This document shows, piece after piece, positions 1-64,000 of a DNA stretch of 64,000 bases. Positions within the stretch are counted from its first letter, which is position 1; each line of letters starts with the position of its first letter. The position numbers were made by a program, and so were the translations under genes. A model generated the notes under the pieces. That model made no database searches, had not been told where the DNA came from, and was given only the letters and a program-made list of their open reading frames with translations. Source of the DNA: a virus; IMG/VR virus record IMGVR_UViG_3300008448_012183, positions 1-64,000 of that record. The stretch is one strand, 5' to 3'.

Positions 1-2
1 CA

Positions 3-827
3 ATAAAAGATAATATTAATTTATTAAAATTTACATTAAATAATTTATTTAAAAATAATGTTTTTAAATATGTTGACTTTATTATCGTAGATGATAGGTC
101 AAGTACAGATATTAAAAATGTTTGTTTAGAATATCCTATAAATTATTTAAGAATAGAAAATAATAAAGGTTTTAATTTTTCTATGTTAAATAACATAGCA
201 GCAAAAATTGCTTTTAATCATGGCGTAAAAGAAATAATATTATGGAATAGCGATCTTTGGGTTCCAGATTCAGAAACAATATCAAAATTAATAAAAAAAC
301 ACAACGAAGAAGAAAGCATAATTACTGGCACTAAATTAATTTATCCTGTTTTTTCATGGGACGGTAAAGAAGTTTCTCATAATATTCAAACTATTTTTCC
401 AAATAAATCTAAAGATTATAGAGGTACAATACAATTTGGTGGTTCCTCTTTTATTTTAAGTGAAGAATTTAAAACTTATTTCCCAATACATTCTTATAGA
501 TTTAGAGAAAAAGATTACTATAAATCAAACATAGATAAGCTTTCTGAGTTTGTAACTGGAGCTTTTCAAATAATAAACTTAAAATGGTTTATAGATACTG
601 GTGGCTTAAATCCAAGTTTATCTAAGAATTTTCAAGATGTTGATATCTGTTTGAGAGCTTCAGAAGAAAATAAAAAAGTTATGTATTTTGGTAAAGATTT
701 ATTTTTATTTCACGATGAGTCAGTTAGTTTATCTAATAATAAAAATGATAATCAATTTGTATCTGATAACGTGCTATACTCTAAAATCTGGAACAATCAA
801 AGATTTTTTAAAACGGTTATACTATAA
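3..827 (+). CDS. Family 2 glycosyltransferase, 5' end cut by window edge
   Basis: The reading frame is open from base 3, so the gene begins before the window; the first ATG at 183 is internal. At least 274 codons are present. The visible part carries the GT-A fold signature: a hydrophobic strand followed by VDDRSSTD (bases 90-108), then NNKG, a WNSD strand that fits the metal/nucleotide-sugar DxD position, and GGLNPSLSKNFQDVDICLRA, typical of the acceptor side of rhamnosyl-type GT2 enzymes. It probably transfers a sugar from a nucleotide donor in the cytoplasm. It sits two bases upstream of rmlC, so the cluster-made dTDP-sugar could be its donor (inference). Donor and acceptor cannot be read from sequence. 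Confidence 0.85.
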   Translation: MKDNINLLKFTLNNLFKNNVFKYVDFIIVDDRSSTDIKNVCLEYPINYLRIENNKGFNFSMLNNIAAKIAFNHGVKEIILWNSDLWVPDSETISKLIKKHNEEESIITGTKLIYPVFSWDGKEVSHNIQTIFPNKSKDYRGTIQFGGSSFILSEEFKTYFPIHSYRFREKDYYKSNIDKLSEFVTGAFQIINLKWFIDTGGLNPSLSKNFQDVDICLRASEENKKVMYFGKDLFLFHDESVSLSNNKNDNQFVSDNVLYSKIWNNQRFFKTVIL

Positions 828-829
828 AA

Positions 830-1369
830 ATGATAGAGCCAATTTTAATAAATATTAAAAAATATTCTGATAGCCGTGGTTTTTTTTATGAAAGCTATAA
901 AAAATCGTATTTACAGGAAAAAATAAAATTAGATATAAATTTCGTGCAAGACAACCATTCTGTATCTTATAAAAATGTCATTAGAGGCTTACATTATCAA
1001 TGGGATGAGCCAATGATAAAGCTTGTAAGAGTATCTTACGGGTCTATATTAGATGTCCTTGTAGATATCCGAAAAAATTCTAATTCTTTTGGAAAAATAC
1101 ATTATTACGAGCTTAATTCTGAAAACAACGACCAATTATTCGTACCAGCAGGGTTTGCACATGGTTTTGTTTGCTTGAGCGAATATGCACATGTGCAATA
1201 TAAATGTTCGGTAGAATATAATAAAAATGGCGAATCAGGAATAAATCCTTTTGATAAAGATTTAAATATTGATTGGAAAATTAATTTAGCTGATGCAATC
1301 GTATCCGATAAGGACATAAACTCAAAAAGCTTTAAAGAATATTGTTTAGAACCTAAATTTAAGGAATAA
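830..1369 (+). CDS. rmlC: dTDP-4-dehydrorhamnose 3,5-epimerase (RmlC family)
   Basis: This 179-residue protein has the usual RmlC length and cupin layout. RGLHYQ at residues 52-57 carries the catalytic histidine (H55), LDVLVDIRKNS follows at 74-84, VPAGFAHGF lies at 105-113, and the YKCSVEY stretch at 124-130 holds the conserved tyrosine. The family epimerises C3 and C5 of dTDP-4-keto-6-deoxyglucose, the third step of dTDP-L-rhamnose synthesis. It starts two bases after the glycosyltransferase stop and ends three bases before rmlB, so it is co-transcribed. It is a true RmlC cupin rather than the shorter FdtA/WxcM ketoisomerase, which argues for a rhamnose-type product unless the enzyme is bifunctional. 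Confidence 0.93.
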   Translation: MIEPILINIKKYSDSRGFFYESYKKSYLQEKIKLDINFVQDNHSVSYKNVIRGLHYQWDEPMIKLVRVSYGSILDVLVDIRKNSNSFGKIHYYELNSENNDQLFVPAGFAHGFVCLSEYAHVQYKCSVEYNKNGESGINPFDKDLNIDWKINLADAIVSDKDINSKSFKEYCLEPKFKE

Positions 1370-1372
1370 AAT

Positions 1373-2269
1373 ATGAAAATTTTAGTAACTGGCGGGAGAG
1401 GTTTTATAGGAAGTCATTTTGTTGAAGAATGTCTTGCCAAGGGCTGGTCAATTGTAGATGTTGATAAATTAACATACGCTTCTAATAAATCCCTCCCTTG
1501 GGATAATCATAAGAATTATACATTTATTAAAGCAGACATCAGCGAAATAGATCATCTACCATCGTGTGATGTTTTAATTAACTTTGCTGCTGAAAGCCAT
1601 GTAGACAATTCTATAAAAAGCTCTGATGTGTTTGTAAAGAGTAACATCTTAGGCGTTCATAATCTTTTAGAATTGATAAGAGGCAAACCATCTTACGATA
1701 GGCCATTATTTTTCCACATTAGTACCGATGAGGTCTATGGTGATCGTCATGATGGCAAGTTTACAGAGGACGATAAATTGAAGCCCAGCAACCCGTACTC
1801 AGCCACAAAAGCAGCTGCCGAAATGTTAGTTCTTTCCTATCATAGAACTTACGGAATTGATTATTTGATTACTAGAAGTAGTAACAATTATGGCGAAAGA
1901 CAGTTTGAAGAAAAATTAATTCCAAAATGTTTACAATGTATCAAAGAGGATAAAAAAATTCCAATTCATGGCGATGGAAGTTATGTAAGAGATTGGACAT
2001 ACGTAAAAGATAATGTAAACGCTTTGATATTATTAATAGAAAAAAATATTAAAAATGATGTATTTAATATCGCAGCCGAGAATTATTTAACTAATTTAAC
2101 TGTAGCAAAAGAAGTTTTAACGTGGTATAATAAAAATGAAAATTGCATAAAATTTGTTGAAAATCGATGGGGACAAGATATTCGTTATGCTGTTTCTAGC
2201 GAAAAATTAAAAAAAGCAACTGGCTGGAATCCAGATTTTATTAATGGATTAAAAAAATTTGTAGGTTAA
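1373..2269 (+). CDS. rmlB: dTDP-glucose 4,6-dehydratase (RmlB-like, extended SDR)
   Basis: A 298-residue extended short-chain dehydrogenase. The NAD-binding GGRGFIG is at residues 7-13, the catalytic STDEVYGD at 117-124 (T118, D119, E120) and the YxxxK pair at Y142/K146. RSSNNYGERQFEEKLIPKC is the usual RmlB substrate-binding stretch. The Asp-Glu pair after the catalytic threonine separates 4,6-dehydratases from plain epimerases. The enzyme converts dTDP-glucose to dTDP-4-keto-6-deoxyglucose. It is somewhat shorter than cellular RmlB (about 330-360), with a trimmed C terminus. No RmlA thymidylyltransferase is visible in the window, so dTDP-glucose must come from the host or from a gene upstream. 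Confidence 0.93.
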   Translation: MKILVTGGRGFIGSHFVEECLAKGWSIVDVDKLTYASNKSLPWDNHKNYTFIKADISEIDHLPSCDVLINFAAESHVDNSIKSSDVFVKSNILGVHNLLELIRGKPSYDRPLFFHISTDEVYGDRHDGKFTEDDKLKPSNPYSATKAAAEMLVLSYHRTYGIDYLITRSSNNYGERQFEEKLIPKCLQCIKEDKKIPIHGDGSYVRDWTYVKDNVNALILLIEKNIKNDVFNIAAENYLTNLTVAKEVLTWYNKNENCIKFVENRWGQDIRYAVSSEKLKKATGWNPDFINGLKKFVG

Positions 2270-2271
2270 AA

Positions 2272-2955
2272 ATGAAAATTTTAATAACTGGCGGTAATGG
2301 TACTTTAGGAAAAGAATTAATTAAAATAATTGATAAAGAAAAATATACTGTTATATCCCCTAATTCTAAACAGGTGGATATAACAGATTTTGTTGCTTTA
2401 AGAGAATATTTTAGAGTAAATAAACCTAAGCTTGTTATACATTGTGCGGCTGTTACTGATGTTAAAAAAACAGAATCTAATCCAATGGCCGCTTTAAATG
2501 TAAATATTATAGGAACATGTAATGTTGTAGCTTGTTGTGAAGAGCAAAATATAAAATTAATTCATATATCTACTGATCACGTATTTGATGGACAAAAAGG
2601 TAATTATTCTACAGATGAAGCCATAAATCCCATAACAAATTATGCCAAAAGTAAAGGAGCAGCAGAATTGGCTGCTAGGATGTATAAAAATAGTTTAGTT
2701 ATCAGAACCTCTTTCTTTGGCTATACTTTTCCATATGAAAAAGCTTTTGACGATCAATGGTCTTCAAAAGATTATATTGATATTATTGCACCAAAAGTGC
2801 TAGAAGCTGCTCTATCAGATACAACGGGCATAGTACACTGTGCCAGCGAGCGTAGAACCATATTTGAAATAGCTAAAGAAAGAAAAAAAGATGTGCAAAG
2901 CTGTAGTAGAAAGGAAATTAATATTCCAATTTTATTTGATACGAGCTTAAAATGA
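2272..2955 (+). CDS. rmlD: dTDP-4-dehydrorhamnose reductase-like protein (RmlD), shortened C terminus
   Basis: A Rossmann SDR with GGNGTLG at residues 7-13, STDHVFDG at 100-107 (T101) and NYAKSKGAAE at 123-132 (Y124, K128), the RmlD pattern. RmlD reduces dTDP-4-keto-L-rhamnose to dTDP-L-rhamnose with NAD(P)H. At 227 residues it is some 60-70 shorter than usual; the missing part is the C-terminal substrate-side region, so activity on the standard substrate is uncertain. It starts two bases after rmlB and its stop overlaps the next start by four bases, as expected in a coupled operon. Order RmlC-RmlB-RmlD gives three consecutive pathway enzymes. Confidence 0.85.
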   Translation: MKILITGGNGTLGKELIKIIDKEKYTVISPNSKQVDITDFVALREYFRVNKPKLVIHCAAVTDVKKTESNPMAALNVNIIGTCNVVACCEEQNIKLIHISTDHVFDGQKGNYSTDEAINPITNYAKSKGAAELAARMYKNSLVIRTSFFGYTFPYEKAFDDQWSSKDYIDIIAPKVLEAALSDTTGIVHCASERRTIFEIAKERKKDVQSCSRKEINIPILFDTSLK

Positions 2956-3728
2956 AATATTATCTTACTATTTTTACCATGTTTAAAAATGAAAAAAGAT
3001 ATCTTAAAGAATGGATTGATTTTCATTTACTTATTGGCTTTGAACACATTTATCTATGTGATGACTGTAGCACAGATGAGCCATTAGAAGTATTAAGACC
3101 CTACATGGATAAAAAATTAATAACATATTTTACTTGGAAAGATGAACCAAAACCATCTTTCTCTTCTAGAAATTATTTCGTAGATACTTTTAAACATGAA
3201 ACATACTGGACTGCTTTTATTGATATAGATGAATTTTTATTTTGTTCCAATCAAGAAGACAAAATATCAGAAAAAATCAAAGAATATGAACAATTTTCTG
3301 GCTTAGGAATCAATTGCTATGCATTTGGTAACAGTGGATTAAAAAAATATGATGAAAGATTAGTCACAGAAAAATTTATTTATAGAAGTGAAGATACACA
3401 TAGAGAAAACACTTATATAAAAACAATATCCAAACCGATTACTATGGATAGGTCCAGTAACCCACATTACGCTAATTATATTACTGGATACGCAGTAAAT
3501 GAAAATAAAGAAAAAATCACTGGATCAAATTGTGTAAATAATAATAAAATTTTCAGAATTAACCATTATTCTAATAAGTCAGAAGAAGAATACTATAACT
3601 TTAAATTTAAGCCAAATGAAGGTAGATCTCCTGTCTTAAAGGCAAGCTATGATAAATATAATAGCGAGTGCATTATTGAAGACAGATTAATACAAAGATA
3701 TTTAAAGGATCTAAAAAATGTTGATTAA
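2952..3728 (+). CDS. Glycosyltransferase, GT92/Glyco_tranf_2_4 type
   Basis: The 258-residue protein begins with FTMFKNEKRYLKEWIDFHLLIG at residues 8-29, the N-terminal pattern of the family in which an 'NE..Y..EW..FH...G' helix precedes a CDDCSTDE strand (residues 36-43). The metal-binding DxD appears as FIDIDEFLF (DID at 91-93). The C-terminal half has a His/Tyr-rich stretch (INHYSNKSEEEY) seen in this class. It is a predicted inverting sugar transferase acting in the cytoplasm; substrate unknown. It overlaps the rmlD-like gene by ATGA and the next gene by 11 bases, so translation is coupled. Confidence 0.8.
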   Translation: MKYYLTIFTMFKNEKRYLKEWIDFHLLIGFEHIYLCDDCSTDEPLEVLRPYMDKKLITYFTWKDEPKPSFSSRNYFVDTFKHETYWTAFIDIDEFLFCSNQEDKISEKIKEYEQFSGLGINCYAFGNSGLKKYDERLVTEKFIYRSEDTHRENTYIKTISKPITMDRSSNPHYANYITGYAVNENKEKITGSNCVNNNKIFRINHYSNKSEEEYYNFKFKPNEGRSPVLKASYDKYNSECIIEDRLIQRYLKDLKNVD

Positions 3729-4749
3729 TTATATAAAAAATAAAAAACCAAATTATGAAAATATAAAAAATCTTCTAGCGGATTCAGAGGAAAAGAACCA
3801 CTTCACTAATAACGGTCCAGTTAAAATTAGATTAGAAAAATATTTACATAGTTTTTTAAAAATTGATAAATCTAAAAAAGTTCTTTGTGTTGCAAATGGA
3901 ACTCTTGCGCTGCATGCGATTGACTACTACCTTAAATTAAAACAACATAAAAAAATTAAATGGATAACACCAGCCTATACCTTTCCATCTTGTGCAATCG
4001 GCGGGATGGATACAAAAATATTAGATATTAACTTAAATGATTTTTGCATATTAGAAGAAGAATTATTAAAAGAAAATAATTACGACGGATTAATAATAAC
4101 CAATCTATTTGGAGCTTACCCAGACATTGATAAATGGGAAAAATTTTGCAAAGATAACAATAAAATTCTTATTCTTGATAACGCTAGTTCACCGTTGAGC
4201 AAATATAAAGATATAAATATTTCAAACTATGGAGATTTTTCTTTTGGTAGTCTGCATCATACAAAGATAATAGGATTTGGTGAAGGGGGTTTTATAATCT
4301 GTAATGAAGAAGATTATGATGGCTTAACTTCTGCTATAACATTCGGTTTTAAAGGAAACAGAATATATAATGAAAACTCCTCAAATTATAAAATGTCTGA
4401 TGTACAAGCAGCTTTTATTTTAGATCATTTAATGAGTTTTGATTTACAAAAATATCTATCTATACAAAATATATTTTTAAATGAAATTAAATTTGATGGC
4501 GCATCAGTGTTTAATAAGAAAGAAGATTTAGTATATGGTAATTTACCAATTGTTTTTCATAAACCAACAAATAATTTACTTTTTAAAGATTTAGGCATTG
4601 ATGCCTATAAGTATTATCTACCGTTGAAACAATTACCAAACTCATTATTTCTATACGATAGAATGGTTAATTTTCCTTTAAATGAAAATTTACGGGAAGA
4701 AGAAATAGAAATAATCATAAAAGCTATTAAAAGACAGGCAAAAATATGA
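3718..4749 (+). CDS. DegT/DnrJ/EryC1/StrS-family PLP aminotransferase
   Basis: The 343-residue protein shows the DegT sequence order: NGTLALHAI at 60-68, TPAYTFPS at 84-91, ITNLFGAYPDIDKW at 127-140, LILDNASSPLS at 151-161 (aspartate that contacts the PLP ring nitrogen) and FSFGSLHHTKIIGFGEGGF, whose K183 is the expected PLP Schiff-base lysine. The family transaminates keto-sugars on nucleotide carriers (for example dTDP-3- or 4-keto-6-deoxyhexoses), so the RmlB product is a plausible substrate. Other members are dehydratases, in which the lysine is replaced; here it is retained, favouring aminotransfer. It abuts a WbqC-family gene with a four-base overlap, a pairing common in O-antigen loci. 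Confidence 0.88.
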   Translation: MLINYIKNKKPNYENIKNLLADSEEKNHFTNNGPVKIRLEKYLHSFLKIDKSKKVLCVANGTLALHAIDYYLKLKQHKKIKWITPAYTFPSCAIGGMDTKILDINLNDFCILEEELLKENNYDGLIITNLFGAYPDIDKWEKFCKDNNKILILDNASSPLSKYKDINISNYGDFSFGSLHHTKIIGFGEGGFIICNEEDYDGLTSAITFGFKGNRIYNENSSNYKMSDVQAAFILDHLMSFDLQKYLSIQNIFLNEIKFDGASVFNKKEDLVYGNLPIVFHKPTNNLLFKDLGIDAYKYYLPLKQLPNSLFLYDRMVNFPLNENLREEEIEIIIKAIKRQAKI

Positions 4750-5411
4750 AATTAGCCATTATGCAACCTTATATATTTCCATATATTGGTTATTTTCATT
4801 TAATAGATAGCGTTGACACTTTTGTTTTCTATGATGATGTAAACTTTGTCAATTCAGGGTGGGTGAATAGAAATAAAATATTAGTAAATAATAAAGAATT
4901 TCTTTTTACTGTCCCATCTGATTGGTCACAAAATAAAAAAATAAATGAAATTTTTGTAACAACAGATTATAAAAAATGGCAAAAAAAATTTTTAAGTACT
5001 TTAAAGCATACATATGGTAAAGAAAAATTTTTTAAAGAAACATCAAATTTAATAGAAAAAACTTTATCATGTAGCGAAAATTTAAATGATATTTGTAAGA
5101 CTTCCATAATAAATACATTAGAATATTTAGAAATAGAAAAAAACATTATTCATTCTTCTGATATTTTTAAGAATGAAAATTTAAAATCAAATGATAGAAT
5201 AAAAGATATATGTAAAAAAAGTAAAGCAGATGTGTACATTAACACATCAGGCGGTAAAGCCTTGTATTCTAAAGAAGATTTTGCTAAAGAATTTATTCAA
5301 CTTTATTTTATAAAAAGCAAAGAAAATTTAAATTTTTTATCAATAATAGATACAATGATGAAGCATGGGAAAGACACAAAAAAATTTATAAAAGAATACG
5401 AGATAGAATAA
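4746..5411 (+). CDS. WbqC-family protein
   Basis: The N terminus MKLAIMQPYIFPYIGYFHLI followed by FVFYDDVNFVNSGWVNRNKI is diagnostic of the WbqC family, and the 221-residue length fits. The family is found in O-antigen and capsule loci beside DegT aminotransferases; as far as I know its exact reaction is not settled, so I only place it in amino-sugar modification. Its start overlaps the aminotransferase stop by four bases and its stop shares one base with the methyltransferase start (TAATG). SGGKALYSKEDF near residues 168-179 is another recognisable family block. Confidence 0.85.
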   Translation: MKLAIMQPYIFPYIGYFHLIDSVDTFVFYDDVNFVNSGWVNRNKILVNNKEFLFTVPSDWSQNKKINEIFVTTDYKKWQKKFLSTLKHTYGKEKFFKETSNLIEKTLSCSENLNDICKTSIINTLEYLEIEKNIIHSSDIFKNENLKSNDRIKDICKKSKADVYINTSGGKALYSKEDFAKEFIQLYFIKSKENLNFLSIIDTMMKHGKDTKKFIKEYEIE

Positions 5412-6031
5412 TGAGTTCACCAGAAATTTTAAAAAATCATTACGAAAAATGTTTTATGATTCATGGGGATAATCATCTTGGGGCAGATTGGACTAGAGAA
5501 AAAGATCTCTATACAAGATATAATGTTATGTTATCTATTCTAGATAGAAGCAACACAGAAAAAAAGATTTTAGATTTTGGGTGCGGAACAGGTATGTTAT
5601 ATAATTATATTTTATCTAATAATATAGAATATATAAACTATAACGGAATTGATATAAATAATATTTTAATAGAAAAAGCTAAAACAAAATTTAAAAATAT
5701 AAGCTTTAAAACATCAGATATTTTTAAAAATCCAGAAGTTTTAGAAGATTATGATTATGTTGTTTGCAATGGTGTATTCACCGAAAAAATAAATTTAACA
5801 CATCAAGAAATGTTTAGCTTTTTTTCAAATGCCTTAAGTATACTTTTTAAAAAAACTAAAATTGGTATCGCATTTAATTTAATGTCTAAACATGTTGACT
5901 ATGAAAGAGAAGATTTGTTTCATGTGGCTCATGATGAATTGGCAAATTTTTTAACTAAAAATTTATCAAGAAATTATATTATTAGAAATGATTACGGTTT
6001 ATATGAATATACTACGTATTTGTATAAATAA
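5411..6031 (+). CDS. Class I SAM-dependent methyltransferase
   Basis: ILDFGCGTGML at residues 53-63 is a textbook SAM-binding motif I. GIDINNILIEKA at 79-90 supplies the acidic residue of motif II, and DYDYVVCNGVF fits the post-II and motif III region. At 206 residues it is a minimal Rossmann methyltransferase without an obvious extra substrate domain. In this cluster a sugar hydroxyl or amino group is the likely target (inference). The gene is coupled to WbqC by a TAATG overlap and its stop lies inside an 11-bp tandem duplication before the acyltransferase gene. Confidence 0.85.
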   Translation: MSSPEILKNHYEKCFMIHGDNHLGADWTREKDLYTRYNVMLSILDRSNTEKKILDFGCGTGMLYNYILSNNIEYINYNGIDINNILIEKAKTKFKNISFKTSDIFKNPEVLEDYDYVVCNGVFTEKINLTHQEMFSFFSNALSILFKKTKIGIAFNLMSKHVDYEREDLFHVAHDELANFLTKNLSRNYIIRNDYGLYEYTTYLYK

Positions 6032-6050
6032 TGGATAAATAATGGATAAA
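6029..6050 (+). repeat. 11-bp tandem duplication creating an MDK-stop mini-ORF
   Basis: The unit TAATGGATAAA occurs twice in tandem (6029-6039 and 6040-6050). The first copy overlaps the methyltransferase stop (TAA 6029-6031) with an ATG at 6031, which reads Met-Asp-Lys-stop. That stop (6040-6042) overlaps the ATG at 6042 that opens the acyltransferase gene. The duplication therefore keeps a stop-start overlap at both steps. Confidence 0.9.
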
Positions 6051-6695
6051 CTAATTATATTTGGCGATAAAGATTTAGCTGAGTTGACTAATTTTTATAT
6101 AAATAATGAAAAAAAATACGAAATAGAGTGCTTTACAGTACACAAAAGCTTTCTTACAAAAGAAACTTTCTGTGATAAACCGGTAGTGCCCTTTGAAGAC
6201 ATAGAAAAAAAATATTCTCCAAATGAATTTAAATTATTTGCACCAATGACTGGCGTAAAAATGAACGACATTAGAACAAATATTTATATGGAAGGCAAGA
6301 ATAAAGGATATAAATTTATTTCTTACGTAAGTCCAAAATGTACTAATTTTGCTTCTAAGATTGGAGAAAATTGTTTTATTCTAGAAGACAATACTTTACA
6401 ACCTTTTGTGGAAATCGGTAATAACGTTGTCATGTGGAGTGGTAATCATATAGGTCATCATAGCTTGATAAGAGACAATACATTCTTTACATCTCATGTT
6501 GTATTGTCCGGTCACTGCGACGTTGGTGAAAACTCTTGGTTTGGCGTCAATGCTACTATTAGGGATCAGACAAAAATAGGAAAATATTCTTTAATAGCTA
6601 TGGGTAGTTTAGTGACAAAAAACACAGATGAAAATGGTTTCTACATGGGAAGCCCAGCTAAAAAACAAGAAAAAAAATCTACAGAGGTTTATTGA
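6042..6695 (+). CDS. NeuD/PglD-like sugar O- or N-acyltransferase (left-handed beta-helix)
   Basis: The 217-residue protein has an N-terminal Rossmann-like part (MDKLIIFGDKDLAELTNFYI) and, from about residue 105, hexapeptide-repeat coils: IGENCFILEDN, VEIGNNVVMWSGNHIGHH, CDVGENSWFGVNATI, TKIGKYSLIAMGSLV, ending in MGSPAKK. The HIGHH segment (136-140) supplies the catalytic histidine region of the NeuD/PglD family, which acetylates sialic acids or UDP-amino-sugars. Here the product of the DegT enzyme is a sensible acceptor (inference). The gene starts in the second copy of an 11-bp duplication and its TGA overlaps the next ATG. Confidence 0.87.
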   Translation: MDKLIIFGDKDLAELTNFYINNEKKYEIECFTVHKSFLTKETFCDKPVVPFEDIEKKYSPNEFKLFAPMTGVKMNDIRTNIYMEGKNKGYKFISYVSPKCTNFASKIGENCFILEDNTLQPFVEIGNNVVMWSGNHIGHHSLIRDNTFFTSHVVLSGHCDVGENSWFGVNATIRDQTKIGKYSLIAMGSLVTKNTDENGFYMGSPAKKQEKKSTEVY

Positions 6696-7594
6696 TGTGG
6701 GAAAAAAAAGGGAATATCTTTAGCAAACACTGGGCGCAATTACCAGTTGTAGACACCTCCTATGAAGATTTTTGGAGAATATTTTATTCTCAAAGAATGG
6801 ATAACAAAAGTTATCCTATGTTCATAGATGTAAAAAAAGACAATCCAACAGAAATTATAAATGAAAGCCAATCACCAATAATAGTTTTAGGTGAATTAGG
6901 AACTTTTGATCAAGCTGGAGTAATGCCAACTGAAATTATAAACTATAATAATAAAAAATATTTATATTATATTGGGTGGTCTAATAGAAAAGATGTTCCT
7001 TATTTCAACACTATTGGATTAGCAATAAGCGAAGATGAAGGTAAAACTTTTAAAAAATTTTCCACAGGTCCAGTTTTTGGCTCTTCTTACAAAGAGCCGG
7101 GATATACTGGAACTATAAAGATTATGATTGAAAATAATATATGGAGAGCTTGGTATTTATCATGCCGAAAATGGCAAGAAATAAACGGTATTGTAGAACC
7201 TTTTTATGATATAAAATATGCAGAATCTACAAATGGAATAGATTGGGAGCCTCATAACAAAACTTGCATTCGTATGGATGAAGATTTTGCTGGGATTTCG
7301 CAAGCGTCTGTTTTAAAAATTGAAAATAAATATCATATGTGGTTTTCAGCAAGAAAGAAAACTGATTATAGAACCAATCCTAATAATAGTTACAGAATTT
7401 ATAAAGCCATATCTCATAACGGAATCGATTGGGAGTATGACAAAACTCCATCTCTGGATGTCTCTGAAACAGGTTGGGATTCTACTATGGTAGAATATCC
7501 TTATGTAATTTTTGATAAGCAAAGTTATTATATGTTTTATAATGGAAATGGGTTTGGAAAAGAAGGAATAGGATACGCAAAAATAAAAAAATAA
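6695..7594 (+). CDS. Five-bladed beta-propeller glycosidase-like protein (GH43/GH32/GH130-like)
   Basis: The sequence repeats a blade motif: IGLAISEDEGKTF, DIKYAESTNGIDWEPH, IYKAISHNGIDWEYD and GIGYAKIKK, the '(Y)A.S.DG..W' pattern of five-bladed propeller glycoside hydrolases and phosphorylases. No family-specific catalytic trio could be assigned with confidence, so hydrolase, phosphorylase or plain sugar binding all remain possible. I chose the ATG at 6695, which overlaps the previous TGA (TGATG), over the in-frame TTG three bases upstream. Length is 299 residues with no signal peptide, so a cytoplasmic role in the glycan cluster is likely. Confidence 0.72.
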   Translation: MWEKKGNIFSKHWAQLPVVDTSYEDFWRIFYSQRMDNKSYPMFIDVKKDNPTEIINESQSPIIVLGELGTFDQAGVMPTEIINYNNKKYLYYIGWSNRKDVPYFNTIGLAISEDEGKTFKKFSTGPVFGSSYKEPGYTGTIKIMIENNIWRAWYLSCRKWQEINGIVEPFYDIKYAESTNGIDWEPHNKTCIRMDEDFAGISQASVLKIENKYHMWFSARKKTDYRTNPNNSYRIYKAISHNGIDWEYDKTPSLDVSETGWDSTMVEYPYVIFDKQSYYMFYNGNGFGKEGIGYAKIKK

Positions 7595-7615
7595 TAATTT
7601 TTTAAGAACAATAAA

Positions 7616-8362
7616 ATGAAAAAACAATTAAAAGAAGATGGTTATTTATTATTAAAAAATTTTTTAGATTTATCTGTTTTGAATGATCTTAAAAAAGAAG
7701 CGGAATTATTTTTTTTAAAACAATTTCAAAATCATATTTCAAAAAATATAGAAAAATTTGAAGAAAAATATATGTTTGAATTGTTTGAAAAAAATTTTGA
7801 AACTTTTCAAAATTGTGGCAAACACATACAACATGGATCTATAAAACTACATTCTCTTGGGATTAATAATAAAATTTTAGATACTTTAAAAGAGTGTGGG
7901 CTAGAATATCCTGCTATAGCCACAAGACCAGTTCTTTTTTTTAATCATCAAAAATTAGCAAAAGATCAAGTATATTACAAAACGCCACCTCACCAAGACT
8001 GGAGTAGTATTAGAGGATCTAATGATTGTATGATTGTTTGGATACCACTAGTAGACGTAGACAAAAGTATGGGAGCATTGCGAGTAGTACCAAAGTCTCA
8101 CACAAATGGAAATTTAATGTCTAATGTTGTTGGAGGTTTTGGTGCTGTTTCAAAATATTCTAAAGAGGACTTTATTGATGTTCCAATGAATAAAGGCGAT
8201 ATATTGATATTTTCTTCTTTCTTAGTTCACGAATCAGGAGATATGGATACAGATAAAATACGCTGGTCTTGTAATTTTAGATACAACAATATCAATGATG
8301 AAGATTTTATTAAAAGAAATTATGAATTTTCATATATTTATAAGCCAAAAATTAAGGAATAA
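7616..8362 (+). CDS. Phytanoyl-CoA dioxygenase (PhyH)-family Fe(II)/2-oxoglutarate oxygenase
   Basis: The iron-binding facial triad is visible: H126 and D128 in PPHQDWSS and H205 in FSSFLVHESGD, with a basic residue (R216 in KIRWSCNFRYNN) placed to bind 2-oxoglutarate. GALRVVPKSHTNG (153-165) and KGDILIFSSF (193-202) are standard PhyH blocks. The family hydroxylates varied small molecules; some members occur in sugar-modification clusters. The 248-residue length is typical. It is separated from the propeller gene by 21 bases and followed two bases later by a glycosyltransferase, so it belongs to the same operon. Substrate unknown. Confidence 0.87.
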   Translation: MKKQLKEDGYLLLKNFLDLSVLNDLKKEAELFFLKQFQNHISKNIEKFEEKYMFELFEKNFETFQNCGKHIQHGSIKLHSLGINNKILDTLKECGLEYPAIATRPVLFFNHQKLAKDQVYYKTPPHQDWSSIRGSNDCMIVWIPLVDVDKSMGALRVVPKSHTNGNLMSNVVGGFGAVSKYSKEDFIDVPMNKGDILIFSSFLVHESGDMDTDKIRWSCNFRYNNINDEDFIKRNYEFSYIYKPKIKE

Positions 8363-8364
8363 AA

Positions 8365-9090
8365 ATGAAAAAATTTGGAATTGTTATTTGCACATATTAT
8401 AGAAAAGATGGTTCTTCTTTTTCAAAAGTTTCACGCTCTATTGAATCAATAAAAGAGCAAACAAATAAAAATTGGAAAATATTTTTAATTGGTGATCATT
8501 ATGAAAACGAAGAAGAATTTAAAAAAATATCACAATTGCTGCCAGAAGAAAAAATTACAGCAATAAATTTACCATTTGCAGCGGAAAGAGAATCTGGTTT
8601 ATTTTTTGATAATAGTTTGTGGTGTTCTGCTGGAGCAAATGCTTCTAATGTTGGCATACAAAAAAGTATAGAAGAAGATTTTGAGATTCATTGTCATTTA
8701 GATGATGACGATATTTGGGAAAAAAATCATCTAGAAGTTCTACAGTCCGTTTATGATAACATGCCAGAATCTGTTTTTGTTTATACTAATGCTTTATATA
8801 CAGACAGAAATAATATAACTAGAGCATTTCCTCCTGAAAACATCAGTAAAAATTTATTCTATAATAATCTAATGCCAAGACCAGAAAGATTGATACATTC
8901 AAGTGCTTCTTGGAAATTAAATTCTATACCTTTTAGACATAGAAATACTATAGAACAGGGGAGAGTTTTTCCCGGCGATGCTGATATGTGGGAAAGAATT
9001 AACCTATATTGTAAAGAAAAAAATTTAAAGACGGTCTATGTTCCAGTCACAACAGTAATAAAATTTGACGAGGCGAGTATTCTTAAATAA
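8365..9090 (+). CDS. Family 2 glycosyltransferase
   Basis: KFGIVICTYYRKDG at the N terminus and the CHLDDDDIWEKNHLE block (four aspartates at residues 113-116) are the GT-A nucleotide-binding strand and metal-binding DxD of GT2 enzymes. At 241 residues it is a single catalytic domain with no membrane segment. It is the last gene of the sugar cluster; a 54-base gap follows before the next operon. Together with the transferases at 3 and 2952 it gives the cluster at least three sugar transferases. Specificity cannot be inferred. Confidence 0.85.
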   Translation: MKKFGIVICTYYRKDGSSFSKVSRSIESIKEQTNKNWKIFLIGDHYENEEEFKKISQLLPEEKITAINLPFAAERESGLFFDNSLWCSAGANASNVGIQKSIEEDFEIHCHLDDDDIWEKNHLEVLQSVYDNMPESVFVYTNALYTDRNNITRAFPPENISKNLFYNNLMPRPERLIHSSASWKLNSIPFRHRNTIEQGRVFPGDADMWERINLYCKEKNLKTVYVPVTTVIKFDEASILK

Positions 9091-9144
9091 ATTTTAAAAA
9101 TATATTTATTTATGCTATTATAAGAACAAATTAGGAGATAACAT

Positions 9145-9333
9145 ATGAAATTATCAAATCAAGCAGTAGGTTGTTTAATGGTGGCTCTACAAGAAGCTAT
9201 TATGGAGCAAAAAGATATTGTTCCAATTTTAAAAGATTTTGATTTTATACCCGATGGAGAAGATACTGAATGTGAATTAGTTGTATCAAATCCTCCAAAA
9301 ACCTTAAAAGCCCCTATGAAGGAATTAGTATAA
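9145..9333 (+). CDS. Small hypothetical phage protein
   Basis: A 62-residue protein preceded by a strong ribosome binding site (AGGAG, eight bases before the ATG). The sequence is a short helix (SNQAVGCLMVALQEAIMEQ) followed by an acidic segment and a proline-containing tail; I do not recognise a domain. It opens the operon that leads through the sigma factor into the baseplate genes, with its stop one base before the next start. The gap upstream (9091-9144) is very A+T-rich, includes TATTTATTTATGC, and probably holds a promoter, but I cannot define one. Confidence 0.7.
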   Translation: MKLSNQAVGCLMVALQEAIMEQKDIVPILKDFDFIPDGEDTECELVVSNPPKTLKAPMKELV

Positions 9334-9585
9334 ATGCCTATGTACGTTTACGAATGTAATGATTGTAAAAATCAATTTGAATCAGTGCATAGTATGACTG
9401 AAGAATTACATAATTGCGATAGGTGTGGTGGCGTTGATAGTTTAAAGCGCATACCACAGCTTCTCACCTCTTATAATCAAGATAGACAAAGAACAGTTGC
9501 CGGGGAGAGGGTAACAAAATTTATAGAAGATTCAAGGCAAATTTTAAAAGATTCAAAAGAAAAATCTACTAAGGAAGTATTATGA
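9334..9585 (+). CDS. FmdB-like zinc-ribbon protein
   Basis: The first 45 residues match the FmdB/CxxC_CxxC_SSSS zinc ribbon: MPMYVYECNDC with Cys 8 and 11, then CDRCG with Cys 28 and 31, followed by LKRIPQ. The C-terminal half is a charged helix. FmdB domains are annotated as putative regulatory proteins, but no molecular role is firmly known. It is 83 residues long, directly follows the 62-residue gene and overlaps the next gene by four bases. Because it lies two genes upstream of the late sigma factor, a transcription-related role is conceivable but not shown. Confidence 0.8.
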   Translation: MPMYVYECNDCKNQFESVHSMTEELHNCDRCGGVDSLKRIPQLLTSYNQDRQRTVAGERVTKFIEDSRQILKDSKEKSTKEVL

Positions 9586-9893
9586 TTTATTTTTTATTAT
9601 CTTTATTTTTGATTCTTTCTTTAGTTATTAATGGTGTTCTTGTTTGGTACACAAGAAATGTAGTAAGACAATTAAATTATGCAATAGACAATTTTGATGA
9701 TTTTCAAAAATTCTTAGATGAATATTGTGAAACTTTTGAAGAAGTTTATAAATTAACTGATTTTTATGGTGATGAAACAATAAAACAATTAATCAATAAT
9801 ACTAAAAAAGTTAGTGAAGCTTCTAAGAACTTTAAAAAATCTGTTTTAGGACAGGAAATAGAAAATGAAACAGATACCAAGCAAGCAGAATAA
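9582..9893 (+). CDS. Small membrane-anchored phage protein
   Basis: The first 23 residues (MIYFLLSLFLILSLVINGVLVWY) form one strongly hydrophobic segment followed by TRNVVRQ, so the protein is anchored in the inner membrane. The rest is an acidic helical region (DNFDDFQKFLDEYCETFEEVYKL) and a block YGDETIKQLINNTKK. From memory, proteins with this layout recur next to gp55-like genes in marine T4-like phages; function unknown. It overlaps the preceding gene by four bases and the sigma factor gene by 29 bases. Confidence 0.72.
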   Translation: MIYFLLSLFLILSLVINGVLVWYTRNVVRQLNYAIDNFDDFQKFLDEYCETFEEVYKLTDFYGDETIKQLINNTKKVSEASKNFKKSVLGQEIENETDTKQAE

Positions 9894-10563
9894 TCAATAC
9901 TTCACAAAAGAACACGAAAAAGCTATTTTAGAATATGCCTCCATCATAGATGAAAGGCGTAGAACTTTTTTATATGAAACATATATCCAGCCAGCCTTTA
10001 ATGAGATGGTTGATAAAATAGTTTTTACTTATAAATTCAACAATTTACCTAACATAGATGATCTCAAAAGCGATTGTAAAGTATGGTTAACAACGATTCT
10101 CGACAAATTTGATACATCGAAAGGTTCAAAAGCGTTTTCTTATTTTAGTGTTATTACCAAAAATTGGTTTATTCATAAAGTTAAAAAAAATAACAACAAA
10201 AAAGAAGTATACATAGAGGAAATACAAAATACAGCAGATGAAGAGCAATTAGTAGTAAATCATGACTATGATGAAAAAAGAGAATTAGAAGAGTTCTGGC
10301 AAGCCTTAAAAGAAGAAATGCTCATTTGGGAATCTAAAAAGATGAAACCAAATGAGCATAAAGTTTTTATGGCTATTAAAATTTTGATTAATGATAGTAA
10401 TGCAATAGAAATTTTTAACAAGAAAGCTATTTATCTTTACATAAGAGAAATAACCGGCTTAAACACAAAACAAGTAGTAAGTAACCTAAAAAAATTTAAA
10501 ATTAAATATGTTGAATTTAAGATTAAATGGGATGCCGGTGAAATAACTCATATAGGTAAATAA
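9865..10563 (+). CDS. Late-transcription sigma factor, T4 gp55-like
   Basis: The 232-residue protein carries a sigma-70 region-2-like block: LKSDCKVWLTTILDKFDTSKG followed by AFSYFSVITKNWFIHKVKKN at about residues 67-110, the pattern of T4-type gp55 proteins. gp55 directs host RNA polymerase to late promoters with a TATAAATA -10 box, so this gene probably controls the structural genes downstream. The C terminus (IREITGLNTKQVVSNLKKFKIKY) is a helix-turn-helix-like segment. I do not see the short hydrophobic clamp-binding tail of T4 gp55; the chain ends in ITHIGK. AGGA lies upstream of the start, which overlaps the preceding gene by 29 bases. Confidence 0.82.
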   Translation: MKQIPSKQNNQYFTKEHEKAILEYASIIDERRRTFLYETYIQPAFNEMVDKIVFTYKFNNLPNIDDLKSDCKVWLTTILDKFDTSKGSKAFSYFSVITKNWFIHKVKKNNNKKEVYIEEIQNTADEEQLVVNHDYDEKRELEEFWQALKEEMLIWESKKMKPNEHKVFMAIKILINDSNAIEIFNKKAIYLYIREITGLNTKQVVSNLKKFKIKYVEFKIKWDAGEITHIGK

Positions 10564-10564
10564 A

Positions 10565-10864
10565 ATGTCAAATTCAAAATTTACATTAGATCAATACATA
10601 GAGAAGGCAAGTGAAAACATAAATGCCGATAGAGCTATGGCTAATAAACTTTTGGTAGAGCTTATGCAGGAAATGAGCAAATCTAATGATAAATATATTC
10701 ACAAAGAGTTTGGTGATATAGCATCTAGTTATTTAGAGACACTACAGCGCAGCAATGAGCAACTTGTCAAAATTGCTTCAATTATCCAAAGAAGGGAGAG
10801 TGTTGAAGGCGGTCTTGGCGAAACTGAAAAAGATCAAATTTTTGATGCCATAAAGGGAGAATAA
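10565..10864 (+). CDS. Small hypothetical phage protein
   Basis: A 99-residue, mostly helical protein with ASSYLETLQRSNEQLVKIASII at residues 58-79. It begins one base after the sigma factor stop and ends one base before the amidase-like gene. I recognise no domain. The tail ends in EKDQIFDAIKGE; placement beside gp55 invites comparison with the T4 late co-activator gp33, but there is no sequence support for that, so it stays hypothetical. Confidence 0.7.
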   Translation: MSNSKFTLDQYIEKASENINADRAMANKLLVELMQEMSKSNDKYIHKEFGDIASSYLETLQRSNEQLVKIASIIQRRESVEGGLGETEKDQIFDAIKGE

Positions 10865-10865
10865 T

Positions 10866-12623
10866 ATGGCTAAACAAAAGCAAAAAATAAATTTAAAAAA
10901 ACAAGTTGCCAAACTAGACCATTCTCCATTAATGGTAGATTCACCTAAGATTATCTCAGGGGAATTTGAGTCAAATCCTTTTAAAACATATGCAGGGTTA
11001 CTTGAAGATTATTATTCTTATAAACAATATAGCGCAAATCAAGAATTTTTAGCTGTTGTATTGCAAGAAATAATAGTAGCCGATGCTTATCAAAACCTAC
11101 CAGAATATATACAGGCTAATTTTGAAAGCACGGTACAGCAAAAAATATTTAGAATTGTCATACCGCCTTTAGACTCTCATTTGCCAATTTTTGATACTGA
11201 TTCGTTGTCTACTTCTTTAAAGTTATTTTTAAATGATATAAGTAGATATGCAATATGCGAGGACAAGAAACAAGATTCTACTATTAAAGTGGGTTCTATT
11301 GTACGCATATCAGACGCTATCGTAGCTGCTAGACTAAGAAAACCTTGCATTATAAGAAGTGTTTTACCGTTAGAAAGCATAGATGTCGAAGAAGCTAAAA
11401 AGAAACTTTTAGATGCTTATGAAAAATGTATTCCAAAATTAGCTTTAAGGCCACCACCTGAAAAAGTTAAAACAGAACCTGCTAAAACTACAGCAATAAA
11501 ACCAGTTTTTTCAAAAGAATCTGAGATCCGTTCAAAAGTTGATCAACCAGAAAATTCGCCAGCAATCAACAGAAACGTTGAAAAAACTAAAGAATCACCT
11601 GCTCCTGTTGATGCAGAAAAGCAAAAAACAGAAACTATAAAAGAAACTATGCCATCTGCTGATGACCTTAAAGCAGCATGTGATTTAGGACCAACACAAT
11701 CACCGCAAAAAACAGATAAAACTGTTGATGAAAAGATTAACGAAAATTGTTTTGTTAGAAATGGTAAAACTCTACCAATTACACAAGAAATAAAAGATTT
11801 AGGAAAAGCTGGATTTTTTAATTCTCTATCCGCAAAAACAGGAAAAAAAGTATTAACTGCCTCTAAAACACTTGATTCAATAGGACCAGTTTACGAATAC
11901 CCAGAAGATTTAAGAGATCCTAGAATGATTGTTATAAAGACAGTACAATATACATTCGCAAATGATTATTTTGAAAAAATTCAAAGTGATAAATTGGCGG
12001 CTGCTCATTTCTGTATAGATCTTAATGGAGATATATATCAGTTTACTGATACAAAAAATTTAGTAAAAAGTTATAATCCTATAATAGATGAAAAAGCTAT
12101 TTATATAGCTGTCGTAAATATCCCATTTAGAAATAGCGTTTCGACACTAAACAAAAAACAATTTAGAGTTTTATCAAACTCTCCATTTTCTTTTAATAAT
12201 ATCGGCAGACAAGCAGAACTAGCAGCAAGCGTATTGTCGGATAAGACATTCTTAAAAAGATTTTATAGCCGAAAAGGTGCCGAAAAAGAAGATATAGCCG
12301 ATAAACAAAGTATAATTGATGGAAGCAGGAGTGGAAGAACCATAGACACATTTAAGTTAGATGACGGAAGAGACACTTTCCCAGACTATAGGCTTGATTA
12401 CACGGAATTACAAAAAAAGTCTATAGTAAAATTAACAAGAGCGTTATGTGTTTCTTATGGTATACCTTTAGATTTTAATTCTTTTCCAAAAACCTATGGA
12501 TTTGATCCAGAAGTTGCAGCAGGAGATTTTATTGGAATTGTTTGTCCATTTCATTTTTCTTTAACAGAAATGGAACCATTAAATTTTTATGATTTTTCTT
12601 TTAGAATAATTGATAATATATAA
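10866..12623 (+). CDS. Baseplate-associated protein with amidase/PGRP-like domain
   Basis: The 585-residue protein has three parts. Residues 1-190 form an unknown domain; about 190-280 is a Pro/Lys/Glu-rich linker (RPPPEKVKTEPAKT onward); from about 345 to the end it follows the N-acetylmuramoyl-L-alanine amidase (Amidase_2/PGRP) order: AAHFCIDLNGDIYQFTD (His near 380), AIYIAVVNIPF, then LTRALCVSYGIPLDF and a final GIVCPFHF...MEPLNFYDF block in place of the usual GH.D..P..K.DPG. The first zinc-ligand histidine is present, but the terminal block is altered, so catalysis is uncertain. The location immediately upstream of baseplate genes suggests a tail-tip peptidoglycan-binding or -cutting part (inference). 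Confidence 0.65.
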   Translation: MAKQKQKINLKKQVAKLDHSPLMVDSPKIISGEFESNPFKTYAGLLEDYYSYKQYSANQEFLAVVLQEIIVADAYQNLPEYIQANFESTVQQKIFRIVIPPLDSHLPIFDTDSLSTSLKLFLNDISRYAICEDKKQDSTIKVGSIVRISDAIVAARLRKPCIIRSVLPLESIDVEEAKKKLLDAYEKCIPKLALRPPPEKVKTEPAKTTAIKPVFSKESEIRSKVDQPENSPAINRNVEKTKESPAPVDAEKQKTETIKETMPSADDLKAACDLGPTQSPQKTDKTVDEKINENCFVRNGKTLPITQEIKDLGKAGFFNSLSAKTGKKVLTASKTLDSIGPVYEYPEDLRDPRMIVIKTVQYTFANDYFEKIQSDKLAAAHFCIDLNGDIYQFTDTKNLVKSYNPIIDEKAIYIAVVNIPFRNSVSTLNKKQFRVLSNSPFSFNNIGRQAELAASVLSDKTFLKRFYSRKGAEKEDIADKQSIIDGSRSGRTIDTFKLDDGRDTFPDYRLDYTELQKKSIVKLTRALCVSYGIPLDFNSFPKTYGFDPEVAAGDFIGIVCPFHFSLTEMEPLNFYDFSFRIIDNI

Positions 12624-12633
12624 AAGGGAAAAA

Positions 12634-13593
12634 ATGACCAAAGACGAAGCATATAAAAAAGGATATACAGAAAAGCAATTGGAGCAGTTGGATCAAGGGC
12701 CAATTGACGAAGATTTTCCTTTTCTTTCTCGTAGATTAACCGGGGATTCTGAAGAAAAGATAAATCAAAACGAACAACATAATGCATGGATTATAATCGG
12801 TAGAGATCGTCCAGCTGGTTTAAGTAGTGGTTATGGTCAATATCCAATTGATACAACTAATAGGTTAATCGACGGCAGAAAGGCGAGCACAATTGATATT
12901 GGGGTTGGTAGATATTCTTGTGACCCAACCATATATACAAAAAAAGAGGTTGTAGGCAATAATATGCAGCTAGACGCTGCTAGAATCTACATCTCTCAAA
13001 AGACTGACATAGATTCTAATTTTGAAATAAAGCAAGCTGGTACTTTGGCAGAATCGATAGCACAATCGGCAATAGCTCTTAAAGCTGATGTTTTAAGATT
13101 GATATCTAGAGAAAGTATTAAATTAGTTGCAAATCTTGGAGATCCGTATAATTCAGCCGGTGAACGCAATCGTGGTATAGACCAAATATACGGCATACAA
13201 TTAATAACCGGTACTGGGGATAATGCTGTCGGTGACAATGTACAGCCTATAACAAAAACAGGCAATTTAGTGGAATTTTTAAAAGAATTAATTTCTCAAT
13301 TAAACACTTTTATTGGTTTGTTTGCAACTTTTGTGCAAGTACAAGACAGATTTAATACTGCAATTAGAGATCATAAGCATACTGGTATAGTTAAAAGTGG
13401 CCCTAATGGATCTTTGGAGGTAGATCAATCGTTTGATTTATTAGCGGCGCATATACCTTATTCTATTCAAAAGCCACAAATAGATACAGGTGCTAAAAAT
13501 TCAAAAATAAATATTGGATCTGATTTAGTAAGTAGATTTTTGGAAGTAAATGCAGATAAATACATAGGAAGTAAATATAACAAGACTAATTAA
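12634..13593 (+). CDS. Putative baseplate spike/hub structural protein
   Basis: I chose the ATG at 12634, which follows AAAAGGGA by a normal spacing; the in-frame ATG at 12610 overlaps the upstream gene and lacks a ribosome binding site. The 319-residue product has the block WIIIGRDRPAGLSSGYGQY (residues 50-68) and STIDIGVGRYSC, then a long helical centre (LVEFLKELISQLNTFIGLFATFV) and a DHKHTG segment near residue 249. The IGRDRP.G..SGYG pattern is one I associate with phage tail or spike proteins. It lies between the amidase-like and the 1918-residue genes, upstream of gp25 and gp6, so baseplate membership is likely. Exact role unknown. Confidence 0.6.
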   Translation: MTKDEAYKKGYTEKQLEQLDQGPIDEDFPFLSRRLTGDSEEKINQNEQHNAWIIIGRDRPAGLSSGYGQYPIDTTNRLIDGRKASTIDIGVGRYSCDPTIYTKKEVVGNNMQLDAARIYISQKTDIDSNFEIKQAGTLAESIAQSAIALKADVLRLISRESIKLVANLGDPYNSAGERNRGIDQIYGIQLITGTGDNAVGDNVQPITKTGNLVEFLKELISQLNTFIGLFATFVQVQDRFNTAIRDHKHTGIVKSGPNGSLEVDQSFDLLAAHIPYSIQKPQIDTGAKNSKINIGSDLVSRFLEVNADKYIGSKYNKTN

Positions 13594-13596
13594 ACC

Positions 13597-16500
13597 ATGA
13601 CATATCCAAATACATCATTATTATCATCTTTTGGTATCTTACAATATAAAAGTATACCTCCAAGAACGCATTATATTCAGGGTCGGCGTCAGCTTATAAA
13701 TATACCATCTACTACTCCTAACCAATATGAATTTCTTGAAAACAGAATTAACTTAAAAGATGGCGTCGATCAGCTTTGCGAAGACCCAATCTTTAAAACA
13801 AAATTTAGTCCTATTATATTGAGAGTTTTAGAATATAATATCGGCAAAGACCAAAAATATGCTAGAGTTATGATAGCAACAGATATACAAGATAATGATA
13901 TATCAACAAAAAACTTTCTTTTATATTTAAAAACAGAAAAATCAAGACAGAATTCAAAAATTTATACAAATCCATCATATGTTTCTGGTACGGACGATAA
14001 CGGAATTGGTCATTTATATGTTGAGCAAAAATATCTTACTTTAGTAGATCCGTCAATAAAAGATTTTAACTCAGATAGATATGAAGCATCTTATGAAGCA
14101 TCTAGCGAAAAAGATATAGAATACCAAGAATCTTTAAAAAGATTTGTAGATACTCAGAAATATAATCAAATTTCTGGATTAGGACCAACAAATTGGAAAG
14201 AAAATTTTAAATTTTTTAAAAATGATAAACCAATAGAATGGGAATTAAAAAGATCGGATTCATATACGCAAGATGGTGAAGTATTTTTTGATAGAAGATT
14301 AGCTTCTTATTGCGTTTCAGTTTTAGTGGATGAATCAAGATATGATTTTAATATTTTTAATGATGCTAAATACGAACAGATTAAAAGAAAAGGCTTTAAT
14401 AGAATCGCTGAGTATCTTAATTTAGGAACTTTAAAGAATGAAGCTGCGTATGAACTTGATACTGGCGGTGCATTTACAAAAATTGATCTTATATTAAATA
14501 AAAATTATTATGAAATTGTAAAAATAATAGATGTTTATACAATCTCTAGAGAAGATGCAAAATTTAAATTTTTAGTATCCGTTCCTCATAGATATATAGC
14601 AAAATACATAAATCAAAACGTATCACCAGTTCAGGCAGCTACAGTAAAAATAGCCGAATATGCGCTTAATGCGGTAGACTCTAATAGGATAGATCTTCAA
14701 AAAGATTTAAACAATTATTTAAATAGCTTATCGCCAGAAGAACGTGAAAAAATAAATAAATATTTAAACTTCAATGTTCAGACAGAATTGGTTGATAAAG
14801 GATTAAGTTATATAAGACAAAAGTTTATAGAAAAAACCGGTAATTCTACAATACTTGCGAATGGATATGATACTTTTATTAAGTCTTTAGTAGGAAGCTC
14901 ATATCGTGCAGATATCCCAATCGATGCAAAAGATCCGTATTTATTTTTTAACTTAAGCCCAGATAAAATAGATTCAACCAGAGAAGTAGTTAAAAAATAC
15001 TCAAAAAGAGTTGGCAAGCTGGATTCTTTAAACCAAGAATATTTAAAAAAACATAGAATAGAGCCTGCACTTTCATTGCCAAATATTTCTGCCGGTATGC
15101 AAAGATTGTTTGATAAATTAGTATTATTTGCTACGGAAAAAGTTAGTTTTAAATTAAGTGTTTCTTCTCAAGAAGCAGAATCATTATTAAGGGGTATCGC
15201 AATATATTTTGAGGGTGATCCAAACACATTTGGTAATTTTCTTTTACAAGACATAGAAGAATTTTTTGTTGTGATAGGAATTGATATTATTTATGGTGAT
15301 AATGAATACATAAAAATAGGCTCAACAAAAAAACAAGAATTTGATAGCATTTCTGAATTATCAGATAAAACTGTTTTATTTTTATATTATCTTTATGTAG
15401 AAGCTGCAAAATATTTAGAAGATAATTTATATATCACAGATTATAAATTAAGAGCTTATGAAAAAGAAAGCTATCAAGGCTTTATAACAAAATATATATT
15501 TCCGCCTTTAAATATAACTAATTCACCATCTAAAGATGATGATTTTCTTAGTGGCAATTTAGAATGCGCTGAAAATATTGGTAAAAATCTTTCTGGTCAA
15601 TTAGCGCGTCAAACAAAAAATTTACGTTCCTCGACATATAATAGCGCAAAAAATTTAGCTCGCTCAAAAGATGTAGCAGTAGATCGTTTTTCTAAAATGC
15701 TCTATGATCCTAGATGGAATCTAAGAGATGAACTTGATCAATTTCTTTTACAAGTTTTAACAAATATAGATCTTAATAGTTTGGTTGTCATAATAACAGA
15801 CTGTTTAAAGAAAAAAGATGTTCCATTACAAGAAATAGAAAAATTAATTCGACTTTTGTTAGCGATACACAATAGAAAAACGCCTATATTGTGCATGCTG
15901 CCTCCGATTAATTTACCACAAATACCATCATTAAATATCAGCTTAAGGCTTCCTGTATTAGATATAGTAGGAGCGGTCGAACAAACAGTACTTAAAATAA
16001 TACAGGACACGGTTAATAAAGTTATTTCTGATTTATTAAAATCACTTTTAGACAATTTAATTGATTGTGAAGGAGCTTTTGAAGCCACAAACGATACGAC
16101 AGAAGCTTTATCTTCTTTATTGGATAAGCTGAAATCTTCAAATGACGCTGAAGAAACAGGAGGTTCAGATGGGGATTCTGGCTCTGAATCTGACATAGGT
16201 AGCGGCTCACAAGCTTTGCAACAAGCAGGCGACGGGACAGATAGTGATAGAAATAAATCTGGAAATTTAGCATTTTCTAGCGGTTCTTCAAAAAAAGTAT
16301 CTAATAGAAAAGCAAAACCACCTTTTAATACAAAAATATTAGATGTAATTTTACCTTATTTTTATAATGTAGCTGAAAATGATAAAAAACAATTATTAGT
16401 AGAGTTTAAAACTCTTATTGACACCATATCAAAAAATACAACTTCAGCAGAATTTTTAAATTTACTAAGCGGCAGACCATCGAAAGAAGTTACAATATTT

Positions 16501-19353
16501 ATTATTGATACTATTTTATCTGGTTCACAGACCAAATACAAAATTATTGATAAATCAAAAATTTTAGATAACAGAGAAGGAGTTACAGAGGTATTTACTG
16601 CTTTTAGCGGCTTAATTGATCAAGATATTTTACTTACATTGAGACAAGCCACGATTAAAGTTAATACTGATGTAAATGCTTTATGTAAAGACTTAGAAAA
16701 TACTTTAGCGTCTAATGCTTTTGATCCATACAAAGAACAAGATCAAATAGGCGCTACGCTTTCTGCTTTAAATAAAGATGATATTGAAGTTAAAATTTAT
16801 AAATCTAAAAATTACTTAGATGAACAAATAAAAGAATCAAAAAAGAAAAAATTAGCTAAAGATTTACAATTAGTTAAAGATTTAGAAAATTTACTTTCTG
16901 GTAGATCACTAGATGGCGTTTTACCATCATTAAAACCACAATTAAATCCAGACGGATCTATGACAGCAGGTTTGCTACCATCAGAACCTTTAACTTTTGA
17001 AATGAAGTCTGCTCAAAGATCAGTTGACTCTTTCTTTCAATCAATACGAGATAAATTTAATGAAGAAGTCACTTCTGCAAAATATACAGCTTTGACAACA
17101 AGAGCGGTTAAAAAACAGTGGTCGCACCAAAAAGCACTAAAAATGTTCCCAGAATATGAAGATTTAAAGCCCGCTAAACAAATCGCTAAAAGAACATATT
17201 ATACAAATGAGCTAGTTGTCAACCCAGATTTGAAAAAAGTGCTACAAGAAAATGTAACTTTTGGAGCAAATAAATTTGAGGCAAAATTAATAATTCCGAA
17301 ACCTCAAGTTAATATGGATGACATACAGAATGATAGTGAAATACCTAGCGATTTAAAACAAAAAATTAAATCTGCTATGGATCAAGCTGATTTAGCGATA
17401 GCAAAAGTAAATAATTATGTAAATTTATCTATATCAAAAACGGCAAACCCATCAGAGATTAAATATGATTTTGATGTAAAACATATTACATTAGGAGATA
17501 TGAAATTTTCTGTAACTGAATCAGTTGTGGTAACTGCTGTAAGTGAATCTAAAGTTAATGATTTTTCCAATATTGTTTTCCCACAAGTGGAAAGAGAAGA
17601 AGAAAAATTAAAAATATTTTCAAAAATTTTGTTTGCAAATAACATAAAAATCAATTTAGACCGAAGAAACGGACAAACAAAAAAGGCAATTAACTATCAA
17701 GGTACAGCGGATTTATATAAAGAAATATTTAGCTCTGTTTTAAAAGCAAGTAACGGCGAATACACTAAAGATGTCTTTGATTCTCCTCTTATGAATCTAT
17801 CATCTTCTGATGACATCCCAGCTGATCTTAAAGCAAGCTTCCCATCGTTTGGTAAGCCAAATATTCTATCTTTAAAACTGGAATCAAAGCAAAGTAAAAA
17901 ATGCCTAGATAAAGGCTTTCCAGATACACATTTATTAAGAACTGATGATTTAAAAAAACAAGTTATGACTTATTATCAAAAATTTTCAGCTTTTGATAAA
18001 GATAAGCCAACTGATGGTAAACAAACAGAAGTTCTTGGTGCTATGGAAAAAGCAAAACTATACGCAAGTATAGATTTATTTTTTAGAGTTTTTGTAGCTG
18101 AATATTATTTAAGAGGAATTTATGTATTTGGCAAGCAAAAGGTTAAAGACGCTAAAAAAGAAATTATAGTACCATTTCTTTATAATGCCTTTTTAAAAGA
18201 AAAAAAATTAAATAGATTAAAAAAAATAACTAAAGATTATAAATATTTATTTGCTTATTATAAAGATGCAACAAATAAAGAAACAACAAATACAGAAGAA
18301 GTATTTAAGTATTTAATAGAAAAAAATATTGAACCAATCGCTATTAGTTTAGATAAAAAAATAAAAGCAGCTAAATTTGCTACCGTTGATAAAGATATCG
18401 ATACTAATAAAGGATTATTAGATAAATTAATTTCTAATTTACCATTTATAGTAGTAGACGATACTACAAAAAATATAACTTTTAATACAACATACTATAT
18501 AAACAAATTCTTAAAAGACACTTCTGCGCCCTCTGATGTTGAATTAAGAGAAGGGCAGACAAAATTTGTTATCGCTAAAAAACCACTACAAAAAAAGAAT
18601 GAATATTATTTATGCGCTATAACTAAAAAAACCATCTTACAAATAAACGCTATAAATGGTAGTTTAGATCCATTTGAGGCATTTTTATATAAAACGCCTG
18701 CACAAGATTCTATATTATTGACCGTTATTACAAAAATTAAACTAAATGATGATTACACGCTTGACAAAACAGATAAAATAAATCAAACGGTTGAAGCTAA
18801 TTTCAACAAATTAGTAGACACGAAACAAACACTTTCTTACTTAATGTTACTTTCTATGTGTCAAGTATCGCTTGTAAGAGATGTAGAAAAAATATTTAAT
18901 ATAACAAAAATATTAATATTAACAACGATAGAGTATATTATAAATAACGATTTTTATTATGTCTCAGAGTATGCTGAAGAAGATTCTTCTGCATTCTCTT
19001 TTTCTGTATTCATTAGAGCTGCGTTAAGTATACCAAAGGTTATTGTTAAAGGTCTTGCTGAAGCAATAGACCCAAATATCGGTATATCATCAAAAATATC
19101 TCTAGCAATTAGAATAATTAAAGAATTATTAGGCTCAATACCGCAACAAGACGTTCAAGACGCTGTAAAGAAAATACCGGACATCCCAGTTCCTATCATA
19201 TCTCTACCTTTAGGCTTTACCTTCCCATTTTTCTTTACTCCTCTAACAATTATTTACTTAATTTTATTTGGATTTGATTTTGGGTCTGATGACGACGAAA
19301 GAAATAAAGAATCTAAAGCGGCTGATGGTCAAGAACAATGTGAGGAAGAATAA
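13597..19353 (+). CDS. Very large baseplate/tail structural protein (1918 aa), function unknown
   Basis: A single open frame of 1918 codons starting three bases after the preceding stop. Visible features: an alpha/beta N-terminal region; a proline/hydrophobic stretch around 790-830 (LPPINLPQIPSLNISLRLP then a long amphipathic helix KIIQDTVNKVISDLLKSLL); a low-complexity acidic Ser/Gly tract at about 851-890 (GGSDGDSGSESDIGSGSQ); long charged helical parts; and a hydrophobic C-terminal segment (FTFPFFFTPLTIIYLILFGF, about 1873-1892) followed by a short acidic tail. The position before gp25 and gp6 supports a baseplate hub, inner wedge or tape-measure-like role, but no homologous domain is recognisable. 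The hydrophobic C terminus is unusual for a virion scaffold and may contact the host membrane during infection (inference). Confidence 0.65.
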   Translation: MTYPNTSLLSSFGILQYKSIPPRTHYIQGRRQLINIPSTTPNQYEFLENRINLKDGVDQLCEDPIFKTKFSPIILRVLEYNIGKDQKYARVMIATDIQDNDISTKNFLLYLKTEKSRQNSKIYTNPSYVSGTDDNGIGHLYVEQKYLTLVDPSIKDFNSDRYEASYEASSEKDIEYQESLKRFVDTQKYNQISGLGPTNWKENFKFFKNDKPIEWELKRSDSYTQDGEVFFDRRLASYCVSVLVDESRYDFNIFNDAKYEQIKRKGFNRIAEYLNLGTLKNEAAYELDTGGAFTKIDLILNKNYYEIVKIIDVYTISREDAKFKFLVSVPHRYIAKYINQNVSPVQAATVKIAEYALNAVDSNRIDLQKDLNNYLNSLSPEEREKINKYLNFNVQTELVDKGLSYIRQKFIEKTGNSTILANGYDTFIKSLVGSSYRADIPIDAKDPYLFFNLSPDKIDSTREVVKKYSKRVGKLDSLNQEYLKKHRIEPALSLPNISAGMQRLFDKLVLFATEKVSFKLSVSSQEAESLLRGIAIYFEGDPNTFGNFLLQDIEEFFVVIGIDIIYGDNEYIKIGSTKKQEFDSISELSDKTVLFLYYLYVEAAKYLEDNLYITDYKLRAYEKESYQGFITKYIFPPLNITNSPSKDDDFLSGNLECAENIGKNLSGQLARQTKNLRSSTYNSAKNLARSKDVAVDRFSKMLYDPRWNLRDELDQFLLQVLTNIDLNSLVVIITDCLKKKDVPLQEIEKLIRLLLAIHNRKTPILCMLPPINLPQIPSLNISLRLPVLDIVGAVEQTVLKIIQDTVNKVISDLLKSLLDNLIDCEGAFEATNDTTEALSSLLDKLKSSNDAEETGGSDGDSGSESDIGSGSQALQQAGDGTDSDRNKSGNLAFSSGSSKKVSNRKAKPPFNTKILDVILPYFYNVAENDKKQLLVEFKTLIDTISKNTTSAEFLNLLSGRPSKEVTIFIIDTILSGSQTKYKIIDKSKILDNREGVTEVFTAFSGLIDQDILLTLRQATIKVNTDVNALCKDLENTLASNAFDPYKEQDQIGATLSALNKDDIEVKIYKSKNYLDEQIKESKKKKLAKDLQLVKDLENLLSGRSLDGVLPSLKPQLNPDGSMTAGLLPSEPLTFEMKSAQRSVDSFFQSIRDKFNEEVTSAKYTALTTRAVKKQWSHQKALKMFPEYEDLKPAKQIAKRTYYTNELVVNPDLKKVLQENVTFGANKFEAKLIIPKPQVNMDDIQNDSEIPSDLKQKIKSAMDQADLAIAKVNNYVNLSISKTANPSEIKYDFDVKHITLGDMKFSVTESVVVTAVSESKVNDFSNIVFPQVEREEEKLKIFSKILFANNIKINLDRRNGQTKKAINYQGTADLYKEIFSSVLKASNGEYTKDVFDSPLMNLSSSDDIPADLKASFPSFGKPNILSLKLESKQSKKCLDKGFPDTHLLRTDDLKKQVMTYYQKFSAFDKDKPTDGKQTEVLGAMEKAKLYASIDLFFRVFVAEYYLRGIYVFGKQKVKDAKKEIIVPFLYNAFLKEKKLNRLKKITKDYKYLFAYYKDATNKETTNTEEVFKYLIEKNIEPIAISLDKKIKAAKFATVDKDIDTNKGLLDKLISNLPFIVVDDTTKNITFNTTYYINKFLKDTSAPSDVELREGQTKFVIAKKPLQKKNEYYLCAITKKTILQINAINGSLDPFEAFLYKTPAQDSILLTVITKIKLNDDYTLDKTDKINQTVEANFNKLVDTKQTLSYLMLLSMCQVSLVRDVEKIFNITKILILTTIEYIINNDFYYVSEYAEEDSSAFSFSVFIRAALSIPKVIVKGLAEAIDPNIGISSKISLAIRIIKELLGSIPQQDVQDAVKKIPDIPVPIISLPLGFTFPFFFTPLTIIYLILFGFDFGSDDDERNKESKAADGQEQCEEE

Positions 19354-19362
19354 TTTTTTAGA

Positions 19363-19370
19363 CTATTTAT
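19363..19370 (+). promoter_or_regulatory. Candidate late-promoter box CTATTTAT upstream of gp25-like gene
   Basis: CTATTTAT lies in the 36-base gap before the gp25-like gene. The same 8-mer occurs in two other short gaps (53332-53339 and 61819-61826) ahead of genes with good ribosome binding sites. It resembles but does not equal the T4 late box TATAAATA. Confidence 0.4.
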
Positions 19371-19387
19371 TTAAACTGAGGTTTAAA
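19370..19387 (+). promoter_or_regulatory. Hairpin placing the gp25 ribosome binding site in its loop
   Basis: A perfect 7-bp inverted repeat, TTTAAAC (19370-19376) and GTTTAAA (19381-19387), flanks the loop TGAG. The ribosome binding site GAGG (19378-19381) is thus in the loop and first stem pair, three bases before the ATG region at 19390. The stem is A-U rich and weak. T4 gene 25 is known to be influenced by local mRNA structure at its start, which makes the coincidence notable. Confidence 0.45.
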
Positions 19388-19389
19388 AA

Positions 19390-19788
19390 ATGAGTTATCA
19401 AATAAAACTTCCTTTAGTAAAGTCTTCCGAACAGGGCATGGAACACATAAACAATCCAATTAGCTCAGTCGTACAAGATTTTAAAAATTTGCTGCTTACT
19501 ACACCTTTTGAAAAAATTAGTGATCCTAATTTTGGAGTTGGTTTACCGCAATATCTATTTGAATATCCAACAGAAGATAAGAAAAATCAGATAAGACAAA
19601 ATATAATTGAAAAAACATCAATTTATATTCCATTTTTAAAAATAAATAATATTTCTTTTAGCACTTATGAAGAAAAATTATTGCTTTCTATAGATTTTTA
19701 TGTTGGTAGTGAAAATAATCAAAATCAAATTAAGTTAAGTTTCGATGTTGATCCCCTACAAACAAATTCAGATCCAGTATCAGATTAA
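19390..19788 (+). CDS. Baseplate wedge subunit, gp25-like (GPW/gp25 family)
   Basis: A 132-residue protein with the family signature: IQDF-like segment VVQDFKNLLLTTPFEKISDPNFGVGLPQYLFE at residues 28-59, matching the LLLT..GER...P.FG.GL...LFE pattern of the GPW/gp25 (lysozyme-like fold, non-enzymatic) wedge proteins. It forms the baseplate wedge core with gp6, whose homologue is the next gene, the same order as in contractile tails generally. The ribosome binding site GAGG lies in a hairpin loop and a CTATTTAT box lies upstream, so the gene may start its own transcript. Confidence 0.9.
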   Translation: MSYQIKLPLVKSSEQGMEHINNPISSVVQDFKNLLLTTPFEKISDPNFGVGLPQYLFEYPTEDKKNQIRQNIIEKTSIYIPFLKINNISFSTYEEKLLLSIDFYVGSENNQNQIKLSFDVDPLQTNSDPVSD

Positions 19789-19801
19789 ATGAGGAATTGT
19801 G

Positions 19802-21601
19802 ATGAGTAAAAAAATTGTTCCAATAAATTATACTTCTAGAGATTATGACACCATTAGAAGAGATTTATTGAATTACGCCAAAAGATATTATCCTGATATC
19901 ATTCAAGATTTTAATGAGGGAAGCTTTAACTCTTTTGTTTTTGATACGGTGGCATATGTTGGTGATATTTTATCTTTTTATGTAGATTTTCAAGCAAATG
20001 AATCATTTTTATCGACGGCTGTTCAATATTCAAATATAGTAAAATTAGGCGAAGAGCTTGGATATAAATTCTCTTCTACAGTCGCCGCTTCTCAAGGAAT
20101 AGTTGCTTTATATACTTTGATACCTGCTAATTCTGATGGAAGCCCAGACCTCACTTACAACCCAATTTTAAAGAAAGGCTCTACATTTAATAGCTCCGAT
20201 GGTAAAGTTTTTACTCTTGTTGACGATGTAAAAATGTATGAAGCCGATAAATCAACAATTAGGGCTTCTAGAAAAGATGATAACGGAACAAATATAGAGT
20301 TTGCAGTAAAAAATTATGGAAAAGTAATATCTGGCAGGGTTGTTCAAGAAAAATTTACAATTGGTGAATTTAGTAAATTTAAAAAAATAACGCTAGGAGA
20401 AACAGATGTTACTGAAATTATTAGTGTTTTCGACGATGAAGGACATGAATATTTTGAAGTAGATTACTTAACACAAAATACAATCTACAGAGAAATGAAA
20501 AATACTAGCGTTGATTCCGAAATCGTTCCATCCGTATTAAGAAACTATTCAGTACCAAGACGTTTTATTACTCAAAGAAATCAAAGCATAACAACATTAA
20601 CATTTGGAGCGAGTAGCGCATTAACTACACAGGATTTTAAGGACATACTTTCAGAGCCTACAACATTTATGCTAGATATAGAGAGTAAAAGATATTTTAC
20701 AGATAAATCTTTTGATCCAAATACAATGGTAACTAGCGACAAATTGGGGGTTGGTCCTTCAAATACCATTTTAACTGTTACATATAGAATTAATAATAGT
20801 GATACGGTTAATGTAAGCACTGGTTTTTTAAACAAAGTAACATTTCCAATAGTTGAATTTCAAAATTCAGATCAATTAATAGAAAGCAAAAAGAATGAAA
20901 TTATAGCTAGTTTTGAAATAGAAAACGAAGAACCAATTTTAGGTAGTGTTTCGCTACCAAATTCACAAGAGTTAAAGCTTAGGATAAGAGACAATTTTGC
21001 CGCTCAAAATAGAGCGGTGACCATAAAAGATTATGAGAGCTTATGCTATTCGATGCCATTGAAATTTGGAGCAGTAAAAAGGGTTAGAGCTTTGAAAGAT
21101 CAAGACTCTTTTAAGAGAAACATAAATTTATACATTTTGTCTGAGGATGCGACAGGTAATTTTGCTAAAGCTTCACAAACTTTAAAAAATAATTTAAAGA
21201 TGTGGCTAAATAATAATAAAATGTTAAGCGATACTATTGATATTTTAGACGCAAAAATTATAAATTTAAAAATAAATTTTAAAGTTGTAGGAAATGATAG
21301 ATTTTCTAAATCAGATGTTTTAGAGGCTGGCAAACAAGCTTTAACTGATTATTTCGCCAGAAGACCAGAAATAGGAGAGCCATTATTGATAGGTGATTTA
21401 AATTATGCTTTAAGAAATAAAACTGAAATCGTAGACGTTGTTAATATTGAAATATTACAACAAAATGGTGTTGGATATTCAGATGTATATTATAATATAA
21501 AAGATAACATTTCTGCCGATCAAAGATATTTAAATATGCCAAAAAATGCTGTTTATGAATTAAAAATACCATTGGACAACATTACTGGAGTGGTAATTTA
21601 A
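19802..21601 (+). CDS. Baseplate wedge protein, gp6-like (baseplate J family)
   Basis: The 599-residue protein starts MSKKIVPINYTSRDYDTIRRDLL, then FNSFVFDTVAYVGDILSFYVDFQANESFL, the classic N-terminal region of gp6/baseplate-J proteins in T4-like phages. The NRAVTIKDYESLCYSMP block near residue 400 is the conserved core of the family. gp6 dimers ring the central hub in the baseplate. I use the ATG at 19802, spaced seven bases from GAGG, rather than the GTG three bases upstream. It follows gp25 closely and its last base overlaps the next start. Confidence 0.9.
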   Translation: MSKKIVPINYTSRDYDTIRRDLLNYAKRYYPDIIQDFNEGSFNSFVFDTVAYVGDILSFYVDFQANESFLSTAVQYSNIVKLGEELGYKFSSTVAASQGIVALYTLIPANSDGSPDLTYNPILKKGSTFNSSDGKVFTLVDDVKMYEADKSTIRASRKDDNGTNIEFAVKNYGKVISGRVVQEKFTIGEFSKFKKITLGETDVTEIISVFDDEGHEYFEVDYLTQNTIYREMKNTSVDSEIVPSVLRNYSVPRRFITQRNQSITTLTFGASSALTTQDFKDILSEPTTFMLDIESKRYFTDKSFDPNTMVTSDKLGVGPSNTILTVTYRINNSDTVNVSTGFLNKVTFPIVEFQNSDQLIESKKNEIIASFEIENEEPILGSVSLPNSQELKLRIRDNFAAQNRAVTIKDYESLCYSMPLKFGAVKRVRALKDQDSFKRNINLYILSEDATGNFAKASQTLKNNLKMWLNNNKMLSDTIDILDAKIINLKINFKVVGNDRFSKSDVLEAGKQALTDYFARRPEIGEPLLIGDLNYALRNKTEIVDVVNIEILQQNGVGYSDVYYNIKDNISADQRYLNMPKNAVYELKIPLDNITGVVI

Positions 21602-23028
21602 TGAGTATAAAAAGATTTGTTGCAGATGCCGATACAACTATTACAAATGCTTACGATGTTTCTTTAATAAATAGAGCCTTTTATGCTAATATGGGCGCTG
21701 CTGATTCTCTTGAAGTGTATTCTATTTTTGGTCAAGCATCTATTGATTCTATAGAAAAATCAAGAATTTTAGTAAAATTTCCAATAAATGAGATATCAGC
21801 TTCAAGAGCTTCAGGAACTTTACCCGCATCTGGTAGTGTCAATTTTTATTTAAAACTTTCAAACGTTAAGCACCCATTTAGCCTTCCATCAAATTATGAT
21901 TTAAGCATAAAGCCAGTTTCAGCGTCTTGGGATGAAGGAACTGGTTTAGACATGGAGGATTATAGAGACATTGGTATTTCTGGTAGTAGCGGTGCTGGTT
22001 GCAATTGGTTGTATAGACAATTAGACACCCAATGGTCAGCAAGTGGTGGCGATTTCTTAAATGATTATGCAATTAAATATAGCATTATTAATGGCGAAGA
22101 AGACATATTAGCAGATATAACATCTATAGTCGAATCACAAATAGCAAATACTATACCAAATTATGGCTTAGGCATCATGTTGTCTGGCGGGTTTGAAGTA
22201 TCGACAGGATCAGTTTCTTACTATACTAAAAAGTTTTCTGCTAGAAATTCACAATTTTTCTATAAAAGACCAGCGATTGAAGCAAGATGGGAAGACGCCA
22301 TAAAGGATGATAGAGGAGATTTTTATGGTTCCTCTAGCTTATTAAGCGATGCGGAAAATAAACAAAATATATATTTTTATAATGTTTTCAAAGGAAATTA
22401 TAGGAATATACCAACTTCTCCAACTTTAACAGTAAAATTTTATACAGACTCCACTAAAACGGCAGAAGTTTCACCATCGTATTTGAGTATGAGCAACCCA
22501 GAAGCTGGTGTGTACAAGGCTGTTACTGCTTTAGAAACAACAGCAAGTTCATTACTGGATTATTGGGTAAATTCTTCAGCAACGGGTACTGTTTACTTCT
22601 CTAGTTCATTTGATGTGAAAACGGCAGCTGGTACAGAATATAACACTGATGATAGTTACGTTTTTAAAATCACCAATCTGAAAGAGACATATAGAAACAA
22701 TGAGACACCAAAATTAAAATTGTTTAGTAGAAAAATTAATTGGAATCCAACAATTTATTCTGTTGCAGCTAACCAAGTAGAAAATGAAATACATAAAAAT
22801 TTATACTATAAAATTTTTAGATATAGAGATAATTATACTATAATAGATTACAGCACTGGCTCTTTAGCATATTCAAAAGTTTCGTATGATTCATCTGGAA
22901 ATTATATTAAGCTAGACATGTCAATTTTTGAACCAGATTATACTTATGGTATTAGGTTTGCGCTATACGAAAACAATAGAATAAAAGAATCAGCTGAAGA
23001 ATTTAAATTTAGGATTGAGGCAGCATGA
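21601..23028 (+). CDS. Tail/baseplate structural protein with DNRLRE-like jelly-roll domain
   Basis: The 475-residue protein opens with FVADADTTITNAY and contains SRILVKFPINEI, VNFYLKLSNVK and a SASWDEGTG turn within residues 1-130. This is the order of the DNRLRE/CBM-like beta-sandwich found in surface and adhesin proteins (element showing 'RxLLRFdl', then sheet strands, then 'v...W.EG'). The rest is beta-rich with Ser/Thr/Tyr. It is translationally coupled to gp6 (TAATG) and overlaps the giant gene by four bases, so it is likely a peripheral wedge component. I cannot match it to a specific T4 protein. Confidence 0.65.
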   Translation: MSIKRFVADADTTITNAYDVSLINRAFYANMGAADSLEVYSIFGQASIDSIEKSRILVKFPINEISASRASGTLPASGSVNFYLKLSNVKHPFSLPSNYDLSIKPVSASWDEGTGLDMEDYRDIGISGSSGAGCNWLYRQLDTQWSASGGDFLNDYAIKYSIINGEEDILADITSIVESQIANTIPNYGLGIMLSGGFEVSTGSVSYYTKKFSARNSQFFYKRPAIEARWEDAIKDDRGDFYGSSSLLSDAENKQNIYFYNVFKGNYRNIPTSPTLTVKFYTDSTKTAEVSPSYLSMSNPEAGVYKAVTALETTASSLLDYWVNSSATGTVYFSSSFDVKTAAGTEYNTDDSYVFKITNLKETYRNNETPKLKLFSRKINWNPTIYSVAANQVENEIHKNLYYKIFRYRDNYTIIDYSTGSLAYSKVSYDSSGNYIKLDMSIFEPDYTYGIRFALYENNRIKESAEEFKFRIEAA

Positions 23029-26000
23029 GCATAAAAAAATTTTTTAAAGAAAGTTCAGTAGGTTCAGTTAGCACAAATGATATAAAATCTAATGTAGACG
23101 TTGAATCTATAGAGAATGTAAAAGCTGTTTTAGAAGACAATAAAGAATTGGTGCCGGTAGTAGATTATGCCGATCCAGCAAAGTTTGCCAAATACGGCTC
23201 TGCGGAATTATATTATCAAAATTTCGTAGAAAATGTGTATAAAAATTATCCATATGATGGATCAAAAAAAGAAAAACAAGAATGGTATAATAATTTAGCA
23301 TATTTTGAAAAATATTTATTTGATTACGATTATCCAAAAACAAATGGTTATCTGACTTTAGGTTCTTCATCGTGGACAACTTCGACTAGTTCAATAACCG
23401 ATGGCACTCATGCATATAAACTTTCGAGCTTTCCTCAATATATCTATGTTCGCCCTAGTACAAATCAATCAGTAGCCGGTAGAACAGATCCAGAAAAAAA
23501 TATTTATAATACGGCTACAAAAAGAATTTCAAGTCTATTATTGGACAAAAATGATGGTAATACAGTAGAGTTTTGGTTTAAAGAAGAAACAGGCTCTCCT
23601 AATACTTATGCGATCTTTGATGTCTGGAATAGCAGTTCAATTGATAATTCAGACTATGAACGTCTTTTAGTTGAAGTTTTGTCTGGTAATGGCTTTTATT
23701 TAACATATCAAAAAGGTGTTTCTGGCGTATCTAGGGCTTTTATTGATGTAAATTTTTCATCGCTAAAAAGCTCTTGGCATCATTATGCGCTTTCATTTAA
23801 ATCAAATGCTTCAACTGATAAAATCGACATAACTGTTTACGTTGACGCAAAAAGCGATTTAAGTTCAAATTCTGCTATCTTTTCGGTTTCTACAGGTAGC
23901 GCTATTTCGTCAGATTTTACTATAAATGGACTAAATGCAAATATAGGTTCTTATATATACACACCAGTATCTGCGCTAACTGCGTCTTCTTGGAACGGCA
24001 GAGGCTCAGTTTATGGTTCTTTTGATGAATTTAGATTCTGGAACAAAGCAAGAAATCACCAAGAAATAGCTAGAAACTGGTCTTTTCATGCTGGAGGTGG
24101 TGCAAATACTGATGATAGTAATACAGATTTAAACCTTTATTATAAATTTAATGAAGGTATAATTAATACAACTGAAGCTGATACTAAAGATTCAATTGTA
24201 TTAGATTATTCTGGCCGTTTTACTAATTCATTAATTAAAAACTATACAAAAAATATTAGATCTACTGGATCTGCGATCAATTCAAGTGGTTTTTTTGATT
24301 TTATTGAGGAAAAAGATCCAATAATCATTGAAACAAATCCAATCCTTTCTTCTTATTTAACAACAAAAAAAGAAGAAGGTTATTTTCATGATTTAGAAAA
24401 TACTTCTCAATTTTATAATTTATTTCCAAATTGGATAAGAGAAGAAGATGCTGCCGCTAATCAAGATTTAAGAAAAGTTTTTCAAATAGTAGCTACGTAT
24501 TTAGATAAACTTTATTTACAAATTGAACAATTAAATAAAATAAAGCATACTGATTATCTAACGGATAAAGAAAAATCATATCCTTTTGCTAAAGAATTGC
24601 TGGACTCGAAAGGTCTAGCATCCCCAGATATTTTAATAGATTCCAATATCTTAGAAGAAATTTCTTCTAGGGATGAAGAAAGACCATATGAAGAAAAATT
24701 TAATGTAGTTAAAAACTTAATCTATCAAAATATCTACAATAATTTAACTTATATCTATAAATCAAAAGGTACAGAAAAATCATTTAGAAATCTGTTTAGA
24801 GCTTTCGGCGTTGATGATGAAATTATTAAATTAGTTTTATATTCAAATAATGCAGAAATAAAATTAAATAAAGATAAAATTAACTATACGTCAGTAAAAA
24901 CGAATTTAATTGATTTTAGTTTTAAGGAACATCACGCAGCTACTGTTTATCAATATTCCACAGGCTCTAATTCTTCTGTTTTATACGGTGCGACTACAAC
25001 AGATCTTGAACTAATTCCAAAAACATTTGAATGTATTACATATTTGCCAAATCAAACAGTAAAAGAAAAATTATTTAAATGGAATTTAAATGATGTTTCT
25101 TCTTCTATTTTCGGCGTTCACTCCGCTCAAAATACTAATAATGATTTAGCTTGGGATGCCGACGATAAATTTAATTTCCAAGTTTATGCTTTGAGAGATA
25201 AAAAATCTTCAAAAGGTGGTAGATTTTTATTAAAAACAAATGGCTTTGGCTTAACATCATCCATAGCTTTAACATCGTCTTACTATAACGATTTATATGA
25301 TAATACGACTTGGAATCTTGTTGTTAAAGTTAGACCATTTATTGATGACTATTCTTATCTAAACATTGATGCGATTAATCCAGAAAAATTTATAATAGAA
25401 TTTATCGGCGTTCAAAGTAACTTAGATATTGTACAAAATGAATTCTCTGCTTCATACATTTTAAACGCTGCTTCATCCAGCTTGGCAGCACAGAAAGATA
25501 AAAGAGTTTATATTGGAGCGCATAGAAATAATTTTACAGGTAGTGTATTGCAAGAATCAGATATTAGAATTATTTCAACTAGATGTTGGTATGATGATTT
25601 AGACATTAATACAATCAAATCACATGCTAGGAATTTTAAGGCATTTGGTAGAAACAATCCATCTAAACGTTCTTATCTTGGTCTTTATGAAGATGTTTTA
25701 CAATTAGATACTCTAGCATTAAATTGGGACTTTGATACAGTTAGCGGATCAGATTCTAATGGACAATTTATTGTTGAAGACAGAAAAACATATAGTACAA
25801 ATAATATTCTTTCAACAACAACAAATGAAAAACATTATGGTAGAGGCGATTTCTTCCCAGTAAATTCCACAAACCCAGTAGATGTTGATTATTTAACAGT
25901 CGGGAAGAATGAATTACCAGAACAGTTAAGCACCTCTGATACTATCGATATCAGAAACGAAGATGATATCTTTTTTACCAAAGATACAAGACCAGTAGAT

Positions 26001-29000
26001 TACTTCCTGTCTCTAGAAAACAGCATGTATTCAATCATTTCTGATGAGATGCTGAATTTATTTTCTTCAGCAACTGATTATAGCAACCTGATTGGCAATC
26101 CTTTAAGCGCATATAAACAAAATTATAAAGAATTAGAATTCATAAGACAAAAATTCTTTGAAAAAGTAGATAATATTCCAAGTTTTGAAAGATATTTAAA
26201 TCTTTTCAAATGGATTGATTCATCTATTAATGAAATACTGAAAGAGATAACTCCAGCTTCAGCAAATGTTTCTGAAAACATTTCAACAATTCTTGAAAGC
26301 CATATTTTAGAAAGAAACAAATATCAAAGAAAATTACCTATATTTAATTATAGAGAAAAAACAAGAGTTAATTTTCCAATCAAAGGTATAAATGAATTAT
26401 TAAATACACCTATTAGCGGAACTTCACTTTGGAATCGCGAAAGATTAGAAAAAAATAGTCCTTTGATGACAACTGGCGATGCTAATGCAGATTACAATCG
26501 TCAAACAATACAGAATTCATTAAATAACCTTAATGATCAAAAGACTTTTAAATTAAAAAATACAGATAATACTTCATATATCGCACCAATTTATGTTTTT
26601 AGAAAGCAAGCTAAACCTTATCGCTTTATGGTTGATCAACCGGAAGCTCCATATGATGCAGTTTCTTCTTCGGCCAATATAGAAAATATTCCGTCAAGTA
26701 AAGCGAATGTTTATTCAGGCAGAAGAGTGCCTTATAATTATAGAAACAATTATGAAGTTTTCCAAACCTCTGGCAGAACTGCAAATAATAAATATCTAAA
26801 TGATATTTCTTCATCACTAGAAGTTAAAAAAGTAGAATCAACTAATGCAACTGCCTCAACAGTTTATCTAGATAAAGAAGCCCCAAACAGAACAATACAA
26901 AAAACTGTATTTGTTGAAAGATTTTCTGCTCCCGGTAGTGCGGAAACAAATGCTGTTTTGGCTTTGAATGAAGATTCAGCTGAATATTCTGTTTATAATA
27001 GCTTAAATTATAGAAATATGCTCGTTAGAAAAAATTTAAATGCTTGGAGCGCAGAATCATCAAGTATTAATGACACAATTCCGTCGTATCATAAAATTCC
27101 TAAAAATCCAAAAACTGGTTTGAACGGCGAAACAACTTATGATAATTTATTTATTCAACAATCAATTCCACAAAGCGATAAAGCTAATAGCTGGATCAAA
27201 TCTGCTCTTGCAAAAGCATTAACGATAGAACCGCAAATTAAAACAGACGCGGAAAAAACCTTTCTTTTAGATCCAGATAATAATAGTAAATATGTTAGCA
27301 ATGCAAGAATTAAATTTTTATCTAACGATAGATTTATTCTTGTATATAAGACATTTACTGGTTTTATTAATATTTCTCTATTTGATGTTATAGATTCAGG
27401 TAGAGAAAAAGATATAGAATTATTATCAACAAAAACTATAGACTCATATACAATTTTTGAAAATCATGATGTAGAAATCATAAATTATGAAAAACCAATA
27501 ATTTTAGTCACTTCTCAACAAGAAAGTGACGGCTATTCAATTGGATCTGTTTTTACTATTGAAAATGATGCGTTAAGACAAATAAAAGTAAAACCAGTTG
27601 ATTCTTCAATAATTTATGATAATTATATTTTTGAACCTTTTTATCATTATGGTGATCTTGGCGGGGTATTGAATTCTGACCAGAGAGTTTTTGGTTATCC
27701 AAGATTTCCTATGTCTTATACGCCATATTTTGAGCCAGTTTATTCAGTTAAAAGATTGAAAGACGATGTTTTTGTTGCAGGCGGATTTCAATATAATCCA
27801 GCGTCATCAACAGCATCGCTGCTATCAGGCTCTGGATATTCCTTAGTGCTTTCTAAGCTAGAATATTCATCAAGCTTAACAAGATTAACGTTTGCCACAT
27901 CTTCGTTCTTGAAACTTCCTCCATATGATTCCTCCTCTGTTGGTGGTCTTTTTCTTAGCTATTATTCTTCACCGTTAGCCTCGCCATCGGTACAAAAAAT
28001 TGATATTCTTCCTCTAACAACAAGTTCTTTTATAGCGACTTATTGCCAAGACTCTAATTTTTCTTCTTCTCTTACACCACCTTCTGTTCCAGTAATACCA
28101 GTTGTGACAACTGGAACTTTAAGAACAACATACTATACTTTAGTAAATTATAATACTTCTACCTTAGACATGACTCTTGGCGGGACTGTAACTAGTTCCC
28201 TCATACATATGCCAAATTATGATTTTATTGGCGTAAGCGGTTCTTATGCTTATTATAGCGTTATTTATACAAAAAGAACTGGCTCTGATTTAAATCCATA
28301 TTTTTATGGTGGAACCGTAGCAACATATGGTACAGTAGACCAATTTAATAGAGATAAAAATGTTTATTTAAAATTTATGAAATTTAATACGGGTAATATA
28401 AATGATCTTACTTCCAGCAATGAAATACAATTAGGATTAATAGACTACATAGGCTCTACTAAATTAACCGAGCTTGGATCTTTGGCACGGCTATCTTATA
28501 TTAATTATAAATATAATATCTCTAATAACACTATTTTAAATTCAAAAAATGATTTACAGGAAATTTCTGATAAATTTTTAATTAATTATTCACTGCTATC
28601 TTCTTCTGTTTTACCGGCATCTCCGTCTATAAATGATGATTTAGGCATAATTAGTTATGCTGGCGAGTTTTTAAACGATCAAAACATTTTAGGATATGTT
28701 ACTGGCAGTTTGTCAACAATGACTATAAGCAATCCTATCGCAACTCATAATTTCTTAACTTCTCAATCTCTAAATGTTAAATTATTTACTGTTAAAAATG
28801 ACATTCATTCTCCCGGCTTTATAACAGCTTATAATGATTCTGGGCTAACAAAAATAGAATATTGTTCTATCGCGGATGAAAATTATTTCAAATTATATGT
28901 TGATGAACAAAAATATTTAACTGAGCCTGAAGTTCTTGAAAAAAGAGAATTTTATAAAGAATATTCCGCTTTCCATAATGAATATCCAAATTTATCCGGC

Positions 29001-32000
29001 GATGAGTATTTTATTTTTAAAGAACAATTATTTGATCCAATTATTGATTTTGCGTATACCAATATAACAGTTTTAAAAGATTATGATGAAGAAACAAATA
29101 CTATATCTTTGTATTCACCAACCTCTTCTTTAAAAACATTTTTAGTAAATACTAATGGTTTCTATGGGTTCAATACTTGGAAACAAATAAGAAATAATCA
29201 AAATCCAACTCAAGTTAGAAAAGCAAGAAAAAATCAATATTTTATAGAAGGAAAAAACTATAAAGAACCTGTTATAACTTATAAAAAATCATTAGATATT
29301 AATGTTTTATCAGATCCTGAAAGAAATAAAAAATATGATAATCAGAAATCTACTGATTTGCAAAAACTAAAAATAACTGTTCCTTATCTTACTCCACATG
29401 AATATTTTGCAAATAAAGATTTACAAGAAAAAGTAAATTCTGAAAGATCATTTGGTGATAAATTAAAGAAAACTGATTATGATAAAGTTAAAGATACTTA
29501 CGATGAAAAAGATAGTACAACAGAATTTGATTTCTTGTCGCATAAAGAAAATTTATATCCAAAAAATATTAATACTAGCTTAACTCGTTTTAGAGATTCA
29601 TATGAAGAAGAGCAAAATACTGGAAGTAACGGTTATGAAAGAGAAACAAGCGCGGTAAGAACGTTTTGGAAGGATTCCGGTGTTGAAAGATACAAAACAG
29701 AAAATATAGGTTTTAATAATTTAAATTATCAAAATCAAACAATAAAAACAGACTCAAACAATAATTTAAAAAGAGGTTATTTTTACAATAACTTAACTTC
29801 ATCAGCTTTAGTTGGTCATAATATAGAAAAAATATTTAGCATTTGGCCTTTAGATAATTTCTTTTTGTACCAAGGAGTTGAATATGATTTTGAATCTTAT
29901 GGTAATCTTTTAAGCTCGTCAGTGACAAGTAGTTCTGGTAGTGTTTTCTACACGGACATAGAAGCAAAAACATTAAATGTTATTGGCGATTTAACATTTC
30001 CCGGTCATTCAGAAGAGAGAAAGTTAACCTATCTAATACCTCCAAATGTTTTTGGTATCAAGCCTACACCAAGAACTCAATTTATTTTTAATCCCTATTT
30101 TAATGGAGTAAATAATGAACCGTTTGGTTGGGAATGGAAAACAAATATAATCGCTGGTAAAAACCCTTGGTTTGATTCTTATGAACAATATTCAAGTGAC
30201 CTAAAATTAATTGGAAAAAATTATTCTGTATTACCAGAATTTAGAATTTCAGAGTATGTGTCTGCTTATTTAGCTGGTGCTATTAGAACAATTAATAAAG
30301 AATTTTTAAAATTGGATGGTGTTTCTATATCTTCAAGCTTTATAAAAAACACTTCGGAAACAGTTATTTATCCATCTAATTCCAATCAGTCGGTAGAATC
30401 AAATTTAGCCAACAGCAACTTTAGATTGTTACTTGGAGATTTTAAAAATTTAAGATCATTTAACAGCGGATCAGCAAAAAATATAAACTTAAAAACTTCT
30501 TCAAGTAAAAAAATAAATTATCCTTTCAATACTAATGTTTTATATGGTCAATATGTTAATCTCGTTGGAAATCTTTTAAATCAACCAAGATATTTAAATT
30601 CTACAAGTCTTATTTTTAATAATACGGGATCTGAAAGTTACTTAGAAACGAATATTAATTCTATAAGCTCAATAGCCTCTTTAAGCAGCTCTAATGGAAT
30701 TTATGCTCCTAATTTAAATACAGCTTCATTCACTATTTCTACTTGGTTTAAATTATCAGATGATGTGCTTTCTAATAAAACACCAATTGGCTTATGGCAC
30801 TTAACAAATGCTGAGTCAGCAATAACAAATTCTTTTGATAAACCTTCTTTTGGTGTTCTTTTAAATACTAGTGGTTCTATAATAGGTGAAAACTATACTT
30901 CTGGTTCTATATATGCAGATACAGACATAGTTGTTTATAACGGTGGTCAACATGATATTGACTTAGAAACAAGAAATGTTTATACCTTCTATAATAATTC
31001 TTCAAGCGCTTCTGGAAATATTGATTTCCCAGATACAAGAATTATACTTGATAATAAATGGCACAATTTAGTTGTTGAGTATTTTACACCTGAAGCTTTT
31101 ACAGCTAATGATTTTAGCAGAGATCAAGTTGAGCCAAGACAAAAATTATTTCCTTATGGTTCTTTTGAATACAAAATGTTTTCTACCGATAGCCAATATC
31201 GTTTTAGCAAGACAGTTTTGTTAAGCAAAGAAAATAAATTAATTTCTGGTTCTATAAAAGAAGAAAATATACTAGCAAATGTAGTTCTTTTAGCCGAATC
31301 TGGTCTTTCTTCAGAAATAAGTGGCGCTTTAGGTATATCGATATATAAAAATATAGGAAACGATTTTATAGAGCTAGAAAGAGTAATTAAACCCTTAAGC
31401 CAGACATTTTCTATAGATAACCCTTCAGCATGTTTAGAGGTAGAAAATTTAGGCGTAAAGGATGGTAAAAAATATTTTATAGCAAATGTTGCATACGCAA
31501 ATAGCACTTTAAGATCTTTAGTAGATGAATATGTTATTTGTTCATATTCATCCTCTTTAGAGACTGGATCTATAAACTTAATTAATTCCTTAACAGGCGC
31601 AGCATTCATTGGGTATCTAAAAGTTAGTGAACAAAAACCAATTAAGCCAATTGAATTTGTTGACAACAGTGCCTCTTCTATGTTAATTGTGTCTCAATAT
31701 GGTCAACGCGATTATTATACCAATAAATATTGGCATACATCTTCGTTCTATTATTATGATATTGATTATTCAAATAAACTTTTAACTAATAAGACAAATA
31801 TAAAAGAAATTACTAGTTCTTTGTTTGGCTTAGATATACCTGTAAAATCTATAGAATCTTGTCTTGTAGATTCAAATGGTTATCCAAATAAAAAATTTAT
31901 TTATACATTTTCAACTGGAAATGTAGAAATGAATTATTTAGAATTAGGAACAGGTGGATCGATAGTTAAAGAGCAAACTTTAACAAATATTGGTCTTAGT

Positions 32001-35000
32001 ACTGGCGGAATCAATAAATTATACTACGCAACTTCAAGCTTATCGGGAGCAGATAAGCATGATAACTATATCATTTTGACTGGTGATGGTTTAAGGGCAA
32101 TAACCGTAGTAAATGGAACAGGCTCTCTGTATTATTCAGGTCAAACCCCATATGCAAATATATATTTAAATGATGTCTATTTATACGATAACAAAATAGT
32201 GTCATTTGGTTATGGAAATAGCACCACTTATAAAAGCAGCTCTTTTGTTTATGGTACTGCTTCTTACGGAATTTCGCCTGAAATATCTACCTTAAATTAT
32301 TCTGACATAGATGGTGCCCTAGATGTGACAAAAGATAATCGGGTTAGAACATTAAGCTTTTGCAAATTTATAACACCAGACAGAAAATCAAACTATCTCT
32401 CTTCTTCTTTTTCTATTCCATTAACTTTTGTAGATCCACAAGGTTCAACATTAACTGGTATGGTTGCTAAATATAATAAAAATAGGGGTACAAATGCTTC
32501 TATAAAAGTTTATCTAGACGGTCAGCAAAAATATGGTAAATTATTTGATAGCGAAAATTCTACAACATATAAAAGACCAATCCTAATAAATCAACCGTAT
32601 AAAGAAGATTTAACGAATAAACAAAAAGAATTTAATTTAAATAATTTAAAAATTGGTTATTCCGATAATATGCAATATATTAATAACCCTCTAGGATTTA
32701 AAGGAGAATTAGATGAATTCTCAGCGTGGTATGGGAATTTATCTTCAAATGCGGTATTGGAACTTTATAATAGCGGCTCTCCATCAAACATAAATGAGCT
32801 TTCTTTTAAGACTGAAACTGCTAATAATTTTGAATCTTCTTCATTTATGCCAACAAACGTAACAGGAAACGTGTTTATTTGGTATAGACTTGGTTATGCC
32901 GAAAATTCTACTTCTACAAAAATAAATAATTTAACTTTTAATAAAGAATTTTATGATTATTACGGCGAGTCTGATGACTTAAGCTATTATTTTGAAGACC
33001 AAACAAAAAAGACTCATTACAGTAGATTATTTAATGAGCACACTACGTCTGTTCAGAATATAACATTGACTGTTAATGGAATAACAAAATTATTGCCATA
33101 TAATGGTTTTTATCCTATGCAGAGAACTTCTGAGATAGCTAAATTATTAAAAAACTCATTTATCGTATTTAATCAAAATAATCAAACCAACAATACCTTA
33201 ACATTAGGTTCTTTAGATATTGTTAATATTAGAAATAATTATAAAAAAGTAATAAATGATGAATCAGTAACACAAGCAGCCTTACAGCCATTTATGGCTC
33301 CCGGTATATTATTTAATTCTATTAAATCAGGTATATCTGTAGACTGGGCAGCTTTTACTGGTTCTGCTGCTTCAATTAGAGCTTCAAATAAGCCAAGCTT
33401 TTACGATATTGCCACTTCAAATGGGACAAGCAGCTACATAATTTCAAGCGGTTCTGCTTTAAGAATTCCATTTGAAACTTTAGCTAATTTACAAAAGTTT
33501 CCAAAAAGATTAAATTCGTCCCAAACAGAACCAATATATTATCTAAATCCAACAATTTATAACTTTACAAGCGCATACGAACAATTTAAAGAAAACGCTG
33601 ATAGTAACCTTAAGTTAACAAATGTTTATCCATATTTTATTTGGAATGGTACTAAAGCTAGCGACGAATTTGAATTGTCTATGAATAATTTCTTAGCAGA
33701 AACACCAAGATTTTTCTTAAAGAATGGAGCTTTAACTACTTTTAAATCAAAAATTGCTAAAGAATTTAGATCTGCTGTATCGGGCAACCTATATGTTATG
33801 GATATAAGCCTATATAAAACAAAGAATTTTGATATGATATTATCACCAAAAGCTTCAAGCTCTTACGATGTTTCTGGATCAAGCGGAAGATATTTTGGCC
33901 CACCTTTAAATTATAAAGAAGGCTCCAATATAAATACTTTCCCAGACGCAGAAAGCATTATTGCCGATCCTGCCTATAGCGCATACGTACCGCCATATTA
34001 TTATGGTAAAAGTACAATAAGATTAAAATACTATGCCGATAAAGCAAGAGTTACGGTAGATGATATAATTTCTAAATTACAATTTGAAATCATAAATCCA
34101 GAGTTAGATGATTTAATTTCTGATGTTAGCGGCTCTTTAAACTCTGTTGCATATTTGAATAGAATGACTCTTGATTCAAGCTTGCAAATAAGGGGTAAAG
34201 AAATAGTTCCTACTTCTGTAAAAAATGGTTTCTTAGAAATACAATCAAGCAACGATCCGGTTAATGCAGCTGAAAATACAAAATGGGTAATTTCCACTAA
34301 ATGGGAATGCCCAACCATGAATTTTAACGACGAAGAAGCAACTAATAAACCTTATAATACTGGTGATTTTGCTAGTAATTTAAATACTAATCTAACATGG
34401 TCTTATCCGACCGCTGGAACTGGTATATGGAGTGGCTATTCAAGAAATTATGATGAAAAACAAGGTATTTTCTTAAAATTAGAAGAATCATTTAATGGCA
34501 ATCTTTCGGATACCACTGGTTCGTTAATAAATCTTTGTGGTTTTGAAATTGCTGAAAAGCGTGTTGGTACTTTAGCAGAAACAAAAGAAATTTCAGAAGC
34601 AATAGTCGTTATACCTTATTATGAAAAAGAATTGTATAGCGATACAGTTGATCAAAGAACAAAATTAATCAAAAAAGCACAGACTGACAATGAAATATTT
34701 AGCGTAGATGAAAAACATAATTTCATAAAAACAGATAAAACTCAATTTTTTAATGCTATAAAGTATATAGACCAAAACAGAGGCAGTATAGATGAAAACA
34801 ATACACCAAATAGCTTAGTTGATTTAGCATTAAAAATGGAAAAATATGAATTACCAAGACATCTTGACTTCTTAAAAGATTATAGGGAAGGAAAAACAAA
34901 TATTCCTCCATTTGCGATGTATATGTTTGAGTTTAAGAGAACTCTAAGCAAAGAAGATTTAGGAGATATTTGGCAAGGTGTAATGCCAGAGGCTGCTACT

Positions 35001-35948
35001 ATTGCTAAAAATGATTCAATAAAGATTTCGCATCCTTTAACCGATACTGAATTGCTATCTAGTATAGACAAGCCAGAAAATTTAAAGTGGTTAATTTTCA
35101 AAGTAAAAAGAAAAGCGGAAAAATTTTATGACGTTTTGACTGAATTTGTCGATACAAGATTTAAATCTTCAAATGCTAATATTTCAAATGCTTCTTATAA
35201 CTGGCCTTATGATTATTTTTCATTAGTAGAATTAGCAAATGTAGAAGTTAAATTTGATATTTTTAACGATGAATTTTACGATGCACAAAGAAGAGAAGTA
35301 ATAATAAGACCAGAACAACAATTACCACAAGTTGTTATTTCAAAGCTTGAAAAACCAAAGATTTCTCTTTCGATAGCAAAAATAATTGAAAAATTACCAG
35401 TTAGACAATTAGTGACAAATATAGAGACTAAAAAAGTTTCTACAACTAACGTAAAAGATGCAATTGATAGATTAAAACAAAATATCCCTTCTGCTGTTAC
35501 AAGACTTATTGCCTTAAAAGCGCAAGAAATACCAAAAATAACCGTTAAGCCAAAAATTAATATCGAAACAACATTAAAAACTGAGCCTTTACTAACAAAT
35601 ATTTTGAAAACAAACAATAAAATATCTGAAAATATAAAAATAAATCTACCAAAACCAACAATAGCTGTAAAAACGCCTGTCCTAGATAAATTATTGGATA
35701 AACCACAAATTAAACCAACAATTTCAAATGTTCCAGTCGTTAAGCCAGCTCAATTATCCTTACCAATTCCAGCAACCGTTATAAGACCTGCATCCGTAAC
35801 TACCAGTACTCAGTCATTACCAGTCCAAGCACCTATTCAGGCGACTTTGGTTCAACCAGTTACTTCTTCAGTAAACATTGAGCCGAAAAAACCAGAAATT
35901 AAATTGGCTATATTAAACAAAATATTAACAACTAAAAAGAAGGGCTAA
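23025..35948 (+). CDS. Giant tail/baseplate protein (4307 aa) with LamG-like and propeller-like regions
   Basis: One uninterrupted frame of 4307 codons. From the N terminus: residues 60-110 contain FAKYGSAELYYQNF and YPYDGSKKEKQEWYN, a pattern I recall from marine myovirus tail proteins; 178-370 is a LamG/concanavalin-like domain (TVEFWFKEE, WHHYALSFK, ITVYVD, YGSFDEFRFWNKARN); 573-596 is NLTYIYKSKGTEKSFRNLFRAFG, a phage tail block; 667-850 is a second LamG-like domain; about 1430-2000 is beta-rich and propeller-like; a third LamG-like domain starts at 2566 (ASFTISTWFKL) and seems to resume near 3160 (KVYLDGQ) and end near 3240 (DEFSAWYGNLS). The C terminus beyond 4130 is Pro/Lys-rich. Gene position after gp6 corresponds to T4 gp7, but identity is not shown. 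Host glycan binding is likely (inference). Confidence 0.75.
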   Translation: MSIKKFFKESSVGSVSTNDIKSNVDVESIENVKAVLEDNKELVPVVDYADPAKFAKYGSAELYYQNFVENVYKNYPYDGSKKEKQEWYNNLAYFEKYLFDYDYPKTNGYLTLGSSSWTTSTSSITDGTHAYKLSSFPQYIYVRPSTNQSVAGRTDPEKNIYNTATKRISSLLLDKNDGNTVEFWFKEETGSPNTYAIFDVWNSSSIDNSDYERLLVEVLSGNGFYLTYQKGVSGVSRAFIDVNFSSLKSSWHHYALSFKSNASTDKIDITVYVDAKSDLSSNSAIFSVSTGSAISSDFTINGLNANIGSYIYTPVSALTASSWNGRGSVYGSFDEFRFWNKARNHQEIARNWSFHAGGGANTDDSNTDLNLYYKFNEGIINTTEADTKDSIVLDYSGRFTNSLIKNYTKNIRSTGSAINSSGFFDFIEEKDPIIIETNPILSSYLTTKKEEGYFHDLENTSQFYNLFPNWIREEDAAANQDLRKVFQIVATYLDKLYLQIEQLNKIKHTDYLTDKEKSYPFAKELLDSKGLASPDILIDSNILEEISSRDEERPYEEKFNVVKNLIYQNIYNNLTYIYKSKGTEKSFRNLFRAFGVDDEIIKLVLYSNNAEIKLNKDKINYTSVKTNLIDFSFKEHHAATVYQYSTGSNSSVLYGATTTDLELIPKTFECITYLPNQTVKEKLFKWNLNDVSSSIFGVHSAQNTNNDLAWDADDKFNFQVYALRDKKSSKGGRFLLKTNGFGLTSSIALTSSYYNDLYDNTTWNLVVKVRPFIDDYSYLNIDAINPEKFIIEFIGVQSNLDIVQNEFSASYILNAASSSLAAQKDKRVYIGAHRNNFTGSVLQESDIRIISTRCWYDDLDINTIKSHARNFKAFGRNNPSKRSYLGLYEDVLQLDTLALNWDFDTVSGSDSNGQFIVEDRKTYSTNNILSTTTNEKHYGRGDFFPVNSTNPVDVDYLTVGKNELPEQLSTSDTIDIRNEDDIFFTKDTRPVDYFLSLENSMYSIISDEMLNLFSSATDYSNLIGNPLSAYKQNYKELEFIRQKFFEKVDNIPSFERYLNLFKWIDSSINEILKEITPASANVSENISTILESHILERNKYQRKLPIFNYREKTRVNFPIKGINELLNTPISGTSLWNRERLEKNSPLMTTGDANADYNRQTIQNSLNNLNDQKTFKLKNTDNTSYIAPIYVFRKQAKPYRFMVDQPEAPYDAVSSSANIENIPSSKANVYSGRRVPYNYRNNYEVFQTSGRTANNKYLNDISSSLEVKKVESTNATASTVYLDKEAPNRTIQKTVFVERFSAPGSAETNAVLALNEDSAEYSVYNSLNYRNMLVRKNLNAWSAESSSINDTIPSYHKIPKNPKTGLNGETTYDNLFIQQSIPQSDKANSWIKSALAKALTIEPQIKTDAEKTFLLDPDNNSKYVSNARIKFLSNDRFILVYKTFTGFINISLFDVIDSGREKDIELLSTKTIDSYTIFENHDVEIINYEKPIILVTSQQESDGYSIGSVFTIENDALRQIKVKPVDSSIIYDNYIFEPFYHYGDLGGVLNSDQRVFGYPRFPMSYTPYFEPVYSVKRLKDDVFVAGGFQYNPASSTASLLSGSGYSLVLSKLEYSSSLTRLTFATSSFLKLPPYDSSSVGGLFLSYYSSPLASPSVQKIDILPLTTSSFIATYCQDSNFSSSLTPPSVPVIPVVTTGTLRTTYYTLVNYNTSTLDMTLGGTVTSSLIHMPNYDFIGVSGSYAYYSVIYTKRTGSDLNPYFYGGTVATYGTVDQFNRDKNVYLKFMKFNTGNINDLTSSNEIQLGLIDYIGSTKLTELGSLARLSYINYKYNISNNTILNSKNDLQEISDKFLINYSLLSSSVLPASPSINDDLGIISYAGEFLNDQNILGYVTGSLSTMTISNPIATHNFLTSQSLNVKLFTVKNDIHSPGFITAYNDSGLTKIEYCSIADENYFKLYVDEQKYLTEPEVLEKREFYKEYSAFHNEYPNLSGDEYFIFKEQLFDPIIDFAYTNITVLKDYDEETNTISLYSPTSSLKTFLVNTNGFYGFNTWKQIRNNQNPTQVRKARKNQYFIEGKNYKEPVITYKKSLDINVLSDPERNKKYDNQKSTDLQKLKITVPYLTPHEYFANKDLQEKVNSERSFGDKLKKTDYDKVKDTYDEKDSTTEFDFLSHKENLYPKNINTSLTRFRDSYEEEQNTGSNGYERETSAVRTFWKDSGVERYKTENIGFNNLNYQNQTIKTDSNNNLKRGYFYNNLTSSALVGHNIEKIFSIWPLDNFFLYQGVEYDFESYGNLLSSSVTSSSGSVFYTDIEAKTLNVIGDLTFPGHSEERKLTYLIPPNVFGIKPTPRTQFIFNPYFNGVNNEPFGWEWKTNIIAGKNPWFDSYEQYSSDLKLIGKNYSVLPEFRISEYVSAYLAGAIRTINKEFLKLDGVSISSSFIKNTSETVIYPSNSNQSVESNLANSNFRLLLGDFKNLRSFNSGSAKNINLKTSSSKKINYPFNTNVLYGQYVNLVGNLLNQPRYLNSTSLIFNNTGSESYLETNINSISSIASLSSSNGIYAPNLNTASFTISTWFKLSDDVLSNKTPIGLWHLTNAESAITNSFDKPSFGVLLNTSGSIIGENYTSGSIYADTDIVVYNGGQHDIDLETRNVYTFYNNSSSASGNIDFPDTRIILDNKWHNLVVEYFTPEAFTANDFSRDQVEPRQKLFPYGSFEYKMFSTDSQYRFSKTVLLSKENKLISGSIKEENILANVVLLAESGLSSEISGALGISIYKNIGNDFIELERVIKPLSQTFSIDNPSACLEVENLGVKDGKKYFIANVAYANSTLRSLVDEYVICSYSSSLETGSINLINSLTGAAFIGYLKVSEQKPIKPIEFVDNSASSMLIVSQYGQRDYYTNKYWHTSSFYYYDIDYSNKLLTNKTNIKEITSSLFGLDIPVKSIESCLVDSNGYPNKKFIYTFSTGNVEMNYLELGTGGSIVKEQTLTNIGLSTGGINKLYYATSSLSGADKHDNYIILTGDGLRAITVVNGTGSLYYSGQTPYANIYLNDVYLYDNKIVSFGYGNSTTYKSSSFVYGTASYGISPEISTLNYSDIDGALDVTKDNRVRTLSFCKFITPDRKSNYLSSSFSIPLTFVDPQGSTLTGMVAKYNKNRGTNASIKVYLDGQQKYGKLFDSENSTTYKRPILINQPYKEDLTNKQKEFNLNNLKIGYSDNMQYINNPLGFKGELDEFSAWYGNLSSNAVLELYNSGSPSNINELSFKTETANNFESSSFMPTNVTGNVFIWYRLGYAENSTSTKINNLTFNKEFYDYYGESDDLSYYFEDQTKKTHYSRLFNEHTTSVQNITLTVNGITKLLPYNGFYPMQRTSEIAKLLKNSFIVFNQNNQTNNTLTLGSLDIVNIRNNYKKVINDESVTQAALQPFMAPGILFNSIKSGISVDWAAFTGSAASIRASNKPSFYDIATSNGTSSYIISSGSALRIPFETLANLQKFPKRLNSSQTEPIYYLNPTIYNFTSAYEQFKENADSNLKLTNVYPYFIWNGTKASDEFELSMNNFLAETPRFFLKNGALTTFKSKIAKEFRSAVSGNLYVMDISLYKTKNFDMILSPKASSSYDVSGSSGRYFGPPLNYKEGSNINTFPDAESIIADPAYSAYVPPYYYGKSTIRLKYYADKARVTVDDIISKLQFEIINPELDDLISDVSGSLNSVAYLNRMTLDSSLQIRGKEIVPTSVKNGFLEIQSSNDPVNAAENTKWVISTKWECPTMNFNDEEATNKPYNTGDFASNLNTNLTWSYPTAGTGIWSGYSRNYDEKQGIFLKLEESFNGNLSDTTGSLINLCGFEIAEKRVGTLAETKEISEAIVVIPYYEKELYSDTVDQRTKLIKKAQTDNEIFSVDEKHNFIKTDKTQFFNAIKYIDQNRGSIDENNTPNSLVDLALKMEKYELPRHLDFLKDYREGKTNIPPFAMYMFEFKRTLSKEDLGDIWQGVMPEAATIAKNDSIKISHPLTDTELLSSIDKPENLKWLIFKVKRKAEKFYDVLTEFVDTRFKSSNANISNASYNWPYDYFSLVELANVEVKFDIFNDEFYDAQRREVIIRPEQQLPQVVISKLEKPKISLSIAKIIEKLPVRQLVTNIETKKVSTTNVKDAIDRLKQNIPSAVTRLIALKAQEIPKITVKPKINIETTLKTEPLLTNILKTNNKISENIKINLPKPTIAVKTPVLDKLLDKPQIKPTISNVPVVKPAQLSLPIPATVIRPASVTTSTQSLPVQAPIQATLVQPVTSSVNIEPKKPEIKLAILNKILTTKKKG

Positions 35949-35950
35949 AA

Positions 35951-36778
35951 ATGTCATTTTTTAATAATAAAGAAGAAGTTTTAAACATAGAATTAACTCC
36001 ATATGGAAAACTTTTGCTGTCCAAGGGAATTTTTGAGCCAGTCTACTATGCTTTTTTTGATGATGAGATTATTTATGATAACTTGTATGCTAATTTTTCT
36101 GAGAGTCAGAACAGCATAGAGACTAGAATTTTAGAAGAAACAATATATAATAAGCCAGTTTATAATACAAAAGGCGTAGAAACAAATTTATCAAATAAAT
36201 TATCTAAAAATATAAAAAGCTATGAACAAGAAAATTCAATAGGGACAGTAGATTCCGTAAATCAATATTCTCCAGCATGGGAAATAAAAGTTTTAGATGG
36301 AACTACAATATCAGGTAGCTCTACTAGTAAATCGGTATATACAGGTCAAAGTGGCTCTCTTAAAACGGTTAACATCCCTCAAATTAATTTAAACACAGTA
36401 AATATTAAAGTTAATATAACAAATAATAATAAACCAAATATAAATTTTGATATTATAAATAAAAATATTTTGCTTCAGATAGAAGAATTAAATGTAATTT
36501 CAGAGAAGGAAAATTTTGATATAGAGGTTTATGAAGTAGGACCAGTAGATAAAAATGGAAATGAAAGCTTAACTCAGCTACATTTTATTGAAAAACCTAT
36601 TTATATTAAAGATGGCATAATGTTAGAGGAACCTATATTACCAAACATATCGCCAGAAACTGATGATACGGTAGTAGAATACTTTTTTGATATAAATCCA
36701 GATATTGAAGTCAAGCCAGACCTTTTAAAGAAAATTTTGAACGCCGATAAAGAAATTAACAAAAATATTAAAGAATAA
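35951..36778 (+). CDS. Virion structural protein sharing an N-terminal domain with the 41943 gene
   Basis: The 275-residue product starts MSFFNNKEEVLNIELTPYG, then LLSKGIFEPVYYAFFDDEIIYD. The same spacing of an F-(N/D)-N start, an LT..G segment, an LS.G segment and a final DDEI.Y recurs at the start of the protein at 41943. From memory this leader is common in structural proteins of marine T4-like phages. The remainder is beta-rich with no domain I recognise. It starts two bases after the giant gene and is probably a tail or baseplate-periphery component. Confidence 0.65.
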   Translation: MSFFNNKEEVLNIELTPYGKLLLSKGIFEPVYYAFFDDEIIYDNLYANFSESQNSIETRILEETIYNKPVYNTKGVETNLSNKLSKNIKSYEQENSIGTVDSVNQYSPAWEIKVLDGTTISGSSTSKSVYTGQSGSLKTVNIPQINLNTVNIKVNITNNNKPNINFDIINKNILLQIEELNVISEKENFDIEVYEVGPVDKNGNESLTQLHFIEKPIYIKDGIMLEEPILPNISPETDDTVVEYFFDINPDIEVKPDLLKKILNADKEINKNIKE

Positions 36779-36790
36779 TTGGGGATAAAA

Positions 36791-39331
36791 ATGGAAGAAA
36801 AAGATATTATTGGTAGTATTTTACCAAATATACACATTGATAAAATTAATATCAGTAATCCTACCAAAGAAAAGATTTCTATTGAAGTAAATTATTCTTT
36901 TTATGACTCACAAACAACGCAAAACACTCTTTGGTCTTCTTTACCGCAGACATTTAAAAAATGTATTAAATTGGTTGTTGCAATAGTAGAAGATGGTCCT
37001 AATTTAAAAAAAGATCTATTAACATTTTTAGATACTACTAGCTCACAAAATTTGAAATTTTTTCATTCATCATTTAAAAATGAAATAGGTAGTATAGATA
37101 CCTTTAAAAGGTATCTAGATAAAAATAAAAGAGAAGATATAACAATAGAAACAATAAATGGAATAGAGTATAGAAAGTATACGTCAGCTATAAAAAGAGA
37201 AATAGATATAACAAATGGATCTAGCGACTTGAACGTTCAGGTTTTAGCATATTGTTATTTTGATTCAAACGAGTTTAAACAAACTGGGGTTGCAGTTCAA
37301 AGATCGGCAATACAACAAAATATAAGACAGAACAATTCGGTAAACAATCTTTTTTTTGAACCTGTTGATTATTATGGCAAATTTACATATATAAATGTTT
37401 TTACGGACGGTAATATAAATCCAGAAAAAATTACTTATATAAATTCTTTTACCGGAGAAGAATTTTTAGGTCAAATAAAAGGCATTAACGACTCTTTATA
37501 TGATTTTGATACAGAGTCGATCTTGATGGAAGAATTAGTTATTCCAGTAGAATTCGTAGAGGATATGCGAAATTATAAATTTATAAAGAAAAATTTAAAA
37601 AATATCATCAATGAAGTCAACGCTTTAAAATTTAAATTTAATAACGTAAATAATAAACTAGCAAAAAAAACAGCTAATAAACAATATGTATCACAATTGT
37701 TTTTATCTAAAACTTTAAAACAAGAAAATTTAATACCAATTTTTGCAGATCCTATCTTAGAAAAACCAAATGTTTTTGAAAAAACTATAAATTCTTCTTT
37801 TAATGATGTAGGAACTTTCTTTTTTGATTATGAAAGATTTATCAAAGAAAATTCTGTTTTGAATAGAATTAAGAATAGTAGTATTTTTATTGATCCTAAT
37901 TTTTTACAGTTTGAAATAAAAATGCAAAAAAAATCTTTTTCCAAAGGTAAAGAATACGATAAACAATTGATAAAAAACATTAGCGCAAAAACAGTTTCTT
38001 ATAACACAGATTTTGGGAATAAAAATCTTTTACAAGTAACATTTATAATAGATACGCAATTACAAAGAGGAAATTATGAATTTTCTTTAGATGTTTATTT
38101 AAAGGATAACATAATTCAACAATTATTACAAAATTTAAAAAATCTAAAAATTTATTTAACTTTTGTTGAAACATATTCTTCAATAATCTTTAAAAATCTA
38201 GATAAAGTAAGCAATTCGGTCAAAACTGATAGTACTCAACCTACTATTTATTATGATTTATTACAAAATAATTTCACAGGTGTTTTTTTAAAAGCCATTA
38301 CTGATATAGGCATACCTTTAGAGGAGCCAATCAAATCAGAAGATTTTAATCCTCAAGAAAAAAATGCAAAAAAATTATTAGAAGAAATATTAATTTCTTT
38401 AAAACCAGAAAACACTAATCTTGAGACTGTTTATCAATTCATAGAATTAATAAATTCAGTTGTAAAAGAATATTCTAAATTTACTGATATATTCTCTAAT
38501 TCAACCTTTAACCCTCATATAGAAACATTTTTTAACATTACTAGAGGCAAAGCTTCTATTAATTTTAAACACATCTTTAAAGAATTACTTTTATCTAATC
38601 CAGAAGAAAAATTGTTTATTCTCACAAAAGAAGAAATAAAAAATGAAAAATATAATTCTAATTTATTTATAGTTAAAGATGAACCCTATTTTGTAAATAC
38701 CCATGATTTTGTCAAGATGATACAAGGTGATGAATTAGAAGAAATTATCGATATTATTCGCAAAAACAATAATTCTCTATATGATAATAAATTTGAAAAA
38801 ATTCTTAAAGAACTATATCCTCAACAATTAAAAGTTTCTATTTTGACTGAATTTTTAGGTTTAGAAAAAATTAAAGAATTTGATAATCAAGTATTAAAAC
38901 CAAAGCCAAAACAATTATCAATTAATCTTTTTACCCAACAAGAAAAAATTAAAAGAGTAGAAAAAACTCCACTAGAAGAATACAGATTATCTCTTGTTGA
39001 CTTAAGATACAATAATGATGAGGAGATCCTTAGACAAAAACTAGAAGCAGCAGCAAAAAGCTCTGAGGCTAATACTATCAATTTCTTGTTTAATGCTACA
39101 AAAAGAGCAGAATATTTAACTGGATTTTCCGTTACAGAAGACCAAGAATACGGTTCTATAATTAATTTAGGAAAACCATTTTGGAATCAGTCTAAAGATA
39201 ATAATAATTTATTGTTTGGAAGACTAGTTAATGTTGAAGTAGACAAAAATTTCTTTAAAGAATTTAAATATTCTTTTAAAATAAATGATTATCGTATAAA
39301 ATTTACAAACGAATATTTTACAACAAACTAA
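36791..39331 (+). CDS. Large tail/baseplate structural protein, function unknown
   Basis: I use the ATG at 36791, which follows GGGG (36781-36784) at a good distance; the in-frame TTG at 36779 lies before the ribosome binding site. The 846-residue product has an N-terminal beta-rich part (IHIDKINISNPTKEKISIEVNYSF split over residues 14-37) that looks like an immunoglobulin-like strand pattern, followed by long helical segments rich in Asn, Lys and Glu. No catalytic motif is visible. It ends one base before the next gene and belongs to the tail operon by position. Confidence 0.6.
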   Translation: MEEKDIIGSILPNIHIDKINISNPTKEKISIEVNYSFYDSQTTQNTLWSSLPQTFKKCIKLVVAIVEDGPNLKKDLLTFLDTTSSQNLKFFHSSFKNEIGSIDTFKRYLDKNKREDITIETINGIEYRKYTSAIKREIDITNGSSDLNVQVLAYCYFDSNEFKQTGVAVQRSAIQQNIRQNNSVNNLFFEPVDYYGKFTYINVFTDGNINPEKITYINSFTGEEFLGQIKGINDSLYDFDTESILMEELVIPVEFVEDMRNYKFIKKNLKNIINEVNALKFKFNNVNNKLAKKTANKQYVSQLFLSKTLKQENLIPIFADPILEKPNVFEKTINSSFNDVGTFFFDYERFIKENSVLNRIKNSSIFIDPNFLQFEIKMQKKSFSKGKEYDKQLIKNISAKTVSYNTDFGNKNLLQVTFIIDTQLQRGNYEFSLDVYLKDNIIQQLLQNLKNLKIYLTFVETYSSIIFKNLDKVSNSVKTDSTQPTIYYDLLQNNFTGVFLKAITDIGIPLEEPIKSEDFNPQEKNAKKLLEEILISLKPENTNLETVYQFIELINSVVKEYSKFTDIFSNSTFNPHIETFFNITRGKASINFKHIFKELLLSNPEEKLFILTKEEIKNEKYNSNLFIVKDEPYFVNTHDFVKMIQGDELEEIIDIIRKNNNSLYDNKFEKILKELYPQQLKVSILTEFLGLEKIKEFDNQVLKPKPKQLSINLFTQQEKIKRVEKTPLEEYRLSLVDLRYNNDEEILRQKLEAAAKSSEANTINFLFNATKRAEYLTGFSVTEDQEYGSIINLGKPFWNQSKDNNNLLFGRLVNVEVDKNFFKEFKYSFKINDYRIKFTNEYFTTN

Positions 39332-39332
39332 G

Positions 39333-41897
39333 ATGCCCATAATAAAAAGCTATGTTAAAGCGTTAACTAAAAATTTAAAAGAAGAAAAGGTTGCCCCCGT
39401 TAAGGAGCAGCAAGTTACCCCTATTGCAGTAGCGGTTTCTCCTGCTCAAATAAAAAATTTGACTGCCGCTAATACATCCACTGTAGTTAATGTTACACAA
39501 ACAATAAACAATGTACAAAAAAAATTACAAGAAGATGGTCAAAAAGCAAATATACTATCGCAAGTCGCAGAATCAATTAAAAAGACAACGCCTAACATAC
39601 AAGACGCTATTAAAAGTGCAATTCAAACAATTGAACAAAAGAATACTCAAATTAGTACACCGCCAGTTCAAAGAGCATTACCGGTAAACTTTGCTCTTGG
39701 AGATATTTCAGGAATTGGCGGTGGTGCGTTTGGACCAAATAATGCTGGCGCTTTAGGAAGTGGTATAGGAGGCGCAGGTGGTAGCGGAACAGGCGGCATC
39801 GGAGGATTAACTGGTGCAGGAGGCTTGGGTGGTTTAAACCCAAATCTTGGTAATTTAAATACTGGCGTAGGAGGTTCTAGCGGGGGATTTTTCCCAGATA
39901 GGCTTAAAATCCCACCAGTTAGACCGCTACCACCAATTCGATCTCCACCAAATTTTTATTCTGTCAACACAGTTGCCTTACCTAACTTCACAATAAATAA
40001 TAAAGAAAAAAATAAACAAAGACCAGAAATTGATGATGGGATGGTGCCTGATTTTTATGAAGCAACATTTAAATACAATAAATACTTAGAAGGATATGAA
40101 AATTTAATATCTTCCGCTAGTGTTGACGAGAGAAACCTACTTAATTTTCAATCTTTTTTAAATTATAAAAACTTTGAAGATAATAAACCACTTGAAGAAA
40201 TAAACGAAAAATTAAAAAAACATATTTTTATAAGACAAAATCAACCAATATCAACTAGAGCTTTTGATAGAATATTATATAATGATAAATATTTTTTAGA
40301 TTTTACTAATAAATTTATACCAAATAATAGAATAAACAATCAACAAGTTATTGCGTTTATGGAAAATATTTCTATATCAAATGAAATGCTAAAAGATGCA
40401 AATAGCGCAGATGCTTTTAAAAATATATTTCCATTCTATAACAACGTTAAGATTACATATACAAAAAAATCAGAATTTATAAAAAATTTAAAAAAGTTTA
40501 ATTTAGATGATGAATTTTTGTTGTATATTACAAAAGTAATATCCCAGAGCTATGTAAAGGGGAAAGCTACAGAAACAAATTTTATTTCTAAAACATTTGA
40601 TCCTGTCTTAAAAAGAACTAACAATTATAATATTAAATTAAGATTTGATAGTAATTTTTTTATTAATGATTTTCTTGTCGATAGACAACCTTTAAAGACA
40701 GAAGATACAAATAATATATTGTTGCTAAAAGGCAATTATTTAAGAAAAACAACAGGAAAATTTAATAATTCATTTTTTTATTTTGCCACATCACAGGCTC
40801 TTAGAAATAAATCTGGACTAAATGAAGGCGATATATTAGCGTTTAGAGTTGAAAAAACAAAGCTTGATAATCCATCTATAAAACAACAGTTTATATTTTT
40901 AAATGATGATGAAACCCAAGTTTTTGATATTGTTGATACACAAATAAAATACAATACAAAATATAAGTACGATATCTACGCATACAGATACGATAGAAAT
41001 TATCTTCCAGATAATCTGAATCCAACTTTACAAACAAACGGATTTATATCTGAAGTAAAGATGAACATATCAGATATAATATTAAGCGTTTTAGACACTC
41101 CTCCTTTGGCTCCAACGTTTACAGCATTTTTAGATAGAACAGACAACAAAACAATATTGTTTAAAATAGATAATGTTTGCGGCTCTAACTTTGAATCCCC
41201 AATCATACTAGATCCAGATAAAGATCCTAAAAAAATACAAGATATTAGAGCAGCATTTAAATTACAGCCTGATAGCAATCTACTTTTCAAAAATGATGAT
41301 GAACCAAGAACATTTGAGATTTATAAACTAGATAAACCACCAACTAGATACGAACAATTTGTTGGAAATAAACTGACCACGGTAAGAAATACTACTGCGT
41401 TTAAAGATACAATAACTCCAAATAAAAAATATTATTATTGTATTAGATCATTAGACGTTCACAACTTCTTTTCTAATCCATCTTTTATTATGCAGATTGA
41501 AATTATAAATAATAGTGGTGTTTCATATTTGGAAAGCAAGGTATACGATTTAGAAGCCGCACAAGATATTTCATCAGAATTAAAATTACAAGGTAAAACT
41601 GCTACAATAAGCTTTAAAAAATATTTACAAATGGGACCGGCCTTTTTGCACACTTTATTAAGAAATTTAGATATAGACGAATTCAAAAAAGCACCAAATC
41701 CAGCAGCCGAGTCAGATATAGATAGAGAAATATTTGGTGAAGCTGTTGTGGCTCCCGGCTTAAGCGTAGATAGACAACCAGCCGTATCAAAAAGTCCATA
41801 CGGTAGAAACTATAAAATAAGAATAAAGTCCAAAAAAAGTGGTAAGATGGTAGATATAAATTTTAAGTTTGTGATAGAAAAAAAAATACTTAGCTAA
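39333..41897 (+). CDS. Large structural protein with glycine-rich linker and FN3-like region
   Basis: The 854-residue protein has a helical Gln/Lys-rich N-terminal part (residues 1-120), a glycine-rich tract at about 127-190 (GIGGGAFGPNNAGALGSG then more GG repeats), a Pro-rich patch (RPLPPIRSPPNF), a globular centre, and from about 585 to 720 an FN3-like segment beginning DTPPLAPTFTAFLD and including KKYYYCIRSLDVHNFFSNPS. The C terminus is basic (KIRIKSKKSGKMVDINFKF). Gly-rich tracts of this sort act as flexible linkers or, in T4-type gp38 adhesins, as receptor-binding loops; the N-terminal location here favours a linker. A 45-base gap follows. Confidence 0.6.
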   Translation: MPIIKSYVKALTKNLKEEKVAPVKEQQVTPIAVAVSPAQIKNLTAANTSTVVNVTQTINNVQKKLQEDGQKANILSQVAESIKKTTPNIQDAIKSAIQTIEQKNTQISTPPVQRALPVNFALGDISGIGGGAFGPNNAGALGSGIGGAGGSGTGGIGGLTGAGGLGGLNPNLGNLNTGVGGSSGGFFPDRLKIPPVRPLPPIRSPPNFYSVNTVALPNFTINNKEKNKQRPEIDDGMVPDFYEATFKYNKYLEGYENLISSASVDERNLLNFQSFLNYKNFEDNKPLEEINEKLKKHIFIRQNQPISTRAFDRILYNDKYFLDFTNKFIPNNRINNQQVIAFMENISISNEMLKDANSADAFKNIFPFYNNVKITYTKKSEFIKNLKKFNLDDEFLLYITKVISQSYVKGKATETNFISKTFDPVLKRTNNYNIKLRFDSNFFINDFLVDRQPLKTEDTNNILLLKGNYLRKTTGKFNNSFFYFATSQALRNKSGLNEGDILAFRVEKTKLDNPSIKQQFIFLNDDETQVFDIVDTQIKYNTKYKYDIYAYRYDRNYLPDNLNPTLQTNGFISEVKMNISDIILSVLDTPPLAPTFTAFLDRTDNKTILFKIDNVCGSNFESPIILDPDKDPKKIQDIRAAFKLQPDSNLLFKNDDEPRTFEIYKLDKPPTRYEQFVGNKLTTVRNTTAFKDTITPNKKYYYCIRSLDVHNFFSNPSFIMQIEIINNSGVSYLESKVYDLEAAQDISSELKLQGKTATISFKKYLQMGPAFLHTLLRNLDIDEFKKAPNPAAESDIDREIFGEAVVAPGLSVDRQPAVSKSPYGRNYKIRIKSKKSGKMVDINFKFVIEKKILS

Positions 41898-41942
41898 CTT
41901 TTTGATTTGATAAACTAATTATTTAAATTTTAGGAGAAAAAA

Positions 41943-42875
41943 ATGGCTTTTTTAGATAATAGTAGAGATATTATACTTGATGCGGTTTTAACAGATTTGG
42001 GCAGAAGAAGATTATCGCAAGGCGATGGATCTTTTAAAATCACTAAATTTGCGCTAGGCGATGACGAAATCAATTACACTCTTTATGACAGAAACAACGC
42101 TAGCGGTAGCGCATATTTTGATTTAGAAGTTCTTCAAAGTCCAGTATTTGAAGCTTTTACAAATAATATCTCTACCATGAATAGCAAATTATTGACAATC
42201 ACAAACAATAATTTACTGTATTTACCAATCTTAAAGCTAAATACAAAAGATAGTGAAACAACTGAAGATAATATTAGAGGCGGTAAAAAACTTTGTGATA
42301 TTTCTGAATTGTCTAGAGTATTTTTAGTGGCCGTAGATCAAGAAACGGTAACAGCTTTAACTGGGAAGATATTTATTGATGGTACAACCCCCGGTACAAA
42401 TTATATCCGTATTGACCAAGGTTTGGATACTACAGAACTTTCTCCAACAAATCCATTAGCATCAGAATTAGTAGAAACAAGGTATTCTGTTGAAATTGAT
42501 AATAGATTAGGTATTTTATCGTTTGGTAACGCCGAACTGGAACCAACATTTATTGATGATGATAATATAGCCCTTTATTCATTTGCGCTTAATGTAAGTC
42601 CAGCAAATGTTTCAGCTTTTTCAAAAATATCAGATACAAGAAAGTTAAATCTAGGGCACACATTAGTTGGTCCAAGAGGAACTTGTGTATTTTTTACAGT
42701 CAGAGCCACAGATGATATTCAAACAACGGATTATCTTTTTGATACAATCGGCACCACAACGAGCTTAACTGGAATCTCTGGTACTTTTAAGATTATTCAC
42801 AGCACAGTTACAGTAACTGGCGAGACAACTGGATACGCAATAGATGTTCCAGTTTCATTCATAAAGAAGGTATAA
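41943..42875 (+). CDS. Virion structural protein, marine-myovirus type
   Basis: MAFLDNSRDIILDAVLTDLG followed by RRRLSQGDGSFKITKFALGDDEINY is a start I recognise from structural proteins of marine T4-like phages, and it aligns with the start of the 35951 product. The 310-residue chain is otherwise beta-rich. It has a good ribosome binding site (TTTTAGGAG, eight bases from the ATG) after a 45-base A+T-rich gap containing AACTAATTATTTAAA, so it may begin a transcript for the adhesin run that follows. Likely a tail-fibre base or collar component (inference). Confidence 0.65.
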   Translation: MAFLDNSRDIILDAVLTDLGRRRLSQGDGSFKITKFALGDDEINYTLYDRNNASGSAYFDLEVLQSPVFEAFTNNISTMNSKLLTITNNNLLYLPILKLNTKDSETTEDNIRGGKKLCDISELSRVFLVAVDQETVTALTGKIFIDGTTPGTNYIRIDQGLDTTELSPTNPLASELVETRYSVEIDNRLGILSFGNAELEPTFIDDDNIALYSFALNVSPANVSAFSKISDTRKLNLGHTLVGPRGTCVFFTVRATDDIQTTDYLFDTIGTTTSLTGISGTFKIIHSTVTVTGETTGYAIDVPVSFIKKV

Positions 42876-42879
42876 AAAA

Positions 42880-43998
42880 ATGGCATCAGTTTATAAAACT
42901 TTAACGGCAGATGATATTGCTTCTACAAAAACTTTACTTCATGAAGCTATCCCAGTTACAGGGACTATAGTTTCTGGATCATATAGCGGAGCTAATATTA
43001 AAACATTTGCTCATGGTATGTTTAAGACAGTATATGATTACCCATATCAAAGTTCATCTGCTAATGCACTTTTTGATTTAAGCATTGGTCATTCTGTAAA
43101 CTCAAACGCTTCAGCATCTGCCGTGTCGGCGGGTACAACTACTTATTTAAGAAAAAAAATTAATATCTATAATCAAATGGCTAAGGTATTAGTTGGCTCT
43201 GATACAACTGGTAGTATATTAAAATTTGATGAAGATGGCAATTTTAATAATACTGGTGATAGTATTGATAATCTTTTTATTATTAATTTTTCAAGATTAT
43301 TAGCAAAAGATGAAATTAAAAAAGGTTCTTTTGAGCTTCAATTAGGTATAGGAACTTCTAGCGCAGCACCATTTGCGGCTACAATGACAATCAAAGACGC
43401 AAGCGGTTCTGACAATTATAAAGTAAACTCACCTGTTGGCGAATATGGTGTTTTGTATGCAACCTCCGTATCAAGCGGTTCTATTGCACAAGCGAATCCA
43501 TCATGTGGTTTAGTGTTCTACCAAGCTGGTGTTGCGATTATCAATACAAATGTGTTTGCCATTTCAAGCTCAAACACCGTAACCACATCAGTTTCTTCAA
43601 ACCAAAGAGGTCTTTTAACTTCAGCTTATGGTATTCCATATATGTATACCACAAAAACTGTTGAAGATGCTTTTGTAAGCGGAAGTATCGATGATGTAAC
43701 AGGTTATTTTGCTTCAAGAATTAAAAACGTGTTAATAAACAATACAACAGAATTAAATTCAACAATTTATTTCTGTAAGATTGGCAATGGCGATTTTAAC
43801 TATTCTTCAAATGCAACTTATTTATCCGGTAGCAGAATAAGAGTAAAAAATTCAGCAGCAGACGCACCAGTATCCTATTTTACAACGATTGGTCTTTATT
43901 CCCCAAACAATGAATTATTGGCTGTTGCGAAGTTATCGGAACCAATTAAAAAAGATCCAACTAATGAGTTAATCCTAAGAGTAAGATTGGACTACTAA
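42880..43998 (+). CDS. Virion structural protein (tail-fibre-associated type)
   Basis: The 372-residue product begins MASVYKTLTADDIASTKTLL and contains ETAIP-like HEAIPVTGTIVSG, FAHGMFKTVYDYPYQSSSAN and NIYNQMAKVLVGSD, blocks I recall from virion proteins of marine myoviruses. Its end (FTTIGLYSPNNELLAVAKL then PIKK and RVRLDY) is shared with the protein at 46055, so the two carry a related C-terminal domain. It is Ser/Thr-rich and beta-rich. It starts four bases after the preceding stop and is followed one base later by a 76-residue gene. Confidence 0.65.
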   Translation: MASVYKTLTADDIASTKTLLHEAIPVTGTIVSGSYSGANIKTFAHGMFKTVYDYPYQSSSANALFDLSIGHSVNSNASASAVSAGTTTYLRKKINIYNQMAKVLVGSDTTGSILKFDEDGNFNNTGDSIDNLFIINFSRLLAKDEIKKGSFELQLGIGTSSAAPFAATMTIKDASGSDNYKVNSPVGEYGVLYATSVSSGSIAQANPSCGLVFYQAGVAIINTNVFAISSSNTVTTSVSSNQRGLLTSAYGIPYMYTTKTVEDAFVSGSIDDVTGYFASRIKNVLINNTTELNSTIYFCKIGNGDFNYSSNATYLSGSRIRVKNSAADAPVSYFTTIGLYSPNNELLAVAKLSEPIKKDPTNELILRVRLDY

Positions 43999-43999
43999 A

Positions 44000-44230
44000 A
44001 TGATGTATAAATTTGAAAAAAATGACGTTTTTAAAAATGTCATTGTTGCAAATCCAAGAATTAATTTTAGAATTAATAAAAATGATATTTATTATAACAA
44101 TATGAGGCTAAGTCAAGACGTACCGGATGGGTATGCACACATATACGATCTAAATATTGATGGGCTATGCAACGCTGGTCAATTAGATTTTAGCTGCCCT
44201 GATAGTAGTGCCTATATTGCGGTGATATAA
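44000..44230 (+). CDS. Small hypothetical protein in tail-adhesin run
   Basis: A 76-residue protein between two virion genes. It has the segments NVIVANPRINFRINKNDIYYNN and a C-terminal part with two cysteines (GLCNAGQLDFSCPDS). I recognise no domain. Two adjacent ATG codons (44000 and 44003) could both serve as start. By position it is a small virion or chaperone component of the tail operon; adhesin chaperones are often small and sit beside their client, but there is no sequence support for that here. Confidence 0.6.
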   Translation: MMYKFEKNDVFKNVIVANPRINFRINKNDIYYNNMRLSQDVPDGYAHIYDLNIDGLCNAGQLDFSCPDSSAYIAVI

Positions 44231-44242
44231 CGGAGAAAATAG

Positions 44243-45169
44243 ATGGCTTTAAGTGTTAAAGACGGCAATGGAACGCTGACAAGTTTAAAAACTACCTTAA
44301 CTGGTAGCGATCATATGCCACATCACGTTATACAAGAAATAAGCGGCTCAAATATATCTACAATAGTAAGCAAATTGACCGATATTTCAAGTTCTGCGGC
44401 GGCTGTCCAGACAGTTACTGCCTCATTAGCTAATCCCGTTTATGTTACTGGGGCTGTACAGGTATCACAACCTGTGAGTGTAGACTTAGTTATAGGCGAT
44501 AATGTGTTTGTAACTTCTTCTTTGTCCGCTCCACTATATGTTTCTTCTTCTAATAATAGTCCAATTTTAATAACAGGCACTGTTAATGTAGATAATTATC
44601 CTGCTATAACAACAGTAACGGCATCTACTACAAGCCCAGTCCCTGTAACTGGCACTATAAATGCTGGTGGCTATTATTTAAATTCAATTAATGATTCTGT
44701 TGCGCCTTTAAGTTTTGCTTTTACCAGTTCTGGGGGGGTTAATTATATAAGAGCCACCGCATCAAACTCTAGCCCAGTTACAACAGTGTCTAAAAAAAGT
44801 ACAATAACTAATGCAACAAAAACTGTTCATAATCAGTATACTATTGGCGATGAATATATTGATTATACATCAAGCTTTAGCGGGACATTTATAATATCAA
44901 GCTTAGATATAAATAGATCAACTCTAATTCTTTTTAATCCGTCTGCATATAATTTATATATTTCTGTTGGATCTGGCTCTGATGGTCCAAACGGTTTTCA
45001 AATGCTAAATACATCATCTGCTCCATTAAAGTATTCATTTATATTATATCCAAGTGGTACGTATATTGCAGATGATTCAACTGTTTCTGCGTTTCATTCT
45101 GGTTTTTTTATTAGTTCTAGTACGCCGGGATTTTCACCAGAAGCAATTTCTACAAAAGTGAGCTATTAG
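44243..45169 (+). CDS. Beta-rich virion protein with repeated VTG/NV strands
   Basis: The 308-residue chain is low in charge and rich in Ser, Thr and Val. Short near-repeats occur at residues 65-160: PVYVTGAVQVSQPVSV, PLYVSSSNNSPILITGTVNV and SPVPVTGTINAGG, the pattern of a beta-helix or stacked beta-strand tail protein. The C-terminal 130 residues (FIISSLDINRSTLILFNPSAYNLYISVGSG) form a jelly-roll-like run seen in phage surface proteins. A GGAG ribosome binding site precedes the ATG. Probable tail-tip or fibre component; no enzymatic motif. Confidence 0.6.
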   Translation: MALSVKDGNGTLTSLKTTLTGSDHMPHHVIQEISGSNISTIVSKLTDISSSAAAVQTVTASLANPVYVTGAVQVSQPVSVDLVIGDNVFVTSSLSAPLYVSSSNNSPILITGTVNVDNYPAITTVTASTTSPVPVTGTINAGGYYLNSINDSVAPLSFAFTSSGGVNYIRATASNSSPVTTVSKKSTITNATKTVHNQYTIGDEYIDYTSSFSGTFIISSLDINRSTLILFNPSAYNLYISVGSGSDGPNGFQMLNTSSAPLKYSFILYPSGTYIADDSTVSAFHSGFFISSSTPGFSPEAISTKVSY

Positions 45170-45170
45170 A

Positions 45171-46037
45171 ATGCCTATCAATTATCCAGTCACTACGCCT
45201 AGCGTTCCGACAAGTTCAAATGCCTCACAGCTTAGAGGTAAGGATATAAATACAAGTTTTGTACCGCAAGAATATGAAACGGTAATTTGGAATCCACAAC
45301 AAGATAGATTTGATCTTGGTTTTCCATTTGGATCTGCTCAAAAATTTACTGTTTTATTTAGTACAAGTTCTTATACAGGAACTTTATTTTTTACATTTCC
45401 TGAAGCTGAAACTGGTTTTAAAGAAATAAATTGGAATACTTTTTCTGGCTTAAGAACATTTGAAACCGCGTCTTCGTTTTCTTATAATGGAACTCCTTAT
45501 TTTGCGGCATCCGCGTATATACCAAGAAAATATGGTGGTTTATTTTCGGCTTCGTTCGATACAGGTTCTAATAACTTAGGTTATCAATACCCAACAGAAT
45601 ATGACAGCCCTGTTTATATTATACAAGATTCAAGCAACCCACTAACTGGAACCATAGAACAAAGCCAGCCGGGAGGTGGAGGTGGAGGTGGAGGCGGTGG
45701 AGGTTCAAGCACATTTTTATATACAGTTTATGCCCCCGGTATTAAAGACGCTTCTGCTACAGGTCAAGAACTAATTACAAAATTCTATAAAGCAGCTTCA
45801 AAAGTTAATGTTTACTATGATTATCAAATAGACACAGGCCATACTGGCTCTGTTTATGTTTCGGGCAATTTTTCACAAGCAACAATTAACGTAACCGGCA
45901 CAACAACATATGTATACTCCGCTGCGTATACAAACATGACTCTTGATGATAATTTTTATAGTATATACGTTTCTAGCTCAAATGCTAGTAGCAATTTTAA
46001 AATTTATAATATAACACTTGAGTTTTTTAATACATAA
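45171..46037 (+). CDS. Virion protein with central polyglycine linker
   Basis: The 288-residue protein has two beta-rich halves joined by an eleven-glycine run at about residues 168-178, preceded by a QSQPG turn. The N-terminal half (residues 40-150) contains FPFGSAQKFTVLFSTSSYTG and TFPEAETGFKEINW; the C-terminal half (180-288) reads like a small jelly roll (VYVSGNFSQATINVTG, FKIYNITLEFFN). It starts one base after the previous stop. Two domains on a flexible hinge fit a receptor-binding or fibre-tip role (inference). Confidence 0.6.
   Translation: MPINYPVTTPSVPTSSNASQLRGKDINTSFVPQEYETVIWNPQQDRFDLGFPFGSAQKFTVLFSTSSYTGTLFFTFPEAETGFKEINWNTFSGLRTFETASSFSYNGTPYFAASAYIPRKYGGLFSASFDTGSNNLGYQYPTEYDSPVYIIQDSSNPLTGTIEQSQPGGGGGGGGGGGSSTFLYTVYAPGIKDASATGQELITKFYKAASKVNVYYDYQIDTGHTGSVYVSGNFSQATINVTGTTTYVYSAAYTNMTLDDNFYSIYVSSSNASSNFKIYNITLEFFNT
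45671..45705 (+). repeat. GGTGGA-type DNA repeat encoding a polyglycine run
   Basis: The stretch is built of repeated GGAGGT/GGTGGA units with one GGCGGT variant. It stands out from the A+T-rich surroundings and encodes eleven consecutive glycines. Mixed glycine codons suggest it is not a pure slippage tract. Confidence 0.85.
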
Positions 46038-46054
46038 TAAATTGGGAATTAAAA

Positions 46055-47038
46055 TTGGCATCATATTACAGATATATTAAAAAAGATAGTAATAACAATG
46101 CTTTTTCAAGCATAACAGATGATGCATTTGCCAATAATTATAGTCCCGGCGATACAATTGTATTAAATTATCCAAGAAAAACAACTATATCAATAAATTA
46201 TATTACTTCTAGTCAGGCAACATCTTATAATGAATGTGGAGAAACAGATAGAAGTAAAATTTATTCTCTACAAAATACTATAAATTTTTATAGAGCAGTT
46301 AGTAATTACTACGATTATAGTTATTATTCTGCTTCAACTGTTACCTTAATAGATATTCCATCAACAATAATAGGATCTGGCATAAGAAGAGGAACTTTAT
46401 CTTTGAAATTTTTCTTATCTGGTACGTTATTGGGCGAACTAAAAGACGTAAAACAAAACGGCGAGCTAATACAAATAACTCCTACTGGTAGCTATAGCGG
46501 GTCTGTGGCTGGAATAGCTTTATATAATGAAGGATTTATTTTATTAACTGGTTCTTGGCCTATTACTTCAAGCGTTCAGGAGATGTATTCTTATTGCCCA
46601 GCAGATTCAGTTTACGATTTAGACTATCCACGCTGGATACATTGGGGCAGAGGACTAGACGGCGCTCCAGTAACAGCCTCAATGTTTGATATAGATTTTG
46701 AGGGTACAGCAAAAATAAATACTTTGACCATGTTAGCGCATGCTCCAAAAAGTGAATTAAATTATTCTATGAATCCTACATTTATAGAAAAAACAACTGC
46801 TTCATTTTTAGCAGAAACTGGTTCTTTGATATATAAAGAAAATGAATATTTATCTATCAAGAATACAGTTAAAACAAATTATCAAGATGTTACTGGTTCT
46901 TTTGCAAAACAAACTTTTATTAATAAGATTGGAATATACGATAAAAATAAAAATTTGATTGCAATAGCAAAGTTGGCAACCCCAGTTAAAAAAACCGAAC
47001 AAAGAGGTTTTACATTTAAACTTAAGCTTGATATGTAG
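46055..47038 (+). CDS. Virion structural protein, TTG start, C terminus shared with 42880 product
   Basis: The frame opens with TTG at 46055 (reading Met-Ala-Ser-Tyr-Tyr) and has no ATG until deep inside the domain; a GGGA element sits seven bases upstream. The same Met-Ala-Ser start is used, with ATG, by the 42880 gene, which supports the TTG. The 327-residue product is beta-rich, with a LSLKFFLSGTLLGEL strand pair and a YDLDYPRWIHWGRGLDGAPV block. It ends FINKIGIYDKNKNLIAIAKL then PVKK and FKLKLDM, matching the C-terminal domain of the 42880 protein. Probable tail-fibre-associated component; last gene of the adhesin run. Confidence 0.65.
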   Translation: MASYYRYIKKDSNNNAFSSITDDAFANNYSPGDTIVLNYPRKTTISINYITSSQATSYNECGETDRSKIYSLQNTINFYRAVSNYYDYSYYSASTVTLIDIPSTIIGSGIRRGTLSLKFFLSGTLLGELKDVKQNGELIQITPTGSYSGSVAGIALYNEGFILLTGSWPITSSVQEMYSYCPADSVYDLDYPRWIHWGRGLDGAPVTASMFDIDFEGTAKINTLTMLAHAPKSELNYSMNPTFIEKTTASFLAETGSLIYKENEYLSIKNTVKTNYQDVTGSFAKQTFINKIGIYDKNKNLIAIAKLATPVKKTEQRGFTFKLKLDM

Positions 47039-47050
47039 TATAGTTATGCT

Positions 47051-47581
47051 ATGATACTTGGTTTAGACATTAGCACTTCTTTAACTGGTTTTACTGTTTT
47101 GAATGAAGACGGTTCAATACTTCACAACGAAGTTATTGATCTTCGCCCAAAACGATTTGATAACATGTTTCAAAAAGCAGATGCTGTCAAAACAAGACTA
47201 ACACAGATAAAATTTCTTTATAATATAAAAGATATATTTATTGAGCAATCATTAAACGCATTTCGCCCCGGTCTTTCAAGCGCACAAGTTATTTTGACGC
47301 TTGGAAAATTCAATGGTATTGTTTCTTGGATTTGCTATGAAATATTCAATAAAGAGCCACAATATATCGGTGCTTCTTCTGCCAGAAAGTCAATTGGTAT
47401 AAAAGTAGAAAAAGGCCAAAATGCAAAAGAAATAGTTTTAAAACACATACTTGACACAGAACCTAGTTTTAAGGTAGATTATACACCAAAGGGCAATCCC
47501 AAACCCGGTACTTTTGACCGTGCAGATAGTTTAGTGATTGCGAAAGCAGGGTATAATTTATGCCAGACCAAGAAAAACTAA
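47051..47581 (+). CDS. RuvC-like Holliday-junction endonuclease
   Basis: A 176-residue RNase H-fold protein with the RuvC acidic residues in place: D6 in MILGLDISTS, E65 in DIFIEQS, and D156/D159 in FDRADSLVIAKAG. The GLDIS.S.TG start and the C-terminal DxxDS..IA helix are characteristic. It probably resolves branched DNA from recombination-dependent replication before packaging, the job done in T4 by the unrelated endonuclease VII (gp49). It overlaps the primase gene by 22 bases and follows the adhesin genes by 12 bases. Confidence 0.82.
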   Translation: MILGLDISTSLTGFTVLNEDGSILHNEVIDLRPKRFDNMFQKADAVKTRLTQIKFLYNIKDIFIEQSLNAFRPGLSSAQVILTLGKFNGIVSWICYEIFNKEPQYIGASSARKSIGIKVEKGQNAKEIVLKHILDTEPSFKVDYTPKGNPKPGTFDRADSLVIAKAGYNLCQTKKN

Positions 47582-48507
47582 AAATTGTTACTGATATACT
47601 TGGCGATTACAGAAAAATTGGTAGCGAATATCTTTTCTTTTGTAAAAAATGCAATCACCACAAAAGAAAACTCTCTGTAAATCTTGAAAAAGACAAATTT
47701 AAATGCTGGGTCTGCGATTTCAGCGGCAATTCTATTAAAAGAATTGTTGCTAGATTTGGTAATTATCTACAGTTAAATAAGTGGAACGAGCTTTCTGGAA
47801 TTGTAGAAATTCTAGAATTTGATAAAATCTTTTCACCTCAACAAAGCATTGAAGAGGTTGTTCATGTCAAACTTCCAGAAGAATTTGAATCTTTATGTAA
47901 TAAAGATGTTTCCCTTAAATCTCTTGATGCTAGACGTTATTTAAGAGATCGTGGCTTATCAAAAGAAGATATTTTAAGATGGAAGATTGGATATTGCAGT
48001 TCTGGCGAATATGAAAACCGTGTAATCGTTCCATCATTTGGTGTTGATGGTAAGCTAAATTATTTCGTAGCAAGGACTTATACAACTAAAAAATATAAAA
48101 AATATATGAATCCTGTTGCTTCAAAAGATATTATCTTTAATGAATTATATGTTGATTGGTCAAGCCCTATAACATTAGTTGAGGGGGCTTTTGACGCTAT
48201 AAAAGCAGATAATGCGATACCTCTACTTGGTTCCACCCTGAGAGAAGGTTCAAAATTATTTAAAGAAATTGTTAAAAATGATCCAATTGTTTACATAGCA
48301 CTTGATCCAGACGCAGAAAAGAAAGCAGAAAAGCTTGTTTCTGCCCTATTAAGCTATGATGTAGAACTTTATAAGATACCAATTCCAAATGGATTGGATG
48401 TTGGAGATATGTCACATGAACAATTTTTAGAATTTAAAAAACAATCAACACTATTTAAGGATAGTGATGATATTCTATTAAGAAAAATTATGAGCATAAC
48501 CTTATGA
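47560..48507 (+). CDS. DNA primase, DnaG/T4 gp61-type with CHC2-like zinc finger and Toprim
   Basis: The 315-residue protein has an N-terminal zinc finger (C28, C31 in FCKKC and C49, C52 in KCWVC), then a linker with RRYLRDRGLSKEDILRWKIGYC, which is the usual bridge in DnaG-type primases, and a Toprim domain with VEGAFDAIKA (glutamate near residue 207) and ALDPDAEKKA (DxD near 249). It makes RNA primers for lagging-strand synthesis with the replicative helicase, which is not in this window. It overlaps the RuvC-like gene by 22 bases and the next gene by four. Confidence 0.9.
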   Translation: MPDQEKLKIVTDILGDYRKIGSEYLFFCKKCNHHKRKLSVNLEKDKFKCWVCDFSGNSIKRIVARFGNYLQLNKWNELSGIVEILEFDKIFSPQQSIEEVVHVKLPEEFESLCNKDVSLKSLDARRYLRDRGLSKEDILRWKIGYCSSGEYENRVIVPSFGVDGKLNYFVARTYTTKKYKKYMNPVASKDIIFNELYVDWSSPITLVEGAFDAIKADNAIPLLGSTLREGSKLFKEIVKNDPIVYIALDPDAEKKAEKLVSALLSYDVELYKIPIPNGLDVGDMSHEQFLEFKKQSTLFKDSDDILLRKIMSITL

Positions 48508-48938
48508 AGATAAAGTTTAGAGGCAAAAAACTTCTCTCGGAACAAAAAGAAGAAGTTACAAGCGAAGATAAATTAAGTGCTTTATTGAGAATTTTTAAAG
48601 CATACGACGCCGCAACAAAACAAAGACATTTAAAACCTGTTTCTGACGGTTATACAGAAGATTATGATTTTGAATATAGAGAAGCAGTAAAAGAACTTAA
48701 TAAAAAATATGAAAGACATTTTGATTTTAACGATTTAAATGATTTTCTAGAAGAATTAAGAGAAAAAGATGAAATTGATCATGATATGTATGAAAAATTA
48801 AGAGACTTGTTTACAAGAATGATTTATGATTCTGAAAGTTCCGATGTAAAAGCTACCGAACATCAGGATGACGATGAGGTAAAAAGACATAGGTATTATT
48901 TTCCAAAACCAGAACTTGTAAAAGAAAGTAAAAGATAG
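48504..48938 (+). CDS. Hypothetical acidic phage protein
   Basis: A 144-residue charged protein starting MKIKFRGKKLLSEQKEEVTS and continuing with helices rich in Asp, Glu and Lys (FNDLNDFLEELREKDEIDHD). No domain is recognised. The start MKIKF.. and the LLSE triplet at residues 10-13 resemble starts of head-region genes further downstream (54188, 61981). It overlaps the primase stop by four bases and is followed by an intrinsic terminator at 48970-48994, so it is probably the last gene of its transcript. Confidence 0.65.
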   Translation: MKIKFRGKKLLSEQKEEVTSEDKLSALLRIFKAYDAATKQRHLKPVSDGYTEDYDFEYREAVKELNKKYERHFDFNDLNDFLEELREKDEIDHDMYEKLRDLFTRMIYDSESSDVKATEHQDDDEVKRHRYYFPKPELVKESKR

Positions 48939-48969
48939 GTTACACAACAAAAAAGATCTATGTTAGATT

Positions 48970-48994
48970 ACCCACTAGCAGTAGTGGGTTTTTT
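48970..48994 (+). terminator. Intrinsic (rho-independent) terminator
   Basis: An 8-bp stem ACCCACTA (48970-48977) with TAGTGGGT (48982-48989), loop GCAG, is followed directly by a run of T (48989-48994). This is the clearest terminator in the window. It closes the RuvC-primase-48504 transcript and lies only 14 bases upstream of the recombination-nuclease start, so that gene needs its own promoter or read-through. Confidence 0.85.
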
Positions 48995-49007
48995 ATTAGG
49001 AAAAAAC

Positions 49008-52000
49008 ATGAAAATAGCACATTTAGCTGATACACACATCAAAACTTTGCAAGATCACCAAATTTATCGTGATGTTTTTGAGCAAATTTACCAAAAACTA
49101 AGAGAAGAAAGGGTCAATTATATCGTCCATTGTGGCGATATTGCTCATTCAAAGACGCAAATCAGCCCAGAATTTGTAGAAATGGCTAGCGATTTCTTCA
49201 AAAATCTTGCTTCTATCGCTCCAACGGTAATAATTCTTGGTAATCACGATGGAAACCTTAAAAATTCAGATAGGCAAGACGCTATTTCACCAATTATTAA
49301 CGCATTGGAGCTTAATAACATCTTTTTATTGAAAGATTCTGGTGAATTTGAGCTTAATAGGGATATTACTCTGAATGTTTTGAGCATTTTTGATGAAGAG
49401 CATTGGACAAAACCAACAAATCCAGAAAAAATCAATATTGCCCTTTATCATGGATGTATCGCTGGCTGTAAAACCGATACAGGTTATACAATGACAAAGG
49501 GAGATCATGACGTAAGCATCTTTGAAGGTCATGATTTTGCTTTTCTAGGCGATATTCACACAACCCACCAGATTATGGATGGTGAAGGTAAGGTTAGATA
49601 TCCCGGTTCTACTGTTCAACAGAACTTTGCAGAAACAAACGATAAGGGTTTCTTGATTTGGGATATTAAATCAAAGGAAAGCTTTAGCTGCAAGCACGTT
49701 TCAGTCAAAAACCCGCATCCATTTGTCACAATTGAATTAGATAGCAACGGAAACGTTCCAGACGTAGAGATTGAGTCAGGATCTCGCGTTCGTATTTTCA
49801 CAGATAAAAATATTACGCTTGATAAAGTAAAAAAAGCAAAAGATGCGATTAAAAATCGTTTCAGCCCTATGAGTATAACTTACTTAAACAAGCCAAATTC
49901 AGCTGTTTTTGACCAGAGTATCGTTTCAGAGATCGTTTCACAAAAAAGAAATCTTAGAGATGTGTCATTTCAAGAAAAATTAATTGAAGATTTTTTGAAA
50001 GATTATAAAATCAGCAGTGAGTTAAAAACAAAAGTATTTGAATTAAACAAAAAATACAATTCTTCAATACAAGAAGGAGAAGATATCTCAAGAAATATTC
50101 ACTGGAAGCTAAAGCGTTTTGAATGGGATAATTTATTTAATTATGGTGATGGTAATAGCATCAATTTTAGTGACCTAAATGGTGTTATTGGTATTTTTGG
50201 TAAAAATTATAGCGGTAAATCAAGTGTTATAGACGGTATTCTCTATACCCTGTTTAACACCACCAGTAAAAACAACAGAAAGAATTTAAATGTTATTAAT
50301 CAAAATCTACAAAAAGGTAGAGGAAAACTAGAAATCGAAATTAACGGTGAAGACTATGTTGTTGAGCGTATTTCTGAAAAATATACTAAAAAAACAAAAG
50401 GTGTTGAAATAACAGAAGCCAAAACTGATGTTTCTTTTACAAGCGATTCAGAGTCTATGAACGGTCTTGACCGCAACGACACAGATAAAAACATTAGAAA
50501 ATATTTTGGTACTGTAGATGACTTCTTCCTAACATCTATGGCTACACAATTTGGCTATCTTTCATTTGTCTCAGAGGGTTCAACAAATCGTAAACAAATA
50601 TTAGCTAAATTCCTTGATCTAGAGTCTTTTGAGAAAAAATTTAAGTTAGCTAAAGAAGATAGTGCAGAAATTAAGGCTCTAATTAAGCGTCTTGAGGTTA
50701 ATAACAACTACGATGAGTTAATTAAGCAAGCCGAGATTAACGTTTCTAACAGCAAACTAGAAGCAGAAGAAAAGTCATTTCTTATTAAAGAGCTATTATC
50801 AGATTCAGTAAAGATCAATGAACAATTACAAAAGGTATCTGATTCTCTAAAAAATATTCCTTCTGAAATTATTGATTATAAATCAACTAGTGAAACTATC
50901 ACTAGACTGAAATTGGCTTTACAAAACATTAAAGAAGAGAACATTAAATTTGAGGAGGAAAAGAAAAAACTTCATACAATTATCGATAAATCTAATGAAT
51001 TTCTTTCATTATTTGATAATGAGCAACTTAAAAAAGATAATGACGAATTAGACTCTTTAAATAAAAAGATTGTACCTCTAGAAAGAGAAATCTCAGCCCT
51101 ATCAACACAGTTAAAGAATGCTAAACATAAATTAGAACTTCTAGAAAGCGTTCCTTGTGGAGATTCATTCCCAAGTTGTAAATTTATTAAAGATGCATTT
51201 GAATATAGAAATCTTTATCCTTCTTTGAATACTGAGCATGTACAAAAAAATAATCAGCTAAATGAATTAAATGCTAAATATGATGAATTAGATCAAAAAT
51301 TAGCTGATTTGCTTAATAAACAAAGCAAAATCACTCAAAAAAAGCTTGAAAGTGAAAAACTACTATCAACTATTCAGATAAGTATTGAGAGAAATAATCT
51401 TTCTATCGAAAAAAGAGCTAAACAATTAGAAGAATACGAACAAAAAATTAAAACATACGAAGAAAATAAAGAAGCAATTGAAAATTATATTGAATTACAA
51501 GAAAGTAAGAAGAAACTTCAACAAAAAATTTCTGTAACAAGCGGAGATATTGAAAAAGCTAGACATGAAATGAATGTTGCTAATGTTTCTTATGGTTCTT
51601 TCTTGAAAGAAGTTGAAACATTGAAAAAACAAAAAAGCGATTTAGAAAAATTACGCGATGAATATACAGCTTATGAGCTATATCAAAAATGTATGCATCC
51701 AAGCGGTATTTCTTATGAAATTATTAAACAAAAACTACCAGAAATCAATTCAGAAATAGCAAAAATACTGAACAACATAGTAGATTTTAATGTAATGTTA
51801 GAGAATGATGATGATAAATTAGACATAATTATCAAGCATCATAATATGGAACCTAGACCATTAGAAATGGGCAGCGGAGCAGAAAAAACATTAGCTTCAA
51901 TTGCAATCCGACTTGCTCTTTTAAATGTTACCTCTTTACCAGTGTCAGATCTATTTATTATGGATGAACCGGGAACTGCTCTTGATGAAACAAACTTGCA

Positions 52001-52142
52001 AGGATTTGTTAAAATTTTAGATATGATCAAAAGTTATTTTAAGACAGTACTAATTATTTCACATCTTGATGTTTTAAAAGAATGTGTAGATGGTCAAATA
52101 ATCATTAACAAAAAAGGCGATTATGCCTTTATTGATAACTAA
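49008..52142 (+). CDS. Fused Mre11-Rad50 (SbcD-SbcC, T4 gp47-gp46) recombination nuclease
   Basis: One chain of 1044 residues holds both subunits of the recombination nuclease. Residues 1-340 are the phosphoesterase: MKIAHLADTHI, VHCGDIAHSK, LGNHDGNL, LYHGCI and FLGDIHTTH give the metal ligands. Residues 365-1044 are the Rad50/SbcC ATPase: Walker A GIFGKNYSGKSS near 395-406, a long coiled coil (about 540-880), signature MGSGAEKTLAS near 954, Walker B LFIMDEPG near 981. The hook region near 715 has a Cys-x6-Cys (PCGDSFPSCK) instead of CxxC. The family resects DNA ends for recombination-dependent replication. I chose ATG 49008 after AGGA; an ATG at 48960 would run through the terminator hairpin. 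T4 keeps the two subunits as separate genes. Confidence 0.9.
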   Translation: MKIAHLADTHIKTLQDHQIYRDVFEQIYQKLREERVNYIVHCGDIAHSKTQISPEFVEMASDFFKNLASIAPTVIILGNHDGNLKNSDRQDAISPIINALELNNIFLLKDSGEFELNRDITLNVLSIFDEEHWTKPTNPEKINIALYHGCIAGCKTDTGYTMTKGDHDVSIFEGHDFAFLGDIHTTHQIMDGEGKVRYPGSTVQQNFAETNDKGFLIWDIKSKESFSCKHVSVKNPHPFVTIELDSNGNVPDVEIESGSRVRIFTDKNITLDKVKKAKDAIKNRFSPMSITYLNKPNSAVFDQSIVSEIVSQKRNLRDVSFQEKLIEDFLKDYKISSELKTKVFELNKKYNSSIQEGEDISRNIHWKLKRFEWDNLFNYGDGNSINFSDLNGVIGIFGKNYSGKSSVIDGILYTLFNTTSKNNRKNLNVINQNLQKGRGKLEIEINGEDYVVERISEKYTKKTKGVEITEAKTDVSFTSDSESMNGLDRNDTDKNIRKYFGTVDDFFLTSMATQFGYLSFVSEGSTNRKQILAKFLDLESFEKKFKLAKEDSAEIKALIKRLEVNNNYDELIKQAEINVSNSKLEAEEKSFLIKELLSDSVKINEQLQKVSDSLKNIPSEIIDYKSTSETITRLKLALQNIKEENIKFEEEKKKLHTIIDKSNEFLSLFDNEQLKKDNDELDSLNKKIVPLEREISALSTQLKNAKHKLELLESVPCGDSFPSCKFIKDAFEYRNLYPSLNTEHVQKNNQLNELNAKYDELDQKLADLLNKQSKITQKKLESEKLLSTIQISIERNNLSIEKRAKQLEEYEQKIKTYEENKEAIENYIELQESKKKLQQKISVTSGDIEKARHEMNVANVSYGSFLKEVETLKKQKSDLEKLRDEYTAYELYQKCMHPSGISYEIIKQKLPEINSEIAKILNNIVDFNVMLENDDDKLDIIIKHHNMEPRPLEMGSGAEKTLASIAIRLALLNVTSLPVSDLFIMDEPGTALDETNLQGFVKILDMIKSYFKTVLIISHLDVLKECVDGQIIINKKGDYAFIDN

Positions 52143-52152
52143 AGGAGCCAAT

Positions 52153-52440
52153 ATGGCATCAGATAAAGTAGTTTTAGATCCAAAATCAGCAACTAGTATT
52201 TTGGATAGCTTGAAAAAAGAAGTAGAAGAAGAATTTGAAAAAGCAGAAAAGGAGGGCGTTGGCTTAGTTGACGTTCTTTCAGAAAAGATCTTATCAAGAA
52301 AGTTGCTTGTATGGATCGTTGCAACAGTATTTTTAGGATTTGGCAAAATAACTCCTGATGAGTGGATGAGTATTTCATTAGGATATATTGGTATTCAAGG
52401 TGTAGCTGACATGGCTGCAAAATGGAAGGCGGGTAAATAA
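52153..52440 (+). CDS. Small membrane protein, holin-like candidate
   Basis: I start at ATG 52153, seven bases after AAGGAG; the ORF also runs back into the nuclease gene, without a ribosome binding site. The 95-residue product has a charged N-terminal helix (EVEEEFEKAEKEG) and two hydrophobic segments: KLLVWIVATVFLGFG, a KITPDEW turn, then ISLGYIGIQGVADMAAKW. Small proteins with this 'hydrophobic - GK(I/L)(T/S) turn - G(Y)I...DM' layout are often annotated as holins. No lysozyme gene is next to it, so holin function is a guess. It leads a run of four membrane-associated proteins. Confidence 0.7.
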   Translation: MASDKVVLDPKSATSILDSLKKEVEEEFEKAEKEGVGLVDVLSEKILSRKLLVWIVATVFLGFGKITPDEWMSISLGYIGIQGVADMAAKWKAGK

Positions 52441-52441
52441 A

Positions 52442-52834
52442 ATGGATATTAAAAAACTTGCAGGAGAATTGTGGATGAAAATCAAAGTATTAGTTGGTTT
52501 GATCGTAGCTGGATTAGTTGTTGGCGCTATTGCTTGGAGAAACCATGTTCAAGATGGTCTATCGACCGTTGATCAAAAAGCAAAAGAGGAACAAGCAAAA
52601 GCAGATGCAGAAAAAAAATTAGCTGAAGAAACTGCAAAGCTTGAGGCTGAAGCGATAGCCAAAAAAGCTGCTCTTGAAGCTGAAGAAGCTGCTAAAAAAG
52701 CTCAACTAGAAGCTTCTGTTAAGGAAAAGCAAGAGAAACTAAAGAAAGCTGATGTTAAAGAAGTTAAGAAAGAGGTAGAAAACGTTCTTGGTTTAAAAGA
52801 AAAGAAAAAAGGTAGACCAAAGAAAAATGAATAA
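52442..52834 (+). CDS. Membrane-anchored Ala/Glu/Lys coiled-coil protein, possible spanin-like
   Basis: The 130-residue product has one transmembrane segment (VLVGLIVAGLVVGAIAW, residues 16-32) and then an uninterrupted charged helix of about 80 residues made of Ala, Glu and Lys (EEQAKADAEKKLAEETAKLE...), ending in a basic KKKGRPKKNE tail. A second in-frame ATG at 52475 has a better ribosome binding site (GGAG at 52463) and would remove 11 residues. N-terminal anchor plus long helix is the i-spanin (Rz) layout, and it overlaps by eight bases a gene with a signal peptide, as spanin pairs often do. The partner lacks a lipobox, so the spanin call is tentative. Confidence 0.65.
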   Translation: MDIKKLAGELWMKIKVLVGLIVAGLVVGAIAWRNHVQDGLSTVDQKAKEEQAKADAEKKLAEETAKLEAEAIAKKAALEAEEAAKKAQLEASVKEKQEKLKKADVKEVKKEVENVLGLKEKKKGRPKKNE

Positions 52835-53306
52835 ATATAAAAAACTTATATCTTGGATTGTGCTGTCAACTTTCTTGACGGCACTACCAACCTTTGCAGC
52901 GGCAGAAGAAATTGATGTGGATGACGATGGTGAAGGTGATTATATTGAATTAAAAAAAGAAGAAACTGCTCCATTTGATGGCTTTCTTTTGCATAAAGAT
53001 GCCATGATTAAGCTTGTATCTGACCGTGAAGCTGAATTAGGCAGATTACATCTTTCTTTTGAGACTAAAGAAAAAAAGTTTCAACTAGATCTTGAAACAC
53101 TAACAAAGAAAAAAGAACTAGAATTAACAATTAATAAAGAAATGTATGAAAGTATTTTAAAAATAAAACAAGATAGAATAGAACAACTATCTTCAGAACA
53201 AAAATGGTCTGATGTAAAATTAATTGGTGGTTTAGTTCTTGGGTTGGCTATTGGGTTTGCAGTTACGGTTGGAATAGTAGAGGCAACAACGGTTATACTT
53301 AAATAA
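52827..53306 (+). CDS. Exported coiled-coil protein with C-terminal membrane anchor
   Basis: The first 26 residues form a signal peptide (MNKYKKLISWIVLSTFLTALPT, then AAA before EE), a type I site without a lipobox cysteine. An acidic patch (EIDVDDDGEGDYIE) follows, then a coiled coil (residues 55-125, LTKKKELELTINKEMYESIL), and a hydrophobic segment near the C terminus (LIGGLVLGLAIGFAVTVGI, about 135-153). If processed, the coiled coil would be periplasmic and tied to the inner membrane by its C terminus. It overlaps the previous gene by eight bases. Lysis or envelope role inferred only. Confidence 0.65.
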   Translation: MNKYKKLISWIVLSTFLTALPTFAAAEEIDVDDDGEGDYIELKKEETAPFDGFLLHKDAMIKLVSDREAELGRLHLSFETKEKKFQLDLETLTKKKELELTINKEMYESILKIKQDRIEQLSSEQKWSDVKLIGGLVLGLAIGFAVTVGIVEATTVILK

Positions 53307-53325
53307 TAGCAGCTATTCTGTTTTT
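53305..53325 (+). terminator. Weak terminator-like hairpin
   Basis: AATAG (53305-53309) and CTATT (53313-53317) pair around CAG and are followed by CTG and five T residues. The stem is short and A-U rich, so termination would be partial at best. Confidence 0.35.
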
Positions 53326-53332
53326 AAAATAC

Positions 53333-53344
53333 TATTTATAAATA
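53333..53344 (+). promoter_or_regulatory. Candidate late promoter, TATTTATAAATA
   Basis: The exact T4-type late box TATAAATA lies at 53337-53344 inside the palindrome TATTTATAAATA, 17 bases before the ATG at 53361 and seven before its GGAGAG ribosome binding site. The window encodes a gp55-like sigma factor that would be expected to read such boxes. It overlaps a CTATTTAT 8-mer shared with the gaps at 19363 and 61819. Confidence 0.5.
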
Positions 53345-53360
53345 TTAACTGGAGAGAGTT

Positions 53361-54176
53361 ATGCGAGTTATTATAAACAATAAAAATATATTAAACGAGA
53401 CACTGGATGCGGCTAAAGCAGCAGAACGCGCTAAAAGTATGGGCACTCCAAGTAAAATTGGGGCACCACAAGCTGGCGGCACATCCTCTAAGAAGGATGA
53501 TGGCATTTGGGGTTCTATTAAGCAAGGAGCAGAAAGTATTAAACAAACAATTGCCGAAACATATGCTGAAATCTCTTTTTATAGTAAAGTTGGTTTTTGG
53601 ATTGTAGTCGTTGCAATTACCCTCTCAGGTGCTGGTTTTGTTTTGCATAAGTTTATTCAAGCTCGCGGCGAAAAAGTAAGAACAGGCTTACTTATTGTAG
53701 AAAGTAATTTAAAAATTTTAAAAGAAAAAGGTCAGCTTCCGGTTGATTTATATAAACAATTTCTTGATGCAACAACAAAACTGCGTACCGCTTTTGATAA
53801 TTTTTCTAATTTATCAAAAGACCCAAACGTTGATTTAACCGCAGAACTTGTAAAAATACAACAGCAAATTAACGATGTACAAAATGCGCTTGCCGATATT
53901 AATCTTGGGGAAGGATTAGAAAAAGATTTATTTAAAAAACAAGCTGAAAGCCGCTGGGCTTCCGAAAAGATAGCTTTGCAATCACAAGCACTTAATGCGA
54001 TGGACGGTCAAAAGGCAAAAAATCTTTTAAATACATCCACAATATACATTGCCATTTTCGCAAGAGTTATGGATGTAACAGGCAGTAGAGATCCAGTATA
54101 TTGTTCTGCTTTAACTTATAGAATTATAGAAGCTCATTATACAAATCTATCAGCAACTATTAGACGCATCATATAA
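53361..54176 (+). CDS. Membrane protein of unknown function upstream of packaging genes
   Basis: The 271-residue protein begins MRVIINNKNILNETLDAAKAAER, then a Gly/Ser/Lys-rich linker (TPSKIGAPQAGGTSSKK), a single strong transmembrane segment (VGFWIVVVAITLSGAGFVLHKF, residues 77-98) and a helical C-terminal domain of about 170 residues (LKEKGQLPVDLYKQFLDATTKL, ALADINLGEGLEKDL). No domain is recognised. It has its own candidate late promoter and a good ribosome binding site (GGAGAG). NILNE at residues 9-13 fits an L-x-E prohead-protease site, so a head-internal protein delivered to the membrane on infection is one possibility (inference). Confidence 0.65.
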   Translation: MRVIINNKNILNETLDAAKAAERAKSMGTPSKIGAPQAGGTSSKKDDGIWGSIKQGAESIKQTIAETYAEISFYSKVGFWIVVVAITLSGAGFVLHKFIQARGEKVRTGLLIVESNLKILKEKGQLPVDLYKQFLDATTKLRTAFDNFSNLSKDPNVDLTAELVKIQQQINDVQNALADINLGEGLEKDLFKKQAESRWASEKIALQSQALNAMDGQKAKNLLNTSTIYIAIFARVMDVTGSRDPVYCSALTYRIIEAHYTNLSATIRRII

Positions 54177-54187
54177 AGGACATAAAA

Positions 54188-54529
54188 ATGAAGATAAAAT
54201 TTAAACAAAATATAGATGAAGCAATAGCAGGTAGAGAGGCTCGCTCCTACGCAGAACGCTGGGGTAGTGATCCACCAGAGGGTGAGAGATCAAAAGAGGA
54301 GAGATCAAAAGATAGTGAGAGATCAAAAGTGGCAGACCCACCAGAGAAAGGAACTACACTAGAACCAGAACCAACAACACCTAAAGGGCTTGTCCCACAA
54401 GAACTTAGTCCTCCAAAACTTAATAAAGATCAAATTGCTAAATTACAAAGAGACTCAAGAACTTTTAATAGCGATTTGATTAAATGTCAAGAAGACCCCA
54501 ATATAATTAGTCTTTTAGGTATGTTATGA
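54188..54529 (+). CDS. Small low-complexity protein with ERSK repeats
   Basis: A 113-residue charged and proline-rich chain. It starts MKIKFKQNIDEAIAGREARSY and then has three RSK-containing repeats (GERSKEERSKDSERSK, residues 32-47), a Pro/Glu/Thr linker and a short helical end (LNKDQIAKLQRDSRTFNSDL). It looks disordered and no domain is recognised. It overlaps the next gene by four bases. The IAGRE near residue 17 and its place just upstream of terminase suggest a packaged or head-region accessory protein, without proof. Confidence 0.6.
   Translation: MKIKFKQNIDEAIAGREARSYAERWGSDPPEGERSKEERSKDSERSKVADPPEKGTTLEPEPTTPKGLVPQELSPPKLNKDQIAKLQRDSRTFNSDLIKCQEDPNIISLLGML
54284..54329 (+). repeat. 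Three near-tandem GAGAGATCAAAAG repeats
   Basis: Identical 13-mers lie at 54284-54296, 54299-54311 and 54317-54329, with spacings of 15 and 18 bases, so the reading frame is kept. They encode the ERSK repeats of the 54188 protein. Confidence 0.9.
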
Positions 54530-54909
54530 TTAATAAAGACTTAAATTATATAGTTAAACTTGAAAAAGCTATATCAGAAAAATATGGCGAACGTGCTACC
54601 TTAAACCCAAAAACATTTTGGGATCAACAAAAAGAAGAAAAATTTTTAAAAGACATAAAAGAAACATCAAAAAAAGAATTTATAAACGATAATACAAAAG
54701 AAAAAGTTGAAATAGAAGGTATCCTAATAAATAAAAAATTATTAACAAATAACTTTAATAAAACTTGTGATGTGTGTAAAACTTATTCGTTTGATAAAAT
54801 TGATGATGTTTACCTGTTAAAATATAAAACATGTCAAAAATGTTATATACAATATATAGAGGATCGTGAAGATAGATGGCTTTCCGGTTGGAGGCCAACG
54901 GAGAATTAA
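54526..54909 (+). CDS. Zinc-ribbon phage protein of unknown function
   Basis: The 127-residue protein has an N-terminal helix (LNYIVKLEKAISEKYGE), a linker, and a C-terminal zinc ribbon with C81 and C84 in KTCDVCKTYSF and C103 and C106 in YKTCQKCYIQYIE, followed by DRWLSGWRP. I recall this combination as a conserved hypothetical upstream of terminase in marine T4-like phages. It overlaps the 54188 gene by four bases and ends one base before the next. A DNA- or protein-binding role in packaging is reasonable but unproven. Confidence 0.72.
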   Translation: MINKDLNYIVKLEKAISEKYGERATLNPKTFWDQQKEEKFLKDIKETSKKEFINDNTKEKVEIEGILINKKLLTNNFNKTCDVCKTYSFDKIDDVYLLKYKTCQKCYIQYIEDREDRWLSGWRPTEN

Positions 54910-54910
54910 A

Positions 54911-55381
54911 ATGGCAGAAATTTTAGAAATAGTTAATGGCATCTCGCAAGCTTTGAGCAACAAAACAAATTTTGAAGCACTAGAAAAAAATCAAAAAGGC
55001 TCAATGTACGAGCGCAGCAAAAATGATGGTTTCAATGTTAAGTTTACTGGCAACAAAATGACTTTAACATATGAAACTGAAATGCCATTGCAAGGGGTTC
55101 ATGATAAAAATTTTGAAACAGATATTGAATCAAGAATTTCAAAATTAATCACTGAAATTGGTCAAAATTATAAAACAATTAAAAAGCAAAATCTTAAAAC
55201 AAAACCAGTTGGTGACTTAAACATAAGGGTAGAAACTCCAAATCGGATGAGAGCAAGAGTTTTTGCAGTACAAATGTATGAGATTGCAAAAGCTGATAGC
55301 CAAGATGCTATGCAAAAGAGCTTTGAAGATCGTCAAGACCGCTATTCAAAACACTGGCTAAGTATTATGAGAAACAAATAG
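54911..55381 (+). CDS. Hypothetical protein directly upstream of large terminase
   Basis: The ATG at 54911, preceded by GGAG (54900-54903), is preferred to the longer ORF that begins inside the previous gene. The 156-residue product mixes strands and helices: FNVKFTGNKMTLTYETEMPLQG, DIESRISKLITEIGQNYKTIKK, and a C terminus ending DRQDRYSKHWLSIMRNK. No helix-turn-helix or other domain is recognised. Its size and place, ten bases before the large terminase, are those of a T4 gp16-like small terminase, but the predicted secondary structure does not clearly support that. Confidence 0.65.
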   Translation: MAEILEIVNGISQALSNKTNFEALEKNQKGSMYERSKNDGFNVKFTGNKMTLTYETEMPLQGVHDKNFETDIESRISKLITEIGQNYKTIKKQNLKTKPVGDLNIRVETPNRMRARVFAVQMYEIAKADSQDAMQKSFEDRQDRYSKHWLSIMRNK

Positions 55382-55390
55382 GTATGAAGT

Positions 55391-56956
55391 ATGAAACTTA
55401 CAAAAGAGGAAATAAAAAGCGAGATTATTAAATGCGGAAAAGATCCGAATTATTTTCTTAATAATTATGCAAAAATTTCTCACCCAGATAAAGGGATCAT
55501 ACCATTCAAGACTTACGATTTTCAAAAAGACTTATTAAACGATTTCCACGATCACAGATTTACGATAATTTTAAAAGCCCGACAGCTTGGTATTTCAACC
55601 ATAGTGTCGGGCTATATTGCTTGGATGCTGCTTTTCTATAAAGAAAAGAATGTCCTTGTTATGGCAACCAAGCTTAACACTTCTATTGAAATAGTTGAAA
55701 AAGTTAAAGATATTATCCGTTCAGTCCCAGACTGGATGACGATTACAACTATTTCGGTTGATAACAAAACAAAATTAGAATTATCAAACGGCTCAAAGAT
55801 TCAAGGCGTGCCAACCAGCAAAGATGCTGGTCGTGGTCAGGCTCTTTCTTTATTGGTTATTGACGAGGCTGCACACGTTGAGGACATGGATGATCTCTGG
55901 ACAGGTTTGTATCCTACTATTTCAACTGGTGGTCGCTGTATAGCTCTTTCAACGCCTAATGGCGTTGGTAATTGGTTTCATAAAACTTATGTTGAGAGTA
56001 GCGAAAACAAAAATAATTTCCATAGCGTTTCATTGCCTTGGACTGTGCATCCAGAGCGCGGAGAAGAATGGTTCAAAAATGAAACAAAAAATTTGTCCAA
56101 ACGACAGATTGCACAGGAATATGAATGTAATTTCAATGCATCTGGTGAAACCGTAATCAACGGTGATGATATCCAAACATTAAAAAAACTTGTAAGCGAG
56201 CCAAAGTATAAAACTTATATAGACAGAAACTATCATATCTGGAAAGAATTTAGTAGTGATGGTTCCTACCTTATATCGGCAGATGTTGCCCGTGGTGATG
56301 GTAAAGATTATTCAGTATTCCATGTTATAAACGTTAAAACTATGGAACAAGTCGCAGAGTATCAAGGTAAAATTGATCTTGATTCATTTGCCAAATTACT
56401 TACATCAACTGGTAGTGAATATGGAAATTGCATGATAGTCGTAGAAAATAACAACATTGGATATGCAATATTAACAAAGCTAATAGAAAGTGGCTATAGG
56501 AATATTTATTATTCAAGTAAAACTGGCGAAACAAATATGGCTTATGCTGCCTATAATTCAAATTCTGTTCCCGGTTTTTCAACAACAATGAAAACAAGAC
56601 CATTGATTATTGCAAAACTTGAAGAGTTTATTAGAAATAAAGCAATAAAGATCAATTCTTCAAGACTAATTAATGAATTAGATACATTTGTTTGGATAAA
56701 TGGAAGACCAGAAGCACAAAAAGGTTATAACGATGATTTAGTTATGTCTATGGGAATTGCTTGCTGGATAAGAGATACTGTTTTAATTAACAATCAAAGG
56801 GATTTAGAATATCATAGAGCATTCTTGAGCGCAATAGGAAAATCAGCAAGCCAACTAGATACATCAGTTAGTGGAATGTCTCAATATGAAAAAAATCAAA
56901 GAATGGACGCTCAGAAAAAACAATATCTAGCAAATGTTTGGGTATTAAAAGGATAA
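55391..56956 (+). CDS. Large terminase, T4 gp17-like
   Basis: The 521-residue packaging motor has both activities. ATPase: TIILKARQLGIST (residues 58-70), the deviant Walker A of terminases, and LLVIDEAAHVEDM (about 154-166) as Walker B plus catalytic glutamate; ALSTPNGVGNWF is motif III. Nuclease (RNase H fold): YLISADVARGDGKDYSV (aspartate near 298), CMIVVENNNIGYAIL and GYNDDLVMSMGIA (aspartates near 447). gp17 docks on the portal and pumps DNA into the prohead, then cuts it. The portal gene follows four bases downstream, with no sheath or tube genes between as in T4. Confidence 0.95.
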   Translation: MKLTKEEIKSEIIKCGKDPNYFLNNYAKISHPDKGIIPFKTYDFQKDLLNDFHDHRFTIILKARQLGISTIVSGYIAWMLLFYKEKNVLVMATKLNTSIEIVEKVKDIIRSVPDWMTITTISVDNKTKLELSNGSKIQGVPTSKDAGRGQALSLLVIDEAAHVEDMDDLWTGLYPTISTGGRCIALSTPNGVGNWFHKTYVESSENKNNFHSVSLPWTVHPERGEEWFKNETKNLSKRQIAQEYECNFNASGETVINGDDIQTLKKLVSEPKYKTYIDRNYHIWKEFSSDGSYLISADVARGDGKDYSVFHVINVKTMEQVAEYQGKIDLDSFAKLLTSTGSEYGNCMIVVENNNIGYAILTKLIESGYRNIYYSSKTGETNMAYAAYNSNSVPGFSTTMKTRPLIIAKLEEFIRNKAIKINSSRLINELDTFVWINGRPEAQKGYNDDLVMSMGIACWIRDTVLINNQRDLEYHRAFLSAIGKSASQLDTSVSGMSQYEKNQRMDAQKKQYLANVWVLKG

Positions 56957-56960
56957 ATAA

Positions 56961-58952
56961 ATGGCAGATAAGAAAAGAAATCCAAAACCAGAAGATTCGC
57001 CGCTTTTTAGAAGCTTAACACGGTTATTTTCTGGTCCTATAACAAGTTTTAGATCCCAAGCAGTTCAAAGATATCGCAGAAAAGATATTGATCATCTTAA
57101 ATTTACATCTGCAAGCGGTCAAACATTTAAAAAGAAATCATATAACCCATTTGAGGCGATTCAATCTAATGTTATGATGAATCAAAGTCGCGCAGAGCGT
57201 TATAGCGATTTCGATCAAATGGAATTCATGCCTGAAATTGCTTCTACGATGGATATTTATGCTGATGAAATGACAACAAGCAATCAATTTAGGAATTTAT
57301 TGCACATTGAATCATCAAATAATGAAATAAAAGAGATTTTACACGTTCTTTATTACGACGTTTTAAATATTGAACAAAATTTGTATGGTTGGTGCCGTAC
57401 AATGTGCAAATTTGGTGATTTTTTCTTGTATCTAGACATAAAAGAAAATGAAGGAATCAGCAAGGTACTTGGGTTGCCCTCACCAGAAGTTGAAAGGTTA
57501 GAAGGTGAAGATGAAAGCAATCCAAGCTATGTTCAATTTCAGTGGAACAGCGGTGGTATCACATTTGAAAACTGGCAAATTGCACATTTCCGAGTATTAG
57601 GACAAGATAAATACGCTCCATACGGCACCAGCATCTTAGAGCCAGCCAGACGTATTTGGCGTCAACTACAATTACTAGAAGATGCCATGATGGCGTACCG
57701 CATTGTTCGTGCCCCTGATCGTCGCATATTTTATATCGACATTGGTAATATTCCTCCAGAGGAAGTCGAACAATATATGCAAAAAGTTATAACACAAATG
57801 AAGCGTAACCAAATCGTTGATCCGCTAACTGGTCGTGTCGATTTACGTTATAACCCAATGAGCATCGATGAAGATTACTTTATTCCAGTTAGGGCTGGTC
57901 AATCCTCTACAAAAATCGATACATTGCAAGGTGGTACATTTGCTAGCGCGATTGATGACGTTAAATATTTGCGGGATAAGCTCTTTAGCGCTTTAAAAGT
58001 GCCTCAGTCTTATCTATCCCGTGGTGAAAATGCTACTGAAGATAAAAGTACCCTTGCACAAAAAGACATCCGTTTTGCAAGAACAATTCAAAGATTACAA
58101 AGAATTGTTATAGCCGAATTAGAAAAGATTGGAATGATTCATCTTTATACCCTTGGCTACAGAAACGATGATATTTTAAAATTTAGATTGATCCTAAACA
58201 ATCCATCAAAGATCGCAGAATTGCAAGAGTTAGAACACATGAAGTCAAAAGTTGACTTAATGACAGCTGCTAAAGATACAGGATTATCAAGAAGATGGAT
58301 GTTTAAAAATATCTTTGGCTTCTCAGATGAAGAGTTTATCAGGAATCAAAGAGATCTATTTTACGATAAATCAATTGCTCAACAATTAGAGGGACAACAA
58401 CCAGAAGCTGGTGCTGGAGGTGGTGGAAGTCCCGGTCCTTTGGCCGGTGCAGGTGCAGGAACAGAAGCCGCTCCACCTCCTCCTATGGAAACACCTACTC
58501 CTGATACTACGGCGGCTCCACCCCCAGAAGCAGGATCAGAACCCGCTACAGGAGAAGAAAATATTCTATTAGCGAAACCAGAAGGCGGCGGTGAAGCACC
58601 ACCACCAGCAAAACGTGAAGATGACGGTACAGTAATTTATAAAAATGGTCAAAGATTCACGCCAAATTCTAATGGTAAATCATATAAACTAAAAAAAACA
58701 GACGATAGATACAAGGGAGCTAGACACAGAAGTATAATTTCAATGTCTGGTGATTCTTATGGCAAGAATACAAAAAGAAATGTATTTAAAGGTAAATCCG
58801 TTCTAGATACTTATGCTGCTGGCATCATTGCGGAAAACCAAGAAGTTGATAATTACGAAAGAGATGAAAAATTATTATCAGAAATGCAAGATAAATTAAA
58901 ATCCTTGTCTAAGGCTTTAAACATTAAAGAGGAAAAGGAAAATGGAAAGTAA
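56961..58952 (+). CDS. Portal protein, T4 gp20-like, with low-complexity C-terminal insert
   Basis: The 663-residue chain carries gp20 blocks: SRAERYSDFDQMEFMPEIASTM then DIYADEMT, LEPARRIWRQLQLLEDAMM, YRIVRAPDRRIFYIDIGNIPP, and RDKLFSALKVPQSYLSRGE. Twelve copies form the ring at the head vertex through which DNA passes and where terminase and neck bind. Residues 478-555 are a Gly/Pro/Ala-rich insert (GAGGGGSPGPLAGAGAG...) that separates the core from a basic C-terminal part (KSYKLKKTDDRYKGARHRS). The insert is G+C-rich compared with its surroundings. It overlaps the next gene by 11 bases. Confidence 0.94.
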   Translation: MADKKRNPKPEDSPLFRSLTRLFSGPITSFRSQAVQRYRRKDIDHLKFTSASGQTFKKKSYNPFEAIQSNVMMNQSRAERYSDFDQMEFMPEIASTMDIYADEMTTSNQFRNLLHIESSNNEIKEILHVLYYDVLNIEQNLYGWCRTMCKFGDFFLYLDIKENEGISKVLGLPSPEVERLEGEDESNPSYVQFQWNSGGITFENWQIAHFRVLGQDKYAPYGTSILEPARRIWRQLQLLEDAMMAYRIVRAPDRRIFYIDIGNIPPEEVEQYMQKVITQMKRNQIVDPLTGRVDLRYNPMSIDEDYFIPVRAGQSSTKIDTLQGGTFASAIDDVKYLRDKLFSALKVPQSYLSRGENATEDKSTLAQKDIRFARTIQRLQRIVIAELEKIGMIHLYTLGYRNDDILKFRLILNNPSKIAELQELEHMKSKVDLMTAAKDTGLSRRWMFKNIFGFSDEEFIRNQRDLFYDKSIAQQLEGQQPEAGAGGGGSPGPLAGAGAGTEAAPPPPMETPTPDTTAAPPPEAGSEPATGEENILLAKPEGGGEAPPPAKREDDGTVIYKNGQRFTPNSNGKSYKLKKTDDRYKGARHRSIISMSGDSYGKNTKRNVFKGKSVLDTYAAGIIAENQEVDNYERDEKLLSEMQDKLKSLSKALNIKEEKENGK

Positions 58953-59778
58953 ATTAAAACATAATAAGAAAAGAAATACAGCTTTTCTTTACGAAGTTCT
59001 CGTTAGAGAGCTTACGAAATCAGTTTTATCAAAAGATAATGATCGTAGAAATCAAGTTTTACTTATTATTAAAGAATATTTCTCGCCAAACACTGCTCTG
59101 TCAGCCGAATTAAAACTTTATAAGTCTTTTGAGGAAAATTCAGTTGACCAATCATTGGCAGATAAGTTCATTTTTGAAGCAAAATTTAAACATTCGCAAA
59201 TCAATAAGATTGATTTATTCAATGAGCAAACTTCCTTGATTAATACAATTAATAAAACAATTGGTTATCAAATTTATGAAACTTTTCTACCAAATTATAA
59301 AAATTTAGCAACAATTTCACAAATTTTTAGCGAAAAAACATCAATAAAAGATAAATTGTTGTTAGAAGAAGGGTTAAAAACCTTTATCGTCAAAAAACAA
59401 GACGAAAAAACTAAAAATCTTTTAGATAATGTTGATTCTTTAGTTTATAAAACATTTGCTAAGAAGTTTAATGAAGAATATTCATCAAAATTATTAGGTG
59501 AACAAAAAGAATTACTATTTAAATATGTTAATAGTTTTGCTGACAACGGTTTAGCATTAAAAGTTTATCTAAATGAAGAAATCGGTAGATTATCGACTGG
59601 CGTTAAGAAATCTTTAGTCTCTGAAGAGGTCGCACAAGATAAAAATATGGCTCAAAAAGTAAAACATTTACAAAAATTCTTAAATGAATTCAAAAATGCT
59701 GATCTTGATGATGCTTCATTGTCTACATTACTTAAAATACAACAATTTGTCCATGAGGTAAACAATAATGGCAATTAA
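58942..59778 (+). CDS. Prohead-region protein, function unknown
   Basis: A 278-residue, almost fully helical and charged protein beginning MESKLKHNKKRNTAFLYEVL and including a VRELTKSVLSKDNDRR helix, INTINKTIGYQIYETFLPNY, and a C terminus ADLDDASLSTLLKIQQFVHE. I recognise no domain. It lies immediately after the portal gene, the slot occupied in T4 by prohead core genes 67 and 68, and overlaps both neighbours by 11 bases. A core or scaffold-assembly role fits the place and composition (inference). Confidence 0.65.
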   Translation: MESKLKHNKKRNTAFLYEVLVRELTKSVLSKDNDRRNQVLLIIKEYFSPNTALSAELKLYKSFEENSVDQSLADKFIFEAKFKHSQINKIDLFNEQTSLINTINKTIGYQIYETFLPNYKNLATISQIFSEKTSIKDKLLLEEGLKTFIVKKQDEKTKNLLDNVDSLVYKTFAKKFNEEYSSKLLGEQKELLFKYVNSFADNGLALKVYLNEEIGRLSTGVKKSLVSEEVAQDKNMAQKVKHLQKFLNEFKNADLDDASLSTLLKIQQFVHEVNNNGN

Positions 59779-60298
59779 TGTAACAATAAATTCCAAAGAA
59801 GGCGGTGGAAAAAAGAAAAAATTAAAAATTCAAAGAAATATGAGCGGTCATTATGTCTTAACTGAACATCCAGAATTAGATATTGTTGTTATGCCACAGG
59901 CATCCAAGATTCTAATGCTGACTAAAGCTGAAACAAGCGACTATTTATACCGCACACAGGATAAAATTTTTAAACATCTAGTTGATAGAGGCGTTGTGCA
60001 ACCAGAAAGTATAAAAATTGGTAATGTTTTTGGGAGCATGGAAGGTGGTTTTCCACAAAAAACACACGATGGCAAAGATGGTATGCTTGTCGCAATATAT
60101 GTTTTATCACAATTTTTAGAAGATGAAAGACCAGAATATATTGCAACAAAACAAATTCAAAAAGATCTTGAAAATAAATTGCTTAACCCGCCAATGGAAG
60201 ATTCTACAGAGCTTGGAGAGATACCGCAAGAAACTTTCAAAGGCTCTATTCCAAAATATGGATTCCCCACCCGTGGTATTTATAGATACAATTACTAA
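59768..60298 (+). CDS. Conserved-looking head-region protein, function unknown
   Basis: The 176-residue protein starts with a lysine/glycine-rich stretch (SKEGGGKKKKLKIQRN) followed by MSGHYVLTEHPELDIVVMPQ and an alpha/beta part (RTQDKIFKHLVDRGVVQPES, MLVAIYVLSQFLED). The C terminus is Pro- and Tyr-rich (GIYRYNY). No domain is recognised. It sits between the post-portal helical gene and the proline/alanine-rich core candidate at 60314, overlapping the former by 11 bases. Confidence 0.65.
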   Translation: MAINVTINSKEGGGKKKKLKIQRNMSGHYVLTEHPELDIVVMPQASKILMLTKAETSDYLYRTQDKIFKHLVDRGVVQPESIKIGNVFGSMEGGFPQKTHDGKDGMLVAIYVLSQFLEDERPEYIATKQIQKDLENKLLNPPMEDSTELGEIPQETFKGSIPKYGFPTRGIYRYNY

Positions 60299-60313
60299 TA
60301 TTGGAGAAAATTT

Positions 60314-61522
60314 ATGAAATTTACACAAGATTATGTCAAGAGAATGATAAGAGAAGAAACAAAAAAATTATTAAAAGAAGATACCGCTTCTGATCTAGAA
60401 GCGCAAGCCGCAGCGACCGGCGCAGGCAAAAATCAACCAAAGCAAACAGGTTCTCAACATGCTAGAGATTTTCAAGCGGCTCAAGATCTTTTTAAAATTG
60501 TTCAAACCGGACAGTTGACTCGGGAACAAGCAAATGCGGTTGTAGAAGCATATAGGGCAATAAATGCTAAAAAACCTTTGCCTCAAAATGCCGTACGGAC
60601 AATTAAAGAATTAGGAGGCTCTATACCATCTACAAATATTGCAAAACCGGTTGCTCCTACTGCTGCTCCTACTGCTGCTAAACCAGTAGCTGCGGTTGGG
60701 CCTTCTGTAAATTCTACGGTTGTTCACAGGGAAGCACCGGGACAAAAATTTACAGTTCTTGAAAAAAGAGGAAATTTTGTTCTTTTAAAAGATGTAAAAG
60801 GTGAAACTTTTCAAGCTGAGTTGTCCGACTTGACAGTTGTTCAAGAATCCCGCATTAGAAGAATTGTCAAAGAAGAAATTTTAAAAGAAATGAAAGTAAG
60901 AATTAACAGCTCATTAGACGAAGAAACAATTACCTTAGATGATGACGAAGAACCAGTAACACCAAGAAGAAAATCATTTATACCAGAACCAAAGCCAACT
61001 AAAGTTGATCCTACTGTATTTACCGGGACAAGCCCAACAGTTTTAAAAGGCGATGAAATTGGAGTTAAGGATATTGTTCCTAAAGGAAGTACTGTTAAAA
61101 ACAGCCCAATTCCCGGTAAGCAATCTGGTGATCTTAATGTTTCTGGTAAATATTCTGGCATGACTGATCCTTTTAGAAGTAGAGGTGCTCAATTTCAAAC
61201 GCGCACGCAGCCAACAACACCAAAAAAGACTATTAAAATAACTCCAAAACCAGAACCTCAACCGATCATTGGAAAAATTAAAAATTACGATCCAATTGGA
61301 AATGAAACTGACGACCAATATGCTCAAGTTCCTAGACCGTTTGAGGCGCAACCAGCACGCGATCCATTAGCCGATCCTTATGCTTCAGCAACATCGCCAA
61401 CTACACCACGACCCCGTCCTCGTCCTCGTCCTAATACTGCATCCAAGAATGATCAATTTGATCCTGATGATTTGAATAATTTAGCAACGATGAGCAAAAT
61501 AATTCAAAAAATTGAAAATTAA
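60314..61522 (+). CDS. Candidate prohead core/internal protein with capsid-targeting-like leader
   Basis: The 402-residue protein opens MKFTQDYVKRMIREETKKLL, then KED; the helix ends in an L-x-E triplet (LKE, residues 20-22), the T4 gp21-type cleavage pattern. A second copy of the helix lies inside the chain at residues 177-196 (QESRIRRIVKEEILKEMK). Between them are Ala/Gln-rich and Pro/Ala-rich linkers and a small beta segment (KFTVLEKRGNFVLLKDVKG, about 145-163) that resembles an SH3-like or KOW-like barrel. The C-terminal half is proline-rich and disordered, with PRPRPRPRP near residue 370. No enzyme motif. Head-core or internal-protein role is inferred from leader and position. Confidence 0.6.
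   Translation: MKFTQDYVKRMIREETKKLLKEDTASDLEAQAAATGAGKNQPKQTGSQHARDFQAAQDLFKIVQTGQLTREQANAVVEAYRAINAKKPLPQNAVRTIKELGGSIPSTNIAKPVAPTAAPTAAKPVAAVGPSVNSTVVHREAPGQKFTVLEKRGNFVLLKDVKGETFQAELSDLTVVQESRIRRIVKEEILKEMKVRINSSLDEETITLDDDEEPVTPRRKSFIPEPKPTKVDPTVFTGTSPTVLKGDEIGVKDIVPKGSTVKNSPIPGKQSGDLNVSGKYSGMTDPFRSRGAQFQTRTQPTTPKKTIKITPKPEPQPIIGKIKNYDPIGNETDDQYAQVPRPFEAQPARDPLADPYASATSPTTPRPRPRPRPNTASKNDQFDPDDLNNLATMSKIIQKIEN
60653..60676 (+). repeat. 12-bp tandem repeat GCTCCTACTGCT (x2)
   Basis: Two exact copies at 60653-60664 and 60665-60676 encode a duplicated Ala-Pro-Thr-Ala in the linker of the 60314 protein. Confidence 0.9.
61415..61432 (+). repeat. CGTCCT hexamer repeat (x3)
   Basis: Three exact CGTCCT copies encode the Arg-Pro repeats near the C terminus of the 60314 protein. 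The tract is far more G+C-rich than its surroundings. Confidence 0.9.
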
Positions 61523-61524
61523 TA

Positions 61525-61818
61525 ATGCAACTTTTAACTTTTATATTAGCCTGTTATGGCATGACAATGATTCTTGTTTATAGCAAGATTTTTGAACAAA
61601 CAAGAAATTATTTGAAATCATTTAACAGCGAAATGCTTTCATACATGATTAAATGTTGTATGTGCATGGGTTTTTGGGTTGGTGTGGTAAATGCAACTTG
61701 TTTTTTTGATTTAGAAACAAATTGTCTTATGGCTGGTTGTATTTCATCCGGTACAACATATTTTATCAGCAGATTAGTAGATGATGACGGAATTCTTATT
61801 AAAATGAAAAATGGGTAA
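61525..61818 (+). CDS. Small membrane protein with CCMCMGFWVG motif (DUF1360-like)
   Basis: The 97-residue product has a hydrophobic N terminus (LLTFILACYGMTMILVYSKIF), then KCCMCMGFWVGVVNATCFF (C44, C45, C47 and the GFWVG turn) and a third hydrophobic segment around LMAGCISSGTTYFISRLV. A cysteine-rich motif followed by GFWxG inside a membrane segment is typical of DUF1360-like small membrane proteins of phages; role unknown. It lies between two head-region genes, two bases after the 60314 stop, and is followed by a promoter-like box. Confidence 0.72.
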   Translation: MQLLTFILACYGMTMILVYSKIFEQTRNYLKSFNSEMLSYMIKCCMCMGFWVGVVNATCFFDLETNCLMAGCISSGTTYFISRLVDDDGILIKMKNG

Positions 61819-61827
61819 CTATTTATA
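61819..61827 (+). promoter_or_regulatory. Candidate late-promoter box CTATTTATA before the 23-codon ORF
   Basis: CTATTTATA starts at the base after the previous stop and lies six bases upstream of GGAGG, the ribosome binding site of the 23-codon ORF. It is the third intergenic copy of CTATTTAT in the window. Confidence 0.4.
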
Positions 61828-61843
61828 GAAATGGAGGTATGCT

Positions 61844-61915
61844 ATGCGTACACAAGTAACTTATGTTCGTAGATATATGCTACAACCTGTTCGCCGTTGC
61901 TGCAACGGTAGCTAA
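61844..61915 (+). CDS. 23-residue basic peptide ORF
   Basis: A 23-codon ORF, MRTQVTYVRRYMLQPVRRCC then NGS, follows GGAGG (61833-61837) with ideal spacing. The peptide has six arginines, no lysine and no acidic residue, and an RRCC pair. Its arginine codons are CGT/CGC plus one AGA, whereas neighbouring genes mainly use AGA. A 6-bp inverted repeat CCGTTG/CAACGG lies within its last codons, and its stop is two bases before the strong hairpin at 61917. It may be a real micro-protein or a leader peptide. No homologue is known to me. Confidence 0.5.
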   Translation: MRTQVTYVRRYMLQPVRRCCNGS

Positions 61916-61916
61916 A

Positions 61917-61952
61917 TTTGGCCCTCTAGGACAAAAATCTTAGAGGGCCGAA
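61917..61952 (+). terminator. Strong hairpin after the 23-codon ORF, terminator or processing signal
   Basis: Fifteen consecutive pairs (two of them G-U) form between 61917-61931 and 61938-61952, with core GGCCCTCTA/TAGAGGGCC and loop CAAAAA. It is the most stable RNA structure I see in the window. Only an A+T-rich stretch (AATAAATTTTAATATT) follows rather than an immediate T run, so it could be a weak intrinsic terminator, an mRNA stabiliser or a processing site. Confidence 0.6.
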
Positions 61953-61980
61953 AATAAATTTTAATATTAGGAAAATTAAT

Positions 61981-63291
61981 ATGAGACTAACAGAAAATTA
62001 TTTGAAGAATGTTATAAAAAGCAAATTAAAATCTTTGTTAAGCGAAGCGCCTTTAACTAAAATGAGCGTTGACGATTTTCGCAAACTACCAAACGCAGAT
62101 ACATCAATAGAAGGACCACAACTTCGTGATCGTCCAAGAATTCCAAATCCAGACGGTACTATTCCACCTCTTCCAAGGGGAACTGGTCCCGGTCGGGCAA
62201 TAAGTACAGCAACGCCAGATCCAAAGCAAGCAGAAGATGCAGCAAGGAAACAAAGACTTTTAAATACTTATCTTGAAAAAGCAAAAGCTGGAACTTTATC
62301 TGATGACGAAAAGCAAACTCTTTTATCTGGTCAATCAGTTTTTGGAGAATTACCGCCAGAGCAAAAAGCAATTCTTTCACCACCCCCTGCACCCCAAAAA
62401 CCAAAAGATAAAAGTGGTATGACAAAAGAGGCGACAGAAGTAACAAAAGAAATTCAACAATTATTAATAGATTCTGGTGTTTCTCTTAGTAAAGGAGCTA
62501 ATGGTTTATATAATCAAGAAACAGCAAATGCAGTAAATAAATGGTTTGCCGAGCATCCAGATGTTCAAAAACCTCGCGGTGTTAAATCAAATTTCTTAGC
62601 AACTATAAAACAATTTAGAGATGCTATTAAATCTGCGGCTCCACAACCAAATGATAAAGTTAAAGATATTCAAGCTTTGTTAAATTATTTAGAGAGTGAA
62701 ACTGCTGAAGGGTATAAAACAAGTCCATTACTAAAAATTACTGGTATTCTAGATGAAAAAACAATAGAAATTGCTAAAAAACATGTCGATGATAAATCCT
62801 CTTTGGATTCATTACAAGGCGATGATTTATTTAATAAAATTTATGATGATCTTCTTGGGGGCGACAGTTGGAGCTGGTATAAAGAATATGGAGAACCTAT
62901 AAAATTTATTACAAAACCGGATTATGTTTGGGATTATGTTTGGGGAGATGGAGATAAATATGAAGCAGAAAAGCAACCACCAGAAGAACCGCCAACTGCT
63001 GATAATTATTTAAATAGTCCTTATTACAAAAAAAATTCAGAAGGTATTTTTGCTGGTGAAGTTGATTTAACGCCTGAACAAAGAAAAATTTTAGATGCAA
63101 GAATGCAAAAAAGAGCTTTTGATAGAGCCAGCCCAGTAAATCAAGCAATGACTAGATACAACGATGCTCGAAAAATGAGACAAGGACTATCACTTAAAGA
63201 ATCTAGAATTTTCAAAGAATCATATATAAAAGAAATGATTAGGGAAGAATTCTTGAAAGAAATTATTGAACAGGAATTGAGAAAAATATAA
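61981..63291 (+). CDS. Head-region protein with targeting-like leader and two PG-binding-like repeats
   Basis: The 436-residue protein begins MRLTENYLKNVIKSKLKSLL, then SEAP, a helix ending in L-S-E (residues 20-22) that aligns with the start of the 60314 protein. A third copy of the helix is at the C terminus (residues 412-431, KESYIKEMIREEFLKEII). The middle has a Pro-rich linker (residues 30-75) and two segments like PG_binding_1 domains: EIQQLLIDSGVSLSKGANGLYNQETANAVNKWF split over 155-187, and VKDIQALLNYLE...ITGILDEKTIEIAKKH over 226-270. It lies three bases before the prohead protease. A packaged protein that acts on the cell wall after ejection is one reading (inference). Confidence 0.6.
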   Translation: MRLTENYLKNVIKSKLKSLLSEAPLTKMSVDDFRKLPNADTSIEGPQLRDRPRIPNPDGTIPPLPRGTGPGRAISTATPDPKQAEDAARKQRLLNTYLEKAKAGTLSDDEKQTLLSGQSVFGELPPEQKAILSPPPAPQKPKDKSGMTKEATEVTKEIQQLLIDSGVSLSKGANGLYNQETANAVNKWFAEHPDVQKPRGVKSNFLATIKQFRDAIKSAAPQPNDKVKDIQALLNYLESETAEGYKTSPLLKITGILDEKTIEIAKKHVDDKSSLDSLQGDDLFNKIYDDLLGGDSWSWYKEYGEPIKFITKPDYVWDYVWGDGDKYEAEKQPPEEPPTADNYLNSPYYKKNSEGIFAGEVDLTPEQRKILDARMQKRAFDRASPVNQAMTRYNDARKMRQGLSLKESRIFKESYIKEMIREEFLKEIIEQELRKI

Positions 63292-63293
63292 AA

Positions 63294-63896
63294 ATGTCAC
63301 AAGAGCTTTTAAGAGAATATTATGAATTATGCGAAGGTGGTGTCTGCCGTGATCTATTAACGGAAGAAGAAAAACGCTTTGTATCAAATGGTGGTTTGAT
63401 GCTATCCGGTGTGATGCAAAAGTGCAATAAAGAAAACGGTAACGGTAGAATATACCCAAGAGAAATATTGCAACGCGAAGTTGATAACTACAAAAAATTA
63501 GTTATGGATCGTCGGGCATTGGGTGAATTAGACCACCCAGATGATTCTGTTATAAATCTAAAAAATGTTTCACACATGGTAACAGATATCTGGTGGGATG
63601 GCGATGGAGTTATGGGAAAAGTTCGCGTACTAGACACCCCATCAGGTAATATCTTGAAAAACCTTGTTCATGGTGGAGTTAAATTGGGCATTTCATCAAG
63701 AGGTCTTGGATCAACAAAAAAAGATAGCGGTAAAACAATAGTGCAAGAAGATTTTCAATTGATTTGTTTTGATTTCGTTCAAGAACCAAGCACTCCCGGT
63801 GCATTTATGATTAAAGAAAGCAAAACACGCGATGTGAACAAGATTTGGTCTAAAGCAGATCGCTTAAATAGATTATTAAACGATATCGTTAAATAG
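63294..63896 (+). CDS. Prohead core protease, T4 gp21-like
   Basis: The 200-residue serine protease has the family order: LMLSGVMQKCNKENGNGRIYP (split at residues 35-55), RALGELDHPDD with catalytic H81, and GVKLGISSRGLGST with the catalytic serine at 134 or 135. gp21 degrades the prohead scaffold and trims capsid and internal proteins, cutting after (L/I)-x-E. The chain carries DLLTEEEKRF at residues 20-29, a possible self-cleavage site that would release the N-terminal segment. In T4 the gene is followed by scaffold (22) and major capsid (23) genes; here another virion gene begins 13 bases downstream. Confidence 0.93.
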   Translation: MSQELLREYYELCEGGVCRDLLTEEEKRFVSNGGLMLSGVMQKCNKENGNGRIYPREILQREVDNYKKLVMDRRALGELDHPDDSVINLKNVSHMVTDIWWDGDGVMGKVRVLDTPSGNILKNLVHGGVKLGISSRGLGSTKKDSGKTIVQEDFQLICFDFVQEPSTPGAFMIKESKTRDVNKIWSKADRLNRLLNDIVK

Positions 63897-63908
63897 AGGA
63901 TATAAAAA

Positions 63909-64000
63909 ATGAGTGAAAATTTTAATTATAAAGCCGGTTTGCATAATGTTGGCTCATACCAAGTTAGTGGCATCCCATATGTTACTGCTAGCTTAACAGC
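63909..64000 (+). CDS. Probable virion protein, 3' end cut by window edge
   Basis: An ATG at 63909, preceded by GAGG at 63896-63899, opens a frame that runs to the window end. The 30 visible residues contain YKAGLHNVGSYQVSG then IPYVTAS. The VGSYQVSG.P..T.S pattern is one I associate with starts of phage structural proteins, but I cannot tell which; its place after the protease would suit a capsid or decoration protein. Too short to classify further. Confidence 0.6.
   Translation, partial: MSENFNYKAGLHNVGSYQVSGIPYVTASLT

What the first reader, a model, noticed from the sequence alone, without database searches (positions are those of the whole stretch)
60323..63273. Four copies of a 20-residue amphipathic motif in two head-region genes, with LxE sites
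Aligned copies: residues 4-23 of the 60314 product (TQDYVKRMIREETKKLLKED), residues 4-23 of the 61981 product (TENYLKNVIKSKLKSLLSEA), residues 177-196 of the first (QESRIRRIVKEEILKEMKVR) and residues 412-431 of the second (KESYIKEMIREEFLKEIIEQ). The two N-terminal copies end in L-x-E, the T4 gp21 cleavage pattern, and the gp21-like protease gene is next door. In T4, core and internal proteins carry short N-terminal capsid-targeting leaders removed by gp21. The repeats may be a capsid-targeting or scaffold-docking module used at both termini, which would be a distinct design.
Basis: partly seen in the sequence, partly recalled or inferred. Interest (0 to 1): 0.72.

Follow-up and report, generated by a model that had tools for sequence, protein, structure and literature searches.

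The report
Shared leader tag on phage proteins
Two head-region proteins of this T4-like water phage begin with the same short helical leader, which turns out to head hundreds of otherwise unrelated proteins (up to 27 genes per phage) in its uncultured relatives; it is most likely an address tag, clipped off by the phage's head protease, that sends proteins into the growing virus head.

Summary
The two N-terminal copies are far beyond chance. The internal copy (residues 177-196) is supported (0/2000 shuffles) and the C-terminal copy (412-431) modestly so (10/2000). The motif is not private to these genes. It is a leader, MKITKxQLKxIIKEELxxxLxE, found at 576 distinct places in the loci fetched (533 on a start Met), up to 27 per record. 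It sits on short proteins that share nothing else, in uncultured T4-like and jumbo phages that carry the gp21 protease. It is conserved at protein level, virtually absent from cellular genomes and from the isolates tested except a Flavobacterium phage. L/I-x-E, the gp21 cut motif, follows the helix in 64% of leaders (18% of control genes). The window's 61981 protein has just two [LIM]-x-E|A/G/S sites, and they cut off exactly its two motif copies. Near-identical mature proteins occur behind unrelated leaders, once with the junction exactly at E|A. Internal copies elsewhere are fused tagged proteins. Best reading: a capsid-targeting propeptide family that works like the T4 CTS but is unrelated in sequence, used on a large cargo set and sometimes in tandem. 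Packaging and cleavage are inferred, not shown.

The parts
60314..61522 (+). 402-aa protein with N-terminal leader, weak SH3_3-like stretch (residues 129-164), internal leader copy, proline-rich tail
   Evidence: SH3_3 E=0.005, below cut-off
60323..60382 (+). leader copy 1 (residues 4-23, TQDYVKRMIREETKKLLKED)
60371..60382 (+). LKE|D, predicted gp21-type site (residues 20-23)
   Evidence: sequence; rule L/I-x-E from PMC9026906
60842..60901 (+). internal copy (residues 177-196, QESRIRRIVKEEILKEMKVR)
   Evidence: 6.1 bits, 0/2000 shuffles
60881..60925 (+). two further L-x-E sites, LKE|M (190-193) and LDE|E (201-204), at and just after the internal copy
61981..63291 (+). 436-aa protein directly upstream of gp21 (T4 gp67/gp68 slot), leader copy at both ends, weak PG_binding_1-like stretch in the middle
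   Evidence: (PG_binding_1 E=0.0075, below cut-off)
61990..62049 (+). leader copy 2 (residues 4-23, TENYLKNVIKSKLKSLLSEA)
62038..62049 (+). LSE|A, predicted gp21 site (residues 20-23)
63193..63204 (+). LKE|S, predicted gp21 site (residues 405-408) that would release a 29-residue C-terminal peptide; with LSE|A the only [LIM]-x-E-[AGS] sites in the protein
63214..63273 (+). C-terminal copy (residues 412-431, KESYIKEMIREEFLKEIIEQ)
   Evidence: 3.0 bits, 10/2000 shuffles
63294..63896 (+). gp21-type prohead protease
   Evidence: PF03420 E=3.8e-32; phrog_207 E=2.3e-57
56961..58952 (+). gp20-type portal
   Evidence: phrog_213 E=1.3e-74
55391..56956 (+). gp17-type terminase large subunit
   Evidence: phrog_2 E=1.6e-57

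Best explanation
The repeat is a capsid-targeting propeptide. An N-terminal amphipathic helix (MKITKxQLKxIIKEEL, the first ~16 residues) would dock its protein on the prohead core, and the gp21 protease then cuts after the L/I-x-E that ends the leader (about residues 20-27), leaving the mature protein free inside the head. The same leader is placed on many unrelated small proteins, as T4 does on a small scale with its internal proteins. The 61981 protein carries a leader at each end with a cut site inside each, so both peptides would be removed, as happens at both ends of T4 Alt. Internal copies, as at residue 177 of the 60314 protein, are best read as joints of fused tagged modules. Shown here: shared leader, protein-level conservation, L/I-x-E enrichment in position, leader swapping, fusion, link to gp21, gene slot. 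Inferred: docking, cleavage, packaging, injection.
For: (1) 576 distinct copies in 2.7 Mb of fetched loci, 533 on a start Met; 140 tagged proteins aligned share only the first 16 residues. (2) Third codon positions vary freely, so selection is on protein. (3) [LI]-x-E in residues 15-30: 64.3% of 459 non-redundant leaders, 1.73x shuffles (z 14), against 17.9% of clean controls (1.31x); at residues 31-46 tagged 0.87x, controls 1.37x. E at +1 or +3 from L/I, or D/Q in its place, is not enriched. Leaders without an early site have one more often at 24-36 (z 2.8 and 3.4). (4) The clade's gp23 has an L-x-E in all 27 listed sequences at about residues 56-61, near T4's cut at 65. (5) In the family beside gp21 the E of (L/I)-x-E is invariant in 11 sequences. 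(6) Leader swapping: 10 of 58 proteins with two other leader types have a mature part homologous to class-1 proteins; L218 and L199 are 88.7% identical over 62 aa, starting right at LSE|ATDP and VLE|ATDP. (7) Leader plus domain recur as a unit after internal copies. (8) gp21 is in 15 of 24 records picked by the motif alone; six of the other nine show no portal, two show it only at or near a contig end and one was not tested for it, so none is known to have a complete head module without gp21. A 484-kb phage has 21 copies, several directly upstream of gp21. (9) Within 10 kb of gp21, tagged starts cluster in the gp20-gp21-gp22 gap and upstream of gp17, with almost none elsewhere. (10) One exact degenerate pattern: at least 120 stretches in IMG/VR, but 5 stretches on 3 contigs in 257 billion bases of genomes.
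Against: No virion proteomics; nothing shows that tagged proteins are in heads or are cut. 36% of leaders have no [LI]-x-E in residues 15-30. Control genes of the same loci also show some L/I-x-E excess. The leader has no detectable sequence kinship with the T4 CTS. Late-promoter frequency does not set tagged genes apart (8.3% against 5.6%). Both structure models are of low confidence.
Confidence: 0.7

Rival explanations
1. The helix is a permanent docking module for the scaffold, protease or portal that is not removed; L-x-E is part of the helix.
For: Only the first 16 residues are strictly conserved; 36% of leaders lack [LI]-x-E in residues 15-30.
Against: L/I-x-E appears at several registers and later in proteins lacking the early site; near-identical mature proteins begin exactly at E|A behind unrelated leaders; 61981 has its only two such sites flanking both copies.
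Confidence: 0.15
2. The leader is a docking tag for a non-head partner, such as transcription or replication machinery or a host factor, on accessory genes.
For: Many tagged genes lie outside the head module in the long records; cargo domains are almost all unknown.
Against: Link to gp21, presence in the gp20-gp21 gap, L/I-x-E pattern, no well-known replication enzyme among 140 tagged proteins.
Confidence: 0.1
3. A DNA or RNA element at gene starts (recombination hot spot, translation enhancer, promoter) that happens to encode the same peptide.
For: Genes are tandem, modular and often start with the motif.
Against: Free third-position variation at conserved residues, e.g. six Leu codons at position 8 and three Ile codons at 12; internal and C-terminal copies.
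Confidence: 0.02
4. Chance similarity of amphipathic lysine- and glutamate-rich helices.
For: Low-complexity composition; the 412 copy is reached by 10/2000 shuffles.
Against: E-values down to 1e-12 per record, recurrence in every record tested, no hit in five of six isolates.
Confidence: 0.01

Closest known systems
T4 capsid targeting sequence (CTS) of internal proteins IPI, IPII, IPIII (MKTYQEFIAE|A)
   Same: Short N-terminal leader on otherwise unrelated small proteins, ending in L/I-x-E; described as the only conserved part of a diverse set of internal defence proteins (PMC3012670).
   Different: About 20-27 residues instead of 10-19; no detectable sequence kinship (T4 genome: no match); up to 27 copies in one record instead of three internal proteins; tandem fused copies.
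T4 Alt, processed by gp21 at both ends (ITE-6 and LTE-619, PMC5694885)
   Same: Peptides removable at both termini, as predicted for the 61981 protein.
   Different: In 61981 both end peptides contain a copy of the same leader helix; no ADP-ribosyltransferase domain was found.
T4 prohead core proteins gp67 and gp68
   Same: Gene slot between portal gp20 and protease gp21; L/I-x-E sites.
   Different: No sequence match found; window proteins are 402 and 436 aa against 80 and 141; further conserved genes share the slot.
Propeptides of SPN3US and phiKZ head proteins (protease gp245, A-x-E)
   Same: Propeptides removed by a prohead protease from packaged, ejected proteins (PMC10052503).
   Different: Other cleavage rule; most propeptides 111-254 residues.

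Membership tests
T4-type capsid targeting sequence (CTS) | Short N-terminal leader shared by proteins with unrelated mature parts | tested here: met
T4-type capsid targeting sequence (CTS) | Leader ends in a gp21 site, L/I-x-E | tested here: met
   As an enrichment: 64% against 18% of controls; both window proteins have one
T4-type capsid targeting sequence (CTS) | gp21-type (S77) protease in the same genome | tested here: met
   Window; all tested records known to hold a complete head module
T4-type capsid targeting sequence (CTS) | Sequence kinship with MKTYQEFIAEA | tested here: not met
   Profile A1 finds nothing in T4 at E<=0.1; so an analogue, not filed as a member
T4-type capsid targeting sequence (CTS) | Leader is necessary and sufficient for packaging into the head | not testable with these tools
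   needs fusion and packaging experiments
T4-type capsid targeting sequence (CTS) | Leader is removed from the protein in mature virions | not testable with these tools
   needs virion proteomics; predicted only
T4 gp67/gp68 core proteins | Gene between gp20 and gp21 | tested here: met
T4 gp67/gp68 core proteins | Sequence homology | tested here: not met
   No PHROG or Pfam head family matched
Peptidase S77 (gp21) | Match over the Pfam cut-off | tested here: met
   111.8 bits against cut-off 27

The most novel reading that the evidence does not exclude
Environmental T4-like and jumbo phages write an address code on their head cargo: at least three interchangeable leader types (MKITK..., MKxLxENWxxFLxE, MAIRKNKKFIDPRYF...), all ending near a gp21 site, mark dozens of proteins for packaging, and tagged genes fuse into polyproteins whose joints are again leaders with cut sites. 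The set of injected proteins could then be read from sequence alone.
Probability: 0.45. Interest if true: 0.86.

Novelty: new variant of a known kind. Interest (0 to 1): 0.74.

Why it matters
Internal proteins that phages pack and inject are hard to recognise because their mature parts do not resemble anything; in T4 they include an inhibitor of a restriction enzyme and an enzyme that modifies host RNA polymerase. A leader readable from sequence would list candidate injected proteins for a large group of uncultured aquatic phages (hundreds of proteins of unknown function here), give a tag for loading foreign proteins into such heads, and make testable why T4 Alt is cut at both ends. The library held here shows no paper with the motif string.

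Tried and rejected
Direct alignment of the two window proteins without N-termini: not significant. Late promoter as a discriminator: ACTATTTAT stands before sheath and gp22 genes but tagged genes have it only slightly more than neighbours, 8.3% against 5.6%. First L/I-x-E control showed nearly the same excess over shuffles in other genes; cleaning out leader-like genes brought the control to 1.31x and revealed two other leader classes, so the claim rests on position and absolute rate, not on the shuffle ratio alone. Pfam and PHROG scans of 140 tagged proteins: nearly all unknown; one YkuD, two PG_binding_1. AlphaFold of the 61981 product (pLDDT 43) and of the gp21-neighbour family (pLDDT 53.5): low confidence, helices at the leader; not used for fold searches. 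tblastn of the motif in INPHARED found one uncultured 484-kb phage only, weakly; 22-residue queries have low sensitivity there. Paper searches gave no description of this leader.

Full report
WHAT WAS CLAIMED AND WHETHER IT IS THERE. The window is a 64-kb fragment of an uncultured virus with a T4-type head module: terminase (55391), portal (56961), two conserved unknowns, the 60314 gene, a 97-aa gene (61525), the 61981 gene and a gp21-type protease (63294). The N-terminal copies are beyond chance; the internal copy at residue 177 is reached by 0 of 2000 shuffles and the C-terminal copy at 412 by 10 of 2000. The two proteins do not align with each other outside their N-termini better than shuffles, so the internal copies would be weak on their own.

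THE MOTIF IS A LEADER, AND IT IS EVERYWHERE IN THIS PHAGE GROUP. gp21 relatives bring in 80 loci. A profile from 21 leaders (A1) hits all 19 longer records tried, 1 to 10 times each, and all 24 records found by a degenerate DNA pattern, up to 27 times in a 289-kb record, in rows of small genes. In all loci held there are 576 distinct copies, 533 on a start Met and many of the rest on GTG or TTG codons. Full-length tagged proteins have a median of 115 residues. When 140 of them are aligned only MKITKxQLKQIIKEEL is shared. Codons vary freely at third positions, so the conservation is in the protein. One of these contigs carries gp21 and a portal of its own; a second belongs to a binned genome whose gp21 and portal lie on another contig. 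T4, VH7D, S-SM2, DSL-LC03 and Mel-JY01 have no match; Flavobacterium phage immuto has three weak ones; an uncultured 484-kb phage has 21.

LINK WITH THE HEAD PROTEASE. gp21 (PF03420) is found in 15 of the 24 motif-selected records. Of the other nine, six show no portal match either, two have the portal only at or near a contig end, and one, a binned genome, was not tested for it. The 484-kb phage has gp21, with rows of tagged genes directly upstream. Around gp21 tagged starts fall in the gp20-gp21-gp22 gap and 7-10 kb upstream, before the terminase, and almost nowhere else. The gap is the slot of T4 gp67 and gp68.

CUT SITES. T4 gp21 cuts after L/I-x-E (PMC9026906). In 459 non-redundant leaders [LI]-x-E lies in residues 15-30 in 64.3%, 1.73 times shuffles of the same residues; at residues 31-46 there is no excess. 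Genes of the same loci without leader-like starts have it in 17.9%, with a mild excess (1.3-1.4 times) at both places. Neither other spacings nor D or Q in place of E are enriched. Proteins lacking the early site have it more often at 24-36. The same phages' gp23 carries an L-x-E near residue 58 in all 27 listed sequences, close to T4's cut at 65. In the leader family next to gp21 the E of (L/I)-x-E is one of five invariant residues among 11 sequences. The window's 61981 protein has exactly two [LIM]-x-E-[AGS] sites, LSE|A at 20-23 and LKE|S at 405-408, which cut off its two leader copies; the 60314 protein has LKE|D at 20-23 and L-x-E at 190 and 201, in and after its internal copy. The choice of these sites as meaningful is post hoc, but it follows the T4 rule.

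LEADER SWAPPING AND FUSION. Two other recurrent leaders stand in the same clusters: MKxLxENWxxFLxE (34 proteins; its end resembles the T4 CTS, QEFIAE) and MAIRKNKKFIDPRYFMDEKxxxLxE (24). Ten of these 58 proteins have a mature part homologous to class-1 proteins. In the clearest pair, L218 and L199, the mature parts are 88.7% identical over 62 aa and the identity starts at the residue after LSE and VLE. Internal copies in relatives are often followed by the very domain that follows an N-terminal leader elsewhere, with matches starting at residue 1 to 9 after the leader. So leader plus domain is a unit that can be fused in tandem. This makes the second copies in the window credible although they are weak by themselves.

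HOW IT MOST LIKELY WORKS. By analogy with T4, where ten N-terminal residues carry internal proteins into the core and are then cut off (PMC9026906), the helix docks the protein on the prohead core and gp21 releases it. T4 Alt is cut at both ends and the role of the two propeptides is open (PMC5694885); 61981 has the same helix at both ends, which suggests that both peptides dock. Docking, packaging, cleavage and injection are inferred. It works like a CTS; it is not filed as a member, because sequence kinship with the T4 CTS was tested and not found.

LIMITS. No proteomics; fragmentary records; L/I-x-E is a short motif with a background excess; structure models are poor; cargo functions are almost all unknown.

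Noticed in passing
window 61844-61915 (+); also L012 9872, L016 9880, L021 3777, L258 19243: Unannotated micro-ORF of about 20-37 aa with a nearly invariant end, (W/Y)MLQPVRRCC(K/N/S)GS*, just upstream of the 61981 gene or gp21; 21 distinct versions in 36 places, synonymous codon changes, in the window preceded by ACTATTTAT and a GGAGGT and followed by a hairpin (61920-61949). No match in INPHARED.
   Followed up: partly
window 61818-61826; upstream of sheath and gp22 genes in L004-L017: ACTATTTAT looks like the late promoter of this clade: its core CTATTTA stands before the tail sheath gene in 9 of 9 loci and gp22 in 9 of 14, strand-biased 325 to 77.
   Followed up: partly
L298 5981-7705 (LR756508.1): The gp21 protease of this 484-kb phage is split by an insert of about 335 aa that looks like an intein in one reading frame.
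   Followed up: no
L110, L174, L235, L250 and others: Two further recurrent N-terminal leaders, MKxLxENWxxFLxE and MAIRKNKKFIDPRYFMDEK, in the same gene clusters, also ending near L-x-E.
   Followed up: partly
immediately downstream of gp21 in many loci, e.g. L043 10603-11058: Core gene family MKKxELKxxIKPLxKEC...VLxEEG with an amphipathic N-terminal helix and [LI]-x-E in residues 18-28 in all 33 distinct sequences; possible prohead core protein and possible dock or ancestor of the leader.
   Followed up: partly
L128, L144, L169, L210: A tiny domain NIYKWCPxGSKCxPEKKKTKWWKGR occurs alone behind the leader and as the last module of longer tagged proteins.
   Followed up: partly
members of alignment A2: One tagged protein has an L,D-transpeptidase domain (YkuD, E=2.6e-20) and two have PG_binding_1, hinting at peptidoglycan-directed cargo.
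   Followed up: no
window 48960-52142: One 1060-aa ORF with a metallophosphatase-like start and an SMC/ABC-type ATPase end: the T4 gp47 and gp46 nuclease subunits seem fused (read from sequence).
   Followed up: no

What the first reader, a model, noticed from the sequence alone, without database searches (positions are those of the whole stretch)
61819..61952. Self-contained mini transcription unit encoding a 23-residue arginine-rich peptide
Within 134 bases there is a CTATTTATA box, GGAGG at ideal spacing, a 23-codon ORF with an internal inverted repeat, and a stem of 15 pairs starting two bases after its stop. The peptide has six arginines and an RRCC pair, and its arginine codons differ from neighbouring genes. 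It lies between two genes on the same strand that would not otherwise need a gap. It may be a micro-protein, a leader peptide controlling the downstream head genes, or a small RNA.
Basis: partly seen in the sequence, partly recalled or inferred. Interest (0 to 1): 0.58.

Follow-up and report, generated by a model that had tools for sequence, protein, structure and literature searches.

The report
Tiny phage protein beside DUF1360 gene
An unannotated phage gene encodes a very short conserved protein (16-44 residues) found beside the same small membrane-protein gene in many T4-like phages and in giant phages, which suggests that the two work as a pair.

Summary
The 23-codon ORF at 61844-61915 is a real gene. 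Relatives occur in hundreds of uncultured T4-like contigs, with the protein motif kept while synonymous codons vary freely. Every locus found to carry the upstream gene p97 (61525-61818, a DUF1360-like membrane protein) also carries the peptide: 271 of 271, of which 188 were found without using the peptide. 0 of 92 outgroup prohead-protease loci carry either gene. Two cysteines remain, as CC or CxxxC. The peptide also lies beside a DUF1360-like gene, on the opposite strand, in a 735-kb phage and a relative, with no T4-type head gene matched nearby. The promoter box and the hairpin are real in the window's close relatives but missing in most others, while the peptide persists. It therefore most likely acts in trans as a partner of p97; a leader peptide or small RNA is unlikely. 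The biochemistry (shared Cys site, prohead start at the membrane) is inference. No family library or paper searched describes it.

The parts
61525..61818 (+). p97: 97-aa DUF1360-like membrane protein with the motif CxxCxGFWxG; the peptide's constant neighbour
   Evidence: AlphaFold2 model mean pLDDT 87.8; Foldseek matches to viral DUF1360 proteins at probability 1.00; Pfam PF07098 only E 0.073, below its cut-off; R27, C44 and C47 invariant in 62 aligned relatives
61819..61827 (+). CTATTTATA, likely late-promoter box of this phage group
   Evidence: Enriched in non-coding DNA of relatives, orientation-specific; a second copy at 53332-53340 lies 29 bases before a gene start
61833..61837 (+). Shine-Dalgarno GGAGG
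   Evidence: Sequence; GGAGG at similar spacing in many window-like relatives
61844..61915 (+). Microprotein gene, MRTQVTYVRRYMLQPVRRCCNGS, stop included
   Evidence: Relatives beside p97 in 271 of 271 p97 loci; codon table of 70 distinct cores; pN/pS 0.18 in 117 motif-selected cores
61917..61952 (+). RNA hairpin behind the microprotein gene; no U run follows
   Evidence: 8 of 12 pairs change on both sides in 22 relatives, 0 of 500 shuffles reach the covariation score
63294..63896 (+). gp21-like prohead protease, conserved downstream neighbour in T4-like relatives
   Evidence: phrog_207 head maturation protease, E 2.3e-57

Best explanation
The ORF encodes a conserved microprotein (16-44 residues in relatives; core [KR]-[WY]-x-L-Q-P-V-R-[RH]-C-C-x-G-S, or a CxxxC form) that acts in trans as the dedicated partner of the DUF1360-like membrane protein encoded just upstream (p97). 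Shown by sequence: protein-level conservation, the constant pairing with p97, conservation of two cysteines, and persistence of the peptide where promoter, hairpin, strand and next gene change. Inferred: that the two products bind each other; that the peptide's Cys pair and the invariant CxxC of p97 form one metal or disulphide site; and that in T4-like phages the pair helps start prohead assembly on the inner membrane, the step served in T4 by gp20 with the chaperone gp40. In the window's sub-group the gene has its own late-type promoter box and a 3' hairpin that may raise or stabilise its short message.
For: Of 84 loci fetched by the peptide alone, 83 carry p97 and 79 carry gp21; the one exception, L124, is a chance match in a long GC-rich reading frame. 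All 271 p97 loci among 365 carry the peptide, 188 of them fetched through gp21 or p97. 0 of 92 outgroup gp21 loci (12 Microcystis-phage-like, 80 immuto-like) have the peptide or p97. A scan of all viral contigs for RYMLx5CxNGC gave 12 hits, 12 of 12 with a DUF1360-like gene near by. In the 735-kb record LR756501 and a 108-kb contig the peptide lies beside a DUF1360-like gene on the opposite strand; E 7.5e-4 and 6.1e-5 over 36,788 fragments, best reversed-sequence control E 4.0. Cys changes from CC..S to CxxxC in several lineages, always keeping two. Where a GIY-YIG endonuclease gene breaks the ORF (L107), a chimeric copy of the motif is rebuilt at its 3' end. One copy in each of 13 contigs of 111-204 kb.
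Against: No interaction, expression or structure of the complex was shown. DUF1360-like genes without a detectable peptide exist: none found near them in L114, L116, L117, L118 and L119. In T4-like phages the link to p97 cannot be separated from the link to gp21 and from common descent of one clade; the giant-phage case rests on two related genomes. No portal, terminase or gp21 match was found in 24 kb around the giant-phage peptide, which speaks against a general head-assembly role.
Confidence: 0.68

Rival explanations
1. Leader or ribosome-arrest peptide: translation of the conserved C-terminus, with the hairpin, sets expression of the downstream head genes in cis.
For: Very short ORF, variable N-terminus, conserved C-terminus next to the stop; promoter box in front and a hairpin behind in the window-like group; where present, the stem starts 6-11 bases after a fixed point behind the CC motif.
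Against: 92 of 132 loci lack both box and hairpin. The frame runs on past the motif in 28 of 160 distinct variants. The next gene varies. The giant-phage homologue lies on the opposite strand from its partner gene. Cys position shifts while two Cys are kept.
Confidence: 0.1
2. A head or prohead-core microprotein that works with gp21 or the scaffold and is only incidentally next to p97.
For: It lies in the portal-to-gp21 cluster of T4-like relatives, often ending a few bases before gp21; basic charge would suit binding to an acidic core.
Against: The giant-phage copies keep the DUF1360-like neighbour but no gp21, portal or terminase match within 24 kb of the LR756501 copy; no gp21-type L/I-x-E cleavage site in the window peptide (motif recalled).
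Confidence: 0.17
3. The hairpin transcript is the functional product (small RNA or 3' element) and the ORF is a by-product.
For: The hairpin covaries; the GCGGGTNGCGCCCGC form is found almost only behind the peptide in 3.29 Mb.
Against: 92 of 132 loci have neither box nor such a hairpin yet keep the peptide; synonymous sites vary freely.
Confidence: 0.03

Closest known systems
DUF1360 (Pfam PF07098) phage membrane proteins, for the partner p97
   Same: Predicted fold matches DUF1360 proteins of other phages at probability 1.00; CxxCxGFW-like motif; in actinophages the gene lies between terminase and portal
   Different: Sequence score below Pfam's cut-off; the actinophage genes looked at have no detectable microprotein beside them
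Short subunits of bacterial membrane complexes such as CydX or KdpF (recalled)
   Same: A very short protein encoded next to its larger membrane partner
   Different: No membrane-spanning stretch in the 16-23-residue forms; two conserved cysteines and conserved basic residues instead
Leader and arrest peptides such as TnaC or SecM (recalled)
   Same: Size, variable N-terminus, conserved C-terminal part
   Different: Cis-context (promoter, hairpin, strand, next gene) is not conserved, the peptide is
T4 gp40 and gp20 prohead initiation at the inner membrane (PMC9958956, passages read)
   Same: A helper encoded by the phage for portal-nucleated prohead assembly at the membrane; proposed by analogy only
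   Different: No sequence relation tested or claimed

Membership tests
DUF1360 (partner p97) | Score above the Pfam gathering cut-off of 21 bits | tested here: not met
   13.5 bits, E 0.073
DUF1360 (partner p97) | Same fold as annotated DUF1360 proteins | tested here: met
   Foldseek probability 1.00 to several DUF1360-annotated viral models, TM by query 0.62-0.69, though E-values 0.036 to 0.13
Ribosome-arrest or leader peptide | Conserved cis arrangement with a controlled downstream gene | tested here: not met
   Next gene, strand, box and hairpin vary while the peptide is kept
Ribosome-arrest or leader peptide | Ribosome stalling at the conserved stretch | not testable with these tools
   Needs toeprinting or ribosome profiling
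Intrinsic terminator (hairpin 61917-61952) | GC-rich stem followed by a U run | tested here: inconclusive
   15-pair stem, but the tail is AATAAATTTT
T4 late promoter | TATAAATA box on the coding strand before late genes | tested here: not met
   TATAAATA: 3 non-coding (33 kb) against 15 coding (372 kb) in window-like loci; CTATTTATA is enriched instead
Any described family for the peptide | Match in PHROGs, Pfam, NCBIfam or PDB sequences | tested here: not met
   No credible match; the best are short chance stretches at E 0.06 to 1

The most novel reading that the evidence does not exclude
A two-gene membrane module spread over T4-like and giant phages in which a soluble peptide of as few as 16 residues is an obligatory subunit of a DUF1360-like three-helix protein, completing a four-cysteine site (two Cys from each) that anchors or licenses an assembly step at the membrane; it would be among the smallest obligatory protein subunits known.
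Probability: 0.3. Interest if true: 0.78.

Novelty: new variant of a known kind. Interest (0 to 1): 0.62.

Why it matters
Gene finders skip ORFs this short, yet here one is present in every T4-like locus examined that has its partner gene, survives interruption by an endonuclease gene, and recurs in a 735-kb phage. It gives the unexplained DUF1360 phage membrane proteins a candidate partner and a testable Cys-site hypothesis. It also offers a likely late-promoter box (CTATTTATA) for a large uncultured phage group; one survey of pelagimyophages, possibly unrelated ones, reported that its late-promoter prediction was unsuccessful (PMC7029224, passages read).

Tried and rejected
Rfam and tRNA scans of the window: nothing. 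sigma-70 promoter scan: no excess over shuffles. tblastn of the peptide and of two KW-type query forms against phage records: no credible match, so no isolated phage in that collection was shown to carry it. Weak hits of the peptide forms to Shiga toxin 2 B subunit and tyrosyl-tRNA synthetase chains (E 0.06 to 1) rest on some 10-20 residues and were rejected as chance. A programmed frameshift joining p97 and peptide was considered and dropped: the window ORF has its own SD and start after the p97 stop. The internal inverted repeat and the CGN codon bias are not conserved. p97 model against PDB: nothing. The literature search for QPVRRCC, QPVRHCC and the box listed no paper with either peptide motif among the 20 rows shown of 129; DUF1360 is held in one unrelated paper.

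Limits of the counts: the cores used for (70 distinct; L107 row dropped; 117 distinct) were chosen by motif, which lowers apparent amino-acid change; the evidence lies in the free use of synonymous codons. The model was built with some of the divergent forms it then found. Loci overlap: the 271 p97 loci are 181 distinct by sequence. The labels 'fresh' and 'marine' in my scripts are my own shorthand and were not checked against sample data. The promoter and hairpin table covers 132 loci of the 133 distinct ones (L101 dropped out); L097 in it is cut by its contig end.

Full report
What is there. The window is 64,000 bases of a 64,114-base virus record; my gene caller finds 52 genes of 60 codons or more, all on the + strand, covering 98.3%. 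Terminase (55391), portal (56961) and a gp21-like prohead protease (63294) mark a T4-like head cluster. Between p97 (61525-61818) and a 436-codon ORF (61981-63291) lies the reported unit: CTATTTATA, GGAGG, a 23-codon ORF and a 15-pair stem. The peptide has five arginines, and the stem starts one base after the stop.

It is a gene. Scans for relatives of gp21 and p97 gave 109 loci besides the window's own L001; tblastn finds the peptide at E 0.01 or better in 107 of the 110, and the other three (L051, L058, L089) hold divergent forms. In 70 distinct cores the residues V, R, C and G near the anchor never change although four Val codons, five Arg codons and four Gly codons are used, and the nearby Leu uses six codons (cores anchored on the motif, L107 row dropped). 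Over 117 distinct motif-selected cores pN/pS is 0.18, with pS 0.83. Among 133 distinct variants the predicted length is 16-44 residues (start codons chosen by my rule). One copy was found in each of 13 contigs of 111-204 kb, and one in the window's own record.

Its partner. Of 84 loci fetched by the peptide alone, 83 carry p97 and 79 carry gp21; the exception, L124, is a chance match. Of 79 loci fetched by a more distant gp21, 73 have peptide and p97 at the first thresholds, 5 have p97 with a divergent peptide missed by the first threshold, and 1 (L266) has almost no sequence upstream of gp21. With a model that includes divergent forms, 271 of 271 p97 loci (181 distinct by sequence) among 365 have the peptide within 2.5 kb; 188 of these were not fetched by the peptide. 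None of 12 Microcystis-phage-like and 80 immuto-like gp21 loci has either gene. p97 is predicted as a helical membrane protein with three long helices and CxxC at the start of one, like DUF1360 proteins of other phages, though it misses Pfam's cut-off. In actinophage isolates such genes sit between terminase and portal, without a detectable peptide.

Giant phages. Beside the DUF1360-like gene of LR756501 (735 kb) a 22-codon ORF on the opposite strand reads MKRYMLRPCARCANGCRCYKSK; a 108-kb contig related to it has MKRYMLRAVAHCANGC. Against a profile of T4-like forms they score E 7.5e-4 and 6.1e-5 over 36,788 fragments; the best reversed-sequence control is E 4.0. A scan of all viral contigs with RYMLx5CxNGC gave 12 hits, each with a DUF1360-like gene near by: eleven T4-like contigs and the 108-kb one. 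No gp21, portal or terminase match appeared in 24 kb around the LR756501 copy.

Two cysteines. Most forms have CC. RRCTEGC, RRCKNGC, RRCKSGC, RNCKKGC and RMCKKGC have lost the second C but gained one three residues later. The pair is kept in every form I read through, except the broken copies in L107 and L190, each of which sits next to an intact one.

Interruption. In L107 a GIY-YIG ORF (Pfam E 1.6e-9) begins just after ..NQPV, and a new start inside its 3' end makes MSIKKLNIVKTNDRKWFLPVVRHCCKGA before gp21. L012 has a similar chimeric form. The peptide appears to have been selected back (inference).

Box and hairpin. CTATTTATA lies in non-coding DNA of 34 window-like loci 28 times in 33 kb, against 4 times in 372 kb of coding DNA; in 24 loci of the other type it is 13 in 25 kb against 7 in 284 kb. 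Many of these are the same site in relatives. The hairpin covaries: 8 of 12 pairs change on both sides in 22 sequences, 39 cells against a shuffled mean of 11.8. Of 132 loci, 19 have box and hairpin, 20 hairpin only, 1 box only (contig end) and 92 neither; 1.6% of shuffles have such a hairpin. So these parts belong to sub-groups, the peptide to all. The hairpin has no U run and is not a standard terminator.

Mechanism. Steps shown: protein-level selection, pairing with p97, Cys-pair retention, independence from the cis-context. Steps inferred: physical binding, a shared Cys site, and a role in starting prohead assembly at the membrane by analogy with T4 gp20 and gp40 (PMC9958956, passages read). 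The giant-phage context argues against making head assembly essential to the idea.

Novelty. No hit in PHROGs, Pfam, NCBIfam or PDB sequences beyond chance. None of the 20 papers listed in the motif search holds either peptide motif. In the review of phage small proteins PMC11323111 the terms capsid and prohead do not occur in the main text (term search only).

Noticed in passing
window 53332-53340 and 61819-61827: CTATTTATA occurs on the coding strand 20-30 bases before genes here and in relatives and may be the late-promoter box of this phage group.
   Followed up: partly
L107 5670-6326 and gp21 6426-8078: A GIY-YIG endonuclease ORF interrupts the microprotein gene, and the neighbouring gp21 gene is split by an intein-like insertion.
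   Followed up: partly
L190 3904-4069: Tandem copies of the microprotein gene, the first with a stop codon in place of the second Cys, the second intact.
   Followed up: no
behind the peptide in L050, L063, L064, L080, L092 and others: GCGGGTNGCGCCCGC hairpin that is either after the stop or read in frame as RVAPA; almost absent elsewhere in 3.29 Mb of loci.
   Followed up: partly
window 60314-61522 and 61981-63291: Two otherwise different proteins share a charged helix motif of the type ESxIKxMIREEFLKE; some head-cluster ORFs of relatives start with a similar MKITKxxLKxIIKEE stretch, perhaps a targeting signal.
   Followed up: partly
L375 about 1020-1110, minus strand: What looks by eye like a GIY-YIG endonuclease remnant directly behind the giant-phage form of the peptide.
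   Followed up: no
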